64,000 nucleotides of DNA from Bryobacterales bacterium (GTDB taxonomy: Bacteria; Acidobacteriota; Terriglobia; Bryobacterales; Bryobacteraceae), in assembly GCA_026129915.1 (NCBI GenBank), contig JAHCHD010000005.1:1-64000 (forward strand). The letters are read 5' to 3'. Numbering within the stretch: the stretch's first letter is position 1; every line of letters starts with the position of its first letter. A model generated the notes under the pieces. It searched no databases, was not told the DNA's origin, and worked only from the letters and a program-made list of their open reading frames with translations. Below, piece after piece: positions 1 through 64,000 of this stretch. Position numbers and translations under genes: made by a program.

Positions 1-1642
1 TCTGGATGGGGTCATCGGCGGACATCAGAGACTTTGCCGTGACGCCCGGCATCACCTCGTACGCAGTGGGGTAGTTCTGTGGACCTTTCACGGCGGGGTT
101 CATGAACATCCACATGGATGGCCGTTCGAGCTGGATATTCATGATGGCATCCTGCTCCCGCTGCGCCAGGAACGGCTTCGCCACCCAGATGGACTTTCGC
201 ATCGGGTCGCCGACGAGCTTCTTTTCCACCATGCGATGCACCATGAAGCTGTTGGCCGGGCCGTCCACATCCAGATCTAGACGGTACGAGAAAAAGTGAT
301 CGTGGTTTACCCCCAACGTATTCTCGCCGACGAATTGTCCGGTCTCTTCCAGGCTGTGGTCCGCGTGGTCTGCCGCCTTCGCTTCCCTCGTGGACCGGGT
401 CTCAATGATGCCAGTGGCGCCCACGGCCACTTCGATGGTCCCGTCCGGATCAAAGCGCCAGTCCATGATGTAGTCATAGTTGCCCACGACGGCGGCGGAG
501 CGCAGCACCAGTTGGCGCGTGGGACGGCCATAGATCTGATCTCCTTCGGTGTGCCGCCAGGCAGGGCCTTCGACATTCCGCTCAAAGAGGCAAACCATGT
601 TGTCGCGGATGACCGGAGACCCTCGTTCGGTGGAGAAGACTCCGGGGAACCAAGACGCATTGGTGGGGCAATCAAGGCCGGGCCGGAGAGGTTGCACGAA
701 GCCCACGGACGCATAGAACTCACCGGCGTCGATAAACGCGCGGTTGTTCCAACCGGTGACGGTATCCATGTAGGGGACGAAGAGCTCGCTCACGCTGCCT
801 TCATACATGATCGATCGTTGACGACCCGCGTCGAGGTAACGCACAAGGTTCACAACAACGCCTATACGCTGATCGATGCGGAAGCGGAAGTGCCAGTTCT
901 GCCATTGCACTTCGCCATCCTTGACGTGGAAGGCGGCACCCATCGGGTGTTCCGTACGCATCGGTGCGGAGTGCGGCCTATGGTTCTCAGGAATCTCCTC
1001 ATAACGCGTGTCCGATGTGGCAACCGGGATCACTTCGTTGTCCTCGAAACGGACGACAGTCTTGCCGGTGACATCGAATAGAATCGTCAATCCCTCAATC
1101 GACCGGCCCCATCCGTGATAGACACCGTTTTTGGTGGAGCACGAAACCAGGCCGATGCGCTGATCTTTCTGTTCCGGGAAAGCGTGGTAACTGAGTGGGA
1201 CAGCAAAGCAATCAATCATCCGGAGGTCAGTGATGCCACGCTTCCGCATTGCCTCCACGAAGCGTTCATCCTTGACGAGCACTTCGGTGGCTGAGGAACC
1301 TTCGCTGCTTACAAAGGGTGCCTTCCCCGAGACCTCACCAATTTGCATGACACGCTTTCCGGCAACATCGATGGTGGCGCTGACGGTCTTACCCTCTCGG
1401 TTCAGCACAACATCCGCGTGGCGGGCAACGGGGTCTCCCGGCTTCCAGGAAAGTACCGATGCCTTGTCGGGCGTACGCAAAAGGACGCTGGCAAAGTGCG
1501 TCTCCGGAGTGACGTGTCCCTCCGAACGGAGAGTCTCGTAGACCGTCCAGTATTCGGAAGTGGTGAGTCCGTCGAGGGGATGCAACGCTGACTGCGCTGC
1601 CACCTGGGCCAGGGCGAGAAAGAGGACTGCAAGGAGTCTCAT
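1..1642 (-). CDS. Copper-containing primary amine oxidase, 3' end beyond the window
   Basis: This enzyme would oxidatively deaminate primary amines to aldehyde, ammonia and H2O2, using copper and a self-made topaquinone cofactor. The reverse strand is open from an ATG at 1642 to the window edge (about 547 codons). It starts with a Sec-type signal peptide (MRLLAVLFLALAQVAAQS), so it is exported. The topaquinone motif NYDY is present, with the precursor Tyr near residue 389. About 90 residues earlier, FIDAGEF matches the region of the catalytic-base Asp. After the NYDY motif, NHDHFFSYRLD supplies the HxH copper ligands. The third His ligand should lie beyond position 1. Usual family length is about 640-700 residues, so 100-150 residues are missing only because the window ends. 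The family call is firm; the substrate (tyramine, phenylethylamine or other) cannot be told. Confidence 0.9.
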   Translation of the reverse strand, partial: MRLLAVLFLALAQVAAQSALHPLDGLTTSEYWTVYETLRSEGHVTPETHFASVLLRTPDKASVLSWKPGDPVARHADVVLNREGKTVSATIDVAGKRVMQIGEVSGKAPFVSSEGSSATEVLVKDERFVEAMRKRGITDLRMIDCFAVPLSYHAFPEQKDQRIGLVSCSTKNGVYHGWGRSIEGLTILFDVTGKTVVRFEDNEVIPVATSDTRYEEIPENHRPHSAPMRTEHPMGAAFHVKDGEVQWQNWHFRFRIDQRIGVVVNLVRYLDAGRQRSIMYEGSVSELFVPYMDTVTGWNNRAFIDAGEFYASVGFVQPLRPGLDCPTNASWFPGVFSTERGSPVIRDNMVCLFERNVEGPAWRHTEGDQIYGRPTRQLVLRSAAVVGNYDYIMDWRFDPDGTIEVAVGATGIIETRSTREAKAADHADHSLEETGQFVGENTLGVNHDHFFSYRLDLDVDGPANSFMVHRMVEKKLVGDPMRKSIWVAKPFLAQREQDAIMNIQLERPSMWMFMNPAVKGPQNYPTAYEVMPGVTAKSLMSADDPIQ

Positions 1643-1879
1643 GGGATGGGTAAGTGTAGCATGGAAATTCGAGGGTGGTTCGTGTAAGTCACAGAAATTC
1701 CAAAGCACGCCAACTGCTCCATTTGGGCTGGGCCGGGTCTCACACGATTCCGGTGGCCCCGGAGGCTAGTGAAGCAGGCACAATTTGGCAGCCGCTCCTT
1801 GGACGCTTCGCGTCGTTTGGTTTGGCCGGGCGCTGACGCACCCGGCTGGCCAATTGCGCCGTTTCGGGCTTCCTCATGG
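1643..1879. other. Intergenic region with a GC-rich inverted repeat
   Basis: This gap lies between the amine oxidase start and the end of the next minus-strand gene. It contains an imperfect inverted repeat near 1822-1852 (TTGGCCGGG on one side, CCCGGCTGGCCAA on the other). It could end transcription of the upstream membrane-protein gene, but no T-run follows on either strand. It may instead be a REP-like palindrome. I see no gene in it. Confidence 0.4.
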
Positions 1880-3181
1880 CTAAGGCTGCGGCGGAAGCGC
1901 AGGGGCGGGCCGCCATTCGCGCTCAAACTGGCCGGCTAGAGATGCCAGTGCGTCCATGCTGGACACGCTCTCATGCGCGCTGGCAGCGGCTACAATCTCC
2001 GCCATCTCGGGCGGCGCCTCGATGTCGAGATCCGACACCAGGCATTGCCAGCCGTAACCCCAGGTATAGAAGCGGTTGTACAGTGCGAGAGCCTGTTCGT
2101 CGATGACTTCTGGGGATTCGCCGACAGTGCCCAGTGCGCGGATATCGGCAGCGATGCGGCGAGCGGCACTGCGCATCGGCTCGATCGCATTGTGGGACGC
2201 AGGCCGGACCATGGGCAGGGCCTCGATGGCACTATGGGCGAGTTTGGGGTCGGCGTCACCGAACAGGGCTACGAACTCTGAACTGCGGTCAGCCAATACA
2301 CGGGCTACATTGGCATGCATTTGCTGGGTAACCATATAGGTGTGGTCGTCGGGCTGCCGCCGAAACTCCAGCCACTCGCGGAGGGGTGCTTCCGGAGTGA
2401 GTGCCTCGAATCGCCGTTGGATCTCAGCGCGGCGCGCGCTCTCGGCCTCTTTGCGCTGGGCCTGCCACTGTCCCGTACGCAGAAGGCGGTAGCGGTAGTC
2501 GAAGCCGCCGGTTTCCGGGCTGGGTCCGTTGCGCGGTAGCCAATCGGACCACGCTTCGTCAGACGCTTTGGGACGTCCGCCAAACGGCAAGAGGAAGCTC
2601 ACAACCTGCTTTCCTCCAAAGGTGAATTCGAGCACCCACTTGGGGCTGGAGCGGAAAAGGAAGAGCGTACACTGCACGATAGGGCGCCCATCCCTTTCGT
2701 GCATCTCATCCCAATCGGGCGCGCAGTACTCGGCGCGACCACCCACGTTTCGGAAGTCGACGGAGCGCAGGAAGACCCAGGTCTCTCCCTTGCGATCCTT
2801 GGCAGACGGACTCCAGCCCGCCGGTGCGCGCAGTTCCACCTGGACGTGCAGCGTGTCACCCCCCAGCTTGGGAGGAACATCTCCGAAAAACCACGCCAAA
2901 GCCAGGGCGGTGCATGCGCAGCCAAAGACGATGGCAAGCGGGACGCCGAAGGCTTTGCCCGGACCACCACCCTGCGCCAGGACCACTCCGGCAGCCACCA
3001 CGCCGATGCCCAGTCCGGCCACCAGCCCGCCCAAGGCCAGGAACACCACGTAGTAGCCAGCGCCGCCTTCAAAGGCGGAGATGTGATACCACGAGACGCA
3101 AAGGTCTGCGATGAAGCCCGCCAGCACGCAACCCAACACGGCGCACAGCAACCCCGCCGCGCCCGCAAGCACAATCTTCAT
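1880..3181 (-). CDS. Unrecognised membrane protein with a large soluble C-terminal domain
   Basis: I do not recognise a family. The ATG at 3181 (MKIVLAGAAGLL) is preferred over an upstream in-frame start at 3292 because GGGGGCGGA sits just before it, and the protein then opens directly with a hydrophobic segment. From that start it is 433 residues. Three hydrophobic stretches lie at about 3-27, 42-70 and 80-100, followed by roughly 330 polar residues rich in Arg, Glu and Trp, ending in a Pro-rich tail. The likely topology is an N-terminal membrane anchor with a globular domain outside the membrane. It is a single gene, with the CCA-type nucleotidyltransferase upstream on the same strand 126 bp away. 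No catalytic motif is visible. Confidence 0.7.
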   Translation of the reverse strand: MKIVLAGAAGLLCAVLGCVLAGFIADLCVSWYHISAFEGGAGYYVVFLALGGLVAGLGIGVVAAGVVLAQGGGPGKAFGVPLAIVFGCACTALALAWFFGDVPPKLGGDTLHVQVELRAPAGWSPSAKDRKGETWVFLRSVDFRNVGGRAEYCAPDWDEMHERDGRPIVQCTLFLFRSSPKWVLEFTFGGKQVVSFLLPFGGRPKASDEAWSDWLPRNGPSPETGGFDYRYRLLRTGQWQAQRKEAESARRAEIQRRFEALTPEAPLREWLEFRRQPDDHTYMVTQQMHANVARVLADRSSEFVALFGDADPKLAHSAIEALPMVRPASHNAIEPMRSAARRIAADIRALGTVGESPEVIDEQALALYNRFYTWGYGWQCLVSDLDIEAPPEMAEIVAAASAHESVSSMDALASLAGQFEREWRPAPALPPQP

Positions 3182-3307
3182 GGATTTCCGCCCCCAGGAG
3201 ACAAAGCGAAAATGCGGGGGGCATTGGCGCAGTAGCTGGTGTACTGGTGAAGCATCGAACGACAGAGCGCGGAACCAGGCAGGTTTGCCCAAAGAACTGA
3301 GGATTGC

Positions 3308-4666
3308 TCAACGGCTGAGGGGGTAGCGGTTAGCGAGCCACGCGAGGGCATCTTCGCGTGTGGCGAGGCGCCCTTCGAGTTGCTGATCCTCGAGGGCGGT
3401 GAGGATCTCGCGGAACTGCGGACCAGGCCGGTAACCCAAAGCAATGAGGTCAGCGCCCCGCAACAGCGGCTGGGGGCGCAGGTCCTCGGCGGGTAGCGCC
3501 TCAAGCAGTTCCCGTGCATATTCGTAGTTGCCAAGCTTGCGGTGGCTCGACAGGCAGTCTACTCGGTGGAGTTCCAGGTGTTCGTGGAAGCGGGGCAGAC
3601 GCAGGAACCGTTTGCGCGTGCTATCTCGCATTTCATGCAGGTGCATGAATTTCATGTGGTTGGCCACTAAGGCCTGCACCTGTTCAGACTGCTCTCGGGA
3701 GTAGCGTAGCCGATCCATCACACGGCGGGCGATGCGCTCCCCCGCCTCAACGTGGCCATGGAAACGAATTCGGTCGGTGACGGTTTGCGTTTCGGGCTTC
3801 CCGATGTCGTGGAAGAGGACGCCCAGGGCCAAGGTGATGGATGGCCGGTGCAGGGCCTCGAGCATCAGCAGCGTATGGATCCAGACATCGCCTTCGGGGT
3901 GGTAGTCAGGTGGCTGCTGGACGCCCTGCATGGCCTTAGCTTCAGGCAGACTCTCAGCAAGCAATCCAAGACCATCCAGCAGTTCGAGGCCGCGGCGGGC
4001 ACCGCCTTCGGTGAGGATGCGCGTGAGTTCATCGCGAACGCGCTCCTGCGAAATCCGATGGATTTGCGAGGCGTTGACGCGTATGGCCGTCGCCGTCTGC
4101 TCTTCTACACTGAAGCCCAGGCGGGCCGCGAATCGCACCGCGCGCAGCATACGGAGGTGGTCTTCGGCAAAACGGCGGGCGGGGTTACCCACAGCACGGA
4201 TGACGCCAGCGCGAAGATCCTGCTGGCCCCCGAAAAAATCGAGCAATTCACCAGTGGCAGGGTTCTCGAACAACGCGTTGATGGTGAAGTCGCGGCGAGC
4301 GGCGTCCTGGGCGGGTTCATCGACGAAAGCCAGTTCAGAGGGACGGCGGCCATCCTCGTAAACGCCTTCCCTGCGGAATGTGGCCAGTTGCACTTCGGCT
4401 TCACCGCGGCGAAGCAGCACCACGCCAAAAATGACGCCCACTTCCTGGGCGTCGGGAAAAAGCTGAAGCAGTTGCGGAGGCCGGGCGCTGGTGGCGATGT
4501 CGTAGTCAGCAGGAACTGTACCCAGCAGCCGGTCGCGCACGCATCCACCCACCATGAAGGCAGCATGGCCCTGGGCCTGCAATAGATTCACGCAATCAAT
4601 AGCGAGACGCGCCGATGAGCCGGAATCGTACACAGCCGGAAAGGAAACAGAAGGAACAAGCAACAC
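3308..4666 (-). CDS. CCA-adding enzyme / poly(A) polymerase family nucleotidyltransferase with HD domain
   Basis: This class II nucleotidyltransferase should build or repair the 3' CCA end of tRNA in the cytoplasm. The head domain has the GG signature VGGCVRDRLLG (about 39-49) and the two metal-binding carboxylates in DYD (54-56). These are followed by RRDFTINAL, the neck motif ISQERVRDEL, and a C-terminal HD hydrolase-type domain (YHPEGDVWIHT and LFHDIGKP). At 452 residues it has the length of bacterial cca genes with an HD domain. Poly(A) polymerases share the head, so tRNA nucleotidyltransferase is the likelier but not the only reading. The start is a GTG without a clear ribosome-binding site and is uncertain. 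The zinc-ribbon gene ends 18 bp upstream, so the two are probably co-transcribed. Confidence 0.88.
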   Translation of the reverse strand: MLLVPSVSFPAVYDSGSSARLAIDCVNLLQAQGHAAFMVGGCVRDRLLGTVPADYDIATSARPPQLLQLFPDAQEVGVIFGVVLLRRGEAEVQLATFRREGVYEDGRRPSELAFVDEPAQDAARRDFTINALFENPATGELLDFFGGQQDLRAGVIRAVGNPARRFAEDHLRMLRAVRFAARLGFSVEEQTATAIRVNASQIHRISQERVRDELTRILTEGGARRGLELLDGLGLLAESLPEAKAMQGVQQPPDYHPEGDVWIHTLLMLEALHRPSITLALGVLFHDIGKPETQTVTDRIRFHGHVEAGERIARRVMDRLRYSREQSEQVQALVANHMKFMHLHEMRDSTRKRFLRLPRFHEHLELHRVDCLSSHRKLGNYEYARELLEALPAEDLRPQPLLRGADLIALGYRPGPQFREILTALEDQQLEGRLATREDALAWLANRYPLSR

Positions 4667-4684
4667 TGTCCGGGCGCATGACGC

Positions 4685-4993
4685 CTAATCTTCGTCCGCC
4701 ACGTCAGGGAAGTCTTCGGTTTCTTCCTCCTCTTCCTCTTCTTCCTCGGTTTCGGCTGCGTCGCCATCGTCCGCGCTGGTGCGCAGTTTAGCCTTCTCGT
4801 TCTCTTCGTCGATCTGCTTCTTGGTGGGTTTCTTGGGTTCGGGCTGTTCGAAGCGGAAGTCGTGGTCGTGGTAACACGAACAGCATCGCACCTTGGCAGG
4901 ATTGTCACCCACCACGGAAACGATATGATGGTTCGTTAGCCTCTTACACTTAACGCAGAAATCGTCGATCGTGTCGCCCAATCGAAAGCTCAT
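4685..4993 (-). CDS. Small zinc-ribbon protein with an acidic tail
   Basis: A 102-residue cytoplasmic protein. The start at MSFRLGDT is chosen because the conserved-looking zinc ribbon begins there; an in-frame start at 5047 would add 18 basic residues. Four cysteines (C13, C16, C37, C40) form a CxxC...CxxC zinc-ribbon pattern. A short Pro/Lys-rich linker and a C-terminal run of Glu and Asp (about residues 75-102) follow. The basic ribbon and acidic tail suggest a nucleic-acid or protein-binding adaptor; no enzymatic residues are seen. It sits directly upstream of the nucleotidyltransferase on the same strand, which hints at a role in RNA metabolism, but that is only context. Confidence 0.7.
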   Translation of the reverse strand: MSFRLGDTIDDFCVKCKRLTNHHIVSVVGDNPAKVRCCSCYHDHDFRFEQPEPKKPTKKQIDEENEKAKLRTSADDGDAAETEEEEEEEEETEDFPDVADED

Positions 4994-5128
4994 GTCCGGG
5001 ATCCTGTCGCAACTTTCAACCTTAACCCGAGCACGGCGGAATGGCAAGACAAAACCGCCGAGGGTCTGGAGTGGCGGCTACATTCTGGGGGATATGCCTG
5101 ACTGCATTCGAGTTAAGGAGATCAGCTA

Positions 5129-6148
5129 ATGCGCCGGTGGCTGGCATTCGGATTGATTCTGGTGGCGGTGGGCGTTGGCGCCTACTGGGCGGGACAGAAT
5201 ACAGCAGGCCGCAACGCCGGGTCGGCCATACCGAATTCGCCGGATGCCCCAGCCAGCGCGGAGCGCATCATGCTATCAGGCGTGGTACGCACGGCGAATT
5301 CCGTGGAAGTGCTGCCGGACACGAGCGGCACGCTGCAGAGCTTGCACGTGCGCAAGGGTGACCTGGTGAAGGAAGGCGACCTGCTGGCGATTGTGCGTAA
5401 CGACGCCTTTGAGGCCATCGAGCAGCGCCTGGCCCGCGAACACCAGTCTCTCCTTGCCCGCCTTGAGGATACCGAGAAATCACTGGCAAGGGCGCGACTG
5501 GAGGCGGTGCGACTGAAGAGCGATGTGGAAAGCTCCGCAAGCCGGTTGCGACTGGTGCAACAGGAAGCGGAACGGCAGCGCTTGTTGCATGAGCAGGGGG
5601 CCACTGCCCGCCAGAAGTACGAGCAGGCCCAGGTGGATCGCGAGACGGCGGAACGGCAGCACCTTGCGCTGGAGCAGGTGCTGCAGACAGCGGAATCTCA
5701 GGTACTCACCCAAGAGCAGAGCCTCGGGATCGACCGCTTTGCGCTCACAGATAAGAAAGCAGAGTGGGAGGCCGCGAAGGGCGATGTGGGGCTAGGGGAG
5801 GTGTTTGCGCCGGTGGAGGGCGTGGTGACGGAGATCCGCGCCGCGGAAGGCGCTGACGTGGGTCCAAACGCGGAGCCATTGATGGAGATCGCGCCCGTCG
5901 ATGCCGTGCGCTACGCCGTGGTGGAACCCAACGAGGCGCAGATGCGGCGCATTCGAGTGGGGCAATCGGCGCAGGTTCGGCCGCAGACGCTAACGGATTT
6001 GCGGGAACTTCCGGGCACGGTGACAGGCTTCCGCGGAGCAGAGGTTCTAGTGGAGTTCATTGACGAGGGCAACCGGGTGCCGCCAGGATCTCAGGTGCAG
6101 GTGGAAATCGACACCACTGGCGAGGAAATGGCGTTGCGGCGACCATAG
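5129..6148 (+). CDS. HlyD/MFP-type membrane fusion (periplasmic adaptor) protein
   Basis: This is a periplasmic adaptor of the kind that links an inner-membrane pump to an outer-membrane channel. The start has a strong AAGGAGA site 8 nt upstream. An N-terminal membrane segment (about 5-22, LAFGLILVAVGVGAYWAG) is followed by a first biotinyl-lipoyl half (TLQSLHVRKGDLVKEGDLLA). A long alpha-helical hairpin rich in Glu, Gln, Arg and Ala spans about 90-205. The second lipoyl half (FAPVEGVVTEIRAAEGADV) and a beta-barrel follow, with PPGSQVQVEIDT at the end. It has 339 residues, normal for the family. No permease or outer-membrane partner lies next to it; the neighbours on both sides are unrelated and on the other strand. 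The partner must be encoded elsewhere. Confidence 0.85.
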   Translation: MRRWLAFGLILVAVGVGAYWAGQNTAGRNAGSAIPNSPDAPASAERIMLSGVVRTANSVEVLPDTSGTLQSLHVRKGDLVKEGDLLAIVRNDAFEAIEQRLAREHQSLLARLEDTEKSLARARLEAVRLKSDVESSASRLRLVQQEAERQRLLHEQGATARQKYEQAQVDRETAERQHLALEQVLQTAESQVLTQEQSLGIDRFALTDKKAEWEAAKGDVGLGEVFAPVEGVVTEIRAAEGADVGPNAEPLMEIAPVDAVRYAVVEPNEAQMRRIRVGQSAQVRPQTLTDLRELPGTVTGFRGAEVLVEFIDEGNRVPPGSQVQVEIDTTGEEMALRRP

Positions 6149-6185
6149 CGAGATGGCTTGGCCGCCGCGTTCAGCGAGAACTGGC

Positions 6186-8120
6186 CTAAGCACTGAGCTT
6201 GGCGATTACGTCCTCAATCAGCCGCGGGACGTATGCGCGCAGGCGCTGTTCCAAGCCTTCCTTTTCGCGAGGCAGAGCACGCAAGCGGGCCAGCCCGGGC
6301 TTGGCTCGCTGGTCCATCTGGTCGATGGCGTTCACCGCCGCAAGAGCCACGTACAGGCTGTTCAAGGAAAGATCAGCCTGTTGCAGCAGCACATCCAGCG
6401 CAGCATTCGCATCGGTGTCATTGCCATGACGTCCGAGGGCTTCGGCAGCAGCGATACGGACGCTGGGAGCAGAATCCTGTAGCGCCTTGCGAAGAGCGGG
6501 GGCATTGGCATTCACGGCATCCTTGCCACGCATCAGCAGCCCAAGGATGGTCCAGTAACGAACGGCGCTATCGGCATCTACAAGCCCTTCGAGATCCATG
6601 GGTGGCTGGGCGCCGGCGCCGTAGCCCTGCGAGGCGGCTTCGGCCACAGCCAGCACGCGTTCCATGGGGTACTTGCCCTCCTGGCGCGCCATGTCATAGG
6701 GGGTAGTCCCCTCCGAGCGGGAGTGGATTTCGGCCTCCGGCAGCAGACCCACATCACGGATGCGGATCATCCAGTCGTGGGTTGCCTGTCGCATCTCTTC
6801 GAGTTTGGCCTGCTGCTCTGGCGTACGCTGTTGGGCGGGAAGCACCGCAAGGTTCTTCACCTCATCCGGGTCAGACTGCAGGTCGTAGAGCTCCTCAAAC
6901 GGCTTGGTCTCCCAGAAGTAGGTTTGTGGCGGCTGCAACTTGCCCTCGTCGTAGAGGCGCTTCCAGACCTGCGTGGTGGGAGTCTCAAACATGTAGGCGA
7001 TGTGCTGGCCGTAGATGCGGTGGGGCATGAACTGCCGCAGGTATTGATAGCGGCTGTCGCGGCAAGCGCGAACGCAATCGTAGCGTTCGTCCATCCGACC
7101 GCGGAAGCCAAACTGGTACTTCGGGGCTTGCGTAACCGCAGCGCCCGCAAAGGCATCGCCCTGCATCCAGGCAGGAGGTTTGGCTCCCGCAAGGCTCAAC
7201 AATGTGGGGGCGAGATCCACAAATCCTACGGGACGGTCTGACGTGCCTCCCGCCTGGTAATCGGCCGGCGCAAGGTGTTTGAATTTGTCGGGCACATGCA
7301 GGAGCATCGCAACTTGCAGACCGGAATTGTAAGGCCATCGCTTGCTGCGCGGCATGCCGGAGCCGTGATCGCCATAGAAGAAGACGATCGTATCGTCCAC
7401 CAGCCCGTCCGCTTCGAGTTCCGCTAGCACCTTGGCAGCCTGAGCGTCCATGGTGGTGATGTTGTCGTAATACTGTGCCCAGTCGCGCCGCACCTCAGGG
7501 GTGTCCGGGTGGTAAGCAGGGATGGGCGCCTTGGCGGGATCGTGAACTGCCTCATGCGGACGGCGGCGAATTTGGCTTTCGTGCGTGGTGGTGAAGTTGA
7601 AGATGGCAAAGAAGGGCTGGCCGTCGGCTCGATTGCGCCAGTGGGCTGCCTTGCTGGACTCACTCCACACTTCGACGGGTTCGAGGAGGTTGTAGTCCTT
7701 CTTCTGATTGTTGGCGACGTAGTAGCCCTGCTCACGGAGCAGCTCCGGATACATCTTCATGCTGGCAGGTAGCGGCAGGACGCTCCGCATGTGTTCGGCG
7801 CCCAAGCTCGGCGGGAACACACCGCTGATGATGGTGGTTCGCGCCGGGGCGCAGACCGGGGCGTTGGAACTGGCGTTCAGATAGCGCAAGCTGCGTGATG
7901 CCAGATTGTCGATGTTGGGAGTATCCGCGTAGGAATCGCCATAGCAGCCAAGTTCCGGTCCAATATCTTCACAGGTAATCCAAAGGATATTGGGCTTCGA
8001 TGCCGGCTGCGCGCAAGAGATGGCACCAGCCATCGCTGCGGCACCAAAGGCGGTACTCACAAAATGACGCCGAGAAAAAGTAGGACCTGAAACGCAGGGG
8101 CGCTGGGTATTGGTTTGCAT
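6186..8120 (-). CDS. Tat-exported sulfatase with HEAT-like C-terminal region
   Basis: This enzyme should hydrolyse sulfate esters or N-sulfate groups outside the cytoplasm. The N-terminus carries a twin-arginine signal (SRRHFVSTAFGAAAM, about 16-30). The sulfatase core starts at PNILWITCEDIGPELGCYGD, with metal-binding Glu/Asp. The sulfatase signature is CAPAR (C90-R94), whose Cys would be converted to formylglycine, so an activating enzyme is needed elsewhere. FFYGDHGSGMPR holds the second metal site. The overall pattern (CED, NAPVCAPAR) resembles heparan N-sulfatase-like members. After about residue 500 an alpha-helical region with repeated Ala/Leu helices (YWTILGLLMRG, VRIAAAEALGRHG) looks like HEAT repeats, which would bind a partner or substrate. 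The gene stands alone, and the substrate is not deducible. Confidence 0.92.
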   Translation of the reverse strand: MQTNTQRPCVSGPTFSRRHFVSTAFGAAAMAGAISCAQPASKPNILWITCEDIGPELGCYGDSYADTPNIDNLASRSLRYLNASSNAPVCAPARTTIISGVFPPSLGAEHMRSVLPLPASMKMYPELLREQGYYVANNQKKDYNLLEPVEVWSESSKAAHWRNRADGQPFFAIFNFTTTHESQIRRRPHEAVHDPAKAPIPAYHPDTPEVRRDWAQYYDNITTMDAQAAKVLAELEADGLVDDTIVFFYGDHGSGMPRSKRWPYNSGLQVAMLLHVPDKFKHLAPADYQAGGTSDRPVGFVDLAPTLLSLAGAKPPAWMQGDAFAGAAVTQAPKYQFGFRGRMDERYDCVRACRDSRYQYLRQFMPHRIYGQHIAYMFETPTTQVWKRLYDEGKLQPPQTYFWETKPFEELYDLQSDPDEVKNLAVLPAQQRTPEQQAKLEEMRQATHDWMIRIRDVGLLPEAEIHSRSEGTTPYDMARQEGKYPMERVLAVAEAASQGYGAGAQPPMDLEGLVDADSAVRYWTILGLLMRGKDAVNANAPALRKALQDSAPSVRIAAAEALGRHGNDTDANAALDVLLQQADLSLNSLYVALAAVNAIDQMDQRAKPGLARLRALPREKEGLEQRLRAYVPRLIEDVIAKLSA

Positions 8121-8282
8121 GGCTAAGACTCCCCCAATAGTCTATGCCATGTAGCGGGCCACTCGACACGCAAGGTAGCTCGCGAGTGCTGGCGGAGCGA
8201 TGATGCGCGGGAGCCGGAGATGGAACACAGTGCTCCAACGCCGACTCTTGACGGATTCTCAACGGCGCTTACCGCGCGAGCG

Positions 8283-12202
<3,920 letters not shown>

Positions 12203-12206
<4 letters not shown>

Positions 12207-14212
12207 ACCGGTTCCTCCGCGGAGCTTCGCCAATAGCGGTTGGCCACCACACTCTCAGCCAGCAAAATGCCGGCCAAAATCAAAAACCCATACCAGCCGA
12301 AGGGCACTCGCCTTTCGTTCTCAGTGCTCGCACCCGCAGCGCTGGTTGCCGCCGGAGCATCTTCGCCACTAGCCTTCCAAACCGACCGCTGCGTCTCATC
12401 CATCACCGCCAGGTTCGACTCGCGCGGGCTCACATTCGCCGCCACCAGATCTTCCCTGCCCCCGGCGCGCTCAAGCCTGTAGAAGCCAGCTTCCGACAGC
12501 AGCACCCCATCGGAGGAGAGGCTTTCCGCGCGGCTCACGGCGCGGTTTCCATCTGGACCCGTGACCTCAAAACCAGCGGCCACCGCGCTCACGCCTGGGA
12601 TGCGGACTTCATAGAAATCATCCACGCGGCGGCTGAGTTCGCGCGCCGTGAGTCCGCTGAGATAGCGCGAAAGCCGCTCCACCAATGGAATGAATACAGG
12701 CTGAAACGGAATATCGTTCGACGCCGAATCGAGTGTACTCGTCATCAGCAGCACCCGTCCGTCCTCCAGCCGTTTCTCAGCGAGAATGGGCGTGTTGTCA
12801 CCCAGCCTAGCCAGAATGGTAAGGCCGTCCTCTTCCAGATTCCATGCGCTTAGGAATCGAATGCCCCGCAGGCCATCGAGACCCTGCAACACGGGGTGCC
12901 CGGGGTCCATCTGATCAATGCGGAGGTCGCCCCGCTCGGTCCCCTGGCTTGCCGTTCGGAGCGTGGTCTCCGCTACGGCCACCGGCATCCCGGGAGTTGC
13001 CGTTCGCGGTAGCAATACCAACAGCGCCCCGCCGGAGCGTACGAACCGTAGCAGGTCAACACCCGTCTGCTGCAGTACTCCAGGCGATGCCTCAATCACC
13101 ACAAAGGCGAAGCTTCGGACATTCTGCTCGGTGAGTTGCGCCGGAGCCAGTTGCTGGAAGCGGAACAGCGTGTTCGGGATCGCCGCCAGCGCCGTTTCCA
13201 TATAGCGCGAGGACAGATTCACTGAAGCTCCGCTCACGAAGGCCACGGTCTGAAGGTCTGTCTTTTCAATCGCGAAGTAGTAGCGGTTATCGCCTGGCAG
13301 CGCGTCCTCCTGCTCGATGCGCAACTCCGCGCGCGTCCAGCGTGGTCCTGGTTCCAGATTCGTGAACTCCGCCTGTGCACGGCCACCAGCGGCCACTTCC
13401 ACATTTGCCGACGCTACCTTGCGGTCACCAAAGTAGACGGCCAGAGGCAGCGTCTTTGCGGACTGAGCATAACTCGAAACCGAGGCGCGCACGTCCACCT
13501 TGCCCGTGGGCGCCACACGGGCTGGAGCCACCACGGAATCGATGCCCCAATTGTCCGCGGGCCCCCCCACGACGTGTTCAGTGAGCTTTGTACCCGGCGG
13601 CAGTTTCGATTCCTCAAAGGTTGCGGGCATCGCCGCAGCCTGGAAATCCGAAACTACATGCAAATCGAGCGGCTTCTTCTCATTCGCGTGAATGCTGGTG
13701 GCCGCCTGCGCCAGTTCCGCCAGAGACCCCGCCGAAGCGCCGGGTTTCCAAGCGCGTACCGCATCCCGCAGGACATCGCTCTTGGTGGTTACTTCCGTAA
13801 GCAGCGCCGCCCCGCGCGCATAGCTAAGCACCTGCATGGGCTTGCCACTGTTGCCATTCACCACGCGCAGCGCGGCTTCACGGGCGGCATCGGACACGCC
13901 GTCGCGCGCCATACTCAGCGAACTATCCAGGGCGAGAACGGTAAGCCTGTCCGCCTGCACCGACGCCGCCGGCTGCCGGTAAAACGGCTGGGCAAAGATG
14001 AACGCCAGCAGCAGCACAAGCAGGGTGCGCAGGCTAAACAAGAGGATATACCGGAGTTGCCGCTGCCGCGTCTTCGTTTCCTCGGTCTTCTCGAGGAACA
14101 TGAGGGTGCTGAACAGGGTGGTTTCCTGCTGCTGCTTGCGTAACAGATGCAGGTAAATCGGTAAGCCGACGGCAAGGAGACCGGCAAGCAAGGCAGGTGC
14201 AAGGAAGCCCAT
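12203..14212 (-). CDS. BatA-like membrane protein with vWA domain
   Basis: A 669-residue inner-membrane protein. The N-terminus (MGFLAPALLAGLLAVGLPIYLHLL) and the following RQRQLRYILLFSLRTLLVLL are typical of the BatA/aerotolerance N-terminal domain: two membrane helices around a short basic loop. A von Willebrand A domain follows, with the metal-binding DxSxS motif in LALDSSLSM (about residues 94-102). A later Rossmann-like stretch (FAFVVIEASPGVLQQTGVDLL, SGGALLVLLP) resembles the GATase-like fold of related proteins. A last membrane helix lies near the C-terminus (GWYGFLILAGILLAESVV). It starts directly after the DUF58 stop and overlaps the DUF4175-like gene by 4 bp, so it is translationally coupled. 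It is probably part of a MoxR-dependent metal-ion-regulated assembly in the envelope. Confidence 0.88.
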
Positions 14213-15109
14213 CTACAGCCTCCCCTGCCGAATCGTGAGATACTCCCGCAACCCTGCGTCGAGTGGCTTGTCGGTAGGCATCAACATGTAGTCAAGGCCT
14301 GAGCGCCGGCATTCCGCCGCAATCGAATCGAGGTGCGTCTGCATGCGCCGCATGTAAGGTCCGCGCAGGTACTCAGGCGACACCTCCAGTTTGCGCTCGG
14401 TTTCCATATCCACGAACAACTGGATGTCCTTGAAGTTTGGGCTGATCTCCCTCGGGTCGAGGATATGGAAAAGCACCACGTCGTTGCCGCGGTAACGAAT
14501 TGGCTCCACCATCTTTACGAGCGCCGCGGGGTCAACATAGAAGTCACTGAGGATGGCCACGATTCCCCGTCGCCGCGTAAACTGCCTAAAGTGCAGCAGG
14601 GGGGCCTCGAAATCAGTTTGCGTGCCTTCCACCGCCCGGTCCATCGCATGAAGCATGTTGGGCAACTGGCCAAAGCGCGAACTGGCTGGGATGTACTCAC
14701 GGATGCCTTCGTCGAAAAGCAGCAAACCGAAGGCGTCCCGCTGCTGATTAGCGAGGTATGCCAACGACGCTCCCAGGAACCGCGCATAATCGAGTTTGCT
14801 GAGGTTCGTGGTGGAGTAACGCATGGAAGCGCTGGTATCCATGAGAATCGACAACAGGGTATTCGTCTCGCCGTGATAGCGCTTCAGATAGGTGCGCTCC
14901 GTCCGCGCGAACACGTTCCAGTCGATGTGCCTTGGATCGTCACCGGGAGTGTACGGGCGATACTCCGCGAACTCCTGGCTGAAGCCGAAGTCGGGCGAAC
15001 GGTGCAAGCCCGAAACGAAACCATCCACCACCGTGCGCGCAACAAGGTCCAGGGTCGAGATGCCGGCCAGCACCTGAGGGTCAAGGAATCGCTGTGGCTG
15101 TGGCTTCAC
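14213..15109 (-). CDS. DUF58 domain protein (vWA-like partner of MoxR)
   Basis: A 298-residue cytoplasmic protein. It contains the DUF58 hallmark region YRPYTPGDDPRHIDWNVFAR (about 49-68), followed by a vWA-like beta strand with SILMDTSASM (a DxSxS metal site). It has no membrane segment, unlike longer DUF58 proteins. DUF58 proteins almost always pair with a MoxR ATPase, here 26 bp upstream, which is thought to remodel or load them. The stop abuts the ATG of the BatA-like gene, so the three are one translational unit. Confidence 0.93.
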   Translation of the reverse strand: MKPQPQRFLDPQVLAGISTLDLVARTVVDGFVSGLHRSPDFGFSQEFAEYRPYTPGDDPRHIDWNVFARTERTYLKRYHGETNTLLSILMDTSASMRYSTTNLSKLDYARFLGASLAYLANQQRDAFGLLLFDEGIREYIPASSRFGQLPNMLHAMDRAVEGTQTDFEAPLLHFRQFTRRRGIVAILSDFYVDPAALVKMVEPIRYRGNDVVLFHILDPREISPNFKDIQLFVDMETERKLEVSPEYLRGPYMRRMQTHLDSIAAECRRSGLDYMLMPTDKPLDAGLREYLTIRQGRL

Positions 15110-15135
15110 TGCGTGCTACCGCTTTGCTTTCATGG

Positions 15136-16164
15136 TCAATCGTTCTTAGGTACCGGGATCGATTCGATCATCTTGCCGAGGATGAAGTCGGAATCCAACC
15201 TGTCGCTCTCGGCATGGAAATTCAAAAGGACGCGATGGCGCAGAACTGGAATCGCCAGAGTACGCACATCCTCATAGGTAACGTGATAGCGGCCGTGAAT
15301 GAGTGCTCTGGTTTTCGCCGCCAGCACCAGGAACTGCGCGCCGCGCACGGATGCGCCGAAGTTTACGTACTTCTTTACGATGTCCCCCGCAAACTCGTCA
15401 GTGGGCCGTGTTCCGCGCACGACTGCCAAGGCGTAGCGGGCCACCGATTCCGCAATCGGCACCATCCGCACGAGCTTCTGGAAACCCAAAATCTCTTCGG
15501 CGTTCGTCACCGGCTTCACAGGGTCGGAATAGTTGGTCGTGGTTAGCCCAAGCACCTGCAGTTCCTGGTTCGCGGAAAGGTAATCGAGCTTGGTGTTGAA
15601 CAGGAAACGGTCAAGCTGCGCTTCGGGCAGGGGGTAGGTGCCTTCGAGTTCGATAGGGTTCTGTGTGGCCAGCACGAAGAAGGGCGCGGGAAGCATGTAG
15701 ATGTTGCCACGAACGGTACAACTGCGTTCCTGCATTGCTTCGAGTAGCGCCGACTGCGTCTTGGGCGGAGTCCGGTTGATTTCGTCCGCAAGCACCACGT
15801 TGCCGAAGATGGGGCCTTGTACGAATGTCCAGGTGCGGCGTCCAGTGACGGGATCTTCCGCAATGATGTCAGTACCCGTAATGTCGGAGGGCATCAGGTC
15901 TGGCGTGAACTGAATGCGCCTAAACTCCAGGCCCAGCGTGCTGGCGATGGTCCGCACGAGCAGTGTCTTTGCCGTACCCGGAAGACCGGTAATCAAGCAG
16001 TGGCCGCCCACAAACAGTGCAATCAGCACCTGTTCCAGCACATCGTTTTGGCCCACAATCACCCGGCGCACTTCGTGCACAATGTCACCGTGTGCAGCGC
16101 GAAAACGCTCCACGTGCTGTTGCACTTCCGCCGAGTCCATCGTTTCAATCATCAAGTCCGCCAT
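15136..16164 (-). CDS. MoxR family AAA+ ATPase
   Basis: A 342-residue AAA+ ATPase that probably acts as a chaperone for the vWA and DUF58 proteins of the cluster. Walker A is GLPGTAKT (60-67), Walker B is VVLADEIN (123-130), and sensor 1 lies in LATQNPIE. The helix-2 insert and C-terminal lid are of the expected size. I chose the ATG at 16164 (MADLMIETM) because GAGAGAGG lies just ahead; an in-frame start at 16200 would add 12 residues. It is separated from the upstream TPR-peptidase gene by 95 bp, the widest gap in the lower half of the cluster, so an internal promoter there is possible. Confidence 0.95.
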   Translation of the reverse strand: MADLMIETMDSAEVQQHVERFRAAHGDIVHEVRRVIVGQNDVLEQVLIALFVGGHCLITGLPGTAKTLLVRTIASTLGLEFRRIQFTPDLMPSDITGTDIIAEDPVTGRRTWTFVQGPIFGNVVLADEINRTPPKTQSALLEAMQERSCTVRGNIYMLPAPFFVLATQNPIELEGTYPLPEAQLDRFLFNTKLDYLSANQELQVLGLTTTNYSDPVKPVTNAEEILGFQKLVRMVPIAESVARYALAVVRGTRPTDEFAGDIVKKYVNFGASVRGAQFLVLAAKTRALIHGRYHVTYEDVRTLAIPVLRHRVLLNFHAESDRLDSDFILGKMIESIPVPKND

Positions 16165-16259
16165 TGCCTCTCTCGTTTCCGCCGCAGGGCCAACGCCCAA
16201 CAGCCCTTCACTGCACCGCCATCTACCACGTCGAGGGTGCCCGAGCCACGCCGCCTGGC

Positions 16260-18446
16260 CTAGTTAGCCAGTTCCAGCAGCAATTGCTGCGCCTCCTTAT
16301 ATCCCGGCGCCAGTTCCAGCGCCAGATATACCTGGTCCAATGCCTTGTCATTCTGATTACTGACTTTGTAGGCTCGGGCGAGCCGGAAATGCGCCCCTGC
16401 AAGATCGACGGGCTTCATGGCCACCAGGGCACGATACTCGGTGATTGCCCCCTGCTTGTTTCCAAGTTTCGCATAGAGGTCGCCCAGTTGCGCATGCAGT
16501 TCCGCGTCCAGCGGATAGATGTAGTTCAAGCGTTCCAGCGCATCCGCCGCTTCTTTGAGCTGATTCCGTGCAGCCAGCAATCCGCCTAGTTTCTTGATGG
16601 TCTCCGGTTGACGTCCGCCTTTGCGCACATAGCGCCAGAGTTCTTCGCTGGCCTTTTCTGGCTGCCCTTTTGCAACGTAGGCTTCGGCCAGCATCTCGTA
16701 CACGCTGTTCTTGCCAACGAATTCCGGATACTGGTCGCGCAATTTTGGCCCTTCCTCCAGCACGGCGTCCCAATTCTTCGCTGCGTACTGCTTTGCGAGC
16801 GCGGGCATTGCCTTCTGCCATTCCGGGAAGGCGCGCGCCATTTCGCCCACCTGGCCATCGAGCCAGGCCAGAAACTGCTCGTCGAAGTCCTTCGGTATCA
16901 GGCCCAGCCGCGCCTGCACCACCTCCGCCGTGGTTTTCATCTGCTTGAAGTCCTCCACCATCTGGAGGATCTTCTCCCAGCCCCACTTCTCGACGATGTA
17001 GTCGATAATGCGTCCTGCCTGGAAGTAGCTCACCACGACCTGGGTAGGCGTGTCGGGCTGCTGGAAGCCCTGGTCAAGATTCGCTACCGGCAGCAGAGTT
17101 TTCTCACGGATGGCCTTCAGGATTGGCGGGTCAAGGCGGTCGCCCCATTCCTTAGAGACCTGGGTCTCTTCGTGTACGGAGATCCCCTCAGTGAACCAGC
17201 GTGGCACTTTGTGGTCAGTAAGCTTCAGCACGTAGACGTGGCTGAGTTCGTGCCAAAGGGTGCTGGCCCAATGGAAGTCGCCAGGAGCCCTCGCGGAGGG
17301 GCTGTCCATGGCTACGGTGTCGCCGAAGGCCACGCCGAGTGCGCCGAGGCCCGGAAGCCCCATCGTGCGCACGGCGAAGTCCTCATGGTCAGGATAGAAC
17401 TCCACTTGGATAGGTTCCGTCATCTCCAAACGGTACTTCTTGTTGAATGTGGTGATGGCCCGGGCAAGCTCCCGCTGCGCGTAAATCACCAGCGGCTCCC
17501 ACTCCTTGTTGTGTAGCCGCAATATCTGGTTCCTGCCGCGAATCAGCCGGAAGTTCTTGTAGCTATCAAGAAGCCGCAGCGTATTTACAGTAGTGGCATC
17601 GCGAAAGTCCGCGTTGAATGAAGTCTCAAGCTGGCGCCTGGCCTCTTCGTCGCGACCCAAGCGCATCAGATTGATGCCCATTTCACTACGTGCGCGGTAG
17701 TTCGTGCCATCAAGAGCGACGGCCTTTTCATACAGCTTGATGGCCTCGCGATAGCGGCGCTGCAGCACAAAAATGCGGGCGGGAATGGCGTAGAAATCGC
17801 TATAGCGCGGATTAATCGCCAACGCCTGCTGCTCGTAGGGCGTGGAAGGTTTATCTTCCAGCCAGTCCGCCGCTGCCAGAACGGCCATGGCATCCAAGGC
17901 CTCACCGGGCTTTAACTCCATCGCCTTGAGACCATGAAGCCGGGCTTCGGAAGGCCGGCTTCGCTCCAGCGCGAGGCGAGCCAGCAATTCATGAGCTTCC
18001 AGCAGATCCGGATTGGCCTCCACTGCCTTCACCGCCAGTTCTTCCGCCTTGCTGCTGAAGCCCTCCGCCGTCAGGGTTGCCATCGCCAGCAATGCGCCCG
18101 CATGCTTTTCGTCGGCCTTCAGAGCTTCGCCGAAGAGCTTCTGCGCCTCGCCCTTGTTGAACCGTTCCATGAACAGGCGGCCGTAGCGCACGCGAATGTC
18201 GTTGTTCGCGGGGGCCGCACGCAATGCCTGTTCAAACAGGTTCTTCGCGGCCTCGTAGTTCCCGGCGGCCCACGCCGCCTCGGCGCGATACCAACCATTG
18301 GAAGACCGCGCCAGTTCCGCGAAGCAAGCCTCCGCCTTCGCCGACTGTCCAATTTTCCGCGCTGTGGCGCACTCCCCCGGAGTGGCGGCCACGGCCAGTG
18401 CGGCTGCGAAGAACATAGCGAAGATGGCGGCAACGGCTCTCATCAC
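16260..18446 (-). CDS. TPR protein with gluzincin (peptidase MA-like) domain, exported
   Basis: A 728-residue protein with a signal peptide (MMRAVAAIFAMFFAAALAVAAT). N-terminal TPR helices span about 30-280 (for example YEAAKNLFEQALRAAPANND). The zinc peptidase centre is HELSH (H399-H403) with the third ligand Glu in WFTEG (E420), a gluzincin spacing of 17 residues as in the peptidase MA family. A second TPR block fills the C-terminus (about 560-728). The likely place is the periplasm. It stands inside the MoxR/vWA cluster, 20 bp after the C13-like peptidase gene, giving the cluster two predicted peptidases. All zinc ligands are present, so it looks active; the substrate is unknown. Confidence 0.88.
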   Translation of the reverse strand: MMRAVAAIFAMFFAAALAVAATPGECATARKIGQSAKAEACFAELARSSNGWYRAEAAWAAGNYEAAKNLFEQALRAAPANNDIRVRYGRLFMERFNKGEAQKLFGEALKADEKHAGALLAMATLTAEGFSSKAEELAVKAVEANPDLLEAHELLARLALERSRPSEARLHGLKAMELKPGEALDAMAVLAAADWLEDKPSTPYEQQALAINPRYSDFYAIPARIFVLQRRYREAIKLYEKAVALDGTNYRARSEMGINLMRLGRDEEARRQLETSFNADFRDATTVNTLRLLDSYKNFRLIRGRNQILRLHNKEWEPLVIYAQRELARAITTFNKKYRLEMTEPIQVEFYPDHEDFAVRTMGLPGLGALGVAFGDTVAMDSPSARAPGDFHWASTLWHELSHVYVLKLTDHKVPRWFTEGISVHEETQVSKEWGDRLDPPILKAIREKTLLPVANLDQGFQQPDTPTQVVVSYFQAGRIIDYIVEKWGWEKILQMVEDFKQMKTTAEVVQARLGLIPKDFDEQFLAWLDGQVGEMARAFPEWQKAMPALAKQYAAKNWDAVLEEGPKLRDQYPEFVGKNSVYEMLAEAYVAKGQPEKASEELWRYVRKGGRQPETIKKLGGLLAARNQLKEAADALERLNYIYPLDAELHAQLGDLYAKLGNKQGAITEYRALVAMKPVDLAGAHFRLARAYKVSNQNDKALDQVYLALELAPGYKEAQQLLLELAN

Positions 18447-18466
18447 AAACCCGCTTCCTTTCCTTC

Positions 18467-19402
18467 CTACTTGTCGATATCCGCCTGCGTGCGCGCCAGC
18501 GTCAACAGCAGCGCGTTCATTCGCTGCCGATAATCGGCCGGAGAAATCGATTCCTTTTCGTACTTCAGCCGGTCGATCTGTTGTTCGAGAATGTCCTTAC
18601 GCCGCAGCAGATCAGCCTTTCCAGGGTCCGCCGCCGCGGTCGCCGCATCACCCAGACGCATCACCGGAAACGCAGCCGCCAGCAAGCCTTGGCCGTTGTC
18701 GCGGCCAGGATCACGCACGCCGCCACCTTGGCCAATGTCGTTCAATACCGACTGCTCTGTCGCGATCCGTTTCTCTTGCTCGAAGTACTCCACGGTGCGC
18801 CGCTGTGCATATTGGAAGGCTTCAAGCGCGGAAACCGTTTCGTTCTTGTCGGTATCAGAGGCGGGGTCAGAGAATGCGTCGGCGAAGTAGCGTCCAAACA
18901 CGGTGGCATTCTTCTGCGTTCCCGTACGAGTGGCGGCCATTACCACACGCTTCGGCTTCACGAGGGCAGTAAGGGAGCCTCCGCTACAACTGGTGGTGTT
19001 CACAATCAGTTGGCGCTCCGCACGGATCCGGTCCAACAGCACAGCGAGTTGCGTGGAACTGATGTCCGGACCCTTCAGGTTGAACTTATAGTCCACGGAA
19101 TCGTAGCTGCCGTGACCAATTAAAATCAGCGTGAAGGTATCTTCGGGCGTCACGGTACGGGCGGCTTCGTCAATGGCGGCATCCAGTTCCTTGCGCGTCG
19201 CGCCGGACTTCGCGCCAATAGTCTTCACGAGCGCGTTGCCGGGATTCTTAGCCAGGCCTCGCTCAATTTGCTGCGCCCAGCCTTCGAAGCGCACGCGATA
19301 GTCCTCTTCGCCCGGCACGCCCACTACCGTCAGCACCATCGGACGCGCGCCCGCAACGGCACTCAGCAGCAAACCCAGCACTACGCTCCAGCAAAGTCTC
19401 AT
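18467..19402 (-). CDS. Clan CD cysteine peptidase (C13/caspase-like), exported
   Basis: A 311-residue protein with a signal peptide (MRLCWSVVLGLLLSAVAGA). The catalytic dyad of clan CD is visible: LILIGHGSYD gives His97, followed about 42 residues later by NTTSCSGGSL, giving Cys139. Both sit at the end of hydrophobic strands, as in legumain/GPI8 (C13) and caspases. After this, SDTDKNETVSALEAF (about 182-196) fits a calcium-binding EF-hand-like loop (D183, D185, N187, E194). The C-terminal 80 residues form a charged coiled-coil. The start at 19402 is chosen over a GTG at 19426 that overlaps the upstream gene and would spoil the signal peptide. It lies 13 bp after the vWA gene. Family assignment rests on motif order, not on a search. 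Confidence 0.82.
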   Translation of the reverse strand: MRLCWSVVLGLLLSAVAGARPMVLTVVGVPGEEDYRVRFEGWAQQIERGLAKNPGNALVKTIGAKSGATRKELDAAIDEAARTVTPEDTFTLILIGHGSYDSVDYKFNLKGPDISSTQLAVLLDRIRAERQLIVNTTSCSGGSLTALVKPKRVVMAATRTGTQKNATVFGRYFADAFSDPASDTDKNETVSALEAFQYAQRRTVEYFEQEKRIATEQSVLNDIGQGGGVRDPGRDNGQGLLAAAFPVMRLGDAATAAADPGKADLLRRKDILEQQIDRLKYEKESISPADYRQRMNALLLTLARTQADIDK

Positions 19403-19415
19403 ATCCAGCACACTC

Positions 19416-21716
19416 TCATAGGGCACCCCAGCGTCGCCGCAGCAGCCATTCCGCTGACTTCAGCGCCAGCAATAGAAGAAAGAACACGGGCATCGGCCAT
19501 AAGTCGCGCGTTTCACGAATCGTGAGGCCCGCTTCGGAGTAAGTCATATCAGAGGCGATCTTCGACGCATCGTCCGCTGTGTAGTAGTTCCCACCCGTGC
19601 GCTGCGACAGAGCCTGCAACAGGGGACGGTTCTGCACGCGTCCAAACGCTTCGGCCACGCCATCTTCCCTGCGGAAGGTGATGGAATCGCGGCCCACTTC
19701 CTCGCTGCCCCGCATCGCAACGATCTCGGTGATGTAGGTGCCAGGCGAGGTCACCGACGTTTGCAGACGATACTCACCGGACTGCCCGCTGACGGGTTCC
19801 AGCCTCTGCTCAATGGTCGCTCCGTTGGGTTGCGATACGCGCGCGGTCACTGTGGCATCGTTCACGGCTATCCACTTCTTGTCGCGCACTCTGGTTGTCA
19901 AGGTGAGATCGCCACGGTCAAACAGAATCTGGTCGGATAGCTCAGACGACACCTGTCGCGGCGAGTCTGTCACCAGCCATCGCAGCAACTGCCGCCAGAA
20001 GATCTCGTGAGTCTCGTCGCGGTGGTCCAAGAGCATTTGCCACTTCCAACTGCCTCCAGTGGCGAAGACGGCGGTGCGGCCGTATCCGAACCGTTGCGTC
20101 GCCAGCAGCGGAGTCCGCCTGTTCGCCTGTCCGGTTTCAAGCAGTACCGTTGCTCCCGGCCGCGGATCGCCTACCCGTTGTGAATCCGCCAGTTCCGGCA
20201 GTTGGTCCCACTGCTTCCGGTTTTCAGCCGAGTCGTCGTTCAAGCGCGTGATGAGACTCTCTTCGCCGCGCGCCGTGAGGAAAGCCTTCGCCGGGTTGCG
20301 AGTGAACGAATTGCTTCCCGCCGGCAGGCTCACCGGCAGCAGGGGCTCCAGTGGCGACAGCGCGTATGCGCCATCACCCAACCCGTCGCGCCCGCCAAGC
20401 ATCAGGAGTCCGCCGCCACGTTCATCCACAAAGCGCTTGATCAATTCCAGTTGCGCCGGCGTGAACCAGTTTGACTCTACCGTGCCTATCACGATACCGC
20501 TGAAGCCGAACAAATCTTCGGCACGAAGCGGAAAGCCGTCTTCGAGTTCCTTCCCGTCCCGCACGCCTTGCCGGTAGATCTTGTTCTGGGTGGTACGCAA
20601 CATGCTCACTAACTCGATGGTCTGCTCTTCCTCCATGGCCCGGCGGATGAACTTCATCTCCCATCGCGGCTCGCCTTCCACGTAAAGGATGCGAGGCTTG
20701 TCGGGATCGACGTTAATCAGCTGTCGCCGCAGATTGTTACTGAGGTTCTGCTCACCCTCCACGGCTTCTATGCTTGCTTCCAGCACCTTCGCGCCGGCAT
20801 CACCCACGGGAAAGGTAATCTCTTCAATGCGAGGCCGCGCGTCGTCCGGCAATAGCAACTCGCGGTTGGCCACCACGTTGCCATCCAGTTTCAGGGTCAG
20901 CCGGGCTGCTTTGCCGCCGAAGCCACCCTGACGAATTCGCACCTGCGCCGACAGCTTGGCGCTGGCGAAAGTGCGCGGGGCCACGCGGAGGTCTTCCACT
21001 TCCACGTCGCGTTCCATTGCCGTACGGCCGAGCCCCAGCGTATGCACCGGCACTCGTCGCGCTCGGACTTCCGAAAGCAGTTCCGCGCTGATCGCTTGCC
21101 GGTTATCCGCGCCATCGCTCACCAGAAGCACGCCACCGAGAGGGAGATTCGCTGTATCCCTCGATAACTGCGCCAGGCTCTCGCCCAGTTGCGAAGCCGC
21201 GCCCGCTCCGCTGATCTCATTTATGCCCGCCACCGGGTTCGCACGGCTGCCCACGGCGTACACTTTCACCGCAAAACGATCAGTGAGTTCGGGGAGAATC
21301 TGCTCCGATAGAAGGCGTTTCGCCAGAGCGAGGCGCGTTTCTCCGTTCTCGCTCTCCAGCATGCTGCCGGAATCATCCACCAGCACCGCAATCATGTTCT
21401 GTTGCGAACGCAAGGCCGATATTTCCAGCCCTGGGCGCCACAGAAGGAACAGCACGAGTGCGGCAAAGGAGGCCTGCAAGGCCCAAACCACGATGCCCTT
21501 GGGCGTCAGCCGAAGACGGAGACGATCTGCGAACGAAAAATTGCGCTGTTCCCGCGGCAGTGCCTCGATGGCTTCGGGCCAAAACAGCCTCCACGCCAGC
21601 ACGCCAGCGGCCAACACAATCAAGGTCACCAGCAGCCACGCCGGCCACCCGCTCAGGAACGTAAAGGTTCCCTTGTCAAAGACGATGCGTGGATATTGAA
21701 ACAGCCACTCAAACAT
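19416..21716 (-). CDS. Membrane-anchored vWA protein with GATase-like domain
   Basis: A 766-residue inner-membrane protein. It has membrane helices at about 24-46 and 74-93. A vWA domain with a complete metal site follows in VLVDDSGSM (D114, S116, S118). A Rossmann/GATase1-like region (FSGIVIGTVESNWF, GGGLLMLGGRDGLGDGAY) lies around 430-480, Ig-like strands follow, and a C-terminal helix (LWPMPVFFLLLLALKSAEWLL) closes the protein. It is similar in plan to the BatA-like gene further down, and together with the DUF58 vWA-like fold gives the cluster three DxSxS domains. It is followed within 13 bp by the C13-like peptidase gene. The stretch of 119 bp before its start separates it from the DUF4159 gene. 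Confidence 0.88.
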   Translation of the reverse strand: MFEWLFQYPRIVFDKGTFTFLSGWPAWLLVTLIVLAAGVLAWRLFWPEAIEALPREQRNFSFADRLRLRLTPKGIVVWALQASFAALVLFLLWRPGLEISALRSQQNMIAVLVDDSGSMLESENGETRLALAKRLLSEQILPELTDRFAVKVYAVGSRANPVAGINEISGAGAASQLGESLAQLSRDTANLPLGGVLLVSDGADNRQAISAELLSEVRARRVPVHTLGLGRTAMERDVEVEDLRVAPRTFASAKLSAQVRIRQGGFGGKAARLTLKLDGNVVANRELLLPDDARPRIEEITFPVGDAGAKVLEASIEAVEGEQNLSNNLRRQLINVDPDKPRILYVEGEPRWEMKFIRRAMEEEQTIELVSMLRTTQNKIYRQGVRDGKELEDGFPLRAEDLFGFSGIVIGTVESNWFTPAQLELIKRFVDERGGGLLMLGGRDGLGDGAYALSPLEPLLPVSLPAGSNSFTRNPAKAFLTARGEESLITRLNDDSAENRKQWDQLPELADSQRVGDPRPGATVLLETGQANRRTPLLATQRFGYGRTAVFATGGSWKWQMLLDHRDETHEIFWRQLLRWLVTDSPRQVSSELSDQILFDRGDLTLTTRVRDKKWIAVNDATVTARVSQPNGATIEQRLEPVSGQSGEYRLQTSVTSPGTYITEIVAMRGSEEVGRDSITFRREDGVAEAFGRVQNRPLLQALSQRTGGNYYTADDASKIASDMTYSEAGLTIRETRDLWPMPVFFLLLLALKSAEWLLRRRWGAL

Positions 21717-21835
21717 GAACGGTTACTCTCTCGCCCAGGCCCTATGGCCGCCGGGGCGTCTACCCGGAACCCAACACGTGGTTACTTGACAACGGGTGTC
21801 GGCCAGCCAAGCGTCGCGCTTAAGAACATCGAACT

Positions 21836-22636
21836 TCAGTGAGTCATCGCGTAGACGATGTAGTTCAGCGTCAACCGGTATGCTTGCGATGTCCACTTCT
21901 CCGGATACTGCGGCTCATCAGCGTGCTCCCACGCATCGCCCAGATCGGAGTTGTGACAAATAGCCACCATGATCCGCCCCTTATCGTCATAGACGCCTCG
22001 CCAGCGCGCATCGTAACCGTCGTACTCCCATTCCCTGCCGGTATAAAGATATTGGATGCCCGGCAGCTGGAAACGATCGGTAATCTCGTAGACCGAACGG
22101 TTGATGGGATCGTCCGCAGGAACATCCACGATGGGCCGGTCAGGAAACACCTTGCTCATGCCCGCCGCGAATACCTCCCATTCATAGCTGCCGTGGAAAT
22201 CGTCCACCATCAGAAAACCGCCCCGCAGCAGGTATTCGCGCAGGCGGTTGGCTTGCTCCTGCGTCAGGTCCCAGTGCCCCACTTCTACCGCGTACACCCA
22301 GGGATAGTTAAAAATGCGGTCATCATCGAGAGATACCACTTCCTCTTTTGACCTCGCGTGGATGCGGCTGAGACGCTTTAGACCGATCACAAACTGGCGG
22401 TCGGCCTTCGGGTAATCCGTGGTCCAACTGCCTCGCCGACCCCAATAACCGCCGACGTTCAGCTGCGGATACTCAAGACGCGCGAACACAAACTCCGTCT
22501 TCTCGTCCGGGTTTTCCGGAATAGGCGCATCGTCCTCTGGATTCGGGAATCGCATGCGCCGTTGAAAGCCCAGCGCGGCGACACCGACCATCAAAAAGAG
22601 TACGATCACAATCAGGATTCGCTTGGAATATCGCAT
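21836..22636 (-). CDS. DUF4159 domain protein
   Basis: A 266-residue protein, first gene of the minus-strand cluster. A single N-terminal hydrophobic segment (ILIVIVLFLMVGVAALGF) anchors or exports it. The rest is the DUF4159 fold: FVFARLEYPQLNVGGYWG near 48-65, then NYPWVYAVEVGHWDLT, and LREYLLRGGFLMVDDFHG, which resembles a glutamine-amidotransferase-like Rossmann strand. DUF4159 proteins regularly occur beside MoxR, DUF58 and vWA genes, as here. No catalytic role is established for the family. The promoter for the whole cluster is expected in the divergent region above 22637. Confidence 0.9.
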   Translation of the reverse strand: MRYSKRILIVIVLFLMVGVAALGFQRRMRFPNPEDDAPIPENPDEKTEFVFARLEYPQLNVGGYWGRRGSWTTDYPKADRQFVIGLKRLSRIHARSKEEVVSLDDDRIFNYPWVYAVEVGHWDLTQEQANRLREYLLRGGFLMVDDFHGSYEWEVFAAGMSKVFPDRPIVDVPADDPINRSVYEITDRFQLPGIQYLYTGREWEYDGYDARWRGVYDDKGRIMVAICHNSDLGDAWEHADEPQYPEKWTSQAYRLTLNYIVYAMTH

Positions 22637-23087
22637 CTGCGGGGCCGGACCTTGTTACTCCGTACCATAACACTTTTCCGGTATCGAGTCCTGTCTGCCG
22701 AACTCGTCGGCGTGCGCCTAGGCAGAGGCCGATTGGGAAACGAGATTGGTTACGCTTCCAGACGCGACCGCGCGTGCTTCGTTACTCAAATTTGGGGCAA
22801 ATTGCGTGCTTGTGTGACAGTGCTACTCTACACAAGGGCCAGTGAAGTCGGTCTGGCAGACAACCTGCAGACGCTTAGATGAAGGAGGTGGCGTTCCTTT
22901 TGATTCGGGTAAAAAGACCCACAACTGTGAAGTTTTTCTCGGGAATTGCGTCGTGGAGTGAGCGCAATGCCCCAAGGAAGTTCTGCCTGTTTCCTGGAAA
23001 GCTCATTGTATCCGCTTGCTGTATCATCCCGCGGCCTCACGAAGACCAGGCGTCATGGAAACGGCCCCACAAAGGCAGGAATTGCGA
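22637..23087. other. Divergent intergenic region between the vWA cluster and the activase operon
   Basis: About 450 bp that must hold the promoters of both operons. On the plus strand a possible sigma-70 pair is TTGCGT (22803) and TACTCT (about 22825), 16 bp apart. A perfect 7-bp inverted repeat overlaps it. At 22882-22890 there is a very strong Shine-Dalgarno-like AAGGAGGTG with no convincing gene behind it. I find no RNA gene. Confidence 0.4.
22809..22836. promoter_or_regulatory. Inverted repeat CTTGTGT-N14-ACACAAG, possible operator
   Basis: Seven perfectly complementary bases on each side of a 14-base spacer, placed over the candidate -10 hexamer about 250 bp upstream of the dehydratase-activase operon. 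It could bind a dimeric regulator or form a hairpin in the leader RNA. Which of the two cannot be told from the sequence. Confidence 0.35.
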
Positions 23088-24842
23088 ATGAGTTTCACGC
23101 ACATCCCAGCGGAATCAGTCGCCGCGCAACCCACAGATTCGCCTCTGCCCCCCATCCTTCAGGCGAACCGTTCCAGCCCCTTCGGCGGACACTATCGCCG
23201 CACCGAAGTGAGCCCATTTCTGGCTTCGGAAAAAGACGCCACCACCATCCTGTTCGGCAGCATTACGCCCAGCCACGAGGCGATGATAGAGGCGGTGTTC
23301 CGGCGCAACGGTTACCGCTGTCAAGCCCTGCCCATGCCTCGCACTCCCAGCTTCCACGTGGGACGGGAATTCTGCAACAACGGCCTATGCAACCCGGTGT
23401 ACTACACCGCGGGCAATCTGGTGGAGTACCTGCGCGAGCTTGAGTCACAAGGCATGTCCCGCGCCGATATCGTCTCGCGCTACGTCTACTTCACCGCCAG
23501 CGGCTGCGGACCCTGCCGCTTCGGCATGTATGAATCAGAGTACAGCGAGGCCTTGGCCCAGGCGGGATTCGAGGGTTTCCGGGTGCTCACCTTCCAGTCG
23601 AACGATGGCGTCTATCAGAAACAAAACACAGGCCTGGAATACACGATGGATTTCGGCCTGGGCATGTTCCTGGCGCTGCATCTGGGGGACGCTCTCTACC
23701 AGTTGCCCTATGAGATCCGGCCCTACGAGGTGAACCCCGGCGAGACAGACTGCGTGATGACGGAGGTCCGCGCGGAGATTGCCAGCTTTCTGGCCAGCCG
23801 ACCTCACTTTGACGTCTTGCGCGATTCCCCGCTTGCGCTTTCGAAATGGTTCCAGAATCGTCAGACGGTGAAGCGCTGGACCGACAATCTCGCCAAGTTC
23901 CGCCAGCACTGTTTTGGCAAGGATCTGAAAGCGCTATTGGCACGCTGCGCCGAACGGCTCAACGAGATTCCAGTGAACCTCTTACGGCCCCGCCCGGTGG
24001 TGAAGATCGTAGGTGAGTTTTACTCTATGGTTTCCGAGGGAGACTGCAACTTCAATATGTTTCGCTACCTCGAAGCCGAGGGAGCGCAGGTAACCGTGGA
24101 CCCCATTGCCAGCCTGGTTACCTATTGGCTACGCCAGCCGGCCAGCAATGTTGAACGCCGCCGGGGACTGCGGCCGCCCTTTCCTGATGCGCCCCGCTGG
24201 GCACTGCATCAGCGCGTTGCGAACTTCCATTCCTGGCGCGGGAAGCACCTGCTGTTTGCGATCTCAGAGACGGCCTGGGCCTGGCAGTACCATCGAGTGG
24301 CAGAACGGCTGAGCTTGGGAAGCCTACCGCCGCTTACGAAGCAATCCACCCTCGATATGCTAGCTGCACCGTACTATCACCCTCTATTACGAGGTGGCGA
24401 AGGCCATCTGGAGGTGGCCAAGGCCATCGATGCCGTCAACCGAAACAAAGCGCACATGGTGCTTAGCCTGAAGCCATTCGGCTGCATGCCCAGCACCCAA
24501 TCCGACGGTGTTATCAGCGCGGTGGCCGCGCGCCATCCCGGGATGCTGTATCTTTCCATCGAGACCTCCGGCGAGGGCGAGATTAACACCCTCAGCCGGG
24601 TGCAGATGGTACTGGCTGAGGCCCGGCGCAAAGCGCGCGCGGAGTTTGAAAGCACCCTCGCGTCCACGGGCTATTCGCTACGCCAGATCGATGCTTATGT
24701 TGCCGAACGCCGCCACCTGCAACGCCCCTTCACCTCGCTTCGCCGCGCCAAGGGTGTGGCGGGCGTGGCCGCGGCATTTGTCAGCAACGTGGCCGCCATG
24801 ATGAAACGCGAGGGCATCCGGCCCGCCGGAGACCGCGCATGA
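23088..24842 (+). CDS. 2-hydroxyacyl-CoA dehydratase-like / activase-related protein (COG3581 type)
   Basis: A cytoplasmic protein of 584 residues from the ATG at 23088 (MSFTHIP); an in-frame ATG at 23055 is an alternative. Cysteine-rich signatures are typical of the family: GREFCNNGLCNPVYYTAGN, then TASGCGPCRFGMYESEY, and SEGDCNFNMFRYLEAEG. These Cys probably bind an iron-sulfur cluster. Relatives are annotated as CoA-substrate-specific enzyme activase or dehydratase subunits, and none has a proven reaction known to me. Its stop overlaps the start of the next gene (ATGA), which encodes the ATPase, so the two should form one complex. Such proteins are oxygen-sensitive in well-studied relatives. 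Confidence 0.8.
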   Translation: MSFTHIPAESVAAQPTDSPLPPILQANRSSPFGGHYRRTEVSPFLASEKDATTILFGSITPSHEAMIEAVFRRNGYRCQALPMPRTPSFHVGREFCNNGLCNPVYYTAGNLVEYLRELESQGMSRADIVSRYVYFTASGCGPCRFGMYESEYSEALAQAGFEGFRVLTFQSNDGVYQKQNTGLEYTMDFGLGMFLALHLGDALYQLPYEIRPYEVNPGETDCVMTEVRAEIASFLASRPHFDVLRDSPLALSKWFQNRQTVKRWTDNLAKFRQHCFGKDLKALLARCAERLNEIPVNLLRPRPVVKIVGEFYSMVSEGDCNFNMFRYLEAEGAQVTVDPIASLVTYWLRQPASNVERRRGLRPPFPDAPRWALHQRVANFHSWRGKHLLFAISETAWAWQYHRVAERLSLGSLPPLTKQSTLDMLAAPYYHPLLRGGEGHLEVAKAIDAVNRNKAHMVLSLKPFGCMPSTQSDGVISAVAARHPGMLYLSIETSGEGEINTLSRVQMVLAEARRKARAEFESTLASTGYSLRQIDAYVAERRHLQRPFTSLRRAKGVAGVAAAFVSNVAAMMKREGIRPAGDRA

Positions 24843-27800
24843 TGCATTCCAGAGAACCCCTTCCGCCCGCGCGCGCCCGCTTCGTTCTTGGTGTCGACGT
24901 GGGAAGCACCACAGTGAAGGCGGTACTTGTGCATTCATCCACCAACGCCGTGGTCTGGAAGGACTACCAGCGTCACGAAACCCATCAGGCCGGCAAGGTG
25001 CTGGAGTTCCTGCAGCGCATCGAGCGGGAGGCGACGCCCGGCGCGGACTCCACGGAGATCTTCTTCACAGGGTCTGGCGGCTCAAGGCTCGCGTCGCTTG
25101 CCGGCGCCCGCTTCGTGCAGGAGGTCACCGCCGTCTCTCTCCAGGTGGAGCGAACCCATCCGCAGGTTCTCAGCGTAATCGAGCTGGGCGGCCAGGACGC
25201 CAAAATGATCCTCTTTCGCGACCAGGGCGACAACCGGCCCCGCAAGAAGATCACCAGTATGAACGACAAGTGCGCTGGTGGCACCGGCGCCGTGCTCGAC
25301 AAGCTGAGCGCAAAGCTCAATATCCCAGCACACACCCTCTGCCGCCAGCGCCACCAAGGACTGCGCATTCACCCCGTAGCCGGCAAGTGCGGTGTTTTTG
25401 CGGAAACGGATATTAACGGGCTCCAGAAGCAGGGTATCCCCGCCGACGAACTGATGGCATCGCTTTTTGAAGCCATCGTCCTGCAGAACCTCTCGGTGCT
25501 AACCCGCGGCAACACGCTGCTACCCTGTGTCCTGCTGTTAGGCGGTCCCAACACTTTCATCCAGGGAATGCAGGAAGCCTGGCGCGCGCACATTCCGAAG
25601 ATGTGGGAGGAGCGCAAAGTGCGCTGGCCTGAGGGCAAGGACCTGAATGAACTCATTTTCGCCCCGGAGAGCGCCCAGTACTTCGCCGCATTGGGAGCAG
25701 TGGCCTTTGGCCTGGAAGAATGCGAGACGGCCAGCCCGTTTAAGGGCGCCGAGGCCTTCGAACGGGCGCTTCACCGCAACCTGAGCGGAGCGCAGCAGCG
25801 CGGCGGTCTGCCTGCACTCTGCTCCAGCATCCAGGAGCAGCGCTGGTTCGTGAACGCCTATAGGCCGCCCACCCCGCCCGAGCCACGCTTCGAACCGGGT
25901 GAACCCGTCAATGCGTGGCTGGGCATCGATGGCGGCTCTACCTCCACGAAAGCGGTACTCATTGACGCTGAAGGCACCGTGCTCCGCAGGGCGTACCAGC
26001 TTTCCAGGGGCAACCCCATCGCGGATGCAATCGCATTAATTGGCAGCCTGCGTACCGCGGTGGAGTCCTTCGGGGCGCATCTTGTTGTGGAAGGCTTGGG
26101 GGTTACCGGATACGCCCGCGAGGTTCTGCAATCGCTGTTTGGCGCGGATGTTGCTGTGGTGGAAACCGTCGCCCACGCCCGCTCCGCGATACGCTACGTG
26201 GAATTTCCCGATGTCATCATCGACGTCGGCGGCCAGGATATCAAGCTGATGGTTCTCAAGGACGGGCATGTAAAGGACTTCATGCTGAACACCCAGTGTT
26301 CAGCGGGCAACGGGTACTTTTTGCAGGCCACCGCCGAGAGCCTTGGGTTGCGGGTGGAGGACTATGCGGAACGCGCTTTTGAAGCTCGCCAAATGCCGGC
26401 CTTCGGCTACGGCTGCGCGGTGTTCCTCCAAGCCGATATCGTGAACTTCCAACGCCAGGGCTGGCAGGCGGATGAGATTCTCGCCGGGCTTGCCTCCGTG
26501 CTGCCAAAGAATATCTGGCTTTACGTCGCTAAAATCCCCAACCTGTCCAGCCTCGGCCACACCTTCGTATTGCAGGGTGGAACGCAGCGCAATATGGCCG
26601 CCGTGAAGGCACAGGTGGACTACATCCGCTCTCGCTTTCCCAAGGATGCACCGCCGCGCGTAGTGGTGCACCCTTACTGCGGCGAAGCGGGTGCAATCGG
26701 CGCCGCGCTCGAAGCAATGGAGGCTACCAGACAGGGTGGTCCCAGCCAATTCATTGGCCTTGATGCCGCCGCCGCCATCCGCTATGAAACCGACACCAGC
26801 GAGCGCACCCGGTGTACCTACTGCAAGAATAGTTGCCTGCGAACCTTTATCGACTACGAGATTCCTACCCGCGATGCAGGTTGTGGGCCTTCTGAGCCAG
26901 AAGCAGGCGTTTCAGCTATCCGCCAGCGCCTGATTCTCGCCAACTGCGAACGCGGAGCGGCCGAGAACCTGGAGGACCTCAAGCTCATCCAGTCGAGCCT
27001 TCAGGAGGTACGCTCGCAAAACCCGAACCTGGTGGATTTCGCCGCGCGCGAAGTGTGGCGGACCCGCGGAGTGACGGCGCTTCCCCGCCCACCCTTGCCT
27101 CGCTGGAAACGATGGCGGCGCGCCAGTTCAGTCGCCACCAAACCGCGCGAAGATCTGCGTATCGGTATCCCCCGCGCACTGAATCTCTATGCCACCGCAC
27201 CCTTCTTCCGCTCCTGGTTTGAGGCTCTGGGCCTGCAACCCAGCAACATCATTTTCAGCGACTTCACAACGGATGCGCTCTACCGAGCAGGGGCAACCCG
27301 AGGCGCCATCGACCCCTGCTTCCCGTCGAAGGTCACCCTTGCCCACGTACACAACCTGCTGACTGTGCATCATACGCGCCAGCCGCTCGACGCCATTTTT
27401 CTGCCGATGTTCGAGGCAGTGGCCACGCCCCTGCTTTATACAATCGGACAGCACGCGTGCCCCACCGTGATGGCCACGCCCGAAACCGTAAAGGCAGCCT
27501 ACCGGAATGAGGTCGATGAGTTCGCGCGACGAGGAATTCGTTACATCAACCCACTGGTACACATGGTGGATGAGGACCTGCTTGCCCGGCAGCTCTGGCA
27601 GGCGTGGCATCCATTGTTGGGCGTCACCGAACAGGAAAGCGCACAAGCCGTAGAGGTGGCCCATGCCGCCCAGGAGGCATTTCAGCAGGACCTGCGACGC
27701 CGCGCCCGGAAAGCACTTGACGCGCTGGAACGGGAATCGCGCCTTGGCATCGTGCTGCTCGCACGACCGTATCATCACGACCCCGGCCTCTCTCACGGCA

Positions 27801-28285
27801 TTGCTGGTGAATTCCAGAAACGCGGGTTTCCGGTGTTCTCGCAGTTCACCCTGCCCTTGGACGAAGACCTTCTGGCCCGGCTTTTCGCGCCGGATCTCGC
27901 CGGCGGGCACATCCAACACTCTCTCGACATCCGCGACGTGTGGAAACACGCCTACTCATCCAGCACCAATATGAAGATATGGGCCGCCAAGTTCACCGCG
28001 CGCCATCCCAACCTGATTGGAGTGGAGCTATCTAACTTCCGATGCGGTCATGATGCCCCCACCTACCGCCTGATTGAAAACATTCTCGAACATGCGGGCA
28101 AGCCCTATTTCTCGTTCAAGGATCTGGACGAGAACAAGGCCACCGGCTCGATGAAGATCCGCTTCGATACCATCCACTACTTTCTGAGCAAGCACCGGGA
28201 ACGCCTGATCCGCGGTCCCCTGCCGCTGGCGGAACGAAAAGCAGGCATGGAGGAGGCCACGCGCACCGCTACCGCGGGGGTGTGA
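24839..28285 (+). CDS. Acyl-CoA dehydratase activase with tandem BadF/BcrA-type ATPase domains
   Basis: A 1148-residue fusion. Domain 1 (about 15-290) is an ASKHA ATPase: phosphate loop GVDVGSTTVKA, IELGGQDAKM, and cluster cysteines in DKCAGGTG (C145) and AGKCGVF (C184). Domain 2 (about 357-640) repeats the plan: GIDGGSTSTKA, IDVGGQDIKL, TQCSAGNG (C487) and GYGCAVF (C526). In activators such as HgdC one monomer gives two such Cys and a homodimer holds one [4Fe-4S]; here the tandem supplies all four Cys in one chain. A cysteine pair TYCKNSC (about 660) and a C-terminal DUF2229-type domain (GIPRALNLYATAPFF, from about 772) follow. The predicted role is ATP-driven delivery of a low-potential electron to the partner. 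Confidence 0.88.
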   Translation: MMHSREPLPPARARFVLGVDVGSTTVKAVLVHSSTNAVVWKDYQRHETHQAGKVLEFLQRIEREATPGADSTEIFFTGSGGSRLASLAGARFVQEVTAVSLQVERTHPQVLSVIELGGQDAKMILFRDQGDNRPRKKITSMNDKCAGGTGAVLDKLSAKLNIPAHTLCRQRHQGLRIHPVAGKCGVFAETDINGLQKQGIPADELMASLFEAIVLQNLSVLTRGNTLLPCVLLLGGPNTFIQGMQEAWRAHIPKMWEERKVRWPEGKDLNELIFAPESAQYFAALGAVAFGLEECETASPFKGAEAFERALHRNLSGAQQRGGLPALCSSIQEQRWFVNAYRPPTPPEPRFEPGEPVNAWLGIDGGSTSTKAVLIDAEGTVLRRAYQLSRGNPIADAIALIGSLRTAVESFGAHLVVEGLGVTGYAREVLQSLFGADVAVVETVAHARSAIRYVEFPDVIIDVGGQDIKLMVLKDGHVKDFMLNTQCSAGNGYFLQATAESLGLRVEDYAERAFEARQMPAFGYGCAVFLQADIVNFQRQGWQADEILAGLASVLPKNIWLYVAKIPNLSSLGHTFVLQGGTQRNMAAVKAQVDYIRSRFPKDAPPRVVVHPYCGEAGAIGAALEAMEATRQGGPSQFIGLDAAAAIRYETDTSERTRCTYCKNSCLRTFIDYEIPTRDAGCGPSEPEAGVSAIRQRLILANCERGAAENLEDLKLIQSSLQEVRSQNPNLVDFAAREVWRTRGVTALPRPPLPRWKRWRRASSVATKPREDLRIGIPRALNLYATAPFFRSWFEALGLQPSNIIFSDFTTDALYRAGATRGAIDPCFPSKVTLAHVHNLLTVHHTRQPLDAIFLPMFEAVATPLLYTIGQHACPTVMATPETVKAAYRNEVDEFARRGIRYINPLVHMVDEDLLARQLWQAWHPLLGVTEQESAQAVEVAHAAQEAFQQDLRRRARKALDALERESRLGIVLLARPYHHDPGLSHGIAGEFQKRGFPVFSQFTLPLDEDLLARLFAPDLAGGHIQHSLDIRDVWKHAYSSSTNMKIWAAKFTARHPNLIGVELSNFRCGHDAPTYRLIENILEHAGKPYFSFKDLDENKATGSMKIRFDTIHYFLSKHRERLIRGPLPLAERKAGMEEATRTATAGV

Positions 28286-28319
28286 TGATGGAGATGGTTC
28301 TATCCAGCAGGAATCGGCG

Positions 28320-30206
28320 CTACTCGGAAGCACCGCCCACCAGGACATTCACCAGCGCATCCAACTTCTCGATGCTGGATGGCTTGCCGGCTGCCTCCGC
28401 TGCTTCCTTCTCCCACTGCAACGACTGCGGAATCACCAACGGCCACAGCAGGCCGTCATCTTCGGCAACCGGCGGAACTCGTCGTGCAAACACGCGCAGC
28501 GCCTCCTCGTGCTGTCCACTTCCAGCCAGCGCCCACCCCAGCAACAGGTGTGTAGTCATTCCCCGGCTTTCCGCCGTGGCCGCATCCGCAACCTGGAACG
28601 TGGCCAGCGCTTCCGGGGTGATGTTTCCTTCACGCTGCGCATCCAGGTAGGTGGCCACGGCCACCAGCGTGACTTGTTGGGGAACCGGAACGACCTGGGC
28701 AATAGCCTGGGCACGCTCCCCGGAGGTCAACCCGGGACGAGCCACCTGGGCCAGTGCCGCCACGGTGGGTCGTACTGAAAGCCCATAGGGACTGCCCCCG
28801 CCCGCGCGCAAATCAATCGCCCGCACTCCTCGCCGCGCGACATCCCACAGGTAAAGCTGTGAGGCCACCAAGCTGGTGAACCCGGCCCCGTACTGGCTCT
28901 CCTGCCGCCGCATGGCTTCCGCGGCGGAACGCGCCTCCTGCCGGCGACCACGCAGATACTGCCACTGCGCGCTGCGCAAATCAGCCAGCGGGGCGTTTTG
29001 CTGCCGCAGTTCGCCCACAAAGCGCTCCATCGCTTCGTCGGCGCGCATCAGTTCACCCGCATACAGCCAAGCCCATCCTGCCTTGAACATCGAGAATCCG
29101 CCCAGCAGTTTGGGGTTCGTTTCGTAGGCAGCCGTATATCGCTCAGCGGCTTCGGAAAATCGGCTGAAGAAAAACTCCATGTCGCCTGCCGAGTCATCGA
29201 CATTTGCGTCTTTGGGAGCGGCACGCCGGTAGGGCTCCAGCAGCCGCACGGCGTCAGCCCGTTTCCCTGCGTAGGTGAAGGCGTAAATTGCCTGATTCCA
29301 GTAGTTTGTATTGGTGGGATCAGTCTGGGCGAGAATCTCGAAATTGCGCGCGGCGTCGTCGAAGCGCTTCGCCTGCATCTGGGTGAGTGCCAACTGGCTG
29401 CGCGCGTCCGCATCGCCTGGGGCAGCCGCCACTGCTTCCTCAAGAGCCTGCAACACACCTACCCGGTCGGAGCGAAGACTCGCCATCTCCAGCTTCGCGA
29501 ACGCGCGTTCCATCGCACGGTCCTCCGGCAGTTCCCGCAGCAGCCGGTCGAGTTCCGCCTGGGCAGCATTGAGATTCCCCGCACGCGCCAGCGAACTCGC
29601 TAGCCGCAGCGACGCGCCTGTAAATCGCGGGTCCGCTTTTAGCGCCTCCGCCAGTAAGACGTCCGCATCGTCCCTGCTTCGCGCCGCAAGCGCTTTCCCA
29701 AACCGAATGAATGCCTCTCCGCTGGATGTCGAGAATGCGATTCCCGCAAGGTCGGCATCCTCCAGGCCCTGCCGCAGACTGGTAAGCAACTCCTCAGGCG
29801 AGGGGGCCGTACTCCGCTGCAGCACTTCCACCTTGCGCGTCGCCGGGCGCTCGCGGTACATCGTCAATTCCGCATTGGATGGTTCGCCGGTAACCACGGT
29901 CCGGAGCACTTCCGTGGCAGCCCGCGCCGCGGCGTCGTTTGCATCACGCGCGATGAATATGGAGGCTGCCTTCGCTCCGCGCACCTGTTCCGCGATCGCC
30001 GCGCCAATGGCGCTGGCCATCCACTGATGCTCTGCGTCGGCGCCGAGGTACTCAGTGGGCAGAATCGCCACCACGCGACGCTCCACCTTGGGGCCACGGG
30101 CACAACCACCCAACCAGACAAGGGCAAAAGCAAGCGTGACGCTCCATGCAAGCAGGAGCCGAAACGCACCACGGTTCACTCGGGGGGGAAAAGACCTAAA
30201 GGACAC
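28320..30206 (-). CDS. TPR-repeat lipoprotein
   Basis: A 628-residue predicted lipoprotein. A signal segment (LLLAWSVTLAFALVWLGGC) ends in the lipobox LGGC with the lipidated Cys at 35. Residues after about 190 are helical TPR-type repeats (for example FTGASLRLASSLARAGNLNAA, FDDAARNFEILAQTDPTNTN) that continue to the C-terminus. The segment from 45 to 180 (RVVAILPTEYLGAD) looks like a separate alpha/beta domain, as in TolB- or CsgG-like N-terminal domains. It probably sits at the periplasmic face of a membrane as a scaffold. It converges with the activase operon (34 bp between the ends). Upstream, the frameshifted TPR gene ends inside its first codons (11-bp overlap), so the two are co-transcribed. 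Confidence 0.8.
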   Translation of the reverse strand: MSFRSFPPRVNRGAFRLLLAWSVTLAFALVWLGGCARGPKVERRVVAILPTEYLGADAEHQWMASAIGAAIAEQVRGAKAASIFIARDANDAAARAATEVLRTVVTGEPSNAELTMYRERPATRKVEVLQRSTAPSPEELLTSLRQGLEDADLAGIAFSTSSGEAFIRFGKALAARSRDDADVLLAEALKADPRFTGASLRLASSLARAGNLNAAQAELDRLLRELPEDRAMERAFAKLEMASLRSDRVGVLQALEEAVAAAPGDADARSQLALTQMQAKRFDDAARNFEILAQTDPTNTNYWNQAIYAFTYAGKRADAVRLLEPYRRAAPKDANVDDSAGDMEFFFSRFSEAAERYTAAYETNPKLLGGFSMFKAGWAWLYAGELMRADEAMERFVGELRQQNAPLADLRSAQWQYLRGRRQEARSAAEAMRRQESQYGAGFTSLVASQLYLWDVARRGVRAIDLRAGGGSPYGLSVRPTVAALAQVARPGLTSGERAQAIAQVVPVPQQVTLVAVATYLDAQREGNITPEALATFQVADAATAESRGMTTHLLLGWALAGSGQHEEALRVFARRVPPVAEDDGLLWPLVIPQSLQWEKEAAEAAGKPSSIEKLDALVNVLVGGASE

Positions 30207-30828
30207 GAAACTCCATCGTCAGCAAAGTCTGGAATTCTTCGATGTCCTGCATCGCCGCAAAATCCTGGTCCTCCCGGAACTTACGGCGGTCCTTGAAACC
30301 TTCTTCCAGTGCCTTCCTCATGTATAGCAATGATCGTTCGACATCTCCATTGCGCGCATACACCTTAGAGAGGTGGAAATGGAAACTCGCCCGGTCCTCC
30401 ACGTTTCGCTGCTGCAGAATGGTGCCCTGGGAACCGCGGTGCTCAAAAATCAGCGGGTCAATCTCAACCGCCCTGGCGTAGTGCGTGGAGGCTTCCTCAT
30501 AACGCTTCTGCGAAAAGTAAGCGGTCCCTAGGTTACTGTGAACTGAAGCCGAATTGGGGGTTAATTCCAACGACCGTTTGTACTCGGATACCGCCCGACC
30601 GTACTGTTTCTGGGTGTAATGCACGGTGCCCAGGTTATTTCGTGCCTCTGAGTAGCGGGCATCGGTCTTCAGTGACTCGCGGTAGCATCGGGCAGCCGCA
30701 TCCATATCGAGCATCTGATGATAGGCAATTCCAATCTTGTTCCAGAGCACCGCGTGCCGGCGCATCAACTGCTGGTCGACAGACTGGTAGAGCGCCACCG
30801 CCTGCTCATGCTGGCCATGCCGCGCCAA
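30196..30828 (-). pseudogene. TPR protein, downstream fragment of a frameshifted gene
   Basis: This 210-codon reading frame encodes a clean TPR domain (NKIGIAYHQMLDMDAAARCY, NNLGTVHYTQKQYGRAVSEY, SNLGTAYFSQKRYEEASTHY) and ends in a charged tail (EEGFKDRRKFREDQDF). It has no proper start: the first possible codon is a TTG with no ribosome-binding site, inside the end of the upstream frame. Reading one base back at the T4 tract near 30829-30832, or adding one T, joins the upstream frame smoothly as KEQAEFLARHGQHEQA. The two fragments therefore look like one gene of about 430 residues, split by a single-base indel (mutation or sequencing error). Confidence 0.75.
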
Positions 30829-31481
30829 AACTCTGCCTGCTCTTTTTGAGAAAGGCCCTCAGGCATCTCCAGGTCGCCACTGGTGCGTGCAAACACCGGC
30901 GCAACCGAAGCGGTCGCAGTATCGGATGGACCGGGGGGAGAATTACTAACCAACCCAAGTGCCGCCAGCAGCCGAGTGAAGAAGTTTCCGCCGCTACCCG
31001 GTAATGTCTTCTGCTTCGAGGTAATGTCTCTAGACTTTTTGTCAAGGTCTCGCGCCGCGGACTCCGCACCGCGCGCGTCTCCCTCACGATTCAACTCCCG
31101 CAGCGAAACAGCGGACAGCCGCAGAGTCTCTGCGCGCTCCGCGGTCACATCGGCGATCGCTTCCTGATAGGAGTCCACCGCTGACCGGTATACCTTGCGC
31201 GCCATGAAAATATCACCGCGCTGGTCAGGACGCAGATCCATATTCAACGGAGCTGAGGGTTGTTTGTCTCGCAACCCTTCGCTAACAGTGGGCGGGGTCT
31301 TCTCGGTGGTATTCAGTGCAGTGGATGCAGATTGCGCCGCCGTGCCTGCCACAAGCAAACACAAACCCGCGGAAGCCAATGCAAACGAAGAGCTTTTGGA
31401 AACCCAGGTAAAAGGCACCGGGAGGCGCAAACCCTGACTTTTCTTCGGGTCGCGAGGAGAGGCGACGGGGTACGATGGCAT
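30765..31481 (-). pseudogene. TPR protein, upstream fragment of a frameshifted gene (with signal/anchor)
   Basis: The N-terminal part of the split TPR gene. The ATG at 31481 has an excellent AAGGAGG site; a start at 31505 is less likely. It opens with about 25 mostly basic and polar residues, then a hydrophobic export or anchor segment (FALASAGLCLLVAGTAAQSAS). A TPR unit follows (DQRGDIFMARKVYRSAVDSY), then a charged linker. After LSQKEQAEF the frame runs into unrelated residues (WRGMASMSRRWRST) and stops, while the TPR pattern continues in the other frame. The gene begins just downstream of the PBP1 stop, so it may share that transcript. Confidence 0.75.
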
Positions 31482-31501
31482 GGCACGCCTCCTTAATACC
31501 C

Positions 31502-34150
31502 TCATTTAATCACACCAAGAAGGCGCCGGAATAGGCCCTTTTTCTTGGCTGCAGTTTCCTCAGAGTCCTCACGATTCTCAGCAGAACTCGGGCTTTCTCG
31601 GTGCGCTTCCGCCTCGCCCGCATTCCCGCCGCCCGGGTGACGGGTAGCGAAATGCACCTGACCACCGTGCACCGCGCCTGCCGGCTCCGCGTTGCTCACG
31701 ACGTCCCAGCCCGACACCCGGCTACCTGCAGGGGCACCACGGTACCCGGACGGGTATGCCGTTGCAGGCTCCGTTCCGGCAATAAACACTTCACTTTCGA
31801 GCTTGTGGCAGGCGGGGAGTCCGGCCTTCAGGCGATCCTCGGAAGGCACATACGCAGGACTCGCCATCTTGAAAGCCTCAGGGCAAACATCGGCCCGCAC
31901 AATGCCTTCCGGCGCTGGGAAGTCGCTCACACGGCTGTACTCCGGCAACGAATGCGCTCGCTTCATGAAAGCTGCCCAGATGGGCAGGGCGCTCTTGCCA
32001 CCCTCAATCTTGAGGTCTGTATTGTCGTCCAGCCCCACCCAAACAATGCAAATCAGCTTCGAGGTGAATCCGGCGAACCAGCCATCGTGAGAACTGCCCG
32101 TCTTGCCCGCCGCGGGCAGCACAAAGCCACGCGCCCGCACACCTGCGCCCGTACCGCGTATCAGAACATCTCGCATCACGTCGAGCGTCATATACGCAAC
32201 ACGGGCATCCATGGCGAACTCTTTCTTCGGTTCTTCGGAAAAAAGCACTTTGCCGTTCTGGTCTCGCAGCAGCGTGATGGAGTAGGACTTCCGGCGTTCT
32301 CCGTAGTTTGGAAAGACCGTATAAGCCTGCGCCATCTCCACCGGGGTTACTTCGTAGGAACCCAATGCCAGCGCGGGCGTCGCCAGCATTGAAGATTCGA
32401 TCCCCGACGCACGCGCCAACCGCACGACATTCCGCAAGCCCGCGATCTCAGCCGTCTTCACGGCGGGAATATTCAGGGATCTCCGCATCGCCTCGCGGAG
32501 AGTTACCGCTCCGCTAAACTTCATTCCAAAGTTGTTCGGACTGTATTCCTGGTCCTCCGCGAAGGAGAAAGTAGTGGGTTCGTCATCCACCACCGTAATT
32601 GGGGTAAGCGCCTCACGCCCCCCTTCCAGTGCGGAGGCCCACGCCGCGGAATAAACAAACGGTTTGAAAATTGAGCCTGGTTGCCGCTTCGCGAGGGCCC
32701 GGTTCAGTTGCGTCTCGCCATAGTTGCGTCCGCCCACCATGGCGCGAATCGCTCCTGTTTCCGGATCTACGACCACCATCGCCACCTGTGCCCGGGGCGG
32801 GGTGACGCCCTTCCATCGCCGCTGTTTGGAAACCTGTTCATCCACTAGCGCCATACCCTCGGCCACCGCCTGCACCGCGTAGCGCTGCAGACGCAGATCG
32901 AGGGTGGTGTAGACGCGGTAGGTATCTTTCTGGAAATCGTACTCGCCGAAGCGATCCTGCAGCGCTTTGTTCACATAGTCCACGAAATACGGCGCGTCGG
33001 AGGACTCCATTGGCTCTTCCGTCAACCGCAAATCCTGCGCAATCGCATCCCGGTACTGCTTCTCATTGATTACCCCGTTGTCCCGCATCAGCAGGAGCAC
33101 GATGTTCCGCTTCTTCTTCACGCGATCGGGGTTGCGATAGGGATTGTAGTAGCTGGGCGCGTTTAGAATCGCTGCCAGTGTTGCGCATTCCGTAACGGTA
33201 AGATCCTGCACGCTCTTGCCGAAGTAGGCCTGCGCCGCCTCACCTAACCCATGCACATTGAAGCTCCCGCGCCGCCCCATATAGATGTGGTTTGTGTAGT
33301 AGGTGAAGATCTCCTGCTTGGTAAGCCGGCTTTCCAGGTGGAAGGTCACCAGCACTTCGGCTGCCTTCCGCTTCCAGTTCTTGTCGTACTCGCCAATCAG
33401 CCCCCGCGCCAGCTGCATCGTGAGGGTGGATGCACCCTGCGCGTAGCGCCCTTCGCGGACGTCCACGATTGCGCTCTTCAGAATTCGCAGTGGGTCAAGA
33501 CCCGCGTGGTCAAAGAACCGCTTATCCTCGGCGGAGAGCACCGCGTTCATCAGCAGTTTGGGAATCTCGTTAAAAGCAAGCAACCGCCGCTTTTCGCGGT
33601 TGGTATCAGAAAGGTGGGTTACCAGTTCCGGTTCGAGCAGGTACAGGTTGCGCTGTGTGTTATCGCGCAGGGAGATGATCTCGCTCACTCTGTTGCCGCT
33701 GAAGCGAATCACCCCACCTTCCATGTCAAAATAAGACTCTGGTCCGGGATAGACTTCCACGACGTTTTCGGCCACCCGGTACCAGCCCAGCGAGTTATTC
33801 CGCCGCTGGTCGTACCCGCTCAGCTTCAACTGGGCAACAATGGCGTCCGGCGTGTACGCATCACCCAACGAAACCTTCAACGGGGCGGCGTAAACCTTCG
33901 AGGTGGTTTGGAAAGGGCCCTGCGCCAACTTCTGGTCAATCACACGGGCGAAGTCGCGGTAGTAACTGTAAGCCACTACCGCCCCCACAATCAGGGCCAG
34001 GGCCGCCACAGCCATCAAGATTCGAAATACAGGGTGCCGTACGGTGTTAGTGAGCACGCGCAGCGGCCAGGAACTTTTGAAACGGGATTTGGGCAATGTA
34101 CCAGCGTCCTTGCGCCATTTTCTCACGGATTCAGACGCAATCCCCGGCAC
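31502..34150 (-). CDS. mrcB: Class A penicillin-binding protein, PBP1b type
   Basis: A bifunctional peptidoglycan synthase anchored in the inner membrane. A membrane helix (about 43-62, RILMAVAALALIVGAVVAYSY) is followed by a UB2H-like domain (about 78-170), which marks the PBP1b rather than the PBP1a branch. The glycosyltransferase domain (GT51) has SAEDKRFFDHAGLDP with catalytic E208 and QGASTLTMQLARGL. The transpeptidase domain has SIFK (S493-K496), SLN (558-560) and KTG (683-685), all intact. The last 100 residues are Pro, Gly and Glu-rich, and the protein ends in a basic tail. 882 residues is usual. The start is a GTG without a clear ribosome-binding site and is uncertain. Confidence 0.93.
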   Translation of the reverse strand: MPGIASESVRKWRKDAGTLPKSRFKSSWPLRVLTNTVRHPVFRILMAVAALALIVGAVVAYSYYRDFARVIDQKLAQGPFQTTSKVYAAPLKVSLGDAYTPDAIVAQLKLSGYDQRRNNSLGWYRVAENVVEVYPGPESYFDMEGGVIRFSGNRVSEIISLRDNTQRNLYLLEPELVTHLSDTNREKRRLLAFNEIPKLLMNAVLSAEDKRFFDHAGLDPLRILKSAIVDVREGRYAQGASTLTMQLARGLIGEYDKNWKRKAAEVLVTFHLESRLTKQEIFTYYTNHIYMGRRGSFNVHGLGEAAQAYFGKSVQDLTVTECATLAAILNAPSYYNPYRNPDRVKKKRNIVLLLMRDNGVINEKQYRDAIAQDLRLTEEPMESSDAPYFVDYVNKALQDRFGEYDFQKDTYRVYTTLDLRLQRYAVQAVAEGMALVDEQVSKQRRWKGVTPPRAQVAMVVVDPETGAIRAMVGGRNYGETQLNRALAKRQPGSIFKPFVYSAAWASALEGGREALTPITVVDDEPTTFSFAEDQEYSPNNFGMKFSGAVTLREAMRRSLNIPAVKTAEIAGLRNVVRLARASGIESSMLATPALALGSYEVTPVEMAQAYTVFPNYGERRKSYSITLLRDQNGKVLFSEEPKKEFAMDARVAYMTLDVMRDVLIRGTGAGVRARGFVLPAAGKTGSSHDGWFAGFTSKLICIVWVGLDDNTDLKIEGGKSALPIWAAFMKRAHSLPEYSRVSDFPAPEGIVRADVCPEAFKMASPAYVPSEDRLKAGLPACHKLESEVFIAGTEPATAYPSGYRGAPAGSRVSGWDVVSNAEPAGAVHGGQVHFATRHPGGGNAGEAEAHRESPSSAENREDSEETAAKKKGLFRRLLGVIK

Positions 34151-34233
34151 AAAGTTTCTTGGCGTCTATTTGGACGACGCGCGCGGCACCTCCGGTACGG
34201 ACGATTCCAGCCGTCAGGAGCCCCGGTTCAGAC

Positions 34234-34674
34234 TCAATTGCCGCCCCGGTCCGCAGCTACCAAGTGCTCCCACAGCCCCTTGTTGGCCTTCCACTGGCAG
34301 GGTTCCCTGCCCTGAAACTTCGTCCCCTGCACACTGAGCGTGCCATGGCCGAAGGGGCAGATGTACTCAAACTTCGGCCGCCCCTCCTGCAGCATCCTGC
34401 TGTAGGATCCACGAAGAACAGGCATGCGCAGCCGACGGCCGCAACTGCGGCAACGAAAGCGCTGGTCCCACACCGCCAAGTACAGCAAACCGCACCCCAA
34501 CAGGAATAGCAGAAGAATCACCGCTGTCCAGCGCAAATCATGTCCGAAGGGCCGGAAACGATGGTAGAGAAATGTCTCTGGCGGCGGCAGCAGCACAACC
34601 AAACCAATCCACAACCCACGCAGCGTCGCATACAGCAGGACGAGTTTCAGCAAGAAGATTCCGCAGTAGAGCAT
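34234..34674 (-). CDS. Small membrane protein with a cysteine zinc ribbon
   Basis: A protein of about 146 residues, unrecognised as a family. It has two hydrophobic helices (about 2-30 and 50-70: TAVILLLFLLGCGLLYLAV). A cytoplasmic-type zinc site follows, with CRSCG at about 76-80 and ICPFGHG at about 105-111, giving three or four ligands (CxxC plus C and H). The ATG at 34674 is taken; an in-frame GTG two codons upstream is possible. It lies between the proline dehydrogenase and PBP1 genes on the same strand. The anchored ribbon suggests a regulatory or assembly role, but nothing more specific can be seen. Confidence 0.65.
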   Translation of the reverse strand: MLYCGIFLLKLVLLYATLRGLWIGLVVLLPPPETFLYHRFRPFGHDLRWTAVILLLFLLGCGLLYLAVWDQRFRCRSCGRRLRMPVLRGSYSRMLQEGRPKFEYICPFGHGTLSVQGTKFQGREPCQWKANKGLWEHLVAADRGGN

Positions 34675-34768
34675 ATCCACCTATCAGCGGCAAAGGCCCG
34701 CCGCCTTACCTGCTGAGACACCGGCGCAGGACCTCTGGTTGCATCCTTTGCGGAAATTGCACCAAACT

Positions 34769-35677
34769 TCATCCGATGAGATTGCGCAGAACAAACAGCA
34801 GGTTGGCCGGACGCTCTGCCATCCGTCGCATGAGATAGGGATACCAAGCGTCGCCGTAGGGAATGTAGATTCGCACCGAATGTCCGTCGCCAGCGAGCCG
34901 GGCCTGCAAATCGCGGCGGATTCCGTAGAGCATCTGGAACTCATAGCACGCCGGATTGAGCTTCTCAGCCTGAATCACATCCAGTGCGCTCCGAATCATC
35001 CGCTCGTCGTGGGTAGCAATGGCAGGTTCTTTGCCCTCGCGCAGCAGCAGAGCGGCCAATCGCTCGAAATTCGCGTCCACGTCCGACTTGCGAGCAATCG
35101 CAACCCGCGGGCCTTCCTTGTACGCTCCCTTGCAGAGCCGCACTGGAACTCCGGCGCGATTCAACTCATGAATGTCCGCTTCCGAACGATGAAGATAGGC
35201 CTGAATCACGGCCCTCACTCCACCGGAGGCCCGATGCACCGCGTGTACCAGTTCCAAAGTGGCGTCAACGTGGACGGAAGCCTCCATATCGACTTCCACG
35301 CGAATGCCCCCTCCGCGCGCGGCATTCACAATCTGGGTCAGATGTTGACGGCAAAGGCTGGGGGAGATATCGAGGCCCAGTTGGGTGAGCTTCAGTGAAA
35401 TTGTAGCCGGCAACCGGAGATCTGCGATTCGCTGCACGGAAGCGACGTACCCAGCGGTGGCCTGAACGGCTTCGTCCTGATTGCCCACGCTCTCGCCAAG
35501 GGCGTCCAGCGAACTCCTCAACCCCACGGCGTCAAGCTCACGAACCGCGCTAATCGCCTCCTCCAAGCTAGTTCCGGCCACGAACCGCCGTGTCAGTGCG
35601 CGCGCATGCCGCGACCGTTCCATCCACCCACGTAAGACCTGGCTCTCTGAGGCTAACAGGATCGCGGACCGAAGCAT
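34769..35677 (-). CDS. Proline dehydrogenase (FAD-dependent, monofunctional)
   Basis: This enzyme should oxidise L-proline to delta-1-pyrroline-5-carboxylate and pass electrons to the quinone pool at the inner membrane. The 302-residue length fits the short monofunctional PRODH group rather than PutA. TIM-barrel signatures are present in order: SLKLTQLGLD, VEVDMEAS, IQAYLHRSEAD, VRLCKGAYKE, IATHDERMI, YEFQMLYGIR, and the C-terminal substrate-binding helix YIPYGDAWYPYLMRRMAERP. The two Arg in RRMAERP that hold the proline carboxylate are present. No P5C dehydrogenase gene is adjacent, so the second step must be encoded elsewhere. Confidence 0.93.
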   Translation of the reverse strand: MLRSAILLASESQVLRGWMERSRHARALTRRFVAGTSLEEAISAVRELDAVGLRSSLDALGESVGNQDEAVQATAGYVASVQRIADLRLPATISLKLTQLGLDISPSLCRQHLTQIVNAARGGGIRVEVDMEASVHVDATLELVHAVHRASGGVRAVIQAYLHRSEADIHELNRAGVPVRLCKGAYKEGPRVAIARKSDVDANFERLAALLLREGKEPAIATHDERMIRSALDVIQAEKLNPACYEFQMLYGIRRDLQARLAGDGHSVRIYIPYGDAWYPYLMRRMAERPANLLFVLRNLIG

Positions 35678-35847
35678 CCATTCCTCAGCCTGCGCCTGGG
35701 AAGCGGAACCTCCACGTCAAAGGGAGCATCAACCACGGGCATGGCTGCCTCTACCATGCCACGTGGTTGTGCCCGTCGTCTACTTTTCTGCTCTGGGACT
35801 GTCCAGCCTGGGACGTCAGCTTCTCCAGCGTACTCCAGCAATGGACC

Positions 35848-36732
35848 TCAGTGGCCCATTGGCGGCTGCTCGTCGTCGCGGTCGTCCCCATCATCGGCGC
35901 CGCTCTCCGCAGGCATCATGGCGTTTTCCTCCCACGCTCGCAACAGCCAGGTGGGCAGCTTGTCGTGTCGCGTCGAGACAATCCGCGCCGAGGGATAGGC
36001 CATATATGGCTCCAGCGCCGTGCGCACATAGAGCTTGTTCTCGAGGACCTGCACCGGCGCAATCAGGTCTGGGGCATCAGTAATGTCATCCCGAGTCTCC
36101 AGATAGATCGGCACAAAGTAACTGGGGATGCCGTAATGCAACTGCTTCACCGCCAGGTCGCGAAAAAGAGCCCAGTGGATGGCGCCCGTCAAGGCGCAGA
36201 CACCGGCAATCGGCGAAATGTCACGAAGCATGCCAAGCCGGTCGGAATGGTCGTTCAGAATGTGCTCGCCCGCGAGCACAATCTCAGCTCCCGGCGTGAT
36301 CTTGGGCCATTCGGGATACTCCGGAGGCTGCGGCAACTGCTCCCAGGAATTCAGAGCCTCGCCAACGTACTGCAAGTAATAGGCTGGCTTCTGCTGCTTG
36401 TTTTCCTCAAACCTGAGATATAGCGGATTTCCGAAGCGGGTCTGCAGATTGCCCGCGCAGAAAATGAGGCCCACATCCTGCTGCACATACTTTTCCTGCC
36501 GTACGGCAAGGCCCACGTGCAAGGCCAGGTAGCGCTTCAGCACTTTGTTCATCCTGCCCCACTGCTCTCGCAGCGCACCGTTTGCTAGCCGTTCAATCTT
36601 GTCTTCGGGCAGGTAAGCGAAATTGTAGAGGCATTCAATCCGGTCAAGCGGAAAATCCTCAAAATACTGGCGTAAATTCAGCTTTTCGGGAGCCTCCGGC
36701 TCACGTTTCGGGCGATACCCGCTTAAACCCAT
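35848..36732 (-). CDS. DUF3825-like protein
   Basis: A soluble 294-residue protein with no signal or membrane segment. The region YNFAYLPEDKIERLANGALREQWG, then LKRYLALHVGLAV, QTRFGNPLYLRFEEN and YGIPSYFVPIYLET, is reminiscent of the DUF3825 pattern (an NFAYLP start, a buried LKxYL helix and an F/YxxN end). That match is from memory. The N-terminal 20 residues are Pro/Lys-rich, and the C-terminus is an acidic tail rich in Asp and Glu (DDGDDRDDE). DUF3825 modules are sometimes linked to RNA-binding or OST-HTH domains, but none is seen here. The gene is alone, with about 170 bp to the proline dehydrogenase gene and a long non-coding region upstream. Confidence 0.6.
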   Translation of the reverse strand: MGLSGYRPKREPEAPEKLNLRQYFEDFPLDRIECLYNFAYLPEDKIERLANGALREQWGRMNKVLKRYLALHVGLAVRQEKYVQQDVGLIFCAGNLQTRFGNPLYLRFEENKQQKPAYYLQYVGEALNSWEQLPQPPEYPEWPKITPGAEIVLAGEHILNDHSDRLGMLRDISPIAGVCALTGAIHWALFRDLAVKQLHYGIPSYFVPIYLETRDDITDAPDLIAPVQVLENKLYVRTALEPYMAYPSARIVSTRHDKLPTWLLRAWEENAMMPAESGADDGDDRDDEQPPMGH

Positions 36733-37457
36733 GGCGATTACTCCTAGTCACACTTATTGCACAACCGGCAGGGACGGCACGCTCGCTCGCGAAGCGAACC
36801 TATTGCCTCGCGAACCACCATCCTCTGCCAACCGATGCGTAACGAGGATCAGCTGTCGTGTCTGCAGTTACCGGAACCGTGCTAATTCCACGGAATTCAA
36901 TCAATGCCTCGCGGAATTCTTAGTGAAAATCCTCGAAGCACTCGACTGCTGCCGGACTATCCGCCTACAAAGACTTTGGACCCCCAGGGCCACAAATTCG
37001 CCAATGAGCATACCCCTCAAGTAGGGGTAAAAAACCACACTTTAACAGGAGGGGGAAGTCCTAACCATCGCTTCGAGAGCTCCTCAATCCGGGTCGCCCT
37101 CCCCTCTCGCTCATCTTGGGTAGCTTCCTAAAACACTCACCATTCCCGCACCGACTCCAGAAAGCCTGCTGCCATCCAGAATCCTGCAGGAGTGCCCAAC
37201 AGGTGGCTAATTTCTTGCCCCGGGCGGTGCTGGGAATCTCCCGTTCCGCCTCTCGTTTCGTATCATCTTAATGCAATCGATCAGAGGTTTGTAAACCACT
37301 TCTGCAGGTTTTCAGCACAAAAGCACGATTTTTTTTGAGGACCCCAGATCGTCGCCTTCAGTGCCTATATGTCGGCACGGTTTGTGATCTGCAATTCACC
37401 TTTGCGGGAAGCTTTGTTCCATGGAAAACCTTGGAACAAATTAGTCTAGTATGCCAT
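36733..37457. other. Non-coding region of about 725 bp
   Basis: No convincing gene on either strand: the open frames are short and compositionally unlike the neighbours. It is less GC-rich than its surroundings, with runs such as T8 near 37330. It contains one sharp palindrome (listed separately) and GGTTTGTAAACC near 37289. It is large enough for a small RNA, but I cannot identify one. Confidence 0.5.
37010..37030. promoter_or_regulatory. Inverted repeat ACCCCT-CAAGT-AGGGGT, candidate response-regulator site
   Basis: Two perfect 6-bp arms separated by 5 bp, with the right arm running on into TAAAAAA. TACCCCT-type half-sites in inverted orientation are typical of NarL/LuxR-family response regulators. 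The palindrome is about 280 bp upstream of the DUF3825-like gene start, far for a direct operator. It could also be a short hairpin followed by an A-run (plus strand). Function unproven. Confidence 0.4.
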
Positions 37458-37877
37458 TCAGACCAGAAATTGGCGTCCAAAAGGCTCGGGCAATAAGGCT
37501 GTGAGGGAGAACTCGCGTCGCCCTGGGTGAGACATGCACGCGAGCACCACCCCGATGTCACCACAGTATTCCCAGAGCAACTGGCGGCAACTGCCACACG
37601 GTGGAGTCAGGTTGGGGGCATCTGTGACAACGGCAATTGCGCGAAAATCCCGCAATCCGTCGGACAACGCCTTCAACAAAGCCACACGCTCCGCACAAGT
37701 CGTGAGCGAGTAGTTTGCAGCTTCGATGTTGCAGCCGCTCACCACCGTGCCATCGCTGGCCAGTAGCGCGGCACCCACGCGAAACTGGCTGTATGTCGCC
37801 ACGGCCCGTTCGCGAGCAGCGGCTGCTGCTTCCACAAGTGCATCGGTTTCGGCGTCGGTCAGCATCCAAGCATCCAT
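37458..37877 (-). CDS. cdd: Cytidine deaminase
   Basis: This pyrimidine-salvage enzyme deaminates cytidine and deoxycytidine to uridine forms. The 139-residue protein from MDAWMLTD has a GGAGGG site 9 nt upstream; an in-frame start 13 codons earlier is less likely. The zinc and catalytic residues of the small tetrameric class are all present: CAE at 61-63 (proton-shuttling Glu63) and PCGSC with C94 and C97. Substrate-contact features FRVGAALL and GCNIEAANYS also match. The C-terminus (SLTALLPEPFG) is the usual one. The gene stands alone on the minus strand. Confidence 0.95.
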   Translation of the reverse strand: MDAWMLTDAETDALVEAAAAARERAVATYSQFRVGAALLASDGTVVSGCNIEAANYSLTTCAERVALLKALSDGLRDFRAIAVVTDAPNLTPPCGSCRQLLWEYCGDIGVVLACMSHPGRREFSLTALLPEPFGRQFLV

Positions 37878-38071
37878 TTTCAATTGCCCTCCGCCCAATA
37901 GGATTCTCCCACCCATCTGCGTGAACGAACAGGCTGTCTGGCTGCGCCTCTAGCGGCTTATTGAGAAACCTAGGACTTCCTCGATCCGGGAATGGTAAGA
38001 AACTGATGCAACGAAGCATTCATAGCAATCATACAAATCGCAGACCGTCCCAAAGATTCTTGAAATGGAAC

Positions 38072-38503
38072 TTATGAGCGACGACCGGCATTCGCCAGGT
38101 TCTTAAGGCACGTGGCTACGTCGGCAGGGCGGAAGGGCTTCTGCAGAAACACCAGCCGATGCGGCTCTGCCTGCGGGAGTTCCTCTGGTTCCAGCGGTAA
38201 ACCGCTCATCAGGGCAATCCGAACATCAGGCATGGATGCAAGCATCAGTGCAACTAGCGTCGACCCTGAATCGGGCCCGAGTTGATGATCAACCAGCGCC
38301 AAGTCGAAATTAGCGCAGCTGCTCGCCACCAGCAACCGTGCCGCACATGCCGAATGGCATACGTATACGTGGTAGCCCACGCGCTCGAGGTAGAGCGAGA
38401 GTGCCCGCGCGAGATCTTCCTCGTCGTCTACTACCAACACTCGCTGCGACAATGCAGTCTCCAGTCGGCTACAGAACCCCGTAAACACTTCTATCACGGA
38501 CAC
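38072..38503 (-). CDS. Stand-alone response regulator receiver domain
   Basis: A 143-residue protein made of one receiver domain, with no DNA-binding or enzymatic output domain. The acidic pocket is D26-D27 in LVVDDEED, the phospho-acceptor is D72 in ALVDHQLG, the switch Ser100 sits in ALMSG, and Lys122 in LQKPF. It could relay phosphate or control a partner by binding. The start is a GTG that shares its G with the TAG stop of the outer-membrane barrel gene (TAGTG), so the two are translationally coupled. About 20 residues precede the domain. No histidine kinase is next to it. Confidence 0.85.
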   Translation of the reverse strand: MSVIEVFTGFCSRLETALSQRVLVVDDEEDLARALSLYLERVGYHVYVCHSACAARLLVASSCANFDLALVDHQLGPDSGSTLVALMLASMPDVRIALMSGLPLEPEELPQAEPHRLVFLQKPFRPADVATCLKNLANAGRRS

Positions 38504-39876
38504 TAAAAGAAAGGCACCGGAATGTCAGACGGCGACCACCGCAACCCTGTCATCACCCGGTATTGAGTTCGCCCGAAAAGCGGGTTAGACACTCCTAAAT
38601 CGCCCACATCGAACTTACGCGCGCCAAAGCTGGACGTCCAACTCAATCCGCGCGCCAGAGAGTAAGTCGCTCCCACATTCGAACCATAAGAACGAAATTT
38701 CCTCACGTTCCCGACGAGTCCCTGCATTTCGTTATAGTTCGCGTTGACATTAAGAGTGAAGCGCCTAATTCCACTGAAGGTAACTCCGGCCACCGCGGAA
38801 GTCCTTTGGTTGGTGAGCACCAAACCATTGCCGGGGTTTACCATACGACTCGCATTGGCACTAAATGTCCAATAGCGCAGCGCCTGTGAGGCGCCAAACT
38901 GAAAGCTTGGCAGATAGTTCTTTCGATATACAGCCTCAATCCCAAAAGGCCGTCCCAGCAACGATGCAAGCAAGGGATCGAGAGGAACCCGGCGAAGTGA
39001 CTGCGATTCAATTCGAGTGCCACCCAGCGCCAGCGAAACTTGGCTTCGCTTCGTGGGACGGTGTGCCAGCTCGACACTAGCAGTATGAAAATTCGTTCCT
39101 CCGTACGAGTTGCTGAAGAAGAACTGTCCGAAATTGTATGAGCCACCCAGCGTCGTCTTGGCACTGAGCCGGTAGAAGGCCGATCCCAAAGCACTCACTC
39201 CGTTTACGCTCACCAGGGCGCCGCTCCGCCGGCGCTGACTAAAACCGCCTCCGCCAAGGTTCACCCCAAACCGAACGGTCTTCTGGTAGGTAATCTGTTG
39301 CTGCGTAAATACTCCGAAAATGGGTGTATTAAATACCTCTGAATCAGTACTTCCATCCAATAAACCCGAGCCTAATGGGCCTCCAAATGCACCGTTAAAT
39401 GCGTTATTTGTAATCATGCCTGCATTAGTACTTTGAAATGTGAGCTTTCGACTGATACTGTGATTAAATCCGACATTCATCCGATGATTAGACATAGTCA
39501 GGAACGGGATATTTGGATAGTGAGTCACATTTCCGTTATACGCCAGGTTCAGCATGGAGCGCCGGTACGCGCGCGAACCCACCACGCCGAAATTGAACCT
39601 CATCCCATAGGCGTCGCGACGAAGCAGATTCCCTTCGGTGTCGGTAATGATTGGACTTAAGCCCGTGTCGTAGATTCCGCTGACACCGATGTACGGACTT
39701 AGCCGCATGAGACGGTTCTGCGAGTAGATTGGTCCAAAACCACGTTGCGACGGCAGAGTTGGACCGGCCTCATCCCCACCAGGGAGATAGATGGGAATCT
39801 CATCAGGAGCTGGAGAGCCAGGGTCCTGAGCCAGTGCCAGGGCGGACACGAGTACGGCGAGCAATATAATTCTCAA
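38503..39876 (-). CDS. Predicted outer-membrane beta-barrel protein
   Basis: A 457-residue protein with a signal peptide (MRIILLAVLVSALALA) followed by an acidic, Pro-rich spacer. From about residue 55 on, alternating polar and aromatic/hydrophobic residues form many candidate strands (FNFGVVGSRAYRRSMLNLAYN, SVELAHRPTKRSQVSLALGG, FTLNVNANYNEMQG). The protein ends in Phe (DIPVPFF), the usual C-terminal signal for barrel insertion. No known porin or transporter family is recognised, though proteins of this shape in the same phylum are common. It is directly coupled to the receiver gene downstream, suggesting that they are regulated or function together. Confidence 0.75.
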   Translation of the reverse strand: MRIILLAVLVSALALAQDPGSPAPDEIPIYLPGGDEAGPTLPSQRGFGPIYSQNRLMRLSPYIGVSGIYDTGLSPIITDTEGNLLRRDAYGMRFNFGVVGSRAYRRSMLNLAYNGNVTHYPNIPFLTMSNHRMNVGFNHSISRKLTFQSTNAGMITNNAFNGAFGGPLGSGLLDGSTDSEVFNTPIFGVFTQQQITYQKTVRFGVNLGGGGFSQRRRSGALVSVNGVSALGSAFYRLSAKTTLGGSYNFGQFFFSNSYGGTNFHTASVELAHRPTKRSQVSLALGGTRIESQSLRRVPLDPLLASLLGRPFGIEAVYRKNYLPSFQFGASQALRYWTFSANASRMVNPGNGLVLTNQRTSAVAGVTFSGIRRFTLNVNANYNEMQGLVGNVRKFRSYGSNVGATYSLARGLSWTSSFGARKFDVGDLGVSNPLFGRTQYRVMTGLRWSPSDIPVPFF

Positions 39877-40087
39877 AGCAATACCTCAACTCTCCAAAGC
39901 CGACAGCGTACCAGCAGCGGCGTACGCCTGAGCGAACTGGACACTGACAGGCCCATAGTCCGTCATTTTTGAGTCTGACGAACGCCCAACCTTACTGTCA
40001 AGGGCTTGATTCCCCGTTGGCAACGCATGCCCTACCCTCCATCTGCCCTTTCGCACAGCACTCGCCGCTGGTATATCCTTTCTCGAT

Positions 40088-40501
40088 ATGAAGTTTTACA
40101 CGGAGTACTTAACGTTTCACAGCAAATCGAAGCGCGAATACTTTAACATTACCGCTGAAGTGGTGCGCGTTCTGAGAAAGAGCGACATCGCCGAAGGAAT
40201 GATCCTGGTTTCCGCCATGCATATCACCGCTGCCATTTACGTGAACGATGCTGAGGACGGCCTCATCCAGGATATCGACGAGTGGCTGGAGCAGATCGCG
40301 CCATTCCGGCAAGACTACCGTCACCACCGCACAGGTGAAACCAACGGCGACGCCCACCTTAAGAACCTGCTTCTCCACCATCAGGTAATCGTCCCGGTCA
40401 CCAACGGGAAACTCGACCTTGGTCCCTGGCAGCAGATCTATTATGCTGAGTTCGACGGAAAGCGCCCAAAGCGCGTCTTAATGAAGGTGATGGGAGAATA
40501 A
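40088..40501 (+). CDS. YjbQ/UPF0047 family protein
   Basis: A 137-residue soluble protein. The family signature is clear: conserved His and Asn/Asp in [15 protein letters not shown], then [19 protein letters not shown] and [13 protein letters not shown]. Members form trimers with a His-rich site; several have a weak thiamine phosphate synthase activity, and the true role is unsettled. It follows a divergent intergenic region of about 210 bp shared with the outer-membrane barrel gene and may have its own promoter there. The next gene, for the DUF4139 protein, starts about 100 bp downstream on the same strand. Confidence 0.92.
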
Positions 40502-40602
40502 GCGGAACTTTTCGGCCACGAGGACAGTCTGCTTCAGCAGCCATCCAGCTATTGCCCCGTTTTCGCGATACCGGCGGACAACCCGCAGCGGAGGTTTTTT
40601 TT

Positions 40603-42678
40603 ATGGCGTTCCGTGCTCACATGCTTCACGTGCTGATTCGACGAAGTCTGCCCCTGGTCGCTCTTCTTACAATGTCAGCCTCTGCCCAGGAATTGCCCGT
40701 CCAGCGGGTGGTGATCTACAAGAACGGCGTCGCTTACGTGGAACGCGCGGGCGCGGTTAGCGGCACCAACTCTGTGTCCCTCTCTTTCCGGGCTGAAGAG
40801 ATGACGGATATTCTCAAGTCCCTGAGCATATCCGCGGAAGGTGGTGCGGTCGAGCGTGTCCGCTTCAGCACTGACGAGAGTCTCGACGAAAAGCTAAAGG
40901 CCTTCCCTTTCCGGATACAACCGGGTCGCGGCATCACTCCTTTACTGGACGCCCTTCGAGGTGCGCGCATTCAGGCGGAGAGAGGGGCTGACGCCGTGGC
41001 CGGAGTTATCCTATCGGCGCAGGAAGTACCCGCCACGGCCCAGCAACCGGCGCGCGATCTGGTCACCCTTCTGGAGGACAACGGTTCCATCAACACATTT
41101 GAGGTGCTATCGCTGAACCGCCTCCGCTTTCAGGAAGCAAAGTTGCAGCAGCAGATGGTGGACTACCTGCGAATTGTCAATGAGGCCCGCAACCAGGAGC
41201 GTCGCGGCCTCACCATCGACCTGGCGGGCACTGCCGCCCGCCGTTTGTCGGCTCGCTACATGACCCCCATGCCCGTGTGGAAGTCCAGCTACCGCATCGT
41301 CTTTCCCAACACCGGCAAGGCAGTGCTTGAGGGCTGGGCAGTGGTAGACAACACCTCCGGCGAGGATTGGAGTAACGTCTCTTTAGCCCTTGTTTCTGGG
41401 AAGCCCGTGAGCTTCCTCACCAACCTCTATTCTCCTGTTCACGTCAACCGGCCCTATGTGGAATTGCCCGGAATCAGTGCCGTGGGACCCATCACTTACG
41501 AAAGCCAGATGCGCAGCCAGGTTGCGATGGCGGATGCCGGGCCAGTTGGAGGCGGCATTATGGGGGGCGTAGCTGGCGGTCTGGTTGGCAGGTCCAGATC
41601 GAGTATGCCGCCGCCATCCCCAGCAGCGCCGCAGGCCGAGAAATCGGTAGGCGCCTACATGGGCTCCGAGGATTTGCGTGAAAGCGCCATAGCCGCCACG
41701 GCTACCGGCATTGAGGCGGGGGCACTTTTTTCCTACGAATTCCCTGGACGCGTAAACGTACGCAAGGGCGAATCCGTAATGCTGCCCTTTGTCCAAAAGC
41801 CCGTTTCCGCCACACGTCTATTGATCTTCAGCGACCGCCAGGCCGTGCGTAACCACCCTATGCTGGCCTTTGAACTGGAGAACGACTCCGGCCTTACCTT
41901 GGATGGCGGCCCTGTTACCGTCTTCGATGGCGGGGAATACGCTGGTGAGGCACTGTTCGAAACCACAGTAAAGGACGAAAAGCGCCTGCTCAGTTACGGC
42001 GTGGACCTCGGTACCAACATCCGCCTGGAACCCACCAGCGGTACCCGGAATATCCAACAAGTGCGCATCCAGCGTGGCGTGATGACGGTAAGCTTGCGCG
42101 CGCGCTCTAACCTCAAGTACACCGCCAGCAACAGCGATGGCCGCGCCAAGACGCTGCTCGTCGAGCGCCCAGTTATCGCCAACTATGAGGTAGTCTCGCC
42201 GCAGCCGGTTGCCAAGACCTCCACAGCCAACCGCTTCCGGCTGGAGATACCCGCCAGCGGCAGCGCGAACATCGAAATCGTGGAAGAGTTCCCGCATACC
42301 GACGTCGTGCAGTTACGCAATATGGGCGAGGCGGCACTCGCGGTTTACGCAAAGAACACTACCATCTCGGCGGCGGTGCGGCAGGCGCTCGAGGCGATCA
42401 TCGCGAAACAGCGCGAGATTGCCCGCAACCAGTCCGAATTGTCTGATGCCGAAAAGCGCCTTGCCACGCTGAATACCAGCATGGAACGGGTACGCCGCAA
42501 CATGGAGAGCCTCAGCCGCATTCGCGGGCAAGAAGCACAAGTGCAAAAACTCGCCCAGGAACTGGGCACCATGCAGACCACGGCCTCGGATCAGGAAGCC
42601 GCCATAGAAGCCCTGCGCGAGCGCGGCCGCACCCTGCAGGAAGAGCTCGATACGCTCATCGAGAATACGGATGTGTAG
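40603..42678 (+). CDS. DUF4139 (MuiA-like) exported protein
   Basis: A 691-residue protein from the ATG at 40603, which follows a GGAGG site. The N-terminus is a signal peptide (LPLVALLTMSASAQE). The start VVIYKNGVAYVERAG matches the mucoidy-inhibitor/DUF4139 family; the core has the beta-rich segments SYEFPGRVNVRKGESVMLP and NHPMLAFELENDSGLTLDGGPVTVFDGG. A glycine-rich hinge (GPVGGGIMGGVAGGLVGRS, about 330-350) and a Pro/Ser run separate two halves. The last 90 residues are a coiled-coil (EAIIAKQREIARNQSELSDA). It is likely periplasmic; the molecular function of the family is not established. Confidence 0.85.
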   Translation: MAFRAHMLHVLIRRSLPLVALLTMSASAQELPVQRVVIYKNGVAYVERAGAVSGTNSVSLSFRAEEMTDILKSLSISAEGGAVERVRFSTDESLDEKLKAFPFRIQPGRGITPLLDALRGARIQAERGADAVAGVILSAQEVPATAQQPARDLVTLLEDNGSINTFEVLSLNRLRFQEAKLQQQMVDYLRIVNEARNQERRGLTIDLAGTAARRLSARYMTPMPVWKSSYRIVFPNTGKAVLEGWAVVDNTSGEDWSNVSLALVSGKPVSFLTNLYSPVHVNRPYVELPGISAVGPITYESQMRSQVAMADAGPVGGGIMGGVAGGLVGRSRSSMPPPSPAAPQAEKSVGAYMGSEDLRESAIAATATGIEAGALFSYEFPGRVNVRKGESVMLPFVQKPVSATRLLIFSDRQAVRNHPMLAFELENDSGLTLDGGPVTVFDGGEYAGEALFETTVKDEKRLLSYGVDLGTNIRLEPTSGTRNIQQVRIQRGVMTVSLRARSNLKYTASNSDGRAKTLLVERPVIANYEVVSPQPVAKTSTANRFRLEIPASGSANIEIVEEFPHTDVVQLRNMGEAALAVYAKNTTISAAVRQALEAIIAKQREIARNQSELSDAEKRLATLNTSMERVRRNMESLSRIRGQEAQVQKLAQELGTMQTTASDQEAAIEALRERGRTLQEELDTLIENTDV

Positions 42679-42682
42679 AGAC

Positions 42683-42707
42683 CGGGCGGAAACCTGTGGC
42701 CCGCCCG
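42683..42707. terminator. Hairpin between two converging genes
   Basis: A 7-bp stem CGGGCGG...CCGCCCG with a 12-base loop sits between the stop codons of the DUF4139 and sugar-isomerase genes. It could end transcription from both sides, but neither strand shows a clear U-run after it. Confidence 0.35.
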
Positions 42708-42711
42708 TACG

Positions 42712-43578
42712 TCAGGCGCTCACCAGGTCGTGCAGGTTCTGGCCCACAATCATACTGGCCTGGAACTTATTACCGCCCGGCCCGGGCCAGTGAGTCTCAA
42801 TGCTGATATACCCGCGGTATCCATCGCGAATGAGGTCTTCCACCTGCGCCTGCCAGTTGGTGTCCTTCGTGCCAAGCGGACCCCATTCCGGCGTAAAGCC
42901 GTCGCCTACCATCGTGCAATCCTTAGCATGCACATGCACAATGCGATCCTTGGGGAGCGTGGCATAGCCCGCCGGGTAACCTTGCCCGCCAGCGCATACG
43001 GCGTTGGCCGGGTCCCACACAAGCTTCACGCGAGGATGCTGAATGCGGCCCAGCACCATCGCCGCTTCCTCGCCGGTTGCCACATTGCACGCGTGCTCGT
43101 TTTCCAGCCCGACGATCAAGTCTTCCTGCTCCGCGCGCACCGCTAGCGTTTCCAGCGCTTCCACTACACGCTCGTAGGTCTCCTGTGGCCTCACCGTGCG
43201 CCAGTAGGAAAACACGCGAATGATCTTGGCCCCGGTCAGGTGTGCGATTTCCACCGCGCGGTTCATTAGCCGCGGCTGGTCGTCAATTGTGTTCTTTGAT
43301 CCGAAGATGTCCTGATGGAACCGTTCATCAAGGGGAGGAGCATCCGGCAGCACGCATTTCAGAATGGGAGTGGCAAGGCTGATTACCTGCATGCCGTGGT
43401 CATGGCAGGCTCTGGTGAAGTCCTTCACCTCATCGTCGCTCATCGTCATCAAGTTCTTGCCGAAAGCCATCCGAAGCTCGGCCCCGGTCATGCCCAGATC
43501 CTGCATGGCTTTCAATGTGCTGGGAAGGTCGGCGGCAAACTCATCGGTGATGGCGGCTATTGGCAATCGAAGGGGCAT
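42712..43578 (-). CDS. Sugar phosphate isomerase/epimerase-like TIM-barrel protein
   Basis: A 288-residue soluble protein of the xylose-isomerase-like/AP-endonuclease-2 superfamily. Metal and substrate residues appear in order: GMTGAELRMAF, MQVISLATPIL, KIIRVFSYWR, VGLENEHACNVATGEE (metal Glu), LVWDPANAVCAGG (metal Asp), HVHAKDC (metal His), and YRGYISIETHWPG (metal Glu at the end of strand 8). It converges with the DUF4139 gene and follows the citrate synthase gene on the same strand after about 100 bp. Substrate unknown; hydroxypyruvate isomerase and inosose dehydratase relatives share these motifs. Confidence 0.88.
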   Translation of the reverse strand: MPLRLPIAAITDEFAADLPSTLKAMQDLGMTGAELRMAFGKNLMTMSDDEVKDFTRACHDHGMQVISLATPILKCVLPDAPPLDERFHQDIFGSKNTIDDQPRLMNRAVEIAHLTGAKIIRVFSYWRTVRPQETYERVVEALETLAVRAEQEDLIVGLENEHACNVATGEEAAMVLGRIQHPRVKLVWDPANAVCAGGQGYPAGYATLPKDRIVHVHAKDCTMVGDGFTPEWGPLGTKDTNWQAQVEDLIRDGYRGYISIETHWPGPGGNKFQASMIVGQNLHDLVSA

Positions 43579-43620
43579 GGAAAGTCAACCTTTCTGAAAT
43601 GCTGCACGGTGACAGCGAAT

Positions 43621-43650
43621 TGGCGGTGCAGCGCTAGCGCCGCACCGCCA
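43621..43650 (-). terminator. GC-rich hairpin after the citrate synthase gene
   Basis: A 9-bp stem (TGGCGGTGC and GCACCGCCA) enclosing the near-palindrome AGCGCTAGCGCC lies 30 bp past the citrate synthase stop. It is strong enough to act as a terminator or 3' RNA stabiliser. No U-run follows on the minus strand, so a Rho-independent role is uncertain. Confidence 0.45.
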
Positions 43651-43681
43651 GGGTTCATGAACTCGCAATCGGCCCTTGTCA

Positions 43682-44989
43682 CTAGACCGCTACGGCGCTT
43701 TCGGCGCGCTCACTCATCGGTACAACGTCGCGGTGCCCGTAGCCGAGATACAGCTGCCTCGGACGCGCAATCTTCTGCTCTTTGTCCATCAGCATCTCTT
43801 CCCACTGCGCCAGCCAGCCTGGGGTGCGAGGAATCGCGAAGAGTACCGTGAAATAAGCAGGGTTGAAACCCATCGCCTGGTAGATAATGCCGGAATAGAA
43901 ATCTACGTTCGGATACAGCTTGCGCGCCACGAAGTACTCGTCCTGCAGCGCGATTCGTTCCAGTTCCAGGGCAGTATCGAGGCGCGGATTGCGCCCGGTA
44001 ACCTCAAAGACCTCGTCCGCAATGCGCTTGATCATCTTCGCGCGCGGATCATAGTTCTTGTAGACGCGGTGTCCAAAGCCCATGAGACGGCGCTTGCCTT
44101 CCTTCACTTCCTTGATGAACGCAGGGATGTTGTTCACACTGCCAATCTCATCCAGCATCCGCAGCACCGCTTCGTTCGCACCACCATGCAGCGGACCCGA
44201 AAGGGCCGCAATCGCCGCCGCGGTCGTCACATACGGGTCTGCCAGCGAGCTGCCCGCAGTGCGCATCGTGGTGGAGGAACAATTCTGTTCGTGGTCCAGA
44301 TGCAGGATAAACAGCACCTCCAACGCCTTCGCCAGCACCGGGTGTGGCTTGTACTTATGCTCCGTTCGTTTCCAAAGCATGTGCATCAGGTTTTCTACGT
44401 AGCCCAGCTCGTCGTCGGGGTAGTTGTAGGGGAGCCCTCGGCGGTGACGGTAGCAGTATGCAGCAAGCGTGGGCACCTGCCCCACGATGCGCAGCACTTG
44501 TTCGGTTCGTAACTCCTCATGACGCACGTCCACCGATTCCGGATAGTAGGTGGAGAGCGCCGCAACCGTGCTCATCAGCATGCTCATCGGGTGCGCGTCG
44601 TAGTTAAAGCCCTCCATGAACTTCTTCACGTTCTCGTGAATCATGGTGTGTCTCAGCACCCCATGGGTGAACGTCGACAACTGCGATTCTGTCGGCAATT
44701 CTCCGTAAAGAGTCAGGTAGGCACATTCCAGAAAGGTGCATTCCTCGGCCAGTTGCTCAATCGGATATCCGCGATAAAGCAGAATGCCCTTGTCGCCATC
44801 GATATAGGTGATGTTACTTCTGCATGCCGCCGTGTTGCTATACGACGGGTCATAGCACATCAACCCGAAATCGTCCTCCGACTCCTTGATCTGGCGGAAG
44901 TCGATTGCCGGAACGGCACCATGTTCAATCGGAATCTCGTAGATCTTGCCGGTTCGGTTGTCCGTGACGCTGAGGGTGTTTTTGTTCAT
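43682..44989 (-). CDS. gltA: Citrate synthase
   Basis: This enzyme condenses oxaloacetate and acetyl-CoA at the entry of the TCA cycle. The 435-residue length and N-terminal beta domain (LSVTDNRTGKIYEIPIEHGA) fit the hexameric, NADH-responsive type II citrate synthases of Gram-negatives. Catalytic residues are in place: His in HLDHEQNCSSTTMR, His in GPLHGGANEAVLRML, and Asp in LDTALELERIAL (the Asp-His-His set). FGHRVYKNYDPRA is the family signature. A promoter should lie in the 278 bp up to the tRNA-Arg gene. The hairpin after its stop may mark the end of the transcript. Confidence 0.97.
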   Translation of the reverse strand: MNKNTLSVTDNRTGKIYEIPIEHGAVPAIDFRQIKESEDDFGLMCYDPSYSNTAACRSNITYIDGDKGILLYRGYPIEQLAEECTFLECAYLTLYGELPTESQLSTFTHGVLRHTMIHENVKKFMEGFNYDAHPMSMLMSTVAALSTYYPESVDVRHEELRTEQVLRIVGQVPTLAAYCYRHRRGLPYNYPDDELGYVENLMHMLWKRTEHKYKPHPVLAKALEVLFILHLDHEQNCSSTTMRTAGSSLADPYVTTAAAIAALSGPLHGGANEAVLRMLDEIGSVNNIPAFIKEVKEGKRRLMGFGHRVYKNYDPRAKMIKRIADEVFEVTGRNPRLDTALELERIALQDEYFVARKLYPNVDFYSGIIYQAMGFNPAYFTVLFAIPRTPGWLAQWEEMLMDKEQKIARPRQLYLGYGHRDVVPMSERAESAVAV

Positions 44990-45267
44990 CGAAAACCTGC
45001 TTCAGGAAATTGCAGCCGCAGTCCCAAACTTATCGATCCGTAGACTTCTGCGGCTGTTTCACTCTGTCAGATGCAAGCCTGCCAGATTCGTGCCGAAAAC
45101 AGGGCAGTTGCTGGAACAATTCGCCCGCCCGGCGTGGAAGGAAGCCACGGAATCGCGCTGGAACAGAAACCATATTCTACCAGCGAACGCGGCGGAATTT
45201 TCAGCCCTCAACCTGCCCGCTTGTGCCGAAAGCACGGGCAGACAGTTGAGGAACGAAAACGGTGGGA
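44990..45267. other. Upstream region of citrate synthase
   Basis: A 278-bp gap between the tRNA-Arg 3' end and gltA. It should carry the gltA promoter. I see no distinct operator, riboswitch or coding frame. Confidence 0.4.
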
Positions 45268-45344
<77 letters not shown>

Positions 45345-45430
45345 TCATAGACTTCAGTGTAAACCCAAAGCGACCCCGATGGCGAACACAGCTCCGGCGC
45401 TACGCTTCGCTTCAGGCATCTTCAATCTCC

Positions 45431-46450
45431 TCATGCCTCTAACACCCCGGTGTGGTATGAGCACCCATAGCCGCTCTGGGGATTCTTGTATTGCTCAATG
45501 TGCCCGTCCCGCGAAGGATTCCGCGACTGCACCAAGAGCGCCTCTGCTTCTTCCGCGCCCATTGGTTTGAAGTCCTTAGCTACCCGCACCATTCCGAGCA
45601 ATTGCTCGCGCGTCTGGATGCCACACACCAGAGAAGCAATCGGTAGGCTCATTGCGTAGCGACGGCAAAGCTCCCAACCCACGTTCAGGTCTCGCGCGAT
45701 CCGCCCGTTCTGCGCCGCCAGCGACTTCATGCCTAGCACTCCGATCTCCCGCCTACGGCACTCCGGCAACACACTCTTCTCAAAGCTCATGTAGTGCGCA
45801 TCCAATATGTTTAACGGCATCTGCACCGAATCAAACGGATAATCGCTAGCCAGCATCTTCAGATGTACCTGCGGGTTCTGGTGACCGGTGAAACCCAAGT
45901 AACGGAACTTGCCTGCCTTCTTCGCCTCCAGCGCGGCCTTCAGCGCTCCCTGGTCAGGGTCCATGATGCGTTCCTGGTCACCGGGATATTGAAGGCTATG
46001 GAACTGAAGCAGATCCAGACGGTCAGTTCGAAGACGACGGAGTGAGTCTTCAATGTGCCGTTTGGCCCCTTCGTAATCCCGCGCGCAAACCTTCGACATC
46101 AAAAATACATTCTCCCGCCGCCCGCCCTCCTGCAGCGCGCGGCCCATCACTTCCTCAGACCGCCCATCGTGATACTCCCAGGCCTTGTCGAAGAAGGTGA
46201 TGCCGGAATCGAGCGCCTCGTGCATCAGCCGGATGGCGTCTCCGTCGCTCTTGTTGGCAACAACGTCCCAGCCGCCCAGCCCGATGATAGTCACCGAAGC
46301 CCCGCTCTTGCCTAGTGGACGCACGGGAATCCCAGCCGGACCGGGACGCTGCATCGCCAGCGCTTCAGCGCTGAGCGCAGCCATGCCAGCCATGGCCTGC
46401 AGAAACTGCCGGCGCGACGATGAAAAGTGGTGAATTTCAGAGTTGGACAT
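45431..46450 (-). CDS. Aldo/keto reductase with Tat signal
   Basis: A 339-residue NAD(P)H-dependent reductase predicted to be exported folded through the Tat pathway. The signal has SSSRRQFLQAMAGMAALS. The barrel starts at PVRPLGKSGASVTIIGLGG. The catalytic tetrad is visible: Asp and Tyr in FFDKAWEYHDGRS, Lys in FLMSK, and His in LLQFHSLQ. The C-terminal Cys-containing tail (GYGCSYH) is a difference from cytosolic relatives. The ATG at 46450 is used; a start at 46471 would precede the signal by seven residues. Substrate unknown. It is oriented with the next gene (exported HGNE protein), 55 bp apart. Confidence 0.9.
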   Translation of the reverse strand: MSNSEIHHFSSSRRQFLQAMAGMAALSAEALAMQRPGPAGIPVRPLGKSGASVTIIGLGGWDVVANKSDGDAIRLMHEALDSGITFFDKAWEYHDGRSEEVMGRALQEGGRRENVFLMSKVCARDYEGAKRHIEDSLRRLRTDRLDLLQFHSLQYPGDQERIMDPDQGALKAALEAKKAGKFRYLGFTGHQNPQVHLKMLASDYPFDSVQMPLNILDAHYMSFEKSVLPECRRREIGVLGMKSLAAQNGRIARDLNVGWELCRRYAMSLPIASLVCGIQTREQLLGMVRVAKDFKPMGAEEAEALLVQSRNPSRDGHIEQYKNPQSGYGCSYHTGVLEA

Positions 46451-46504
46451 ATGTCGGCAGTGTAGCGCCAACGGTCTCCGGGCGAAAGCCCAGAACTTGG
46501 CCGC

Positions 46505-47257
46505 TCACTTGCCGTAAAGCGCCGGCAGCGCATCATCCAGCCACACCAGCATCTCGTGCTGTCGCTCCGCCGCTCCCAAAATCGCTTCCAGGTTCACGTA
46601 CCTTATGCCCCTCAATGCGCACAGCCGGGAAAGTGACCCGTCGTCCGGCCCCGCCGGATTCATCTGCAAAACGGCATTGAAAGGCCCGCGCGCCAGAGTC
46701 ACATAATCGCGCTCGTCGGTTGCCAGAAAGAAGTTGTTTGGCTCGTCAGGCACCGGCAGGTGGTGCTGTTCGCTCAGCGGAATCTCCTGCTGGATGTTGT
46801 AGCCTTGGCTGTTGTTATGGATAGAGATCAACAGCCCGCCAGCAGGCGGCAACACCACTCTCAGCAGCGCGGGAAGTTCCCGCTCCAGCCGCGCTAGTGC
46901 CCGCGAAAGCGCCGCCTCGCGAATGCGCGGATTCAGGCGTCGCAGACTGGCCTCCGCACCCACCCTCGAAAACATGCGGTTGGGATCAATGATTAAGCCA
47001 TCCACGCTGATGGTACGGGTGCTCTCTTCCACGAAGACAGCCACTCCCGAGCGCCGGGCAACATGCTTGGCCAAGACTACACGTGCCGTCGTCTCATTGC
47101 CGTGTATATGCAGATAACGGCGGCCCACTTGCGCGTGCGCCCCTGTGGCCGTGCCGCGCTCCACCCGGAAGTGCGTCTTGCCCACGCGCACCCGCTCAGC
47201 AGAGTGCGCTTGAAGCGGCACCAGCGCCACGAGGGCCAGCACTTGCCGTCGCGTCAT
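46505..47257 (-). CDS. Exported protein with HGNE and SIHNN motifs, possible zinc amidase or peptidase
   Basis: A 250-residue protein from MTRRQVLALVAL (an in-frame start 9 codons earlier is possible). The signal is hydrophobic and ends near PLQAHSA; the start has an Arg pair but not a full Tat motif. Two short motifs stand out: YLHIHGNETTARV (H52, E55) and LLISIHNNSQGYN (H147). The first looks like the HxxE of AspA/M14 zinc hydrolases, the second like the SxHxN of amidase_3 cell-wall amidases. Together they could form one zinc site. I do not recognise the family with certainty. It lies 77 bp beyond the end of the RND-TolC gene. Confidence 0.6.
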   Translation of the reverse strand: MTRRQVLALVALVPLQAHSAERVRVGKTHFRVERGTATGAHAQVGRRYLHIHGNETTARVVLAKHVARRSGVAVFVEESTRTISVDGLIIDPNRMFSRVGAEASLRRLNPRIREAALSRALARLERELPALLRVVLPPAGGLLISIHNNSQGYNIQQEIPLSEQHHLPVPDEPNNFFLATDERDYVTLARGPFNAVLQMNPAGPDDGSLSRLCALRGIRYVNLEAILGAAERQHEMLVWLDDALPALYGK

Positions 47258-47334
47258 TCGTAGCATTGAATCCAACCCCGGCACAGACCCTCAGTGTAAC
47301 GAACCGTGCACACCACCTGCTCCGCGCTTTCGCG

Positions 47335-50300
47335 TTACGGGGCCACTCGAATCTGGAAGCTATCCAGCGTCATACCCAACGCCGCATCCAACTGGGCCAT
47401 CGCACGGTTCACGTCCAGCCTCGATACCACTTCCCTCAACCGCGAATCGGCCAGTTCGTTCTGACGCGTCAGCACCAGGAAGTCAGTCGACTCGCCGTTT
47501 TCAAACAGGCGCGTCTCGCTCGCCAGACGGTCTTCCGCGGCCTTCACGCTGGCCTCGGCGGCGCGCACGCGGCTACGGGCCACGTCCAGCTGTTGGAGCG
47601 CGTTTCGTACATCAGCCTCGATGTTCTGTGCCACCTGCGTCTTCCGCAGGCGCAGCCCATCCCCGGCCAACCGGCTCTTGTTCACTTCAGCCTCCGCGCG
47701 ACGGTTGCGCAGGTTCAGGTCGATGTTCAACCCAACCTGCCACGTGCGGAACGAACCGCCAAGGAGATTTCCCAACGCAGAGCCGTAGCTGCCCACCAGT
47801 TTGTCTGGCAACGGAGCGATGCCACCTACTGGTGGAGCCAAGGGGTCCAGACCGGATGCGACCGAGAGCGCGCTCACCCTGTCGTACAAACGTGTGTCTG
47901 TCTGCGAGAAGAAGGCCGGAGGCGGCGCCAGTTCGCCCGCCAACCCGCTGAACGAGTAGCTTGCCACAAGGTCCACGCGCGGCAGCTTGAGGTTGCGGTT
48001 CAGCCGCTCCTGTACTTTCACAATGTCCACCTGCATGTCCACCAGCCGCAGTTCCGGGCGCCTCTCCAGTGCCAGTTGCGCCGCGTCGTCCAGCGTGTTC
48101 ACCGCAGGCGGATGTACACTGCCCGGGTCAGTGGGAATCAGTTCCTGCTGCCACAGGGAACTGCCGCGGTCAGTGCTCAGCAGCACCTTCAACTGGTTCT
48201 CCACCTGCGTCACCGTGCCGATGCTCGAAAGGTATGAGTCCCTGCGACGTTCCAGTTCCGCCTTTGTACCGGCCAGTTCCACCGGAGCCAGCGTGCCCGC
48301 AGCAATGCGGCGCTCGTCCCGAGCCAATTGTTCCTCGGCCAGTCGTACAGCGTCGCGGCGCACTTCCACATCCTGCCGCGCCGCCAGCAGGGTCCAGTAA
48401 ACTTGCTCCGTCGCGTTCACCACGGCAATCATCTGTAGTTCGGTCTCCGCCTGCGTAATGTCGGTTTGCTTGCGCGTAATCATCAGCTCGGCGCGCTGCG
48501 CATCAATCTCCCTGAAACGGAAAAGTGGCTGCGAAACACCAAACCGCAGTTGCGAGTTGAAGTAAGGATTTAAGCCAAGAAACGGATTGCTCGTCGAATT
48601 CCGGAAGTTCTCAAAGTTCGTCGTGAATGTGAGCCCATTCCGGGTGGTAGGCAGGGTAAAGGCGAAGTTCTGGGTCAGAGTACGGTCAAACAGCTTGCCG
48701 TCAGGCGCCTGCAGCACGCTCGCCACAGGCAAGATCGCCGAGTTCAAATTAGGGTTCCACCTCAGAATGGGATCGAATGACCCCAACGCCGCATTCACGT
48801 TCTCTTGTGCGGTGGCGACATTCACGCGCTGAATTTGCACGTCCAGGTTGTTGGCAACGGCCATTTCTACCGCTTCCTTCAGCGTGAGCGACTGCCTTCC
48901 GCGAATACCCACCCGTTCCCCTGACATAGCATCCTGGGCCAAGGCGCTTCCCGTGAACCATAGCACTACGAGCAACAGGCCCACCATCCCCGTAACACTG
49001 GTTGCCAGCTTGCGTTGTTTCCCTCCGGGAAGCCGCACCGCACCGGTGAGCCGCTTCCAAAGTTGGGAGTTCGACATATCGTCAAACAGGCTGTAGGCCA
49101 CGGGTGTTATCAGCAAGCTCAACAGCAGACATAGCGACTGGCCACCGATCACTACAATGGCCACCGTTCGCCTCGAACCGGATCCTGGCCCGCCGCCTAA
49201 CGCAAGCGGCAACATGCCCGCTACCAGCGAAGCCGTGGTCATCAGAATTGGGCGTAGCCGATCCTGGCAGCCCTGAATAATTGCCTCATAGCGAGCAAAT
49301 CCCTCATGCCGCCGCAAATTGTTCATGTGGTCAATCTGCAGAATGGCATTCTTCTTCACAATGCCGAACAGCATCAGAATGCCCAGCGAAGTGTAAATGA
49401 TTGAGAAAGTCTCGTTCGCCAGCAACAGGCTCAGTAGCGCAAACGGGATGCTGAGAGGCAGAGTCAACAAGATAGTCACTGGATCAATGAAGCTCTCAAA
49501 CTGTGCCGCCAGAATCATGTACATGAACACAATGGAAAGAACCAGTGCAAAAAAGTAGCTCACTGCCGCGCGTTCAAACTCACGCGATCGCCCGGTAAGG
49601 CCAGCGCCATACTGCGGCGGCATGTTGAGCGCCGCCACCTCCTGGTTCAACACTTGAATGATGTTGTCGAGCGACTGGCCGTTCGCCAGGTTGGCCAGAA
49701 TCATCACCTGCCGTTGCCTGTTGTAGCGCTCAATCTGGGACGGGCCGCTATCTTCGCGCATGCTGGCCACGTTCGACAATTTCACATTGCCAAGAGTGCT
49801 GGATGGCACAAACAACCGGTCCAGCGCGTCGGGCGAATTGCGGAACTGCGTCGCGGCACGCAACTGCACATCATACCGGTCGTCGCCTTCTTTGAAAGTG
49901 GTCACCTGATCGTCGCCCGCAATCAGCACGCGCATCGCATTAGCGATCGAACTTACATTCACATTGAGGTCAGCCGCCTTATCGCGATTAATCTCAATCT
50001 GTACTTCGGGCTTGCCCGCTTCGTAGGTGGAATAAACGTCTCGGACGCCGGATGTTTCCTTCAGCTTGGCCATCAACTGCTGGGCGTAGCCATCGAGCGT
50101 ATCCAGGTCGGGACCCTGCAGGAAGAACATCACGTCGGAGTTGGGCCCCGTGTTTGAGATCAGTGACGGCGGCTGCACTGCAATCGTCAAATCTTTGAAC
50201 TTGGCAAGCCGGTCCCGCGCCATCCCCATCAACTGTTGCTGGCTAAATTCGCGCTTGTTCATTGGCACCAAATCCACCAGCACACTGCCCCTGTCAACGC

Positions 50301-52116
50301 GCTTCTGCTGGTCGGCGCCAATCTTCGTCAACAGAAACTCAAGGCCAGGAAGCGACTTGAGCTCCTCTTCCACCGCCTCCATCACTTTCTTGGTTCCCTC
50401 CAACGATGAACCTAACGGAAGGCGCACCACTACCTCAAACTCGCTCTGGTCGTCGGTGGGCAGAAAGTCCTTACCCACCATCATGAACAGGGGCACGATG
50501 GAGACCATAACCAGCACACTTACCGCCACAATTACCCATCGGTGTCTCATGGAGAACTTCAGCATCGCCAGATAGGGCTTGTCGAAGATCTTGAAGATGA
50601 TGGACTCTTTCGTGCTCGCCGCATCCTCGCGCTTAGGATTCGGCTTCAGGAATCGCGAACACAGCATGGGCGTGAGAGTGAAACTCACCAGCAGAGATAC
50701 CAGAATCGCAAAGGCCGCCGTATAGCCAAAGCTCGACATGAAGCGGCCGACGATCCCTTCCATCAACGCAACTGGCAAGAAGATAATCACCAGGCTGAAC
50801 GTGGTTGCCATTACCGCAAGCCCAATGTCCGCTGTACCCTGAATCGCTGCCTGGAAGGGGTCAAGGCCCTTCTCCTCCATGAACCGGAAGATATTTTCGA
50901 GCACGACAATGGCATCGTCGATCACTACGCCCACCACTAGCGTCAGCGCTAGCATCGTGATCTGGTTCAAAGTGAATCCCATCACCTGCATCATCGTGTA
51001 AGTGGCCACAATCGACGTGGGAATCGCCACCGCCGCGATCAACGTTGCCCTGATGTTGCGGATAAAAATAAACACCACTAGCGATGCCAGAATCCCGCCC
51101 AGGATCAGGTGCTCTTGCACGGCGTGGAAGCTCTCATTAATGAAGTCGCTGGTGTCGTTGGCGTAGGTGATTTGGAAGTCAGACGGAAGGCTAGAGCGCA
51201 GCAGCTCAATGCGATCCTTCACTCCCTCAATCACCGTCAGGCTGTTTGTGCCCGACTGCTTCCGGACCTCAAGCACCACCGCCGGCGAACCGTTCAGCCG
51301 TGCGATCGAGCGCACTTCTTCCACCCCATCTTCTACGGTGGCGATGTCGCTGATGCGAATTGGGGCGCCATTGCGATTGGCCACCACAACACGCTCAAAA
51401 TCCTCCGGACGTTCCACACGGCCTAGCGTCCGCACGGTGAGTTCCCGGTTCTGCTGGTCCACCCGTCCGCCAGGCACTTCCACATTTTGCGATGCGAGCG
51501 CAGCACGAATCTGATCCACCGTTAGGTTGTAGCCATTGGCGCGCTCGATATCCAGCCATACCTGGACCTGGCGAGTTTGGTCGCCCACCCAGCGCACCTG
51601 GCCCACGCCGCTCACCGTCTCGATGTTCTTCTTGATGAGGTCATCCACCAGCTTGGTGATCTCACGCGGATCTCTTGGTGACGACACCACCACACTCAGC
51701 ACCGGCGTGGCGTCGGTAGATACTTTGTCTACAATCGGTGGGTCCGCATCGGCCGGTAAATCGCCGAGAATCGCAGACACCTTGTCGCGCACTTCCTGCG
51801 CGGCAATATCTGCGTCTTTCTCCAGCACAAACGAGATCTGCACCAGCGACAAGCCTTCTGACGATATCGATCGCAATTCATCGATGCCGGCCACGGTGTT
51901 TACGGCCTCTTCGATCTTCTTCGTAATCTGGCTCTCCACCTCTTCTGGAGAAGCGCCACGCAACACCGTGGCAACAGACACAAATGGGAAGTCGATCTTC
52001 GGGAAGAAGTCCACTCCCAGTTTTCGATAAGAATCCAGGCCCAGCACCACCAGCGCCATGATCAGCATGGTGGCGAAAACAGGGCGGCGAATACAGATTT
52101 CAGCGAGTTTCTGCAT
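47335..52116 (-). CDS. RND multidrug efflux permease fused to a TolC-type outer-membrane channel
   Basis: One 1593-residue open frame. Residues 1 to about 1030 are an AcrB/HAE1-type permease: N-terminal RRPVFATMLIMALVVLGL, two large periplasmic domains, 12 membrane helices, and the proton-relay pair of TM4 in VGVVIDDAIVVLENIFRF. A basic stretch (GGKQRKLATS) and a hydrophobic helix then end in a signal-peptidase-like site A1058-L-A1060 before QDA. From about 1061 the chain is an outer-membrane efflux protein (OEP/TolC): two repeats starting SLTLKEAVEMAVANNLDVQIQ and TLDDAAQLALERRPELRL, with long coiled helices. The adaptor stop is 3 bp upstream, so pump, channel and adaptor are made from one transcript. 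Confidence 0.95.
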   Translation of the reverse strand: MQKLAEICIRRPVFATMLIMALVVLGLDSYRKLGVDFFPKIDFPFVSVATVLRGASPEEVESQITKKIEEAVNTVAGIDELRSISSEGLSLVQISFVLEKDADIAAQEVRDKVSAILGDLPADADPPIVDKVSTDATPVLSVVVSSPRDPREITKLVDDLIKKNIETVSGVGQVRWVGDQTRQVQVWLDIERANGYNLTVDQIRAALASQNVEVPGGRVDQQNRELTVRTLGRVERPEDFERVVVANRNGAPIRISDIATVEDGVEEVRSIARLNGSPAVVLEVRKQSGTNSLTVIEGVKDRIELLRSSLPSDFQITYANDTSDFINESFHAVQEHLILGGILASLVVFIFIRNIRATLIAAVAIPTSIVATYTMMQVMGFTLNQITMLALTLVVGVVIDDAIVVLENIFRFMEEKGLDPFQAAIQGTADIGLAVMATTFSLVIIFLPVALMEGIVGRFMSSFGYTAAFAILVSLLVSFTLTPMLCSRFLKPNPKREDAASTKESIIFKIFDKPYLAMLKFSMRHRWVIVAVSVLVMVSIVPLFMMVGKDFLPTDDQSEFEVVVRLPLGSSLEGTKKVMEAVEEELKSLPGLEFLLTKIGADQQKRVDRGSVLVDLVPMNKREFSQQQLMGMARDRLAKFKDLTIAVQPPSLISNTGPNSDVMFFLQGPDLDTLDGYAQQLMAKLKETSGVRDVYSTYEAGKPEVQIEINRDKAADLNVNVSSIANAMRVLIAGDDQVTTFKEGDDRYDVQLRAATQFRNSPDALDRLFVPSSTLGNVKLSNVASMREDSGPSQIERYNRQRQVMILANLANGQSLDNIIQVLNQEVAALNMPPQYGAGLTGRSREFERAAVSYFFALVLSIVFMYMILAAQFESFIDPVTILLTLPLSIPFALLSLLLANETFSIIYTSLGILMLFGIVKKNAILQIDHMNNLRRHEGFARYEAIIQGCQDRLRPILMTTASLVAGMLPLALGGGPGSGSRRTVAIVVIGGQSLCLLLSLLITPVAYSLFDDMSNSQLWKRLTGAVRLPGGKQRKLATSVTGMVGLLLVVLWFTGSALAQDAMSGERVGIRGRQSLTLKEAVEMAVANNLDVQIQRVNVATAQENVNAALGSFDPILRWNPNLNSAILPVASVLQAPDGKLFDRTLTQNFAFTLPTTRNGLTFTTNFENFRNSTSNPFLGLNPYFNSQLRFGVSQPLFRFREIDAQRAELMITRKQTDITQAETELQMIAVVNATEQVYWTLLAARQDVEVRRDAVRLAEEQLARDERRIAAGTLAPVELAGTKAELERRRDSYLSSIGTVTQVENQLKVLLSTDRGSSLWQQELIPTDPGSVHPPAVNTLDDAAQLALERRPELRLVDMQVDIVKVQERLNRNLKLPRVDLVASYSFSGLAGELAPPPAFFSQTDTRLYDRVSALSVASGLDPLAPPVGGIAPLPDKLVGSYGSALGNLLGGSFRTWQVGLNIDLNLRNRRAEAEVNKSRLAGDGLRLRKTQVAQNIEADVRNALQQLDVARSRVRAAEASVKAAEDRLASETRLFENGESTDFLVLTRQNELADSRLREVVSRLDVNRAMAQLDAALGMTLDSFQIRVAP

Positions 52117-52119
52117 GGA

Positions 52120-53370
52120 CTATTCGCTCCTCCCGGTTGTGGAAGCGGCGCTACGCTGAGCGGTTACCTTGCTTTCCTCCACATTCACGCGGAGCCCATC
52201 ATAAAGAGCGGGCAACTCACTGGTGGCCACAAGGTCACCCGACTTCAGAGCAGAGGCGGGCACATCCACCCAGCCATTTTCCCGATAGGTTGGGGGAGGC
52301 ACTTTGCGTTCGGTGGCAGTGCCGCCGTTCAGCACAAACACCTTTGTCAAACCGGCGATCGTATGGACGCTGGTTGCAGGCACCACCAGAATAGGCGCAC
52401 TGGGGTCCGTCACCAATTCCACCCTCACGAACATGCCGGGGCGCAGCCGTGCATCGGTGCGGGTGACCCGCGCTTCGGCCGTCAGCGTGCGGCTGCGGGT
52501 TTCCAGTTGCGCATTCAGTTCGCGCACCGTCGCCTCAAACACCTCATCTGGAAGGGCATCTGTTTGGAAGCGCACCGCGCGACCTTCCTTCACTGCCGCC
52601 GAAGCGTTCTCTGGCACCTCCAGGCGCAGCCGCAGCGGCCATGCCTTCACCAGCGTCATCATCGGCGTGTTTTCCTTCATGTACTGGCCCACCGACACCA
52701 TCCGCTCTGTGATGCTGCCATCGAATGGCGCGTACTGCCGGGCATCCGCCACCGCCTTCTCCGCCAGCTTCACTTCAGCCTCCAGCGCCTGCACGCTGGC
52801 GAGTTGGGTCCGTAGGTCGTACTCCGCGGCTTCCACCCCAGCTTGCTGCTGCTTGATGGCGCGCTCCAGTTCCTGGAAACGTTCCCGCGATATATCGCCG
52901 CTGGCCACCAGTTGTTTTCCGCTTTCGAACTTAAACCGGGTTTCTTCCAGTAGCGCGCGCGCTTGGTCCAAGGACGGTGTCGTGCGCACGTTCGCCGCGC
53001 TGGTGTTACCCTCCAGTCCGAGCCGAGCGAGCGCCTGAGAGAGTGCTCCCCGCGTGCGGGCCAAACGCAGTTCCAGCTCGCGTGTGTCGAGTTCAATCAG
53101 CGGCTGGCCCTTGCGAACGTTCTGGCCGAAATCCACGTAAACTTTGGCCACCCGACCCGCAACCTCTGACGAGATCGTCACCGTTTCGTCCGGCAACAAG
53201 GACCCCGTCACAAAAATGCTACGCGCAATGGTGCGCTCCTGTGCTCGGGCCGCCTGGACCGTAAGGACGGTTTGCCCCTCCGCCACGGTTTGTGCCTGCT
53301 GTTGCGCACAGCCTATGAGCCATAAACAGCCTGCTGCAACGCATATCGTGAGTCCGTAAAATAATTTCAT
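52120..53370 (-). CDS. RND efflux periplasmic adaptor lipoprotein
   Basis: A 416-residue membrane fusion protein that should bridge the permease and the TolC-like part. A lipobox LIGC with Cys21 marks it as an anchored lipoprotein. The lipoyl half-domains are TGSLLPDETVTISSEVAGRV (from about 56) and YAPFDGSITERMVSVGQYM. Between them is an alpha-helical hairpin (LARTRGALSQALARLGLEGN, ELERAIKQQQAGVEAAEYD). A beta-barrel with LRLRLEVPENASAAVKEGR and a membrane-proximal domain follow. It lies 4 bp after the TetR stop and 3 bp before the permease start. Confidence 0.95.
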   Translation of the reverse strand: MKLFYGLTICVAAGCLWLIGCAQQQAQTVAEGQTVLTVQAARAQERTIARSIFVTGSLLPDETVTISSEVAGRVAKVYVDFGQNVRKGQPLIELDTRELELRLARTRGALSQALARLGLEGNTSAANVRTTPSLDQARALLEETRFKFESGKQLVASGDISRERFQELERAIKQQQAGVEAAEYDLRTQLASVQALEAEVKLAEKAVADARQYAPFDGSITERMVSVGQYMKENTPMMTLVKAWPLRLRLEVPENASAAVKEGRAVRFQTDALPDEVFEATVRELNAQLETRSRTLTAEARVTRTDARLRPGMFVRVELVTDPSAPILVVPATSVHTIAGLTKVFVLNGGTATERKVPPPTYRENGWVDVPASALKSGDLVATSELPALYDGLRVNVEESKVTAQRSAASTTGRSE

Positions 53371-53374
53371 TGGT

Positions 53375-54001
53375 TTACCCAGCCTGTTGGATGCCGTTAA
53401 GAAAATTGCTGACTACTTCCTGCACCACATCGTTGTCGTCAACTTCCCCGAAAAAGCGATCGTCTACTAGCAATTGCAGCGAATTGTGGTACACCACGAA
53501 ACTGATGAACTGTCGCGTCGCCACCCGGCTGTTCACCGGGCGAAAGGCGCCCTCCGCGATACGAGCCTCAATGTACCGGCACAGATACTCGTGTGTCGGA
53601 AGGACCTGGTTCTCATAGAAGAGACGCGCGGAGTCGCCGCCTTCTAGCAACACTTGCAGAAGAAATTTCAGCTTGCACGGTTCACGGCTAACCCGAGCCA
53701 GCAGGAACTCCCCCGCCTTCCGGAAAAATCCCTCATCATCCCTCGCTCGTTCAAATGGTTCCAGCGCCCGTACAAACTCAGCGACCTGCAGCTTCGATTC
53801 TTCCAGCAGCACTTCGTCGTAGAGCCCGCGTTTTGACGAGAAGTGTTCGTAAATGACTGGTTCCGTCACCCCCACCGCCGCGGCAAGTTGCCGAGTGGTC
53901 ACGCCCAGAAAGCCCCTCTCGGCAAATAGGCCTTTGGCGGCGTCGATGATGCACCTGCGTCGGGCGTCGCTCGTCATCTTAGTGCTACTACGAAAGGACA
54001 T
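53375..54001 (-). CDS. TetR/AcrR family transcriptional regulator
   Basis: A 208-residue repressor, first gene of the efflux operon. The N-terminal helix-turn-helix is textbook: RRCIIDAAKGLFAERGFLG, then TTRQLAAAVGVTEPVIYEHF and SSKRGLYDEVL. The C-terminal ligand-binding domain is helical and ends in NFLNGIQQAG. It most likely represses its own operon and responds to pump substrates. The palindromes at 54068-54095 lie about 70-95 bp upstream and are the probable binding site. A start at 53977 (MTSDARRR) is an alternative to the one used. Confidence 0.94.
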   Translation of the reverse strand: MSFRSSTKMTSDARRRCIIDAAKGLFAERGFLGVTTRQLAAAVGVTEPVIYEHFSSKRGLYDEVLLEESKLQVAEFVRALEPFERARDDEGFFRKAGEFLLARVSREPCKLKFLLQVLLEGGDSARLFYENQVLPTHEYLCRYIEARIAEGAFRPVNSRVATRQFISFVVYHNSLQLLVDDRFFGEVDDNDVVQEVVSNFLNGIQQAG

Positions 54002-54067
54002 GTGTTCTTATCAACTGGAAAGGTGCGGATTTTGCCAGCTTGGCCTCCGCCCACCGGATAGGATAAC

Positions 54068-54095
54068 TTAGCGAGTGCTAACTTAGCAATTGCTA
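54068..54095. promoter_or_regulatory. Paired palindromic operator, likely for the TetR repressor
   Basis: Two inverted repeats in tandem: TTAGC-GAGT-GCTAA (54068-54081), then the perfect 12-bp palindrome TAGCAATTGCTA (54084-54095). Their centres are 15 bp apart, so two TetR dimers could bind close together. The position between the divergent tetR and sugar-transferase genes would allow control of both. Confidence 0.7.
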
Positions 54096-54151
54096 CCCTA
54101 CCGTTCAAACTCGGTCACATTCGGCCTTCCGCTGCAAGTGATTCATTTTCA

Positions 54152-55588
54152 GTGCTAAGCTGGCGGTCGGACGTGTACAGCAGACATCAGCGTAAGTTCC
54201 AGGTTCTCTACGCCTTGAGCGATGTCCTGCTAGTATTGCTAGCCTTCGTGGTCGCCTTCGTCGTCCGGCTACAACTCCCGCTTGAGCGCGAGTTTGACGT
54301 GATCCCACCTGTGCGACTTCTGTTGGTCTTGTTCGCTGCAGGAAGCAACATCATTCTCAGCAACGCGCTGCAGATCTACCGAAACGTGGAGTCGCTCTCC
54401 ACCCTGCAAATCATCACGCGAACCTTTCGTCACGTGATCATCACTCTCCTTGGCCTGATCGTTCTTGAGTTCAGCCTGCGCCTCAATCTCAGCCGCCCGT
54501 TCTTCGCGCTCTTCGCTTTTAACCAGTGGTGGATGCTGGCGGCTGGGCGCATCATCGCGAAGCGTTACGCGGGCACCTGGCGCAAACGCTTCAACCAACC
54601 CATCTACGTGATGGTGGCAGGCACCGGCGAAGCGGCAGTGCAGGTGGCTCGCCAGTTGGAAGGAGCTTCCGCATTCGGCTTTCGATTTGAAGGATTCTTT
54701 CAGCTTCCCTCCGAACCGGACCCGGGAGTTATCGCCCTGTCGCGCCCTTATCCCGTGCATCCCATCTCCTCCCTGCGCAACTTCCTGGAGCGCAAGGTGC
54801 TCGACGAAATAGTCTTTGCAGTTGGACACAGTGATCTGCCTCCGCTTCAGGATGTATTCCTGGAATGTGACGAGGAAGGCATTCGCACGCGCATCGCCCT
54901 CAATCAATTCCCTCATGTGAACAGTGAGATGTATCTGGAAACACTCGGCGCAATCCCTCTCTTGACCTTTTCCGCCACACCCCACGACGAACTGCGTCTG
55001 TTGGTGAAGCGCGTGCTGGACCTCGTGGTGGCCACCAGCGGCCTGGTGCTGCTTGGCCCGTTGCTATTGATTACTGCCTTGGCCGTGAAGATCAGTTCGC
55101 CCGGTCCGGTAATTTTCCGCCAGGAGCGCTGCGGGCTGAACGGGCGTCGCTTCACCTTGTACAAGTTCCGATCGATGGTAAGAAACGCCGAATCGCTCCG
55201 CGCTTCGCTGGAGCACCTCAACGAGAAGTCCACTGTCTTCAAAATCCGCAACGACCCCCGGCTTACCCCAATCGGCCGCTTGCTGCGCCGCACGTCCATT
55301 GATGAACTGCCTCAGCTATGGAATGTGCTGAAGGGCGATATGTCGCTGGTTGGCCCCCGCCCGCCCATCGCTTCGGAGGTGGAGAATTACGCACGCTGGC
55401 AGCGACGCCGCCTTCGTATGCGCCCTGGGCTTACCTGCCTTTGGGCCGTGGAAGGCCGTGACCGCCTTGATTTCGATACGATGATGCGGAAGGACCTGCA
55501 ATACATCGACAACTGGTCACTCGCCCTCGACGTGCGAATCCTTCTGTTAACGATTCCTGTTGTGCTTACCGGCAAAGGAGCAAACTAA
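54152..55588 (+). CDS. Polyprenyl-phosphate sugar-1-phosphate transferase (exopolysaccharide priming enzyme)
   Basis: This enzyme loads a sugar-1-phosphate onto undecaprenyl phosphate to start polysaccharide synthesis at the inner membrane. The N-terminal third has four to five membrane helices (VLYALSDVLLVLLAFVVAFV and three more). A nucleotide-binding-like middle (VMVAGTGEAAVQVARQLEG) follows. The C-terminal catalytic domain of the WcaJ/PglC superfamily shows KRVLDLVVATSGLVL, ISSPGPVIFRQERCGLNGRR, FTLYKFRSMV, DELPQLWNVLKGDMSLVGPR and RPGLTCLWAV. All signatures are intact. The start is a GTG and could lie a few codons further on. No glycosyltransferase, Wzx or Wzy genes follow in the window. 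Confidence 0.92.
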   Translation: MLSWRSDVYSRHQRKFQVLYALSDVLLVLLAFVVAFVVRLQLPLEREFDVIPPVRLLLVLFAAGSNIILSNALQIYRNVESLSTLQIITRTFRHVIITLLGLIVLEFSLRLNLSRPFFALFAFNQWWMLAAGRIIAKRYAGTWRKRFNQPIYVMVAGTGEAAVQVARQLEGASAFGFRFEGFFQLPSEPDPGVIALSRPYPVHPISSLRNFLERKVLDEIVFAVGHSDLPPLQDVFLECDEEGIRTRIALNQFPHVNSEMYLETLGAIPLLTFSATPHDELRLLVKRVLDLVVATSGLVLLGPLLLITALAVKISSPGPVIFRQERCGLNGRRFTLYKFRSMVRNAESLRASLEHLNEKSTVFKIRNDPRLTPIGRLLRRTSIDELPQLWNVLKGDMSLVGPRPPIASEVENYARWQRRRLRMRPGLTCLWAVEGRDRLDFDTMMRKDLQYIDNWSLALDVRILLLTIPVVLTGKGAN

Positions 55589-55593
55589 ATCCC

Positions 55594-56198
55594 ATGACCG
55601 AACTCATCCCCACCCAGCAGGAAGTGGTGGCCGCACTGCGCAAGAGTGGCGCATGGCGGCCCGGCCATTTCCGTCTTTCTACAGGTATTCATACTGACCA
55701 CTACTTGCAGGTTTCGCTTGCCATGCGCGACGCCCGCCTCTCCAAGACTCTTAGCGTCAGCCTTAGCCGCAAACTCCGCACCGACACTGAGATTCGCGCC
55801 TCTCTCAGCAGTCTGTCGCTGATTGCCGCTTCCACCAGCGGATTGCCCATCGCATATGGCATTTCTGAAGCAATTCAGGCCCGACAGGTATATTGGGGCG
55901 AGAAGGAGGGCGAGCAGCCTATGCGATTCCGCCCTTACCTGGAACAGTCACGCGGAGAAAAGGTGGTGATCGTCGACGATGTTTACCGCTCCGGCGCGCG
56001 CATCAACGAACTTCGTGAAAAGTGTGACAAGAACGGCGCGGAAGTAGTTGCCATCGCCACTTTGGTTTACCAGCCAACACCTTCCACCCCTGTCATTCGC
56101 GACCTTCCCTTCTTTTACCTTGCCAAGCTGAACGCACAGTATTACGCCGATACCGAAAGCTGTGAACTCTGCCGTCGCGGTGTCCCCCTGGAGGTTCC

Positions 56199-56208
<10 letters not shown>
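55594..56208 (+). CDS. Orotate phosphoribosyltransferase-like enzyme
   Basis: A 204-residue PRTase. [21 protein letters not shown] matches the start of OPRT (F.LSSG..S..Y), followed by [12 protein letters not shown] and the acidic PRPP-binding loop [14 protein letters not shown] (125-136). The C-terminal CELCRRGVP has a Cys pair. In classical PyrE the loop reads more like VVEDVVTTG. It likely joins orotate and PRPP to OMP in pyrimidine synthesis, but a purine or other base cannot be excluded. It starts 5 bp after the sugar transferase and overlaps the galT start by 10 bp. Confidence 0.82.
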
Positions 56209-58034
<1,826 letters not shown>

Positions 58035-58073
58035 TCGCTGGCCCCTTGACATTGAATGGCAACCGGGATTGGC

Positions 58074-58111
58074 AACAAAATAGGCCGGCCTTGCATTCCA
58101 CTGACCGGCCT
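58074..58111 (-). terminator. Terminator hairpin of mscL
   Basis: The arms AGGCCGG (58082-58088) and CCGGCCT (58105-58111) pair perfectly. Read on the minus strand, ATTTTGTTG follows. It lies 35 bp after the mscL stop and between two converging genes. Confidence 0.75.
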
Positions 58112-58145
58112 TCCTGCGCCACACGCTAAGCAAGGTCCGCTTCGG

Positions 58146-58529
58146 CTATTTCGCCTTCAGCAGGTCACGGATTTCTGTTAACAACTTGACGTCGTCCGGA
58201 ATCGCCGGTGCTGCGGGTGGCGGCTCAGCGGCAGCCTTCCTACGCTCTTGCATCTCCTTCACCTTGTTCATGGGCGCAACAATCAGGACGTAAAGCGCGA
58301 ACGCAGTTATCAGAAATGCCACCAGGGCGTTCAAAAAGTTGCCCAACATCACCGGACCAAGTGTGATCTCTTTGAAGTCCGGCTGACCGCCGAACATCCC
58401 GATGATTGGCGTGATCACGTCCGTGGTCAAGGAAGTAACGATGGTGCCGAACGCTCCCCCGACGATCACGCCTACGGCGAGATCTACCGCGTTGCCTCGA
58501 AGGATAAACTGTTTGAAACCTTCAATCAT
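58146..58529 (-). CDS. mscL: Large-conductance mechanosensitive channel
   Basis: This osmotic safety valve of the inner membrane opens under membrane tension on hypo-osmotic shock. The 127-residue protein starts at MIEGFKQF, where GAGGAG sits 8 nt upstream; an in-frame ATG five codons earlier contains that site and is less likely. The amphipathic N-terminal helix, TM1 (GNAVDLAVGVIVGGAFGTIV) and the periplasmic loop FGGQPDFKEITLG are present. TM2 (FLNALVAFLITAFALYVLIV) and the basic KVKEMQERRK segment follow, then a helical tail LLTEIRDLLKAK. The gene stands alone. Confidence 0.97.
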   Translation of the reverse strand: MIEGFKQFILRGNAVDLAVGVIVGGAFGTIVTSLTTDVITPIIGMFGGQPDFKEITLGPVMLGNFLNALVAFLITAFALYVLIVAPMNKVKEMQERRKAAAEPPPAAPAIPDDVKLLTEIRDLLKAK

Positions 58530-59056
58530 TTCTTTGCTCCTCATCTAAATCTTTGGAAGCCATTGGCAGGGTTTGGCGCCTGCCCGAAGATGTTACCATG
58601 AGTCATCTTGGCAGAGTAGCAGGGTGTGTATTTTCCCAAATCCAGGCGGGTCGAGGGCGATCTCTGTTTGCTTCCTGGCGCTTAAAGCCGGCGGCTTGTG
58701 TGCCGCTTCGCTCATCCGGATCCGCTCAAGCAAACACTCGCCATCTTTTTCTGTAACTTATGGTACTTCGTGTGTCCTTTCGTTGGGTCGGATTCACGGT
58801 TGGTACTATTCTGCCGATCTGTACTGTTGACGAGGAATCCTGGGAGGAAGTAGCTCCCTAAATCGTAATCCGCTGAATTGTTTGCGATTTCAAAACCACT
58901 TCTTGGACTGAGGGAGATTCCGAGGAATATCAACGTGGTCCCATTACCGCATCCGATAATTTCGCCCCCAACTTGCGGGGAGTTGGCCGTTATAGTTGGG
59001 CTAGGCGTCGGCGAGGTTTGCCCTGAGACGCTGGTTGATTGGGAGTGAGTGCTTGC
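58530..59056. other. Non-coding region between mscL and the diguanylate cyclase
   Basis: About 530 bp, partly AT-richer than the rest of the window. A minus-strand frame (58712-59188) is open, but its composition (Ser, Thr and Asn runs without pattern) and overlap with the cyclase gene argue against a real protein. Promoters for mscL and the cyclase should lie here. Confidence 0.5.
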
Positions 59057-60070
59057 ATGGATGGTAACGTCCCCATTTCGGCGGTCGAAAAAGCCCCGGG
59101 CGAAGCCGCGCCGCGCCGTGCCGGCACAGTTCCAGGAACCTACAATATCTTTCGGACCCTTTTGGACGCCCTCCGCGTGCCTGTACATTGTGTAGATCTT
59201 GACCTACGCATTATTTATTGGAATGAAGCAGCGACTCGCCAAACCGGCTTTGAGCCGGCAGAGGTTTTGTGGAAGATATTCAACGAGGAAGTGCTGGAAG
59301 CCACTGACCTTGTGGAGCGCCCCATCCTTCCCGCGCAGTGCCCGCTAAGAGCTGCCGTCACCACCGGGAAACCTGCCACTTTGGAACTGCACATCCGTCG
59401 TCGTGATGGGCTACGTATCCCATTCGCGATGCATGCCTCCCCTATTCGGGATGATGGCAATCGCGTGATTGGCGCGGTGTGCTGTTGGGTGGACATTCGC
59501 AATAACATTGACTATCTCCAGGATCAGGCGGACGTCTTCCGGCGCCTCAAGCAACTGGAAAACGCCGCCTTTAACGATCTGCTAACCGGCTTGCCCAACC
59601 GCCGTTCCGCGGAGTCCCGCCTGGCCCAGGCGATGAAGCGGCTCGAAGAGGAACAGGCGCGGTTCGGTATCCTGCTCTTCGACATCGACAACTTTAAGCG
59701 AATCAACGATAAGAGCGGACATCCTGTGGGCGATTTCGCCCTCAGAGGCGTGGCCACGGTGTTGCGTGCCGCGCTGCGAGGAAATGACATGATGTTTCGT
59801 TGGGGAGGCGATGAGTTTCTGGCCATCGTCGCCGCCGACGATTCTAGCCAACTGGAAAGGTGCGGTGAACGATGCCGTTCTCGCATACAGGATAACCGTT
59901 GGAACGAAGTGGAAAATTGCCCGCAGGTCACCGTGTCTATCGGGGGCGCAATCGCCACGGTCACTGACAACATCAATTCGTTGCTTGAGCGTGCGGACGA
60001 GCAACTGTTCCAAGCCAAGAACGCCGGCAAGAATCGTGTCCTGGTAGCGCACCAGATACTAACTCTCTAA
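59057..60070 (+). CDS. PAS-GGDEF diguanylate cyclase
   Basis: A 337-residue soluble protein that should make c-di-GMP. The ATG at 59057 follows GGGAGTGAG; an in-frame TTG six codons earlier is less likely. A PAS domain covers about 30-150 (LRVPVHCVDLDLRIIYWNEA, TGFEPAEVLWKIFNEEV). The catalytic domain starts at NDLLTGLPNRRSAESRL and has the active-site loop RWGGDEFLAI. The product-inhibition I-site RGND sits five residues before GGDEF, so feedback control is expected. There is no membrane segment. Confidence 0.95.
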   Translation: MDGNVPISAVEKAPGEAAPRRAGTVPGTYNIFRTLLDALRVPVHCVDLDLRIIYWNEAATRQTGFEPAEVLWKIFNEEVLEATDLVERPILPAQCPLRAAVTTGKPATLELHIRRRDGLRIPFAMHASPIRDDGNRVIGAVCCWVDIRNNIDYLQDQADVFRRLKQLENAAFNDLLTGLPNRRSAESRLAQAMKRLEEEQARFGILLFDIDNFKRINDKSGHPVGDFALRGVATVLRAALRGNDMMFRWGGDEFLAIVAADDSSQLERCGERCRSRIQDNRWNEVENCPQVTVSIGGAIATVTDNINSLLERADEQLFQAKNAGKNRVLVAHQILTL

Positions 60071-60122
60071 TCGTTCTCTCTGCTTCCGTACGACCGGCCC
60101 TTCCACCCGTTATCCTAGGGAA

Positions 60123-60539
60123 ATGCTCCGTTACGAAGTGCACGCCACTGGCGCACAACTCCCTCTCGACGATGTAATTGAGTTGTACCGCGCCTCCACG
60201 CTGGGCGAGCGCCGGCCCGTCGACGACCAGCCCCGCATGCGGCTTTTGATGGAGAAGGCCAATCTGGTGGTAACTGCGCACGACGATGCGCTGCTCGTTG
60301 GCCTCGCCCGTTCGCTTTCCGACTACTGCTACGCTACTTACCTCTCGTGCCTTGCCGTGCGGCAATCCCATCAACGCAAAGGCATCGGTCGTGAACTCAT
60401 CCGCCGCACTCAGCTAGCTGGCAGCCCCGCGACTCTCATCTTGCTTGCCGCGCCCAAAGCAGTGGATTATTACCCGCGAATCGGTATGCAGCAGCACCTG
60501 TCCTGCTGGACCCTCAAGCCAGATGAGATCCTGCTGTAG
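60123..60539 (+). CDS. GNAT family N-acetyltransferase
   Basis: A 138-residue protein. The acetyl-CoA pyrophosphate loop of motif A is QRKGIGREL (84-92), preceded by the strand TYLSCLAVR and followed by the helix LIRRTQLAG. The strand LILLAAPKAVDYYPRIGMQ and a Tyr at the usual acid position complete the fold. It probably acetylates a small molecule or protein amine; the substrate is not visible. The SDR gene follows 50 bp downstream on the same strand. Confidence 0.88.
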   Translation: MLRYEVHATGAQLPLDDVIELYRASTLGERRPVDDQPRMRLLMEKANLVVTAHDDALLVGLARSLSDYCYATYLSCLAVRQSHQRKGIGRELIRRTQLAGSPATLILLAAPKAVDYYPRIGMQQHLSCWTLKPDEILL

Positions 60540-60589
60540 CTGGCACCACCCCCGGCGAGCCTCCCCTCGATTCACCGATACTAGAAGGC

Positions 60590-61372
60590 ATGCCCCCACT
60601 GCAGAAATCCTGGGCCCTTGTCACTGGCGCATCCAGCGGCATTGGCGTGGAGTTCGCCCGCATCCTTGCCTCGCAAGGGTATCCGCTTGTGCTTGTCGCG
60701 CGGCGTGAGGAGAACCTTCGCACTCTCGCCAAGGAACTTGAGTCCGCCCACGGCATCGCTACCCGCGTGCTGGTGTCGGATCTCTCCGCCATCGGCGCCG
60801 CCGAAGCGCTCTGGGAGCAAGTGAGAGAAGCGGGACTCGAAATTGATGCGCTAATCAACAACGCCGGTTTTGGGGACCATGGCCATTTCTCCCAGTCTGA
60901 CTGGGAGCGTACCCACCAGATGCTTCAGCTGAACATTGTCGCCCTTACTGCCCTCACGCGCTTCGTGTTGCCCTCGATGCTCGCGCGCAAGCAGGGTTAC
61001 ATCCTGAATGTGGCCTCGACAGCCGCCTTCCAACCCGGCCCTGGCATGGCGGTGTACTTTGCCACCAAGTCCTACGTGCTGTCGTTTACGGAAGCCCTTT
61101 GGAGCGAACTTCAAGGAAGCGGCGTAATCGCCACCACGCTCTGCCCCGGCCCCACGCAGTCAGAGTTCTTCGCTGCCGCCAACATGGGCGGCAGATCCAT
61201 GGCGAAACGCAAGCTTCCCAGCTCACGCGAGGTTGCGGAACTCGGGCTGCGCGCCATGTTTGCCGGCAAACGCACGGTAGTTCACGGCCTCGCCAACCGA
61301 ATTCTCGCCGCCAGCAACCGCTTGGTGCCACGGGGAGCCGTACTTTCGGTCACCCGCAAGATGCTGGAGTAA
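60590..61372 (+). CDS. Short-chain dehydrogenase/reductase (SDR)
   Basis: A 260-residue NAD(P)-dependent oxidoreductase of the classical SDR family. The cofactor motif is TGASSGIG (12-19), NNAG is at 90-93, and the catalytic residues are Ser143, Tyr156 and Lys160 (YFATK). An Arg pair after the second strand (VARREENL) favours NADP(H). The C-terminus is shorter and more basic than in fatty-acid-type members. The lipoprotein gene starts 3 bp after its stop, so they are coupled. The substrate is open. Confidence 0.92.
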   Translation: MPPLQKSWALVTGASSGIGVEFARILASQGYPLVLVARREENLRTLAKELESAHGIATRVLVSDLSAIGAAEALWEQVREAGLEIDALINNAGFGDHGHFSQSDWERTHQMLQLNIVALTALTRFVLPSMLARKQGYILNVASTAAFQPGPGMAVYFATKSYVLSFTEALWSELQGSGVIATTLCPGPTQSEFFAAANMGGRSMAKRKLPSSREVAELGLRAMFAGKRTVVHGLANRILAASNRLVPRGAVLSVTRKMLE

Positions 61373-61375
61373 TTA

Positions 61376-62353
61376 GTGCGCCTTGGACTCGTGCTTGTGC
61401 CTGTCGCACTCTGTGCTCTCCTCCTGAGCGCCGCCGGCTGCGCACGCCGTGGCGCCACCACACCCACACAGCGCCAACAACGCATCGCCCGGCTACAAGA
61501 CTTCTCCAGCGAGAAGGGCTTTCCCCGTACAGGCAACTTTCGCCGGGGCGCTCCCGGCAAGGAAGCCTATTTCCTGTGCTATTTCACTCGCCCCTTCGCG
61601 CTGCCCGAATCCTACGACGATCTCGGCTATCGCGAGAGCAACGCCAATGGCTGTGGCCTCGACGCTAGAGAGTACGATGTCTATTTTCATAAGGTGGAGG
61701 CCGTCGCATTTGAAAACGCTCCCGTTACGGCGTCCCTCGAAGCTGCATCCGAAGAGCGCGCCTTGATGGTGGCAGCCCACGAGGAAGCGCACGAGGACCC
61801 GCAACTCGAGCGACTTCCCCAACCCGTTGCCGAGGCAGCCACCACTTTGCTTGGATTTCTGACCGCGTCTCAATTCGCACTTCGCGAAGGGGATGGCGTC
61901 ACCGCCACTCGCCTCAGCAGTGACGCCGTCCTCTATGCCAGGAAGGCGCGAGCCGTCAACGCGCTGCACGATGAACTCCGGGCGCTTTACGCGGCCCACC
62001 GCAAGGGCAATTCGAACCGCGAAGTTGTAATCGCAGAAAAGGCCCGGCTCTTTGCACGGGCTGCTGAGGAATGCGCAGAATTCGGCACTGGCCACAGCAT
62101 CAACCCGTGCCTTCCCGTCGCCAACAATGCAGGCCTTGCATTCGATCACAGCTACACTCGCTGGTATCCGCAACTCTTCAGCCTCTACCAAGCCTGCGGC
62201 TCTGATCTTGACCGTTTCCTTGCCGAGTTGCGCACGCTGGGATCTGCCTCCCGGCGCAATATCAAGACCTTCAGCCGCCACTTCGACGCACGCCTCGCGA
62301 CCCTCGGCGATAACCCATCTGGCAATTCCGCAAGTCCTGGCATCCCCGAATGA
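61376..62353 (+). CDS. Lipoprotein with an HEEAH zinc-peptidase motif
   Basis: A 325-residue protein from a GTG. The signal ends in the lipobox SAAGC (Cys22). A metallopeptidase-like motif HEEAH (H135-H139) is followed 14 residues later by a Glu (E153) in VAEAATTLLGF, which could be the third ligand. The C-terminal part (HDELRALYAA, NNAGLAFDHSYTRWYPQLF, DLDRFLAELRTL) recalls the pattern of the putative aminopeptidase family PF10023 as I remember it. That link is inferred, since the local sequence around HExxH differs. It starts 3 bp after the SDR gene, and the two may be co-transcribed. Confidence 0.65.
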   Translation: MRLGLVLVPVALCALLLSAAGCARRGATTPTQRQQRIARLQDFSSEKGFPRTGNFRRGAPGKEAYFLCYFTRPFALPESYDDLGYRESNANGCGLDAREYDVYFHKVEAVAFENAPVTASLEAASEERALMVAAHEEAHEDPQLERLPQPVAEAATTLLGFLTASQFALREGDGVTATRLSSDAVLYARKARAVNALHDELRALYAAHRKGNSNREVVIAEKARLFARAAEECAEFGTGHSINPCLPVANNAGLAFDHSYTRWYPQLFSLYQACGSDLDRFLAELRTLGSASRRNIKTFSRHFDARLATLGDNPSGNSASPGIPE

Positions 62354-62417
62354 CCGTCGCCCAGGAGACATTCTTCGCTCTGCGCTTTGCTACATTCGAG
62401 GGTAGCGGATCACGTTC

Positions 62418-63812
62418 ATGCTTCTAACGCTGCTGCTCACTGCCGTCTCGGCTTTCTCACTCTCAGACTGCACACCCGCCCGCTGGGCACCCGCTGACCC
62501 TGCTACGCTCTCCCTGCTGGCGGAGTCGCCCATCAATTGCCTGGTGGTAGAAGAGCCTTCGTGGACGCCTGCCTTTCTTGAATCCGCCCGCAAGCGTGGA
62601 ATTCGCGTGCTTGCTTCCCTGCCCCCCGAGTCCCCCGAACCCATTGCGCAAAAGGCTCTTGCTGCCGGGGTGGACGCGCTTTACGCCGAAACCCTTGCTA
62701 GCCCGGAATCCGCTGCTGCCCTCGAAGCTCTGGCCGCCAAGGCGGGCAAGCCCTTTGTGTGGCTCCCCGAGCGTGTCCGCATGCCCTTGAATTTGGAACA
62801 AGGCAGCACGTCGCGCCCAGTGGTTGGCACCTGGCAGGGCCTGTGGGCAGGGGTTAAGCTCGGCCATGAGGGAGAAGCCGAAGCAGCGCCCAGCGGGCCA
62901 CCCTGGATCGACACCAACTCCGGCTTCCTTCGCTTCGTGCGCGCGATTACTCCGCCCACGCAAGCCCTGTGGCTTGCCAACCGTCCGCCCGCTGCCCAGC
63001 ACGTTCCCCTATCACGCTATCTGCAGGCAATCGGCGACGCGGAGATGGCTGGCGCCCGCTGGGTGCTCAGCTTTCAAGACAGCTTCTGGAGCGAACTGGT
63101 GGAAGGTGTGCCCGCTACCATTGAGGCGTGGCGGCGCGTGAATGCCATCGCGCGCTTCTATCAGCAGCAACGCGCCCTCACGCAACTGTCTGACTATAGT
63201 TCGCTCGCCATTGTCCAGGATGTCTCCTCTGGCGCGCTCGTCTCAGGCAGTGTCCTGGATATGGTGGAATCGAAGCACATTCCCGCCATGGTCATCCCGC
63301 CGGGCTTTCTTAGCAAAGCCCACGACCAGCCGCTGAAGCTGCTGTTGAACATCGACCCACAGTCGCTTTCTGATCCAGAGAAGGAAGCCGTCCGCGGCGC
63401 CGCCCGCCGTGGCGCGATGGTCATCAACGGCCCGCCCCAATGGAAGCTGGCGCTCCCCCCACCCGAAGCAATCATCTTCACCGACGACCAGATTTCTCAG
63501 TTGGACGAAATCTGGAAAGAGATCAACCGCGTCATCGGGCGGGAGAATTTCGCCGTTCGCCTCTTTGGGGCTCCGGCGATGCTAAGCAACCTGAAGGCGT
63601 CGGCCGACGGCAAGACGCTGGTGCTGCATCTCGTCAACTACTCTGACTACCCCGTGGAAGCTATCACGGTCCACACTGCGGAAGTCTTCCGAAAAGCAAC
63701 ACTGCTGACGCCGCGCGGCGAAGAGAGCCCCGAACTTTATAAGCACGACGACGCCGTTGGCATCGACATCGACTCAGTAGAGGACGTCGCCATCCTTGTG
63801 CTGGAACGCTAG
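62418..63812 (+). CDS. Exported protein of unknown function, possible glycoside-hydrolase-like TIM barrel
   Basis: A 464-residue protein with a short signal (MLLTLLLTAVSAFS) and no lipobox. Repeated beta-alpha units (INCLVVEEPSWTPAFLESA, IRVLASLPPE, VDALYAETLA, ARWVLSFQDSFW) suggest an alpha/beta barrel in the first half. The second half has a Rossmann-like stretch (HIPAMVIPPGFLS) and a terminal beta domain (LVLHLVNYSDYPVEAITV) like that at the end of glycoside hydrolases. No catalytic Glu pair can be assigned safely. A signal, TIM barrel and C-terminal beta domain fit an exported carbohydrate-active or inactive relative. Confidence 0.6.
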   Translation: MLLTLLLTAVSAFSLSDCTPARWAPADPATLSLLAESPINCLVVEEPSWTPAFLESARKRGIRVLASLPPESPEPIAQKALAAGVDALYAETLASPESAAALEALAAKAGKPFVWLPERVRMPLNLEQGSTSRPVVGTWQGLWAGVKLGHEGEAEAAPSGPPWIDTNSGFLRFVRAITPPTQALWLANRPPAAQHVPLSRYLQAIGDAEMAGARWVLSFQDSFWSELVEGVPATIEAWRRVNAIARFYQQQRALTQLSDYSSLAIVQDVSSGALVSGSVLDMVESKHIPAMVIPPGFLSKAHDQPLKLLLNIDPQSLSDPEKEAVRGAARRGAMVINGPPQWKLALPPPEAIIFTDDQISQLDEIWKEINRVIGRENFAVRLFGAPAMLSNLKASADGKTLVLHLVNYSDYPVEAITVHTAEVFRKATLLTPRGEESPELYKHDDAVGIDIDSVEDVAILVLER

Positions 63813-63902
63813 GCGCCCTCCACAGTTCTTAACTTCGAGCCCCTCGTTACAGCCCCTGGCAACCCCTGTCTCCACAACAGCCACTATGGTAAATTCAGGC
63901 CT
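63813..63902. other. Short intergenic region
   Basis: Ninety bases before the last gene; no operator or terminator could be recognised. Confidence 0.4.
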
Positions 63903-64000
63903 ATGAGTTCCCAACCACAACCCGAACAGCTTGCCTCGCAACTGTTGGCCAGCAAAGAATTCTTTGGTCGATCCACGAATGCCCTTGAGGAAGCCGACTC
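63903..64000 (+). CDS. Probable DinB-like protein, 5' end only
   Basis: Only the first 32 codons are visible. The sequence after the Pro/Gln-rich start (ASQLLASKEFFGRSTNALEEADS) resembles the first helix of DinB/DUF664 metal-binding four-helix-bundle proteins, which are usually about 160-190 residues. The first metal ligand (His) should lie beyond the window. The call is tentative. Confidence 0.5.
   Translation, partial: MSSQPQPEQLASQLLASKEFFGRSTNALEEAD

Follow-up and report, generated by a model that had tools for sequence, protein, structure and literature searches.

The window analysed here is a stretch of 64,000 nt from the genome of a Bryobacterales bacterium (contig JAHCHD010000005.1). 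It carries, on the minus strand, a cluster of genes in the order DUF4159, VWA/GATase1-like, caspase-fold gene, TPR + Peptidase_MA, MoxR, DUF58, BatA and DUF4175-like, located as follows:

21836..22636, minus strand: DUF4159 protein, with which the cluster begins
19416..21716, minus strand: membrane VWA + GATase1-like protein (766 aa), directly upstream of the caspase-fold gene
18467..19402, minus strand: ORF of a putative exported pseudo-peptidase with a caspase/legumain fold, 311 aa (from sequence, homologues and fold)
16260..18446, minus strand: TPR + Peptidase_MA protein with an HExxH...E motif, downstream neighbour
15136..16179, minus strand: MoxR AAA+ ATPase (coordinates according to the start codon used)
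14213..15109, minus strand: DUF58 protein
12203..14212, minus strand: BatA-like VWA membrane protein
8283..12233, minus strand: DUF4175-like protein, with which the cluster ends

The caspase-fold ORF runs from an ATG at 19402 to a stop at 18467. A mechanical ORF list offers an alternative GTG start at 19426, which results in an overlap with the upstream gene; the ATG matches the start of the orthologue L001. The dN/dS ratio is 0.064 relative to L001 (85% identity) and 0.20 relative to L080. The former value indicates purifying selection, and thus the ORF is a real gene. The first-pass annotation of this DNA had placed the ORF correctly, had quoted LIGHGSYD, TTSCSGGS and SDTDKNETVSALEAF as they occur in the translation, and had numbered H97, C139, D183, D185, N187 and E194 rightly. 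The protein begins with MRLCWSVVLGLLLSAVAGA followed by RP, and the export signal that had been proposed for it is recognizable by eye as a Sec-type signal peptide. Residues 1-20 have low confidence in the structure model (pLDDT 61-71). The homologues recovered in a pattern scan (see below) share a similar hydrophobic N-terminus with AxA at its end, and the protein is presumably secreted.

The immediate surroundings of the caspase-fold gene are well conserved. Among 90 further loci, 87 have the VWA/GATase-like gene immediately upstream and 86 the TPR-metallopeptidase gene immediately downstream. Wider loci across the phylum Acidobacteriota retain the gene set in slightly altered arrangements, and a second DUF4159 gene is often present. 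In some families the TPR protein is absent and the caspase-fold gene still lies beside the VWA/GATase-like gene, so the VWA/GATase-like protein is the likelier partner. The metallopeptidase motif of the TPR protein (HExxH...E; HELSH...W..EG in the window) was found by motif search to be intact in 28/28 complete orthologues, and the protein is probably an active exported metallopeptidase. The VWA protein retains a MIDAS-like DxSxS. In the part of the elbow region covered by a motif search, the GATase-like domains have no cysteine, and the VWA/GATase1-like protein is possibly a second pseudo-enzyme of the operon.

Two further observations concern the flanking genes. Many other Acidobacteriota (L178-L190) have a DUF4159 gene between the TPR-metallopeptidase gene and moxR, an arrangement not seen in the Bryobacterales loci. 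The last gene of the operon encodes 1316 aa with a weak resemblance to DUF4175 and, towards the C-terminus, low-complexity segments of collagen-like character.

The first scan for homologues was pattern-based and yielded 16 relatives. DTDKNETV was among its seeds; as a result, this set is unfit for judging conservation of the loop described below. HMM searches of whole genomes took its place and provided 137 distinct homologue sequences. The family is nearly universal in its order (matches in 232/250 genomes) and was matched in 125/396 genomes of the phylum Acidobacteriota, where it is a core gene of the MoxR/Bat-type operon. Outside the Acidobacteriota sampling was via a plasmid collection only, so the distribution beyond this phylum is probably underestimated.

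Fold and active-site residues

Alignment A2 (117 rows) was the input both for an AlphaFold2 model and for tests of family members against Pfam. The model (pLDDT 94.2, pTM 0.90) has the alpha/beta/alpha fold of caspases and legumain. Its best match among solved structures is legumain (Z 20.3, 2.6 Å over 197 residues), with further matches to Arabidopsis metacaspase-4 (Z 18.9), caspases (Z about 17) and the GPI transamidase subunit. When the family profile was searched against PDB sequences, it picked up metacaspase-4 at E 7e-5 and, at E 0.002, GSU0716 from a bacterium.

A relationship to the C13 and C14 peptidases surfaced only with the family profile, not with a single sequence. The Pfam Peptidase_C13 model weakly matches 51/117 members (E up to 1, best E 1e-9) and the Peptidase_C14 model matches 14/117, whereas the window protein alone has no match in Pfam or NCBIfam and does not reach the curated cut-off of PF01650. 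A comparison with these two HMM families had been suggested in the first-pass annotation. Given the structure matches and the independent profile matches, the predicted clan CD fold, nearest to C13, can be considered secure, and to that extent the earlier assignment is confirmed. The analysis defines a pseudo-peptidase family for which neither Pfam nor NCBIfam has a dedicated model. The features of the protein relevant to what follows are:

19346..19402, minus strand: predicted Sec signal peptide, residues 1-19, ending in LLLSAVAGA before RP, no lipobox (read by eye)
19112..19114, minus strand: codon of His97, at the clan CD catalytic-His position, invariant in 137/137 (homologue alignment)
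18989..18991, minus strand: codon of Ser138, which aligns with the C13/C14 catalytic Cys (homologue and profile alignments)
18986..18988, minus strand: codon of Cys139, the x of C-x-S-G (homologue alignment, tree)
18821..18856, minus strand: EF-hand-like loop spanning D183-E194 (DTDKNETVSALE), invariant at positions 1 and 12 and with an oxygen ligand in every homologue at 3 and 5 (homologue alignment, model)
18473..18625, minus strand: C-terminal hairpin of two helices (260-281 and 288-310) that is not part of the clan CD core (model)

In clan CD the catalytic His follows the third strand (GHG motif), and in C13 and C14 peptidases the catalytic Cys follows the fourth (C-x-[SG]-G). The His is present, as H97, in all 137 homologues. 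The Cys is absent at the aligned position, residue 138, in every one of them: the residues there are Ser (124), Ala (4), Asn (3), Thr (2), Pro (2) and Gly (2). Several alignments place the catalytic Cys of known peptidases on S138, including hhalign against acidobacterial C13/C14 proteins (Prob 99.8, E 1.2e-27), comparison of the family profile with metacaspase-4 and with GSU0716, and by-eye alignment to the acidobacterial C13-like proteins L149 (EPCFSGGLIWDLRGPNR) and L150 (QQCYGGGFVEKLAGPNR).

The first-pass annotation had proposed a His97/Cys139 dyad and had made it depend on conservation of both residues in homologues. His97 is conserved as it expected, but position 139, one residue past the nucleophile position, is Cys in only 17/137 sequences (otherwise Ala 71, Ser 44, Gly 3, Val 1 and Thr 1). 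An active H97/C139 cysteine peptidase gated by Ca2+ could be argued for on the grounds that C139 is the sole Cys of the mature window protein, lies within the active-site loop and recurs at this position in those 17 homologues. Against this, position 139 aligns with the x of C-x-S-G rather than with its Cys, is Ala or Ser in 115/137, and has changed at least 28 times on the tree, at least nine of these changes being between Cys and another residue. The occurrence of A, S, C and G is better read as a requirement for a small residue, and we regard an active H97/C139 enzyme as highly improbable. The possibility that C139 serves as nucleophile in a subclade that has kept it was rejected, given that Cys at 139 is scattered over the tree. 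Mature domains of 86/137 homologues have no cysteine at all. On these alignments, cysteine peptidase activity appears excluded for the family as a whole and very unlikely for the window protein. Without a nucleophile there is no enzyme for calcium to gate, and the idea of a calcium-gated caspase-like enzyme falls with it. A search of the window's genome for an active C13 gene elsewhere, as an alternative true peptidase, found none over the cut-off.

A second alternative is that Ser138 acts as nucleophile together with His97, making the protein a Ser/His clan CD peptidase or esterase. The predominance of Ser at 138, the retention of S140 in 134/137 and the invariance of H97 are all compatible with a serine hydrolase. 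However, 13 homologues have Ala, Asn, Thr, Pro or Gly in place of S138, which takes at least nine changes on the tree, and the Ser is lost even in orthologues whose genomes are placed in the same genus as the window (L080 and L081, with Ala-Ala at 138-139), in which the operon neighbours are kept. Moreover, Trypanosoma brucei MCA4, which also is without the catalytic Cys, has been described as a pseudopeptidase (PMC10896300). A Ser/His enzyme therefore seems to us distinctly unlikely, and proteolytic activity is presumably absent from the family.

The EF-hand-type loop

The loop that the first-pass annotation had noted at D183-E194 withstands the broader sampling. D183 and E194 (EF positions 1 and 12) are invariant in 137/137 and are two of the eight invariant columns in alignment A2. 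Residue 185 (position 3) is D in 122 and N in 15 homologues, and residue 187 (position 5) is N in 106, D in 22 and S in nine. Position 8 is V, I, L or T, and position 9 (residue 191) is S or T. The window loop has the ligand pattern D-x-[DN]-x-[DNS]-x-x-[ILV]-[ST]-x-x-E. A loose EF-loop pattern matches at one and the same place in 137/137 homologues, with a second match in two proteins only; as composition predicts 0.027 matches per protein, this vastly exceeds random expectation. In the model, the loop is left by a strand (189-191) and then a helix (192-209) in an EF-hand-like manner, and it is entered from helix 169-175 and a short helical turn near 180-182.

The strict EF consensus is satisfied by 33/137 homologues. 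Gly at position 6 is present in 38/137, which results in canonical loops such as DADKNGRVSMLE and DLDKDGRVSIGE. It is absent from the window protein, which has Glu there (the earlier annotation had correctly remarked that this position is not the usual Gly), and from most of its close relatives, the Bryobacterales branch having mostly Glu or Asp. This could mean that the loop is a helix-capping relic of an EF-hand that has lost Ca2+ binding in the Bryobacterales branch. A relic would be expected to drift, however, and positions 1, 3, 5 and 12 are still oxygen donors in 137/137, so we judge this explanation unlikely. Predicted Ca2+ binding by the loop is well supported by this pattern of conservation. 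A search for solved structures of EF-loop-bearing relatives with bound metal gave no useful match.

Acidobacterial C13/C14 proteins that have the catalytic Cys carry an EF-type loop at the same place (e.g., DSNGDGRTTMEE in L150, DASGDGRVTLNE in L160 and DSDNDGVVRAGE in L176), as does L159, a C14 protein of the window's genome (DENTDSIVTADE). Its shared location in these Cys-bearing relatives indicates that the loop was inherited within part of bacterial clan CD, and in the present branch it has evidently outlived the active site. A few archaeal orthocaspases, too, are reported to contain an EF-hand motif (PMC6426788). Persistence of the loop beyond the active site would mean that catalysis and (predicted) calcium binding are separable among the bacterial relatives of caspases. 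In terms of fold topology, the loop comes after a helix heading away from the catalytic end and so should lie far from the active site; it is expected to be structural rather than gating.

Proposed role and known relatives

The interpretation that we favor, and consider reasonably probable, is that the protein is an exported pseudo-peptidase that functions as a Ca2+-stabilized binding or adaptor subunit of a MoxR-assembled envelope complex, docking an operon partner rather than cutting it. The clan CD core has kept its His, and its nucleophile Cys has given way to Ser or, less often, to Ala, Asn, Thr, Pro or Gly. One structural Ca2+ would be held, outside the cytoplasm, by the EF-type loop that leads into helix 192-209. 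The C-terminal helical hairpin and the inactive cleft at H97 and S138/S140 would together dock another product of the operon. Gene adjacency points to the VWA/GATase-like membrane protein, whose gene is the immediate upstream neighbour, as the most likely one. Docking would occur within the MoxR-assembled envelope complex, which in most genomes would include the intact TPR-metallopeptidase. Against this reading, Ser138 in 124/137 sequences leaves room for a Ser/His enzyme in most members, and position 6 of the window loop is Glu instead of Gly.

A related but rather improbable scenario makes the protein a cell-envelope calcium sensor, in which Ca2+ would set the conformation of the dead fold and so switch the MoxR/Bat-type complex or the TPR-metallopeptidase. 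If true, a pseudo-caspase would be regulating a different protease.

The closest known relatives differ from the window family in informative ways. Legumain and other Peptidase C13 proteins (PF01650, including the acidobacterial L149 and L150) provide the best fold match and share the position of the catalytic His, an ungapped active-site alignment and, in the acidobacterial members, the EF-type loop at the same place. Unlike them, the window protein has no Cys nucleophile, falls below the Pfam cut-off and has an extra C-terminal helical hairpin. Bacterial C14 orthocaspases (L160, L163, L176 and L159) belong to the same clan CD fold family and also have an EF-type loop downstream of the nucleophile, but they keep the Cys (DACHSG, DSCHSG), are encoded elsewhere in the genome and are mostly larger ORFs. 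L159 (G000:C325:15544-16254) is separate from the cluster and has an intact TDSCHSG motif.

Caspase folds that persist after loss of the dyad have been described before. Pseudo-orthocaspases occur in Alphaproteobacteria and Cyanobacteria, in which Cys to Ser is the common change and the His is usually lost as well, to Tyr (PMC6426788); T. brucei metacaspase 4, without the catalytic Cys, is localized to the plasma membrane (PMC10896300). The pseudo-orthocaspases are C14 proteins, whereas the window family has lost the nucleophile but retains an invariant His and is nearer to C13 (51/117 members matched, vs. 14/117 for C14). It also differs in its predicted export, its calcium-type loop, its location in a MoxR/Bat operon and its occurrence in another phylum.

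The operon resembles known Bat/MoxR operons in having MoxR, BatA-type VWA and TPR proteins. A periplasmic complex has been proposed for Bat proteins, and a bat deletion in Leptospira biflexa had no growth, morphology or oxidative-stress phenotype; the portion of that report drawn on here mentions no caspase-fold member (PMC3557215), whereas in the window-type operon this is a core gene. Bat/MoxR systems thereby gain a concrete and testable component that is presumably extracytoplasmic. Inactive caspase domains are also found in vWA-MoxR ternary conflict systems (PMC7159879). The cluster was considered as a possible case and rejected, as none of the other components of such a system was seen among its genes.

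The same operon is present on a chromid of Gemmatirosa kalamazoonensis (Gemmatimonadota), where the homologue combines a Ser/Ala active site with DLDKDGGVSLLE as its loop. The N-terminal part of this homologue (L198, 8860-9738) matches in a different frame (ORF 7223-9139), which suggests a frameshift or a sequencing error.
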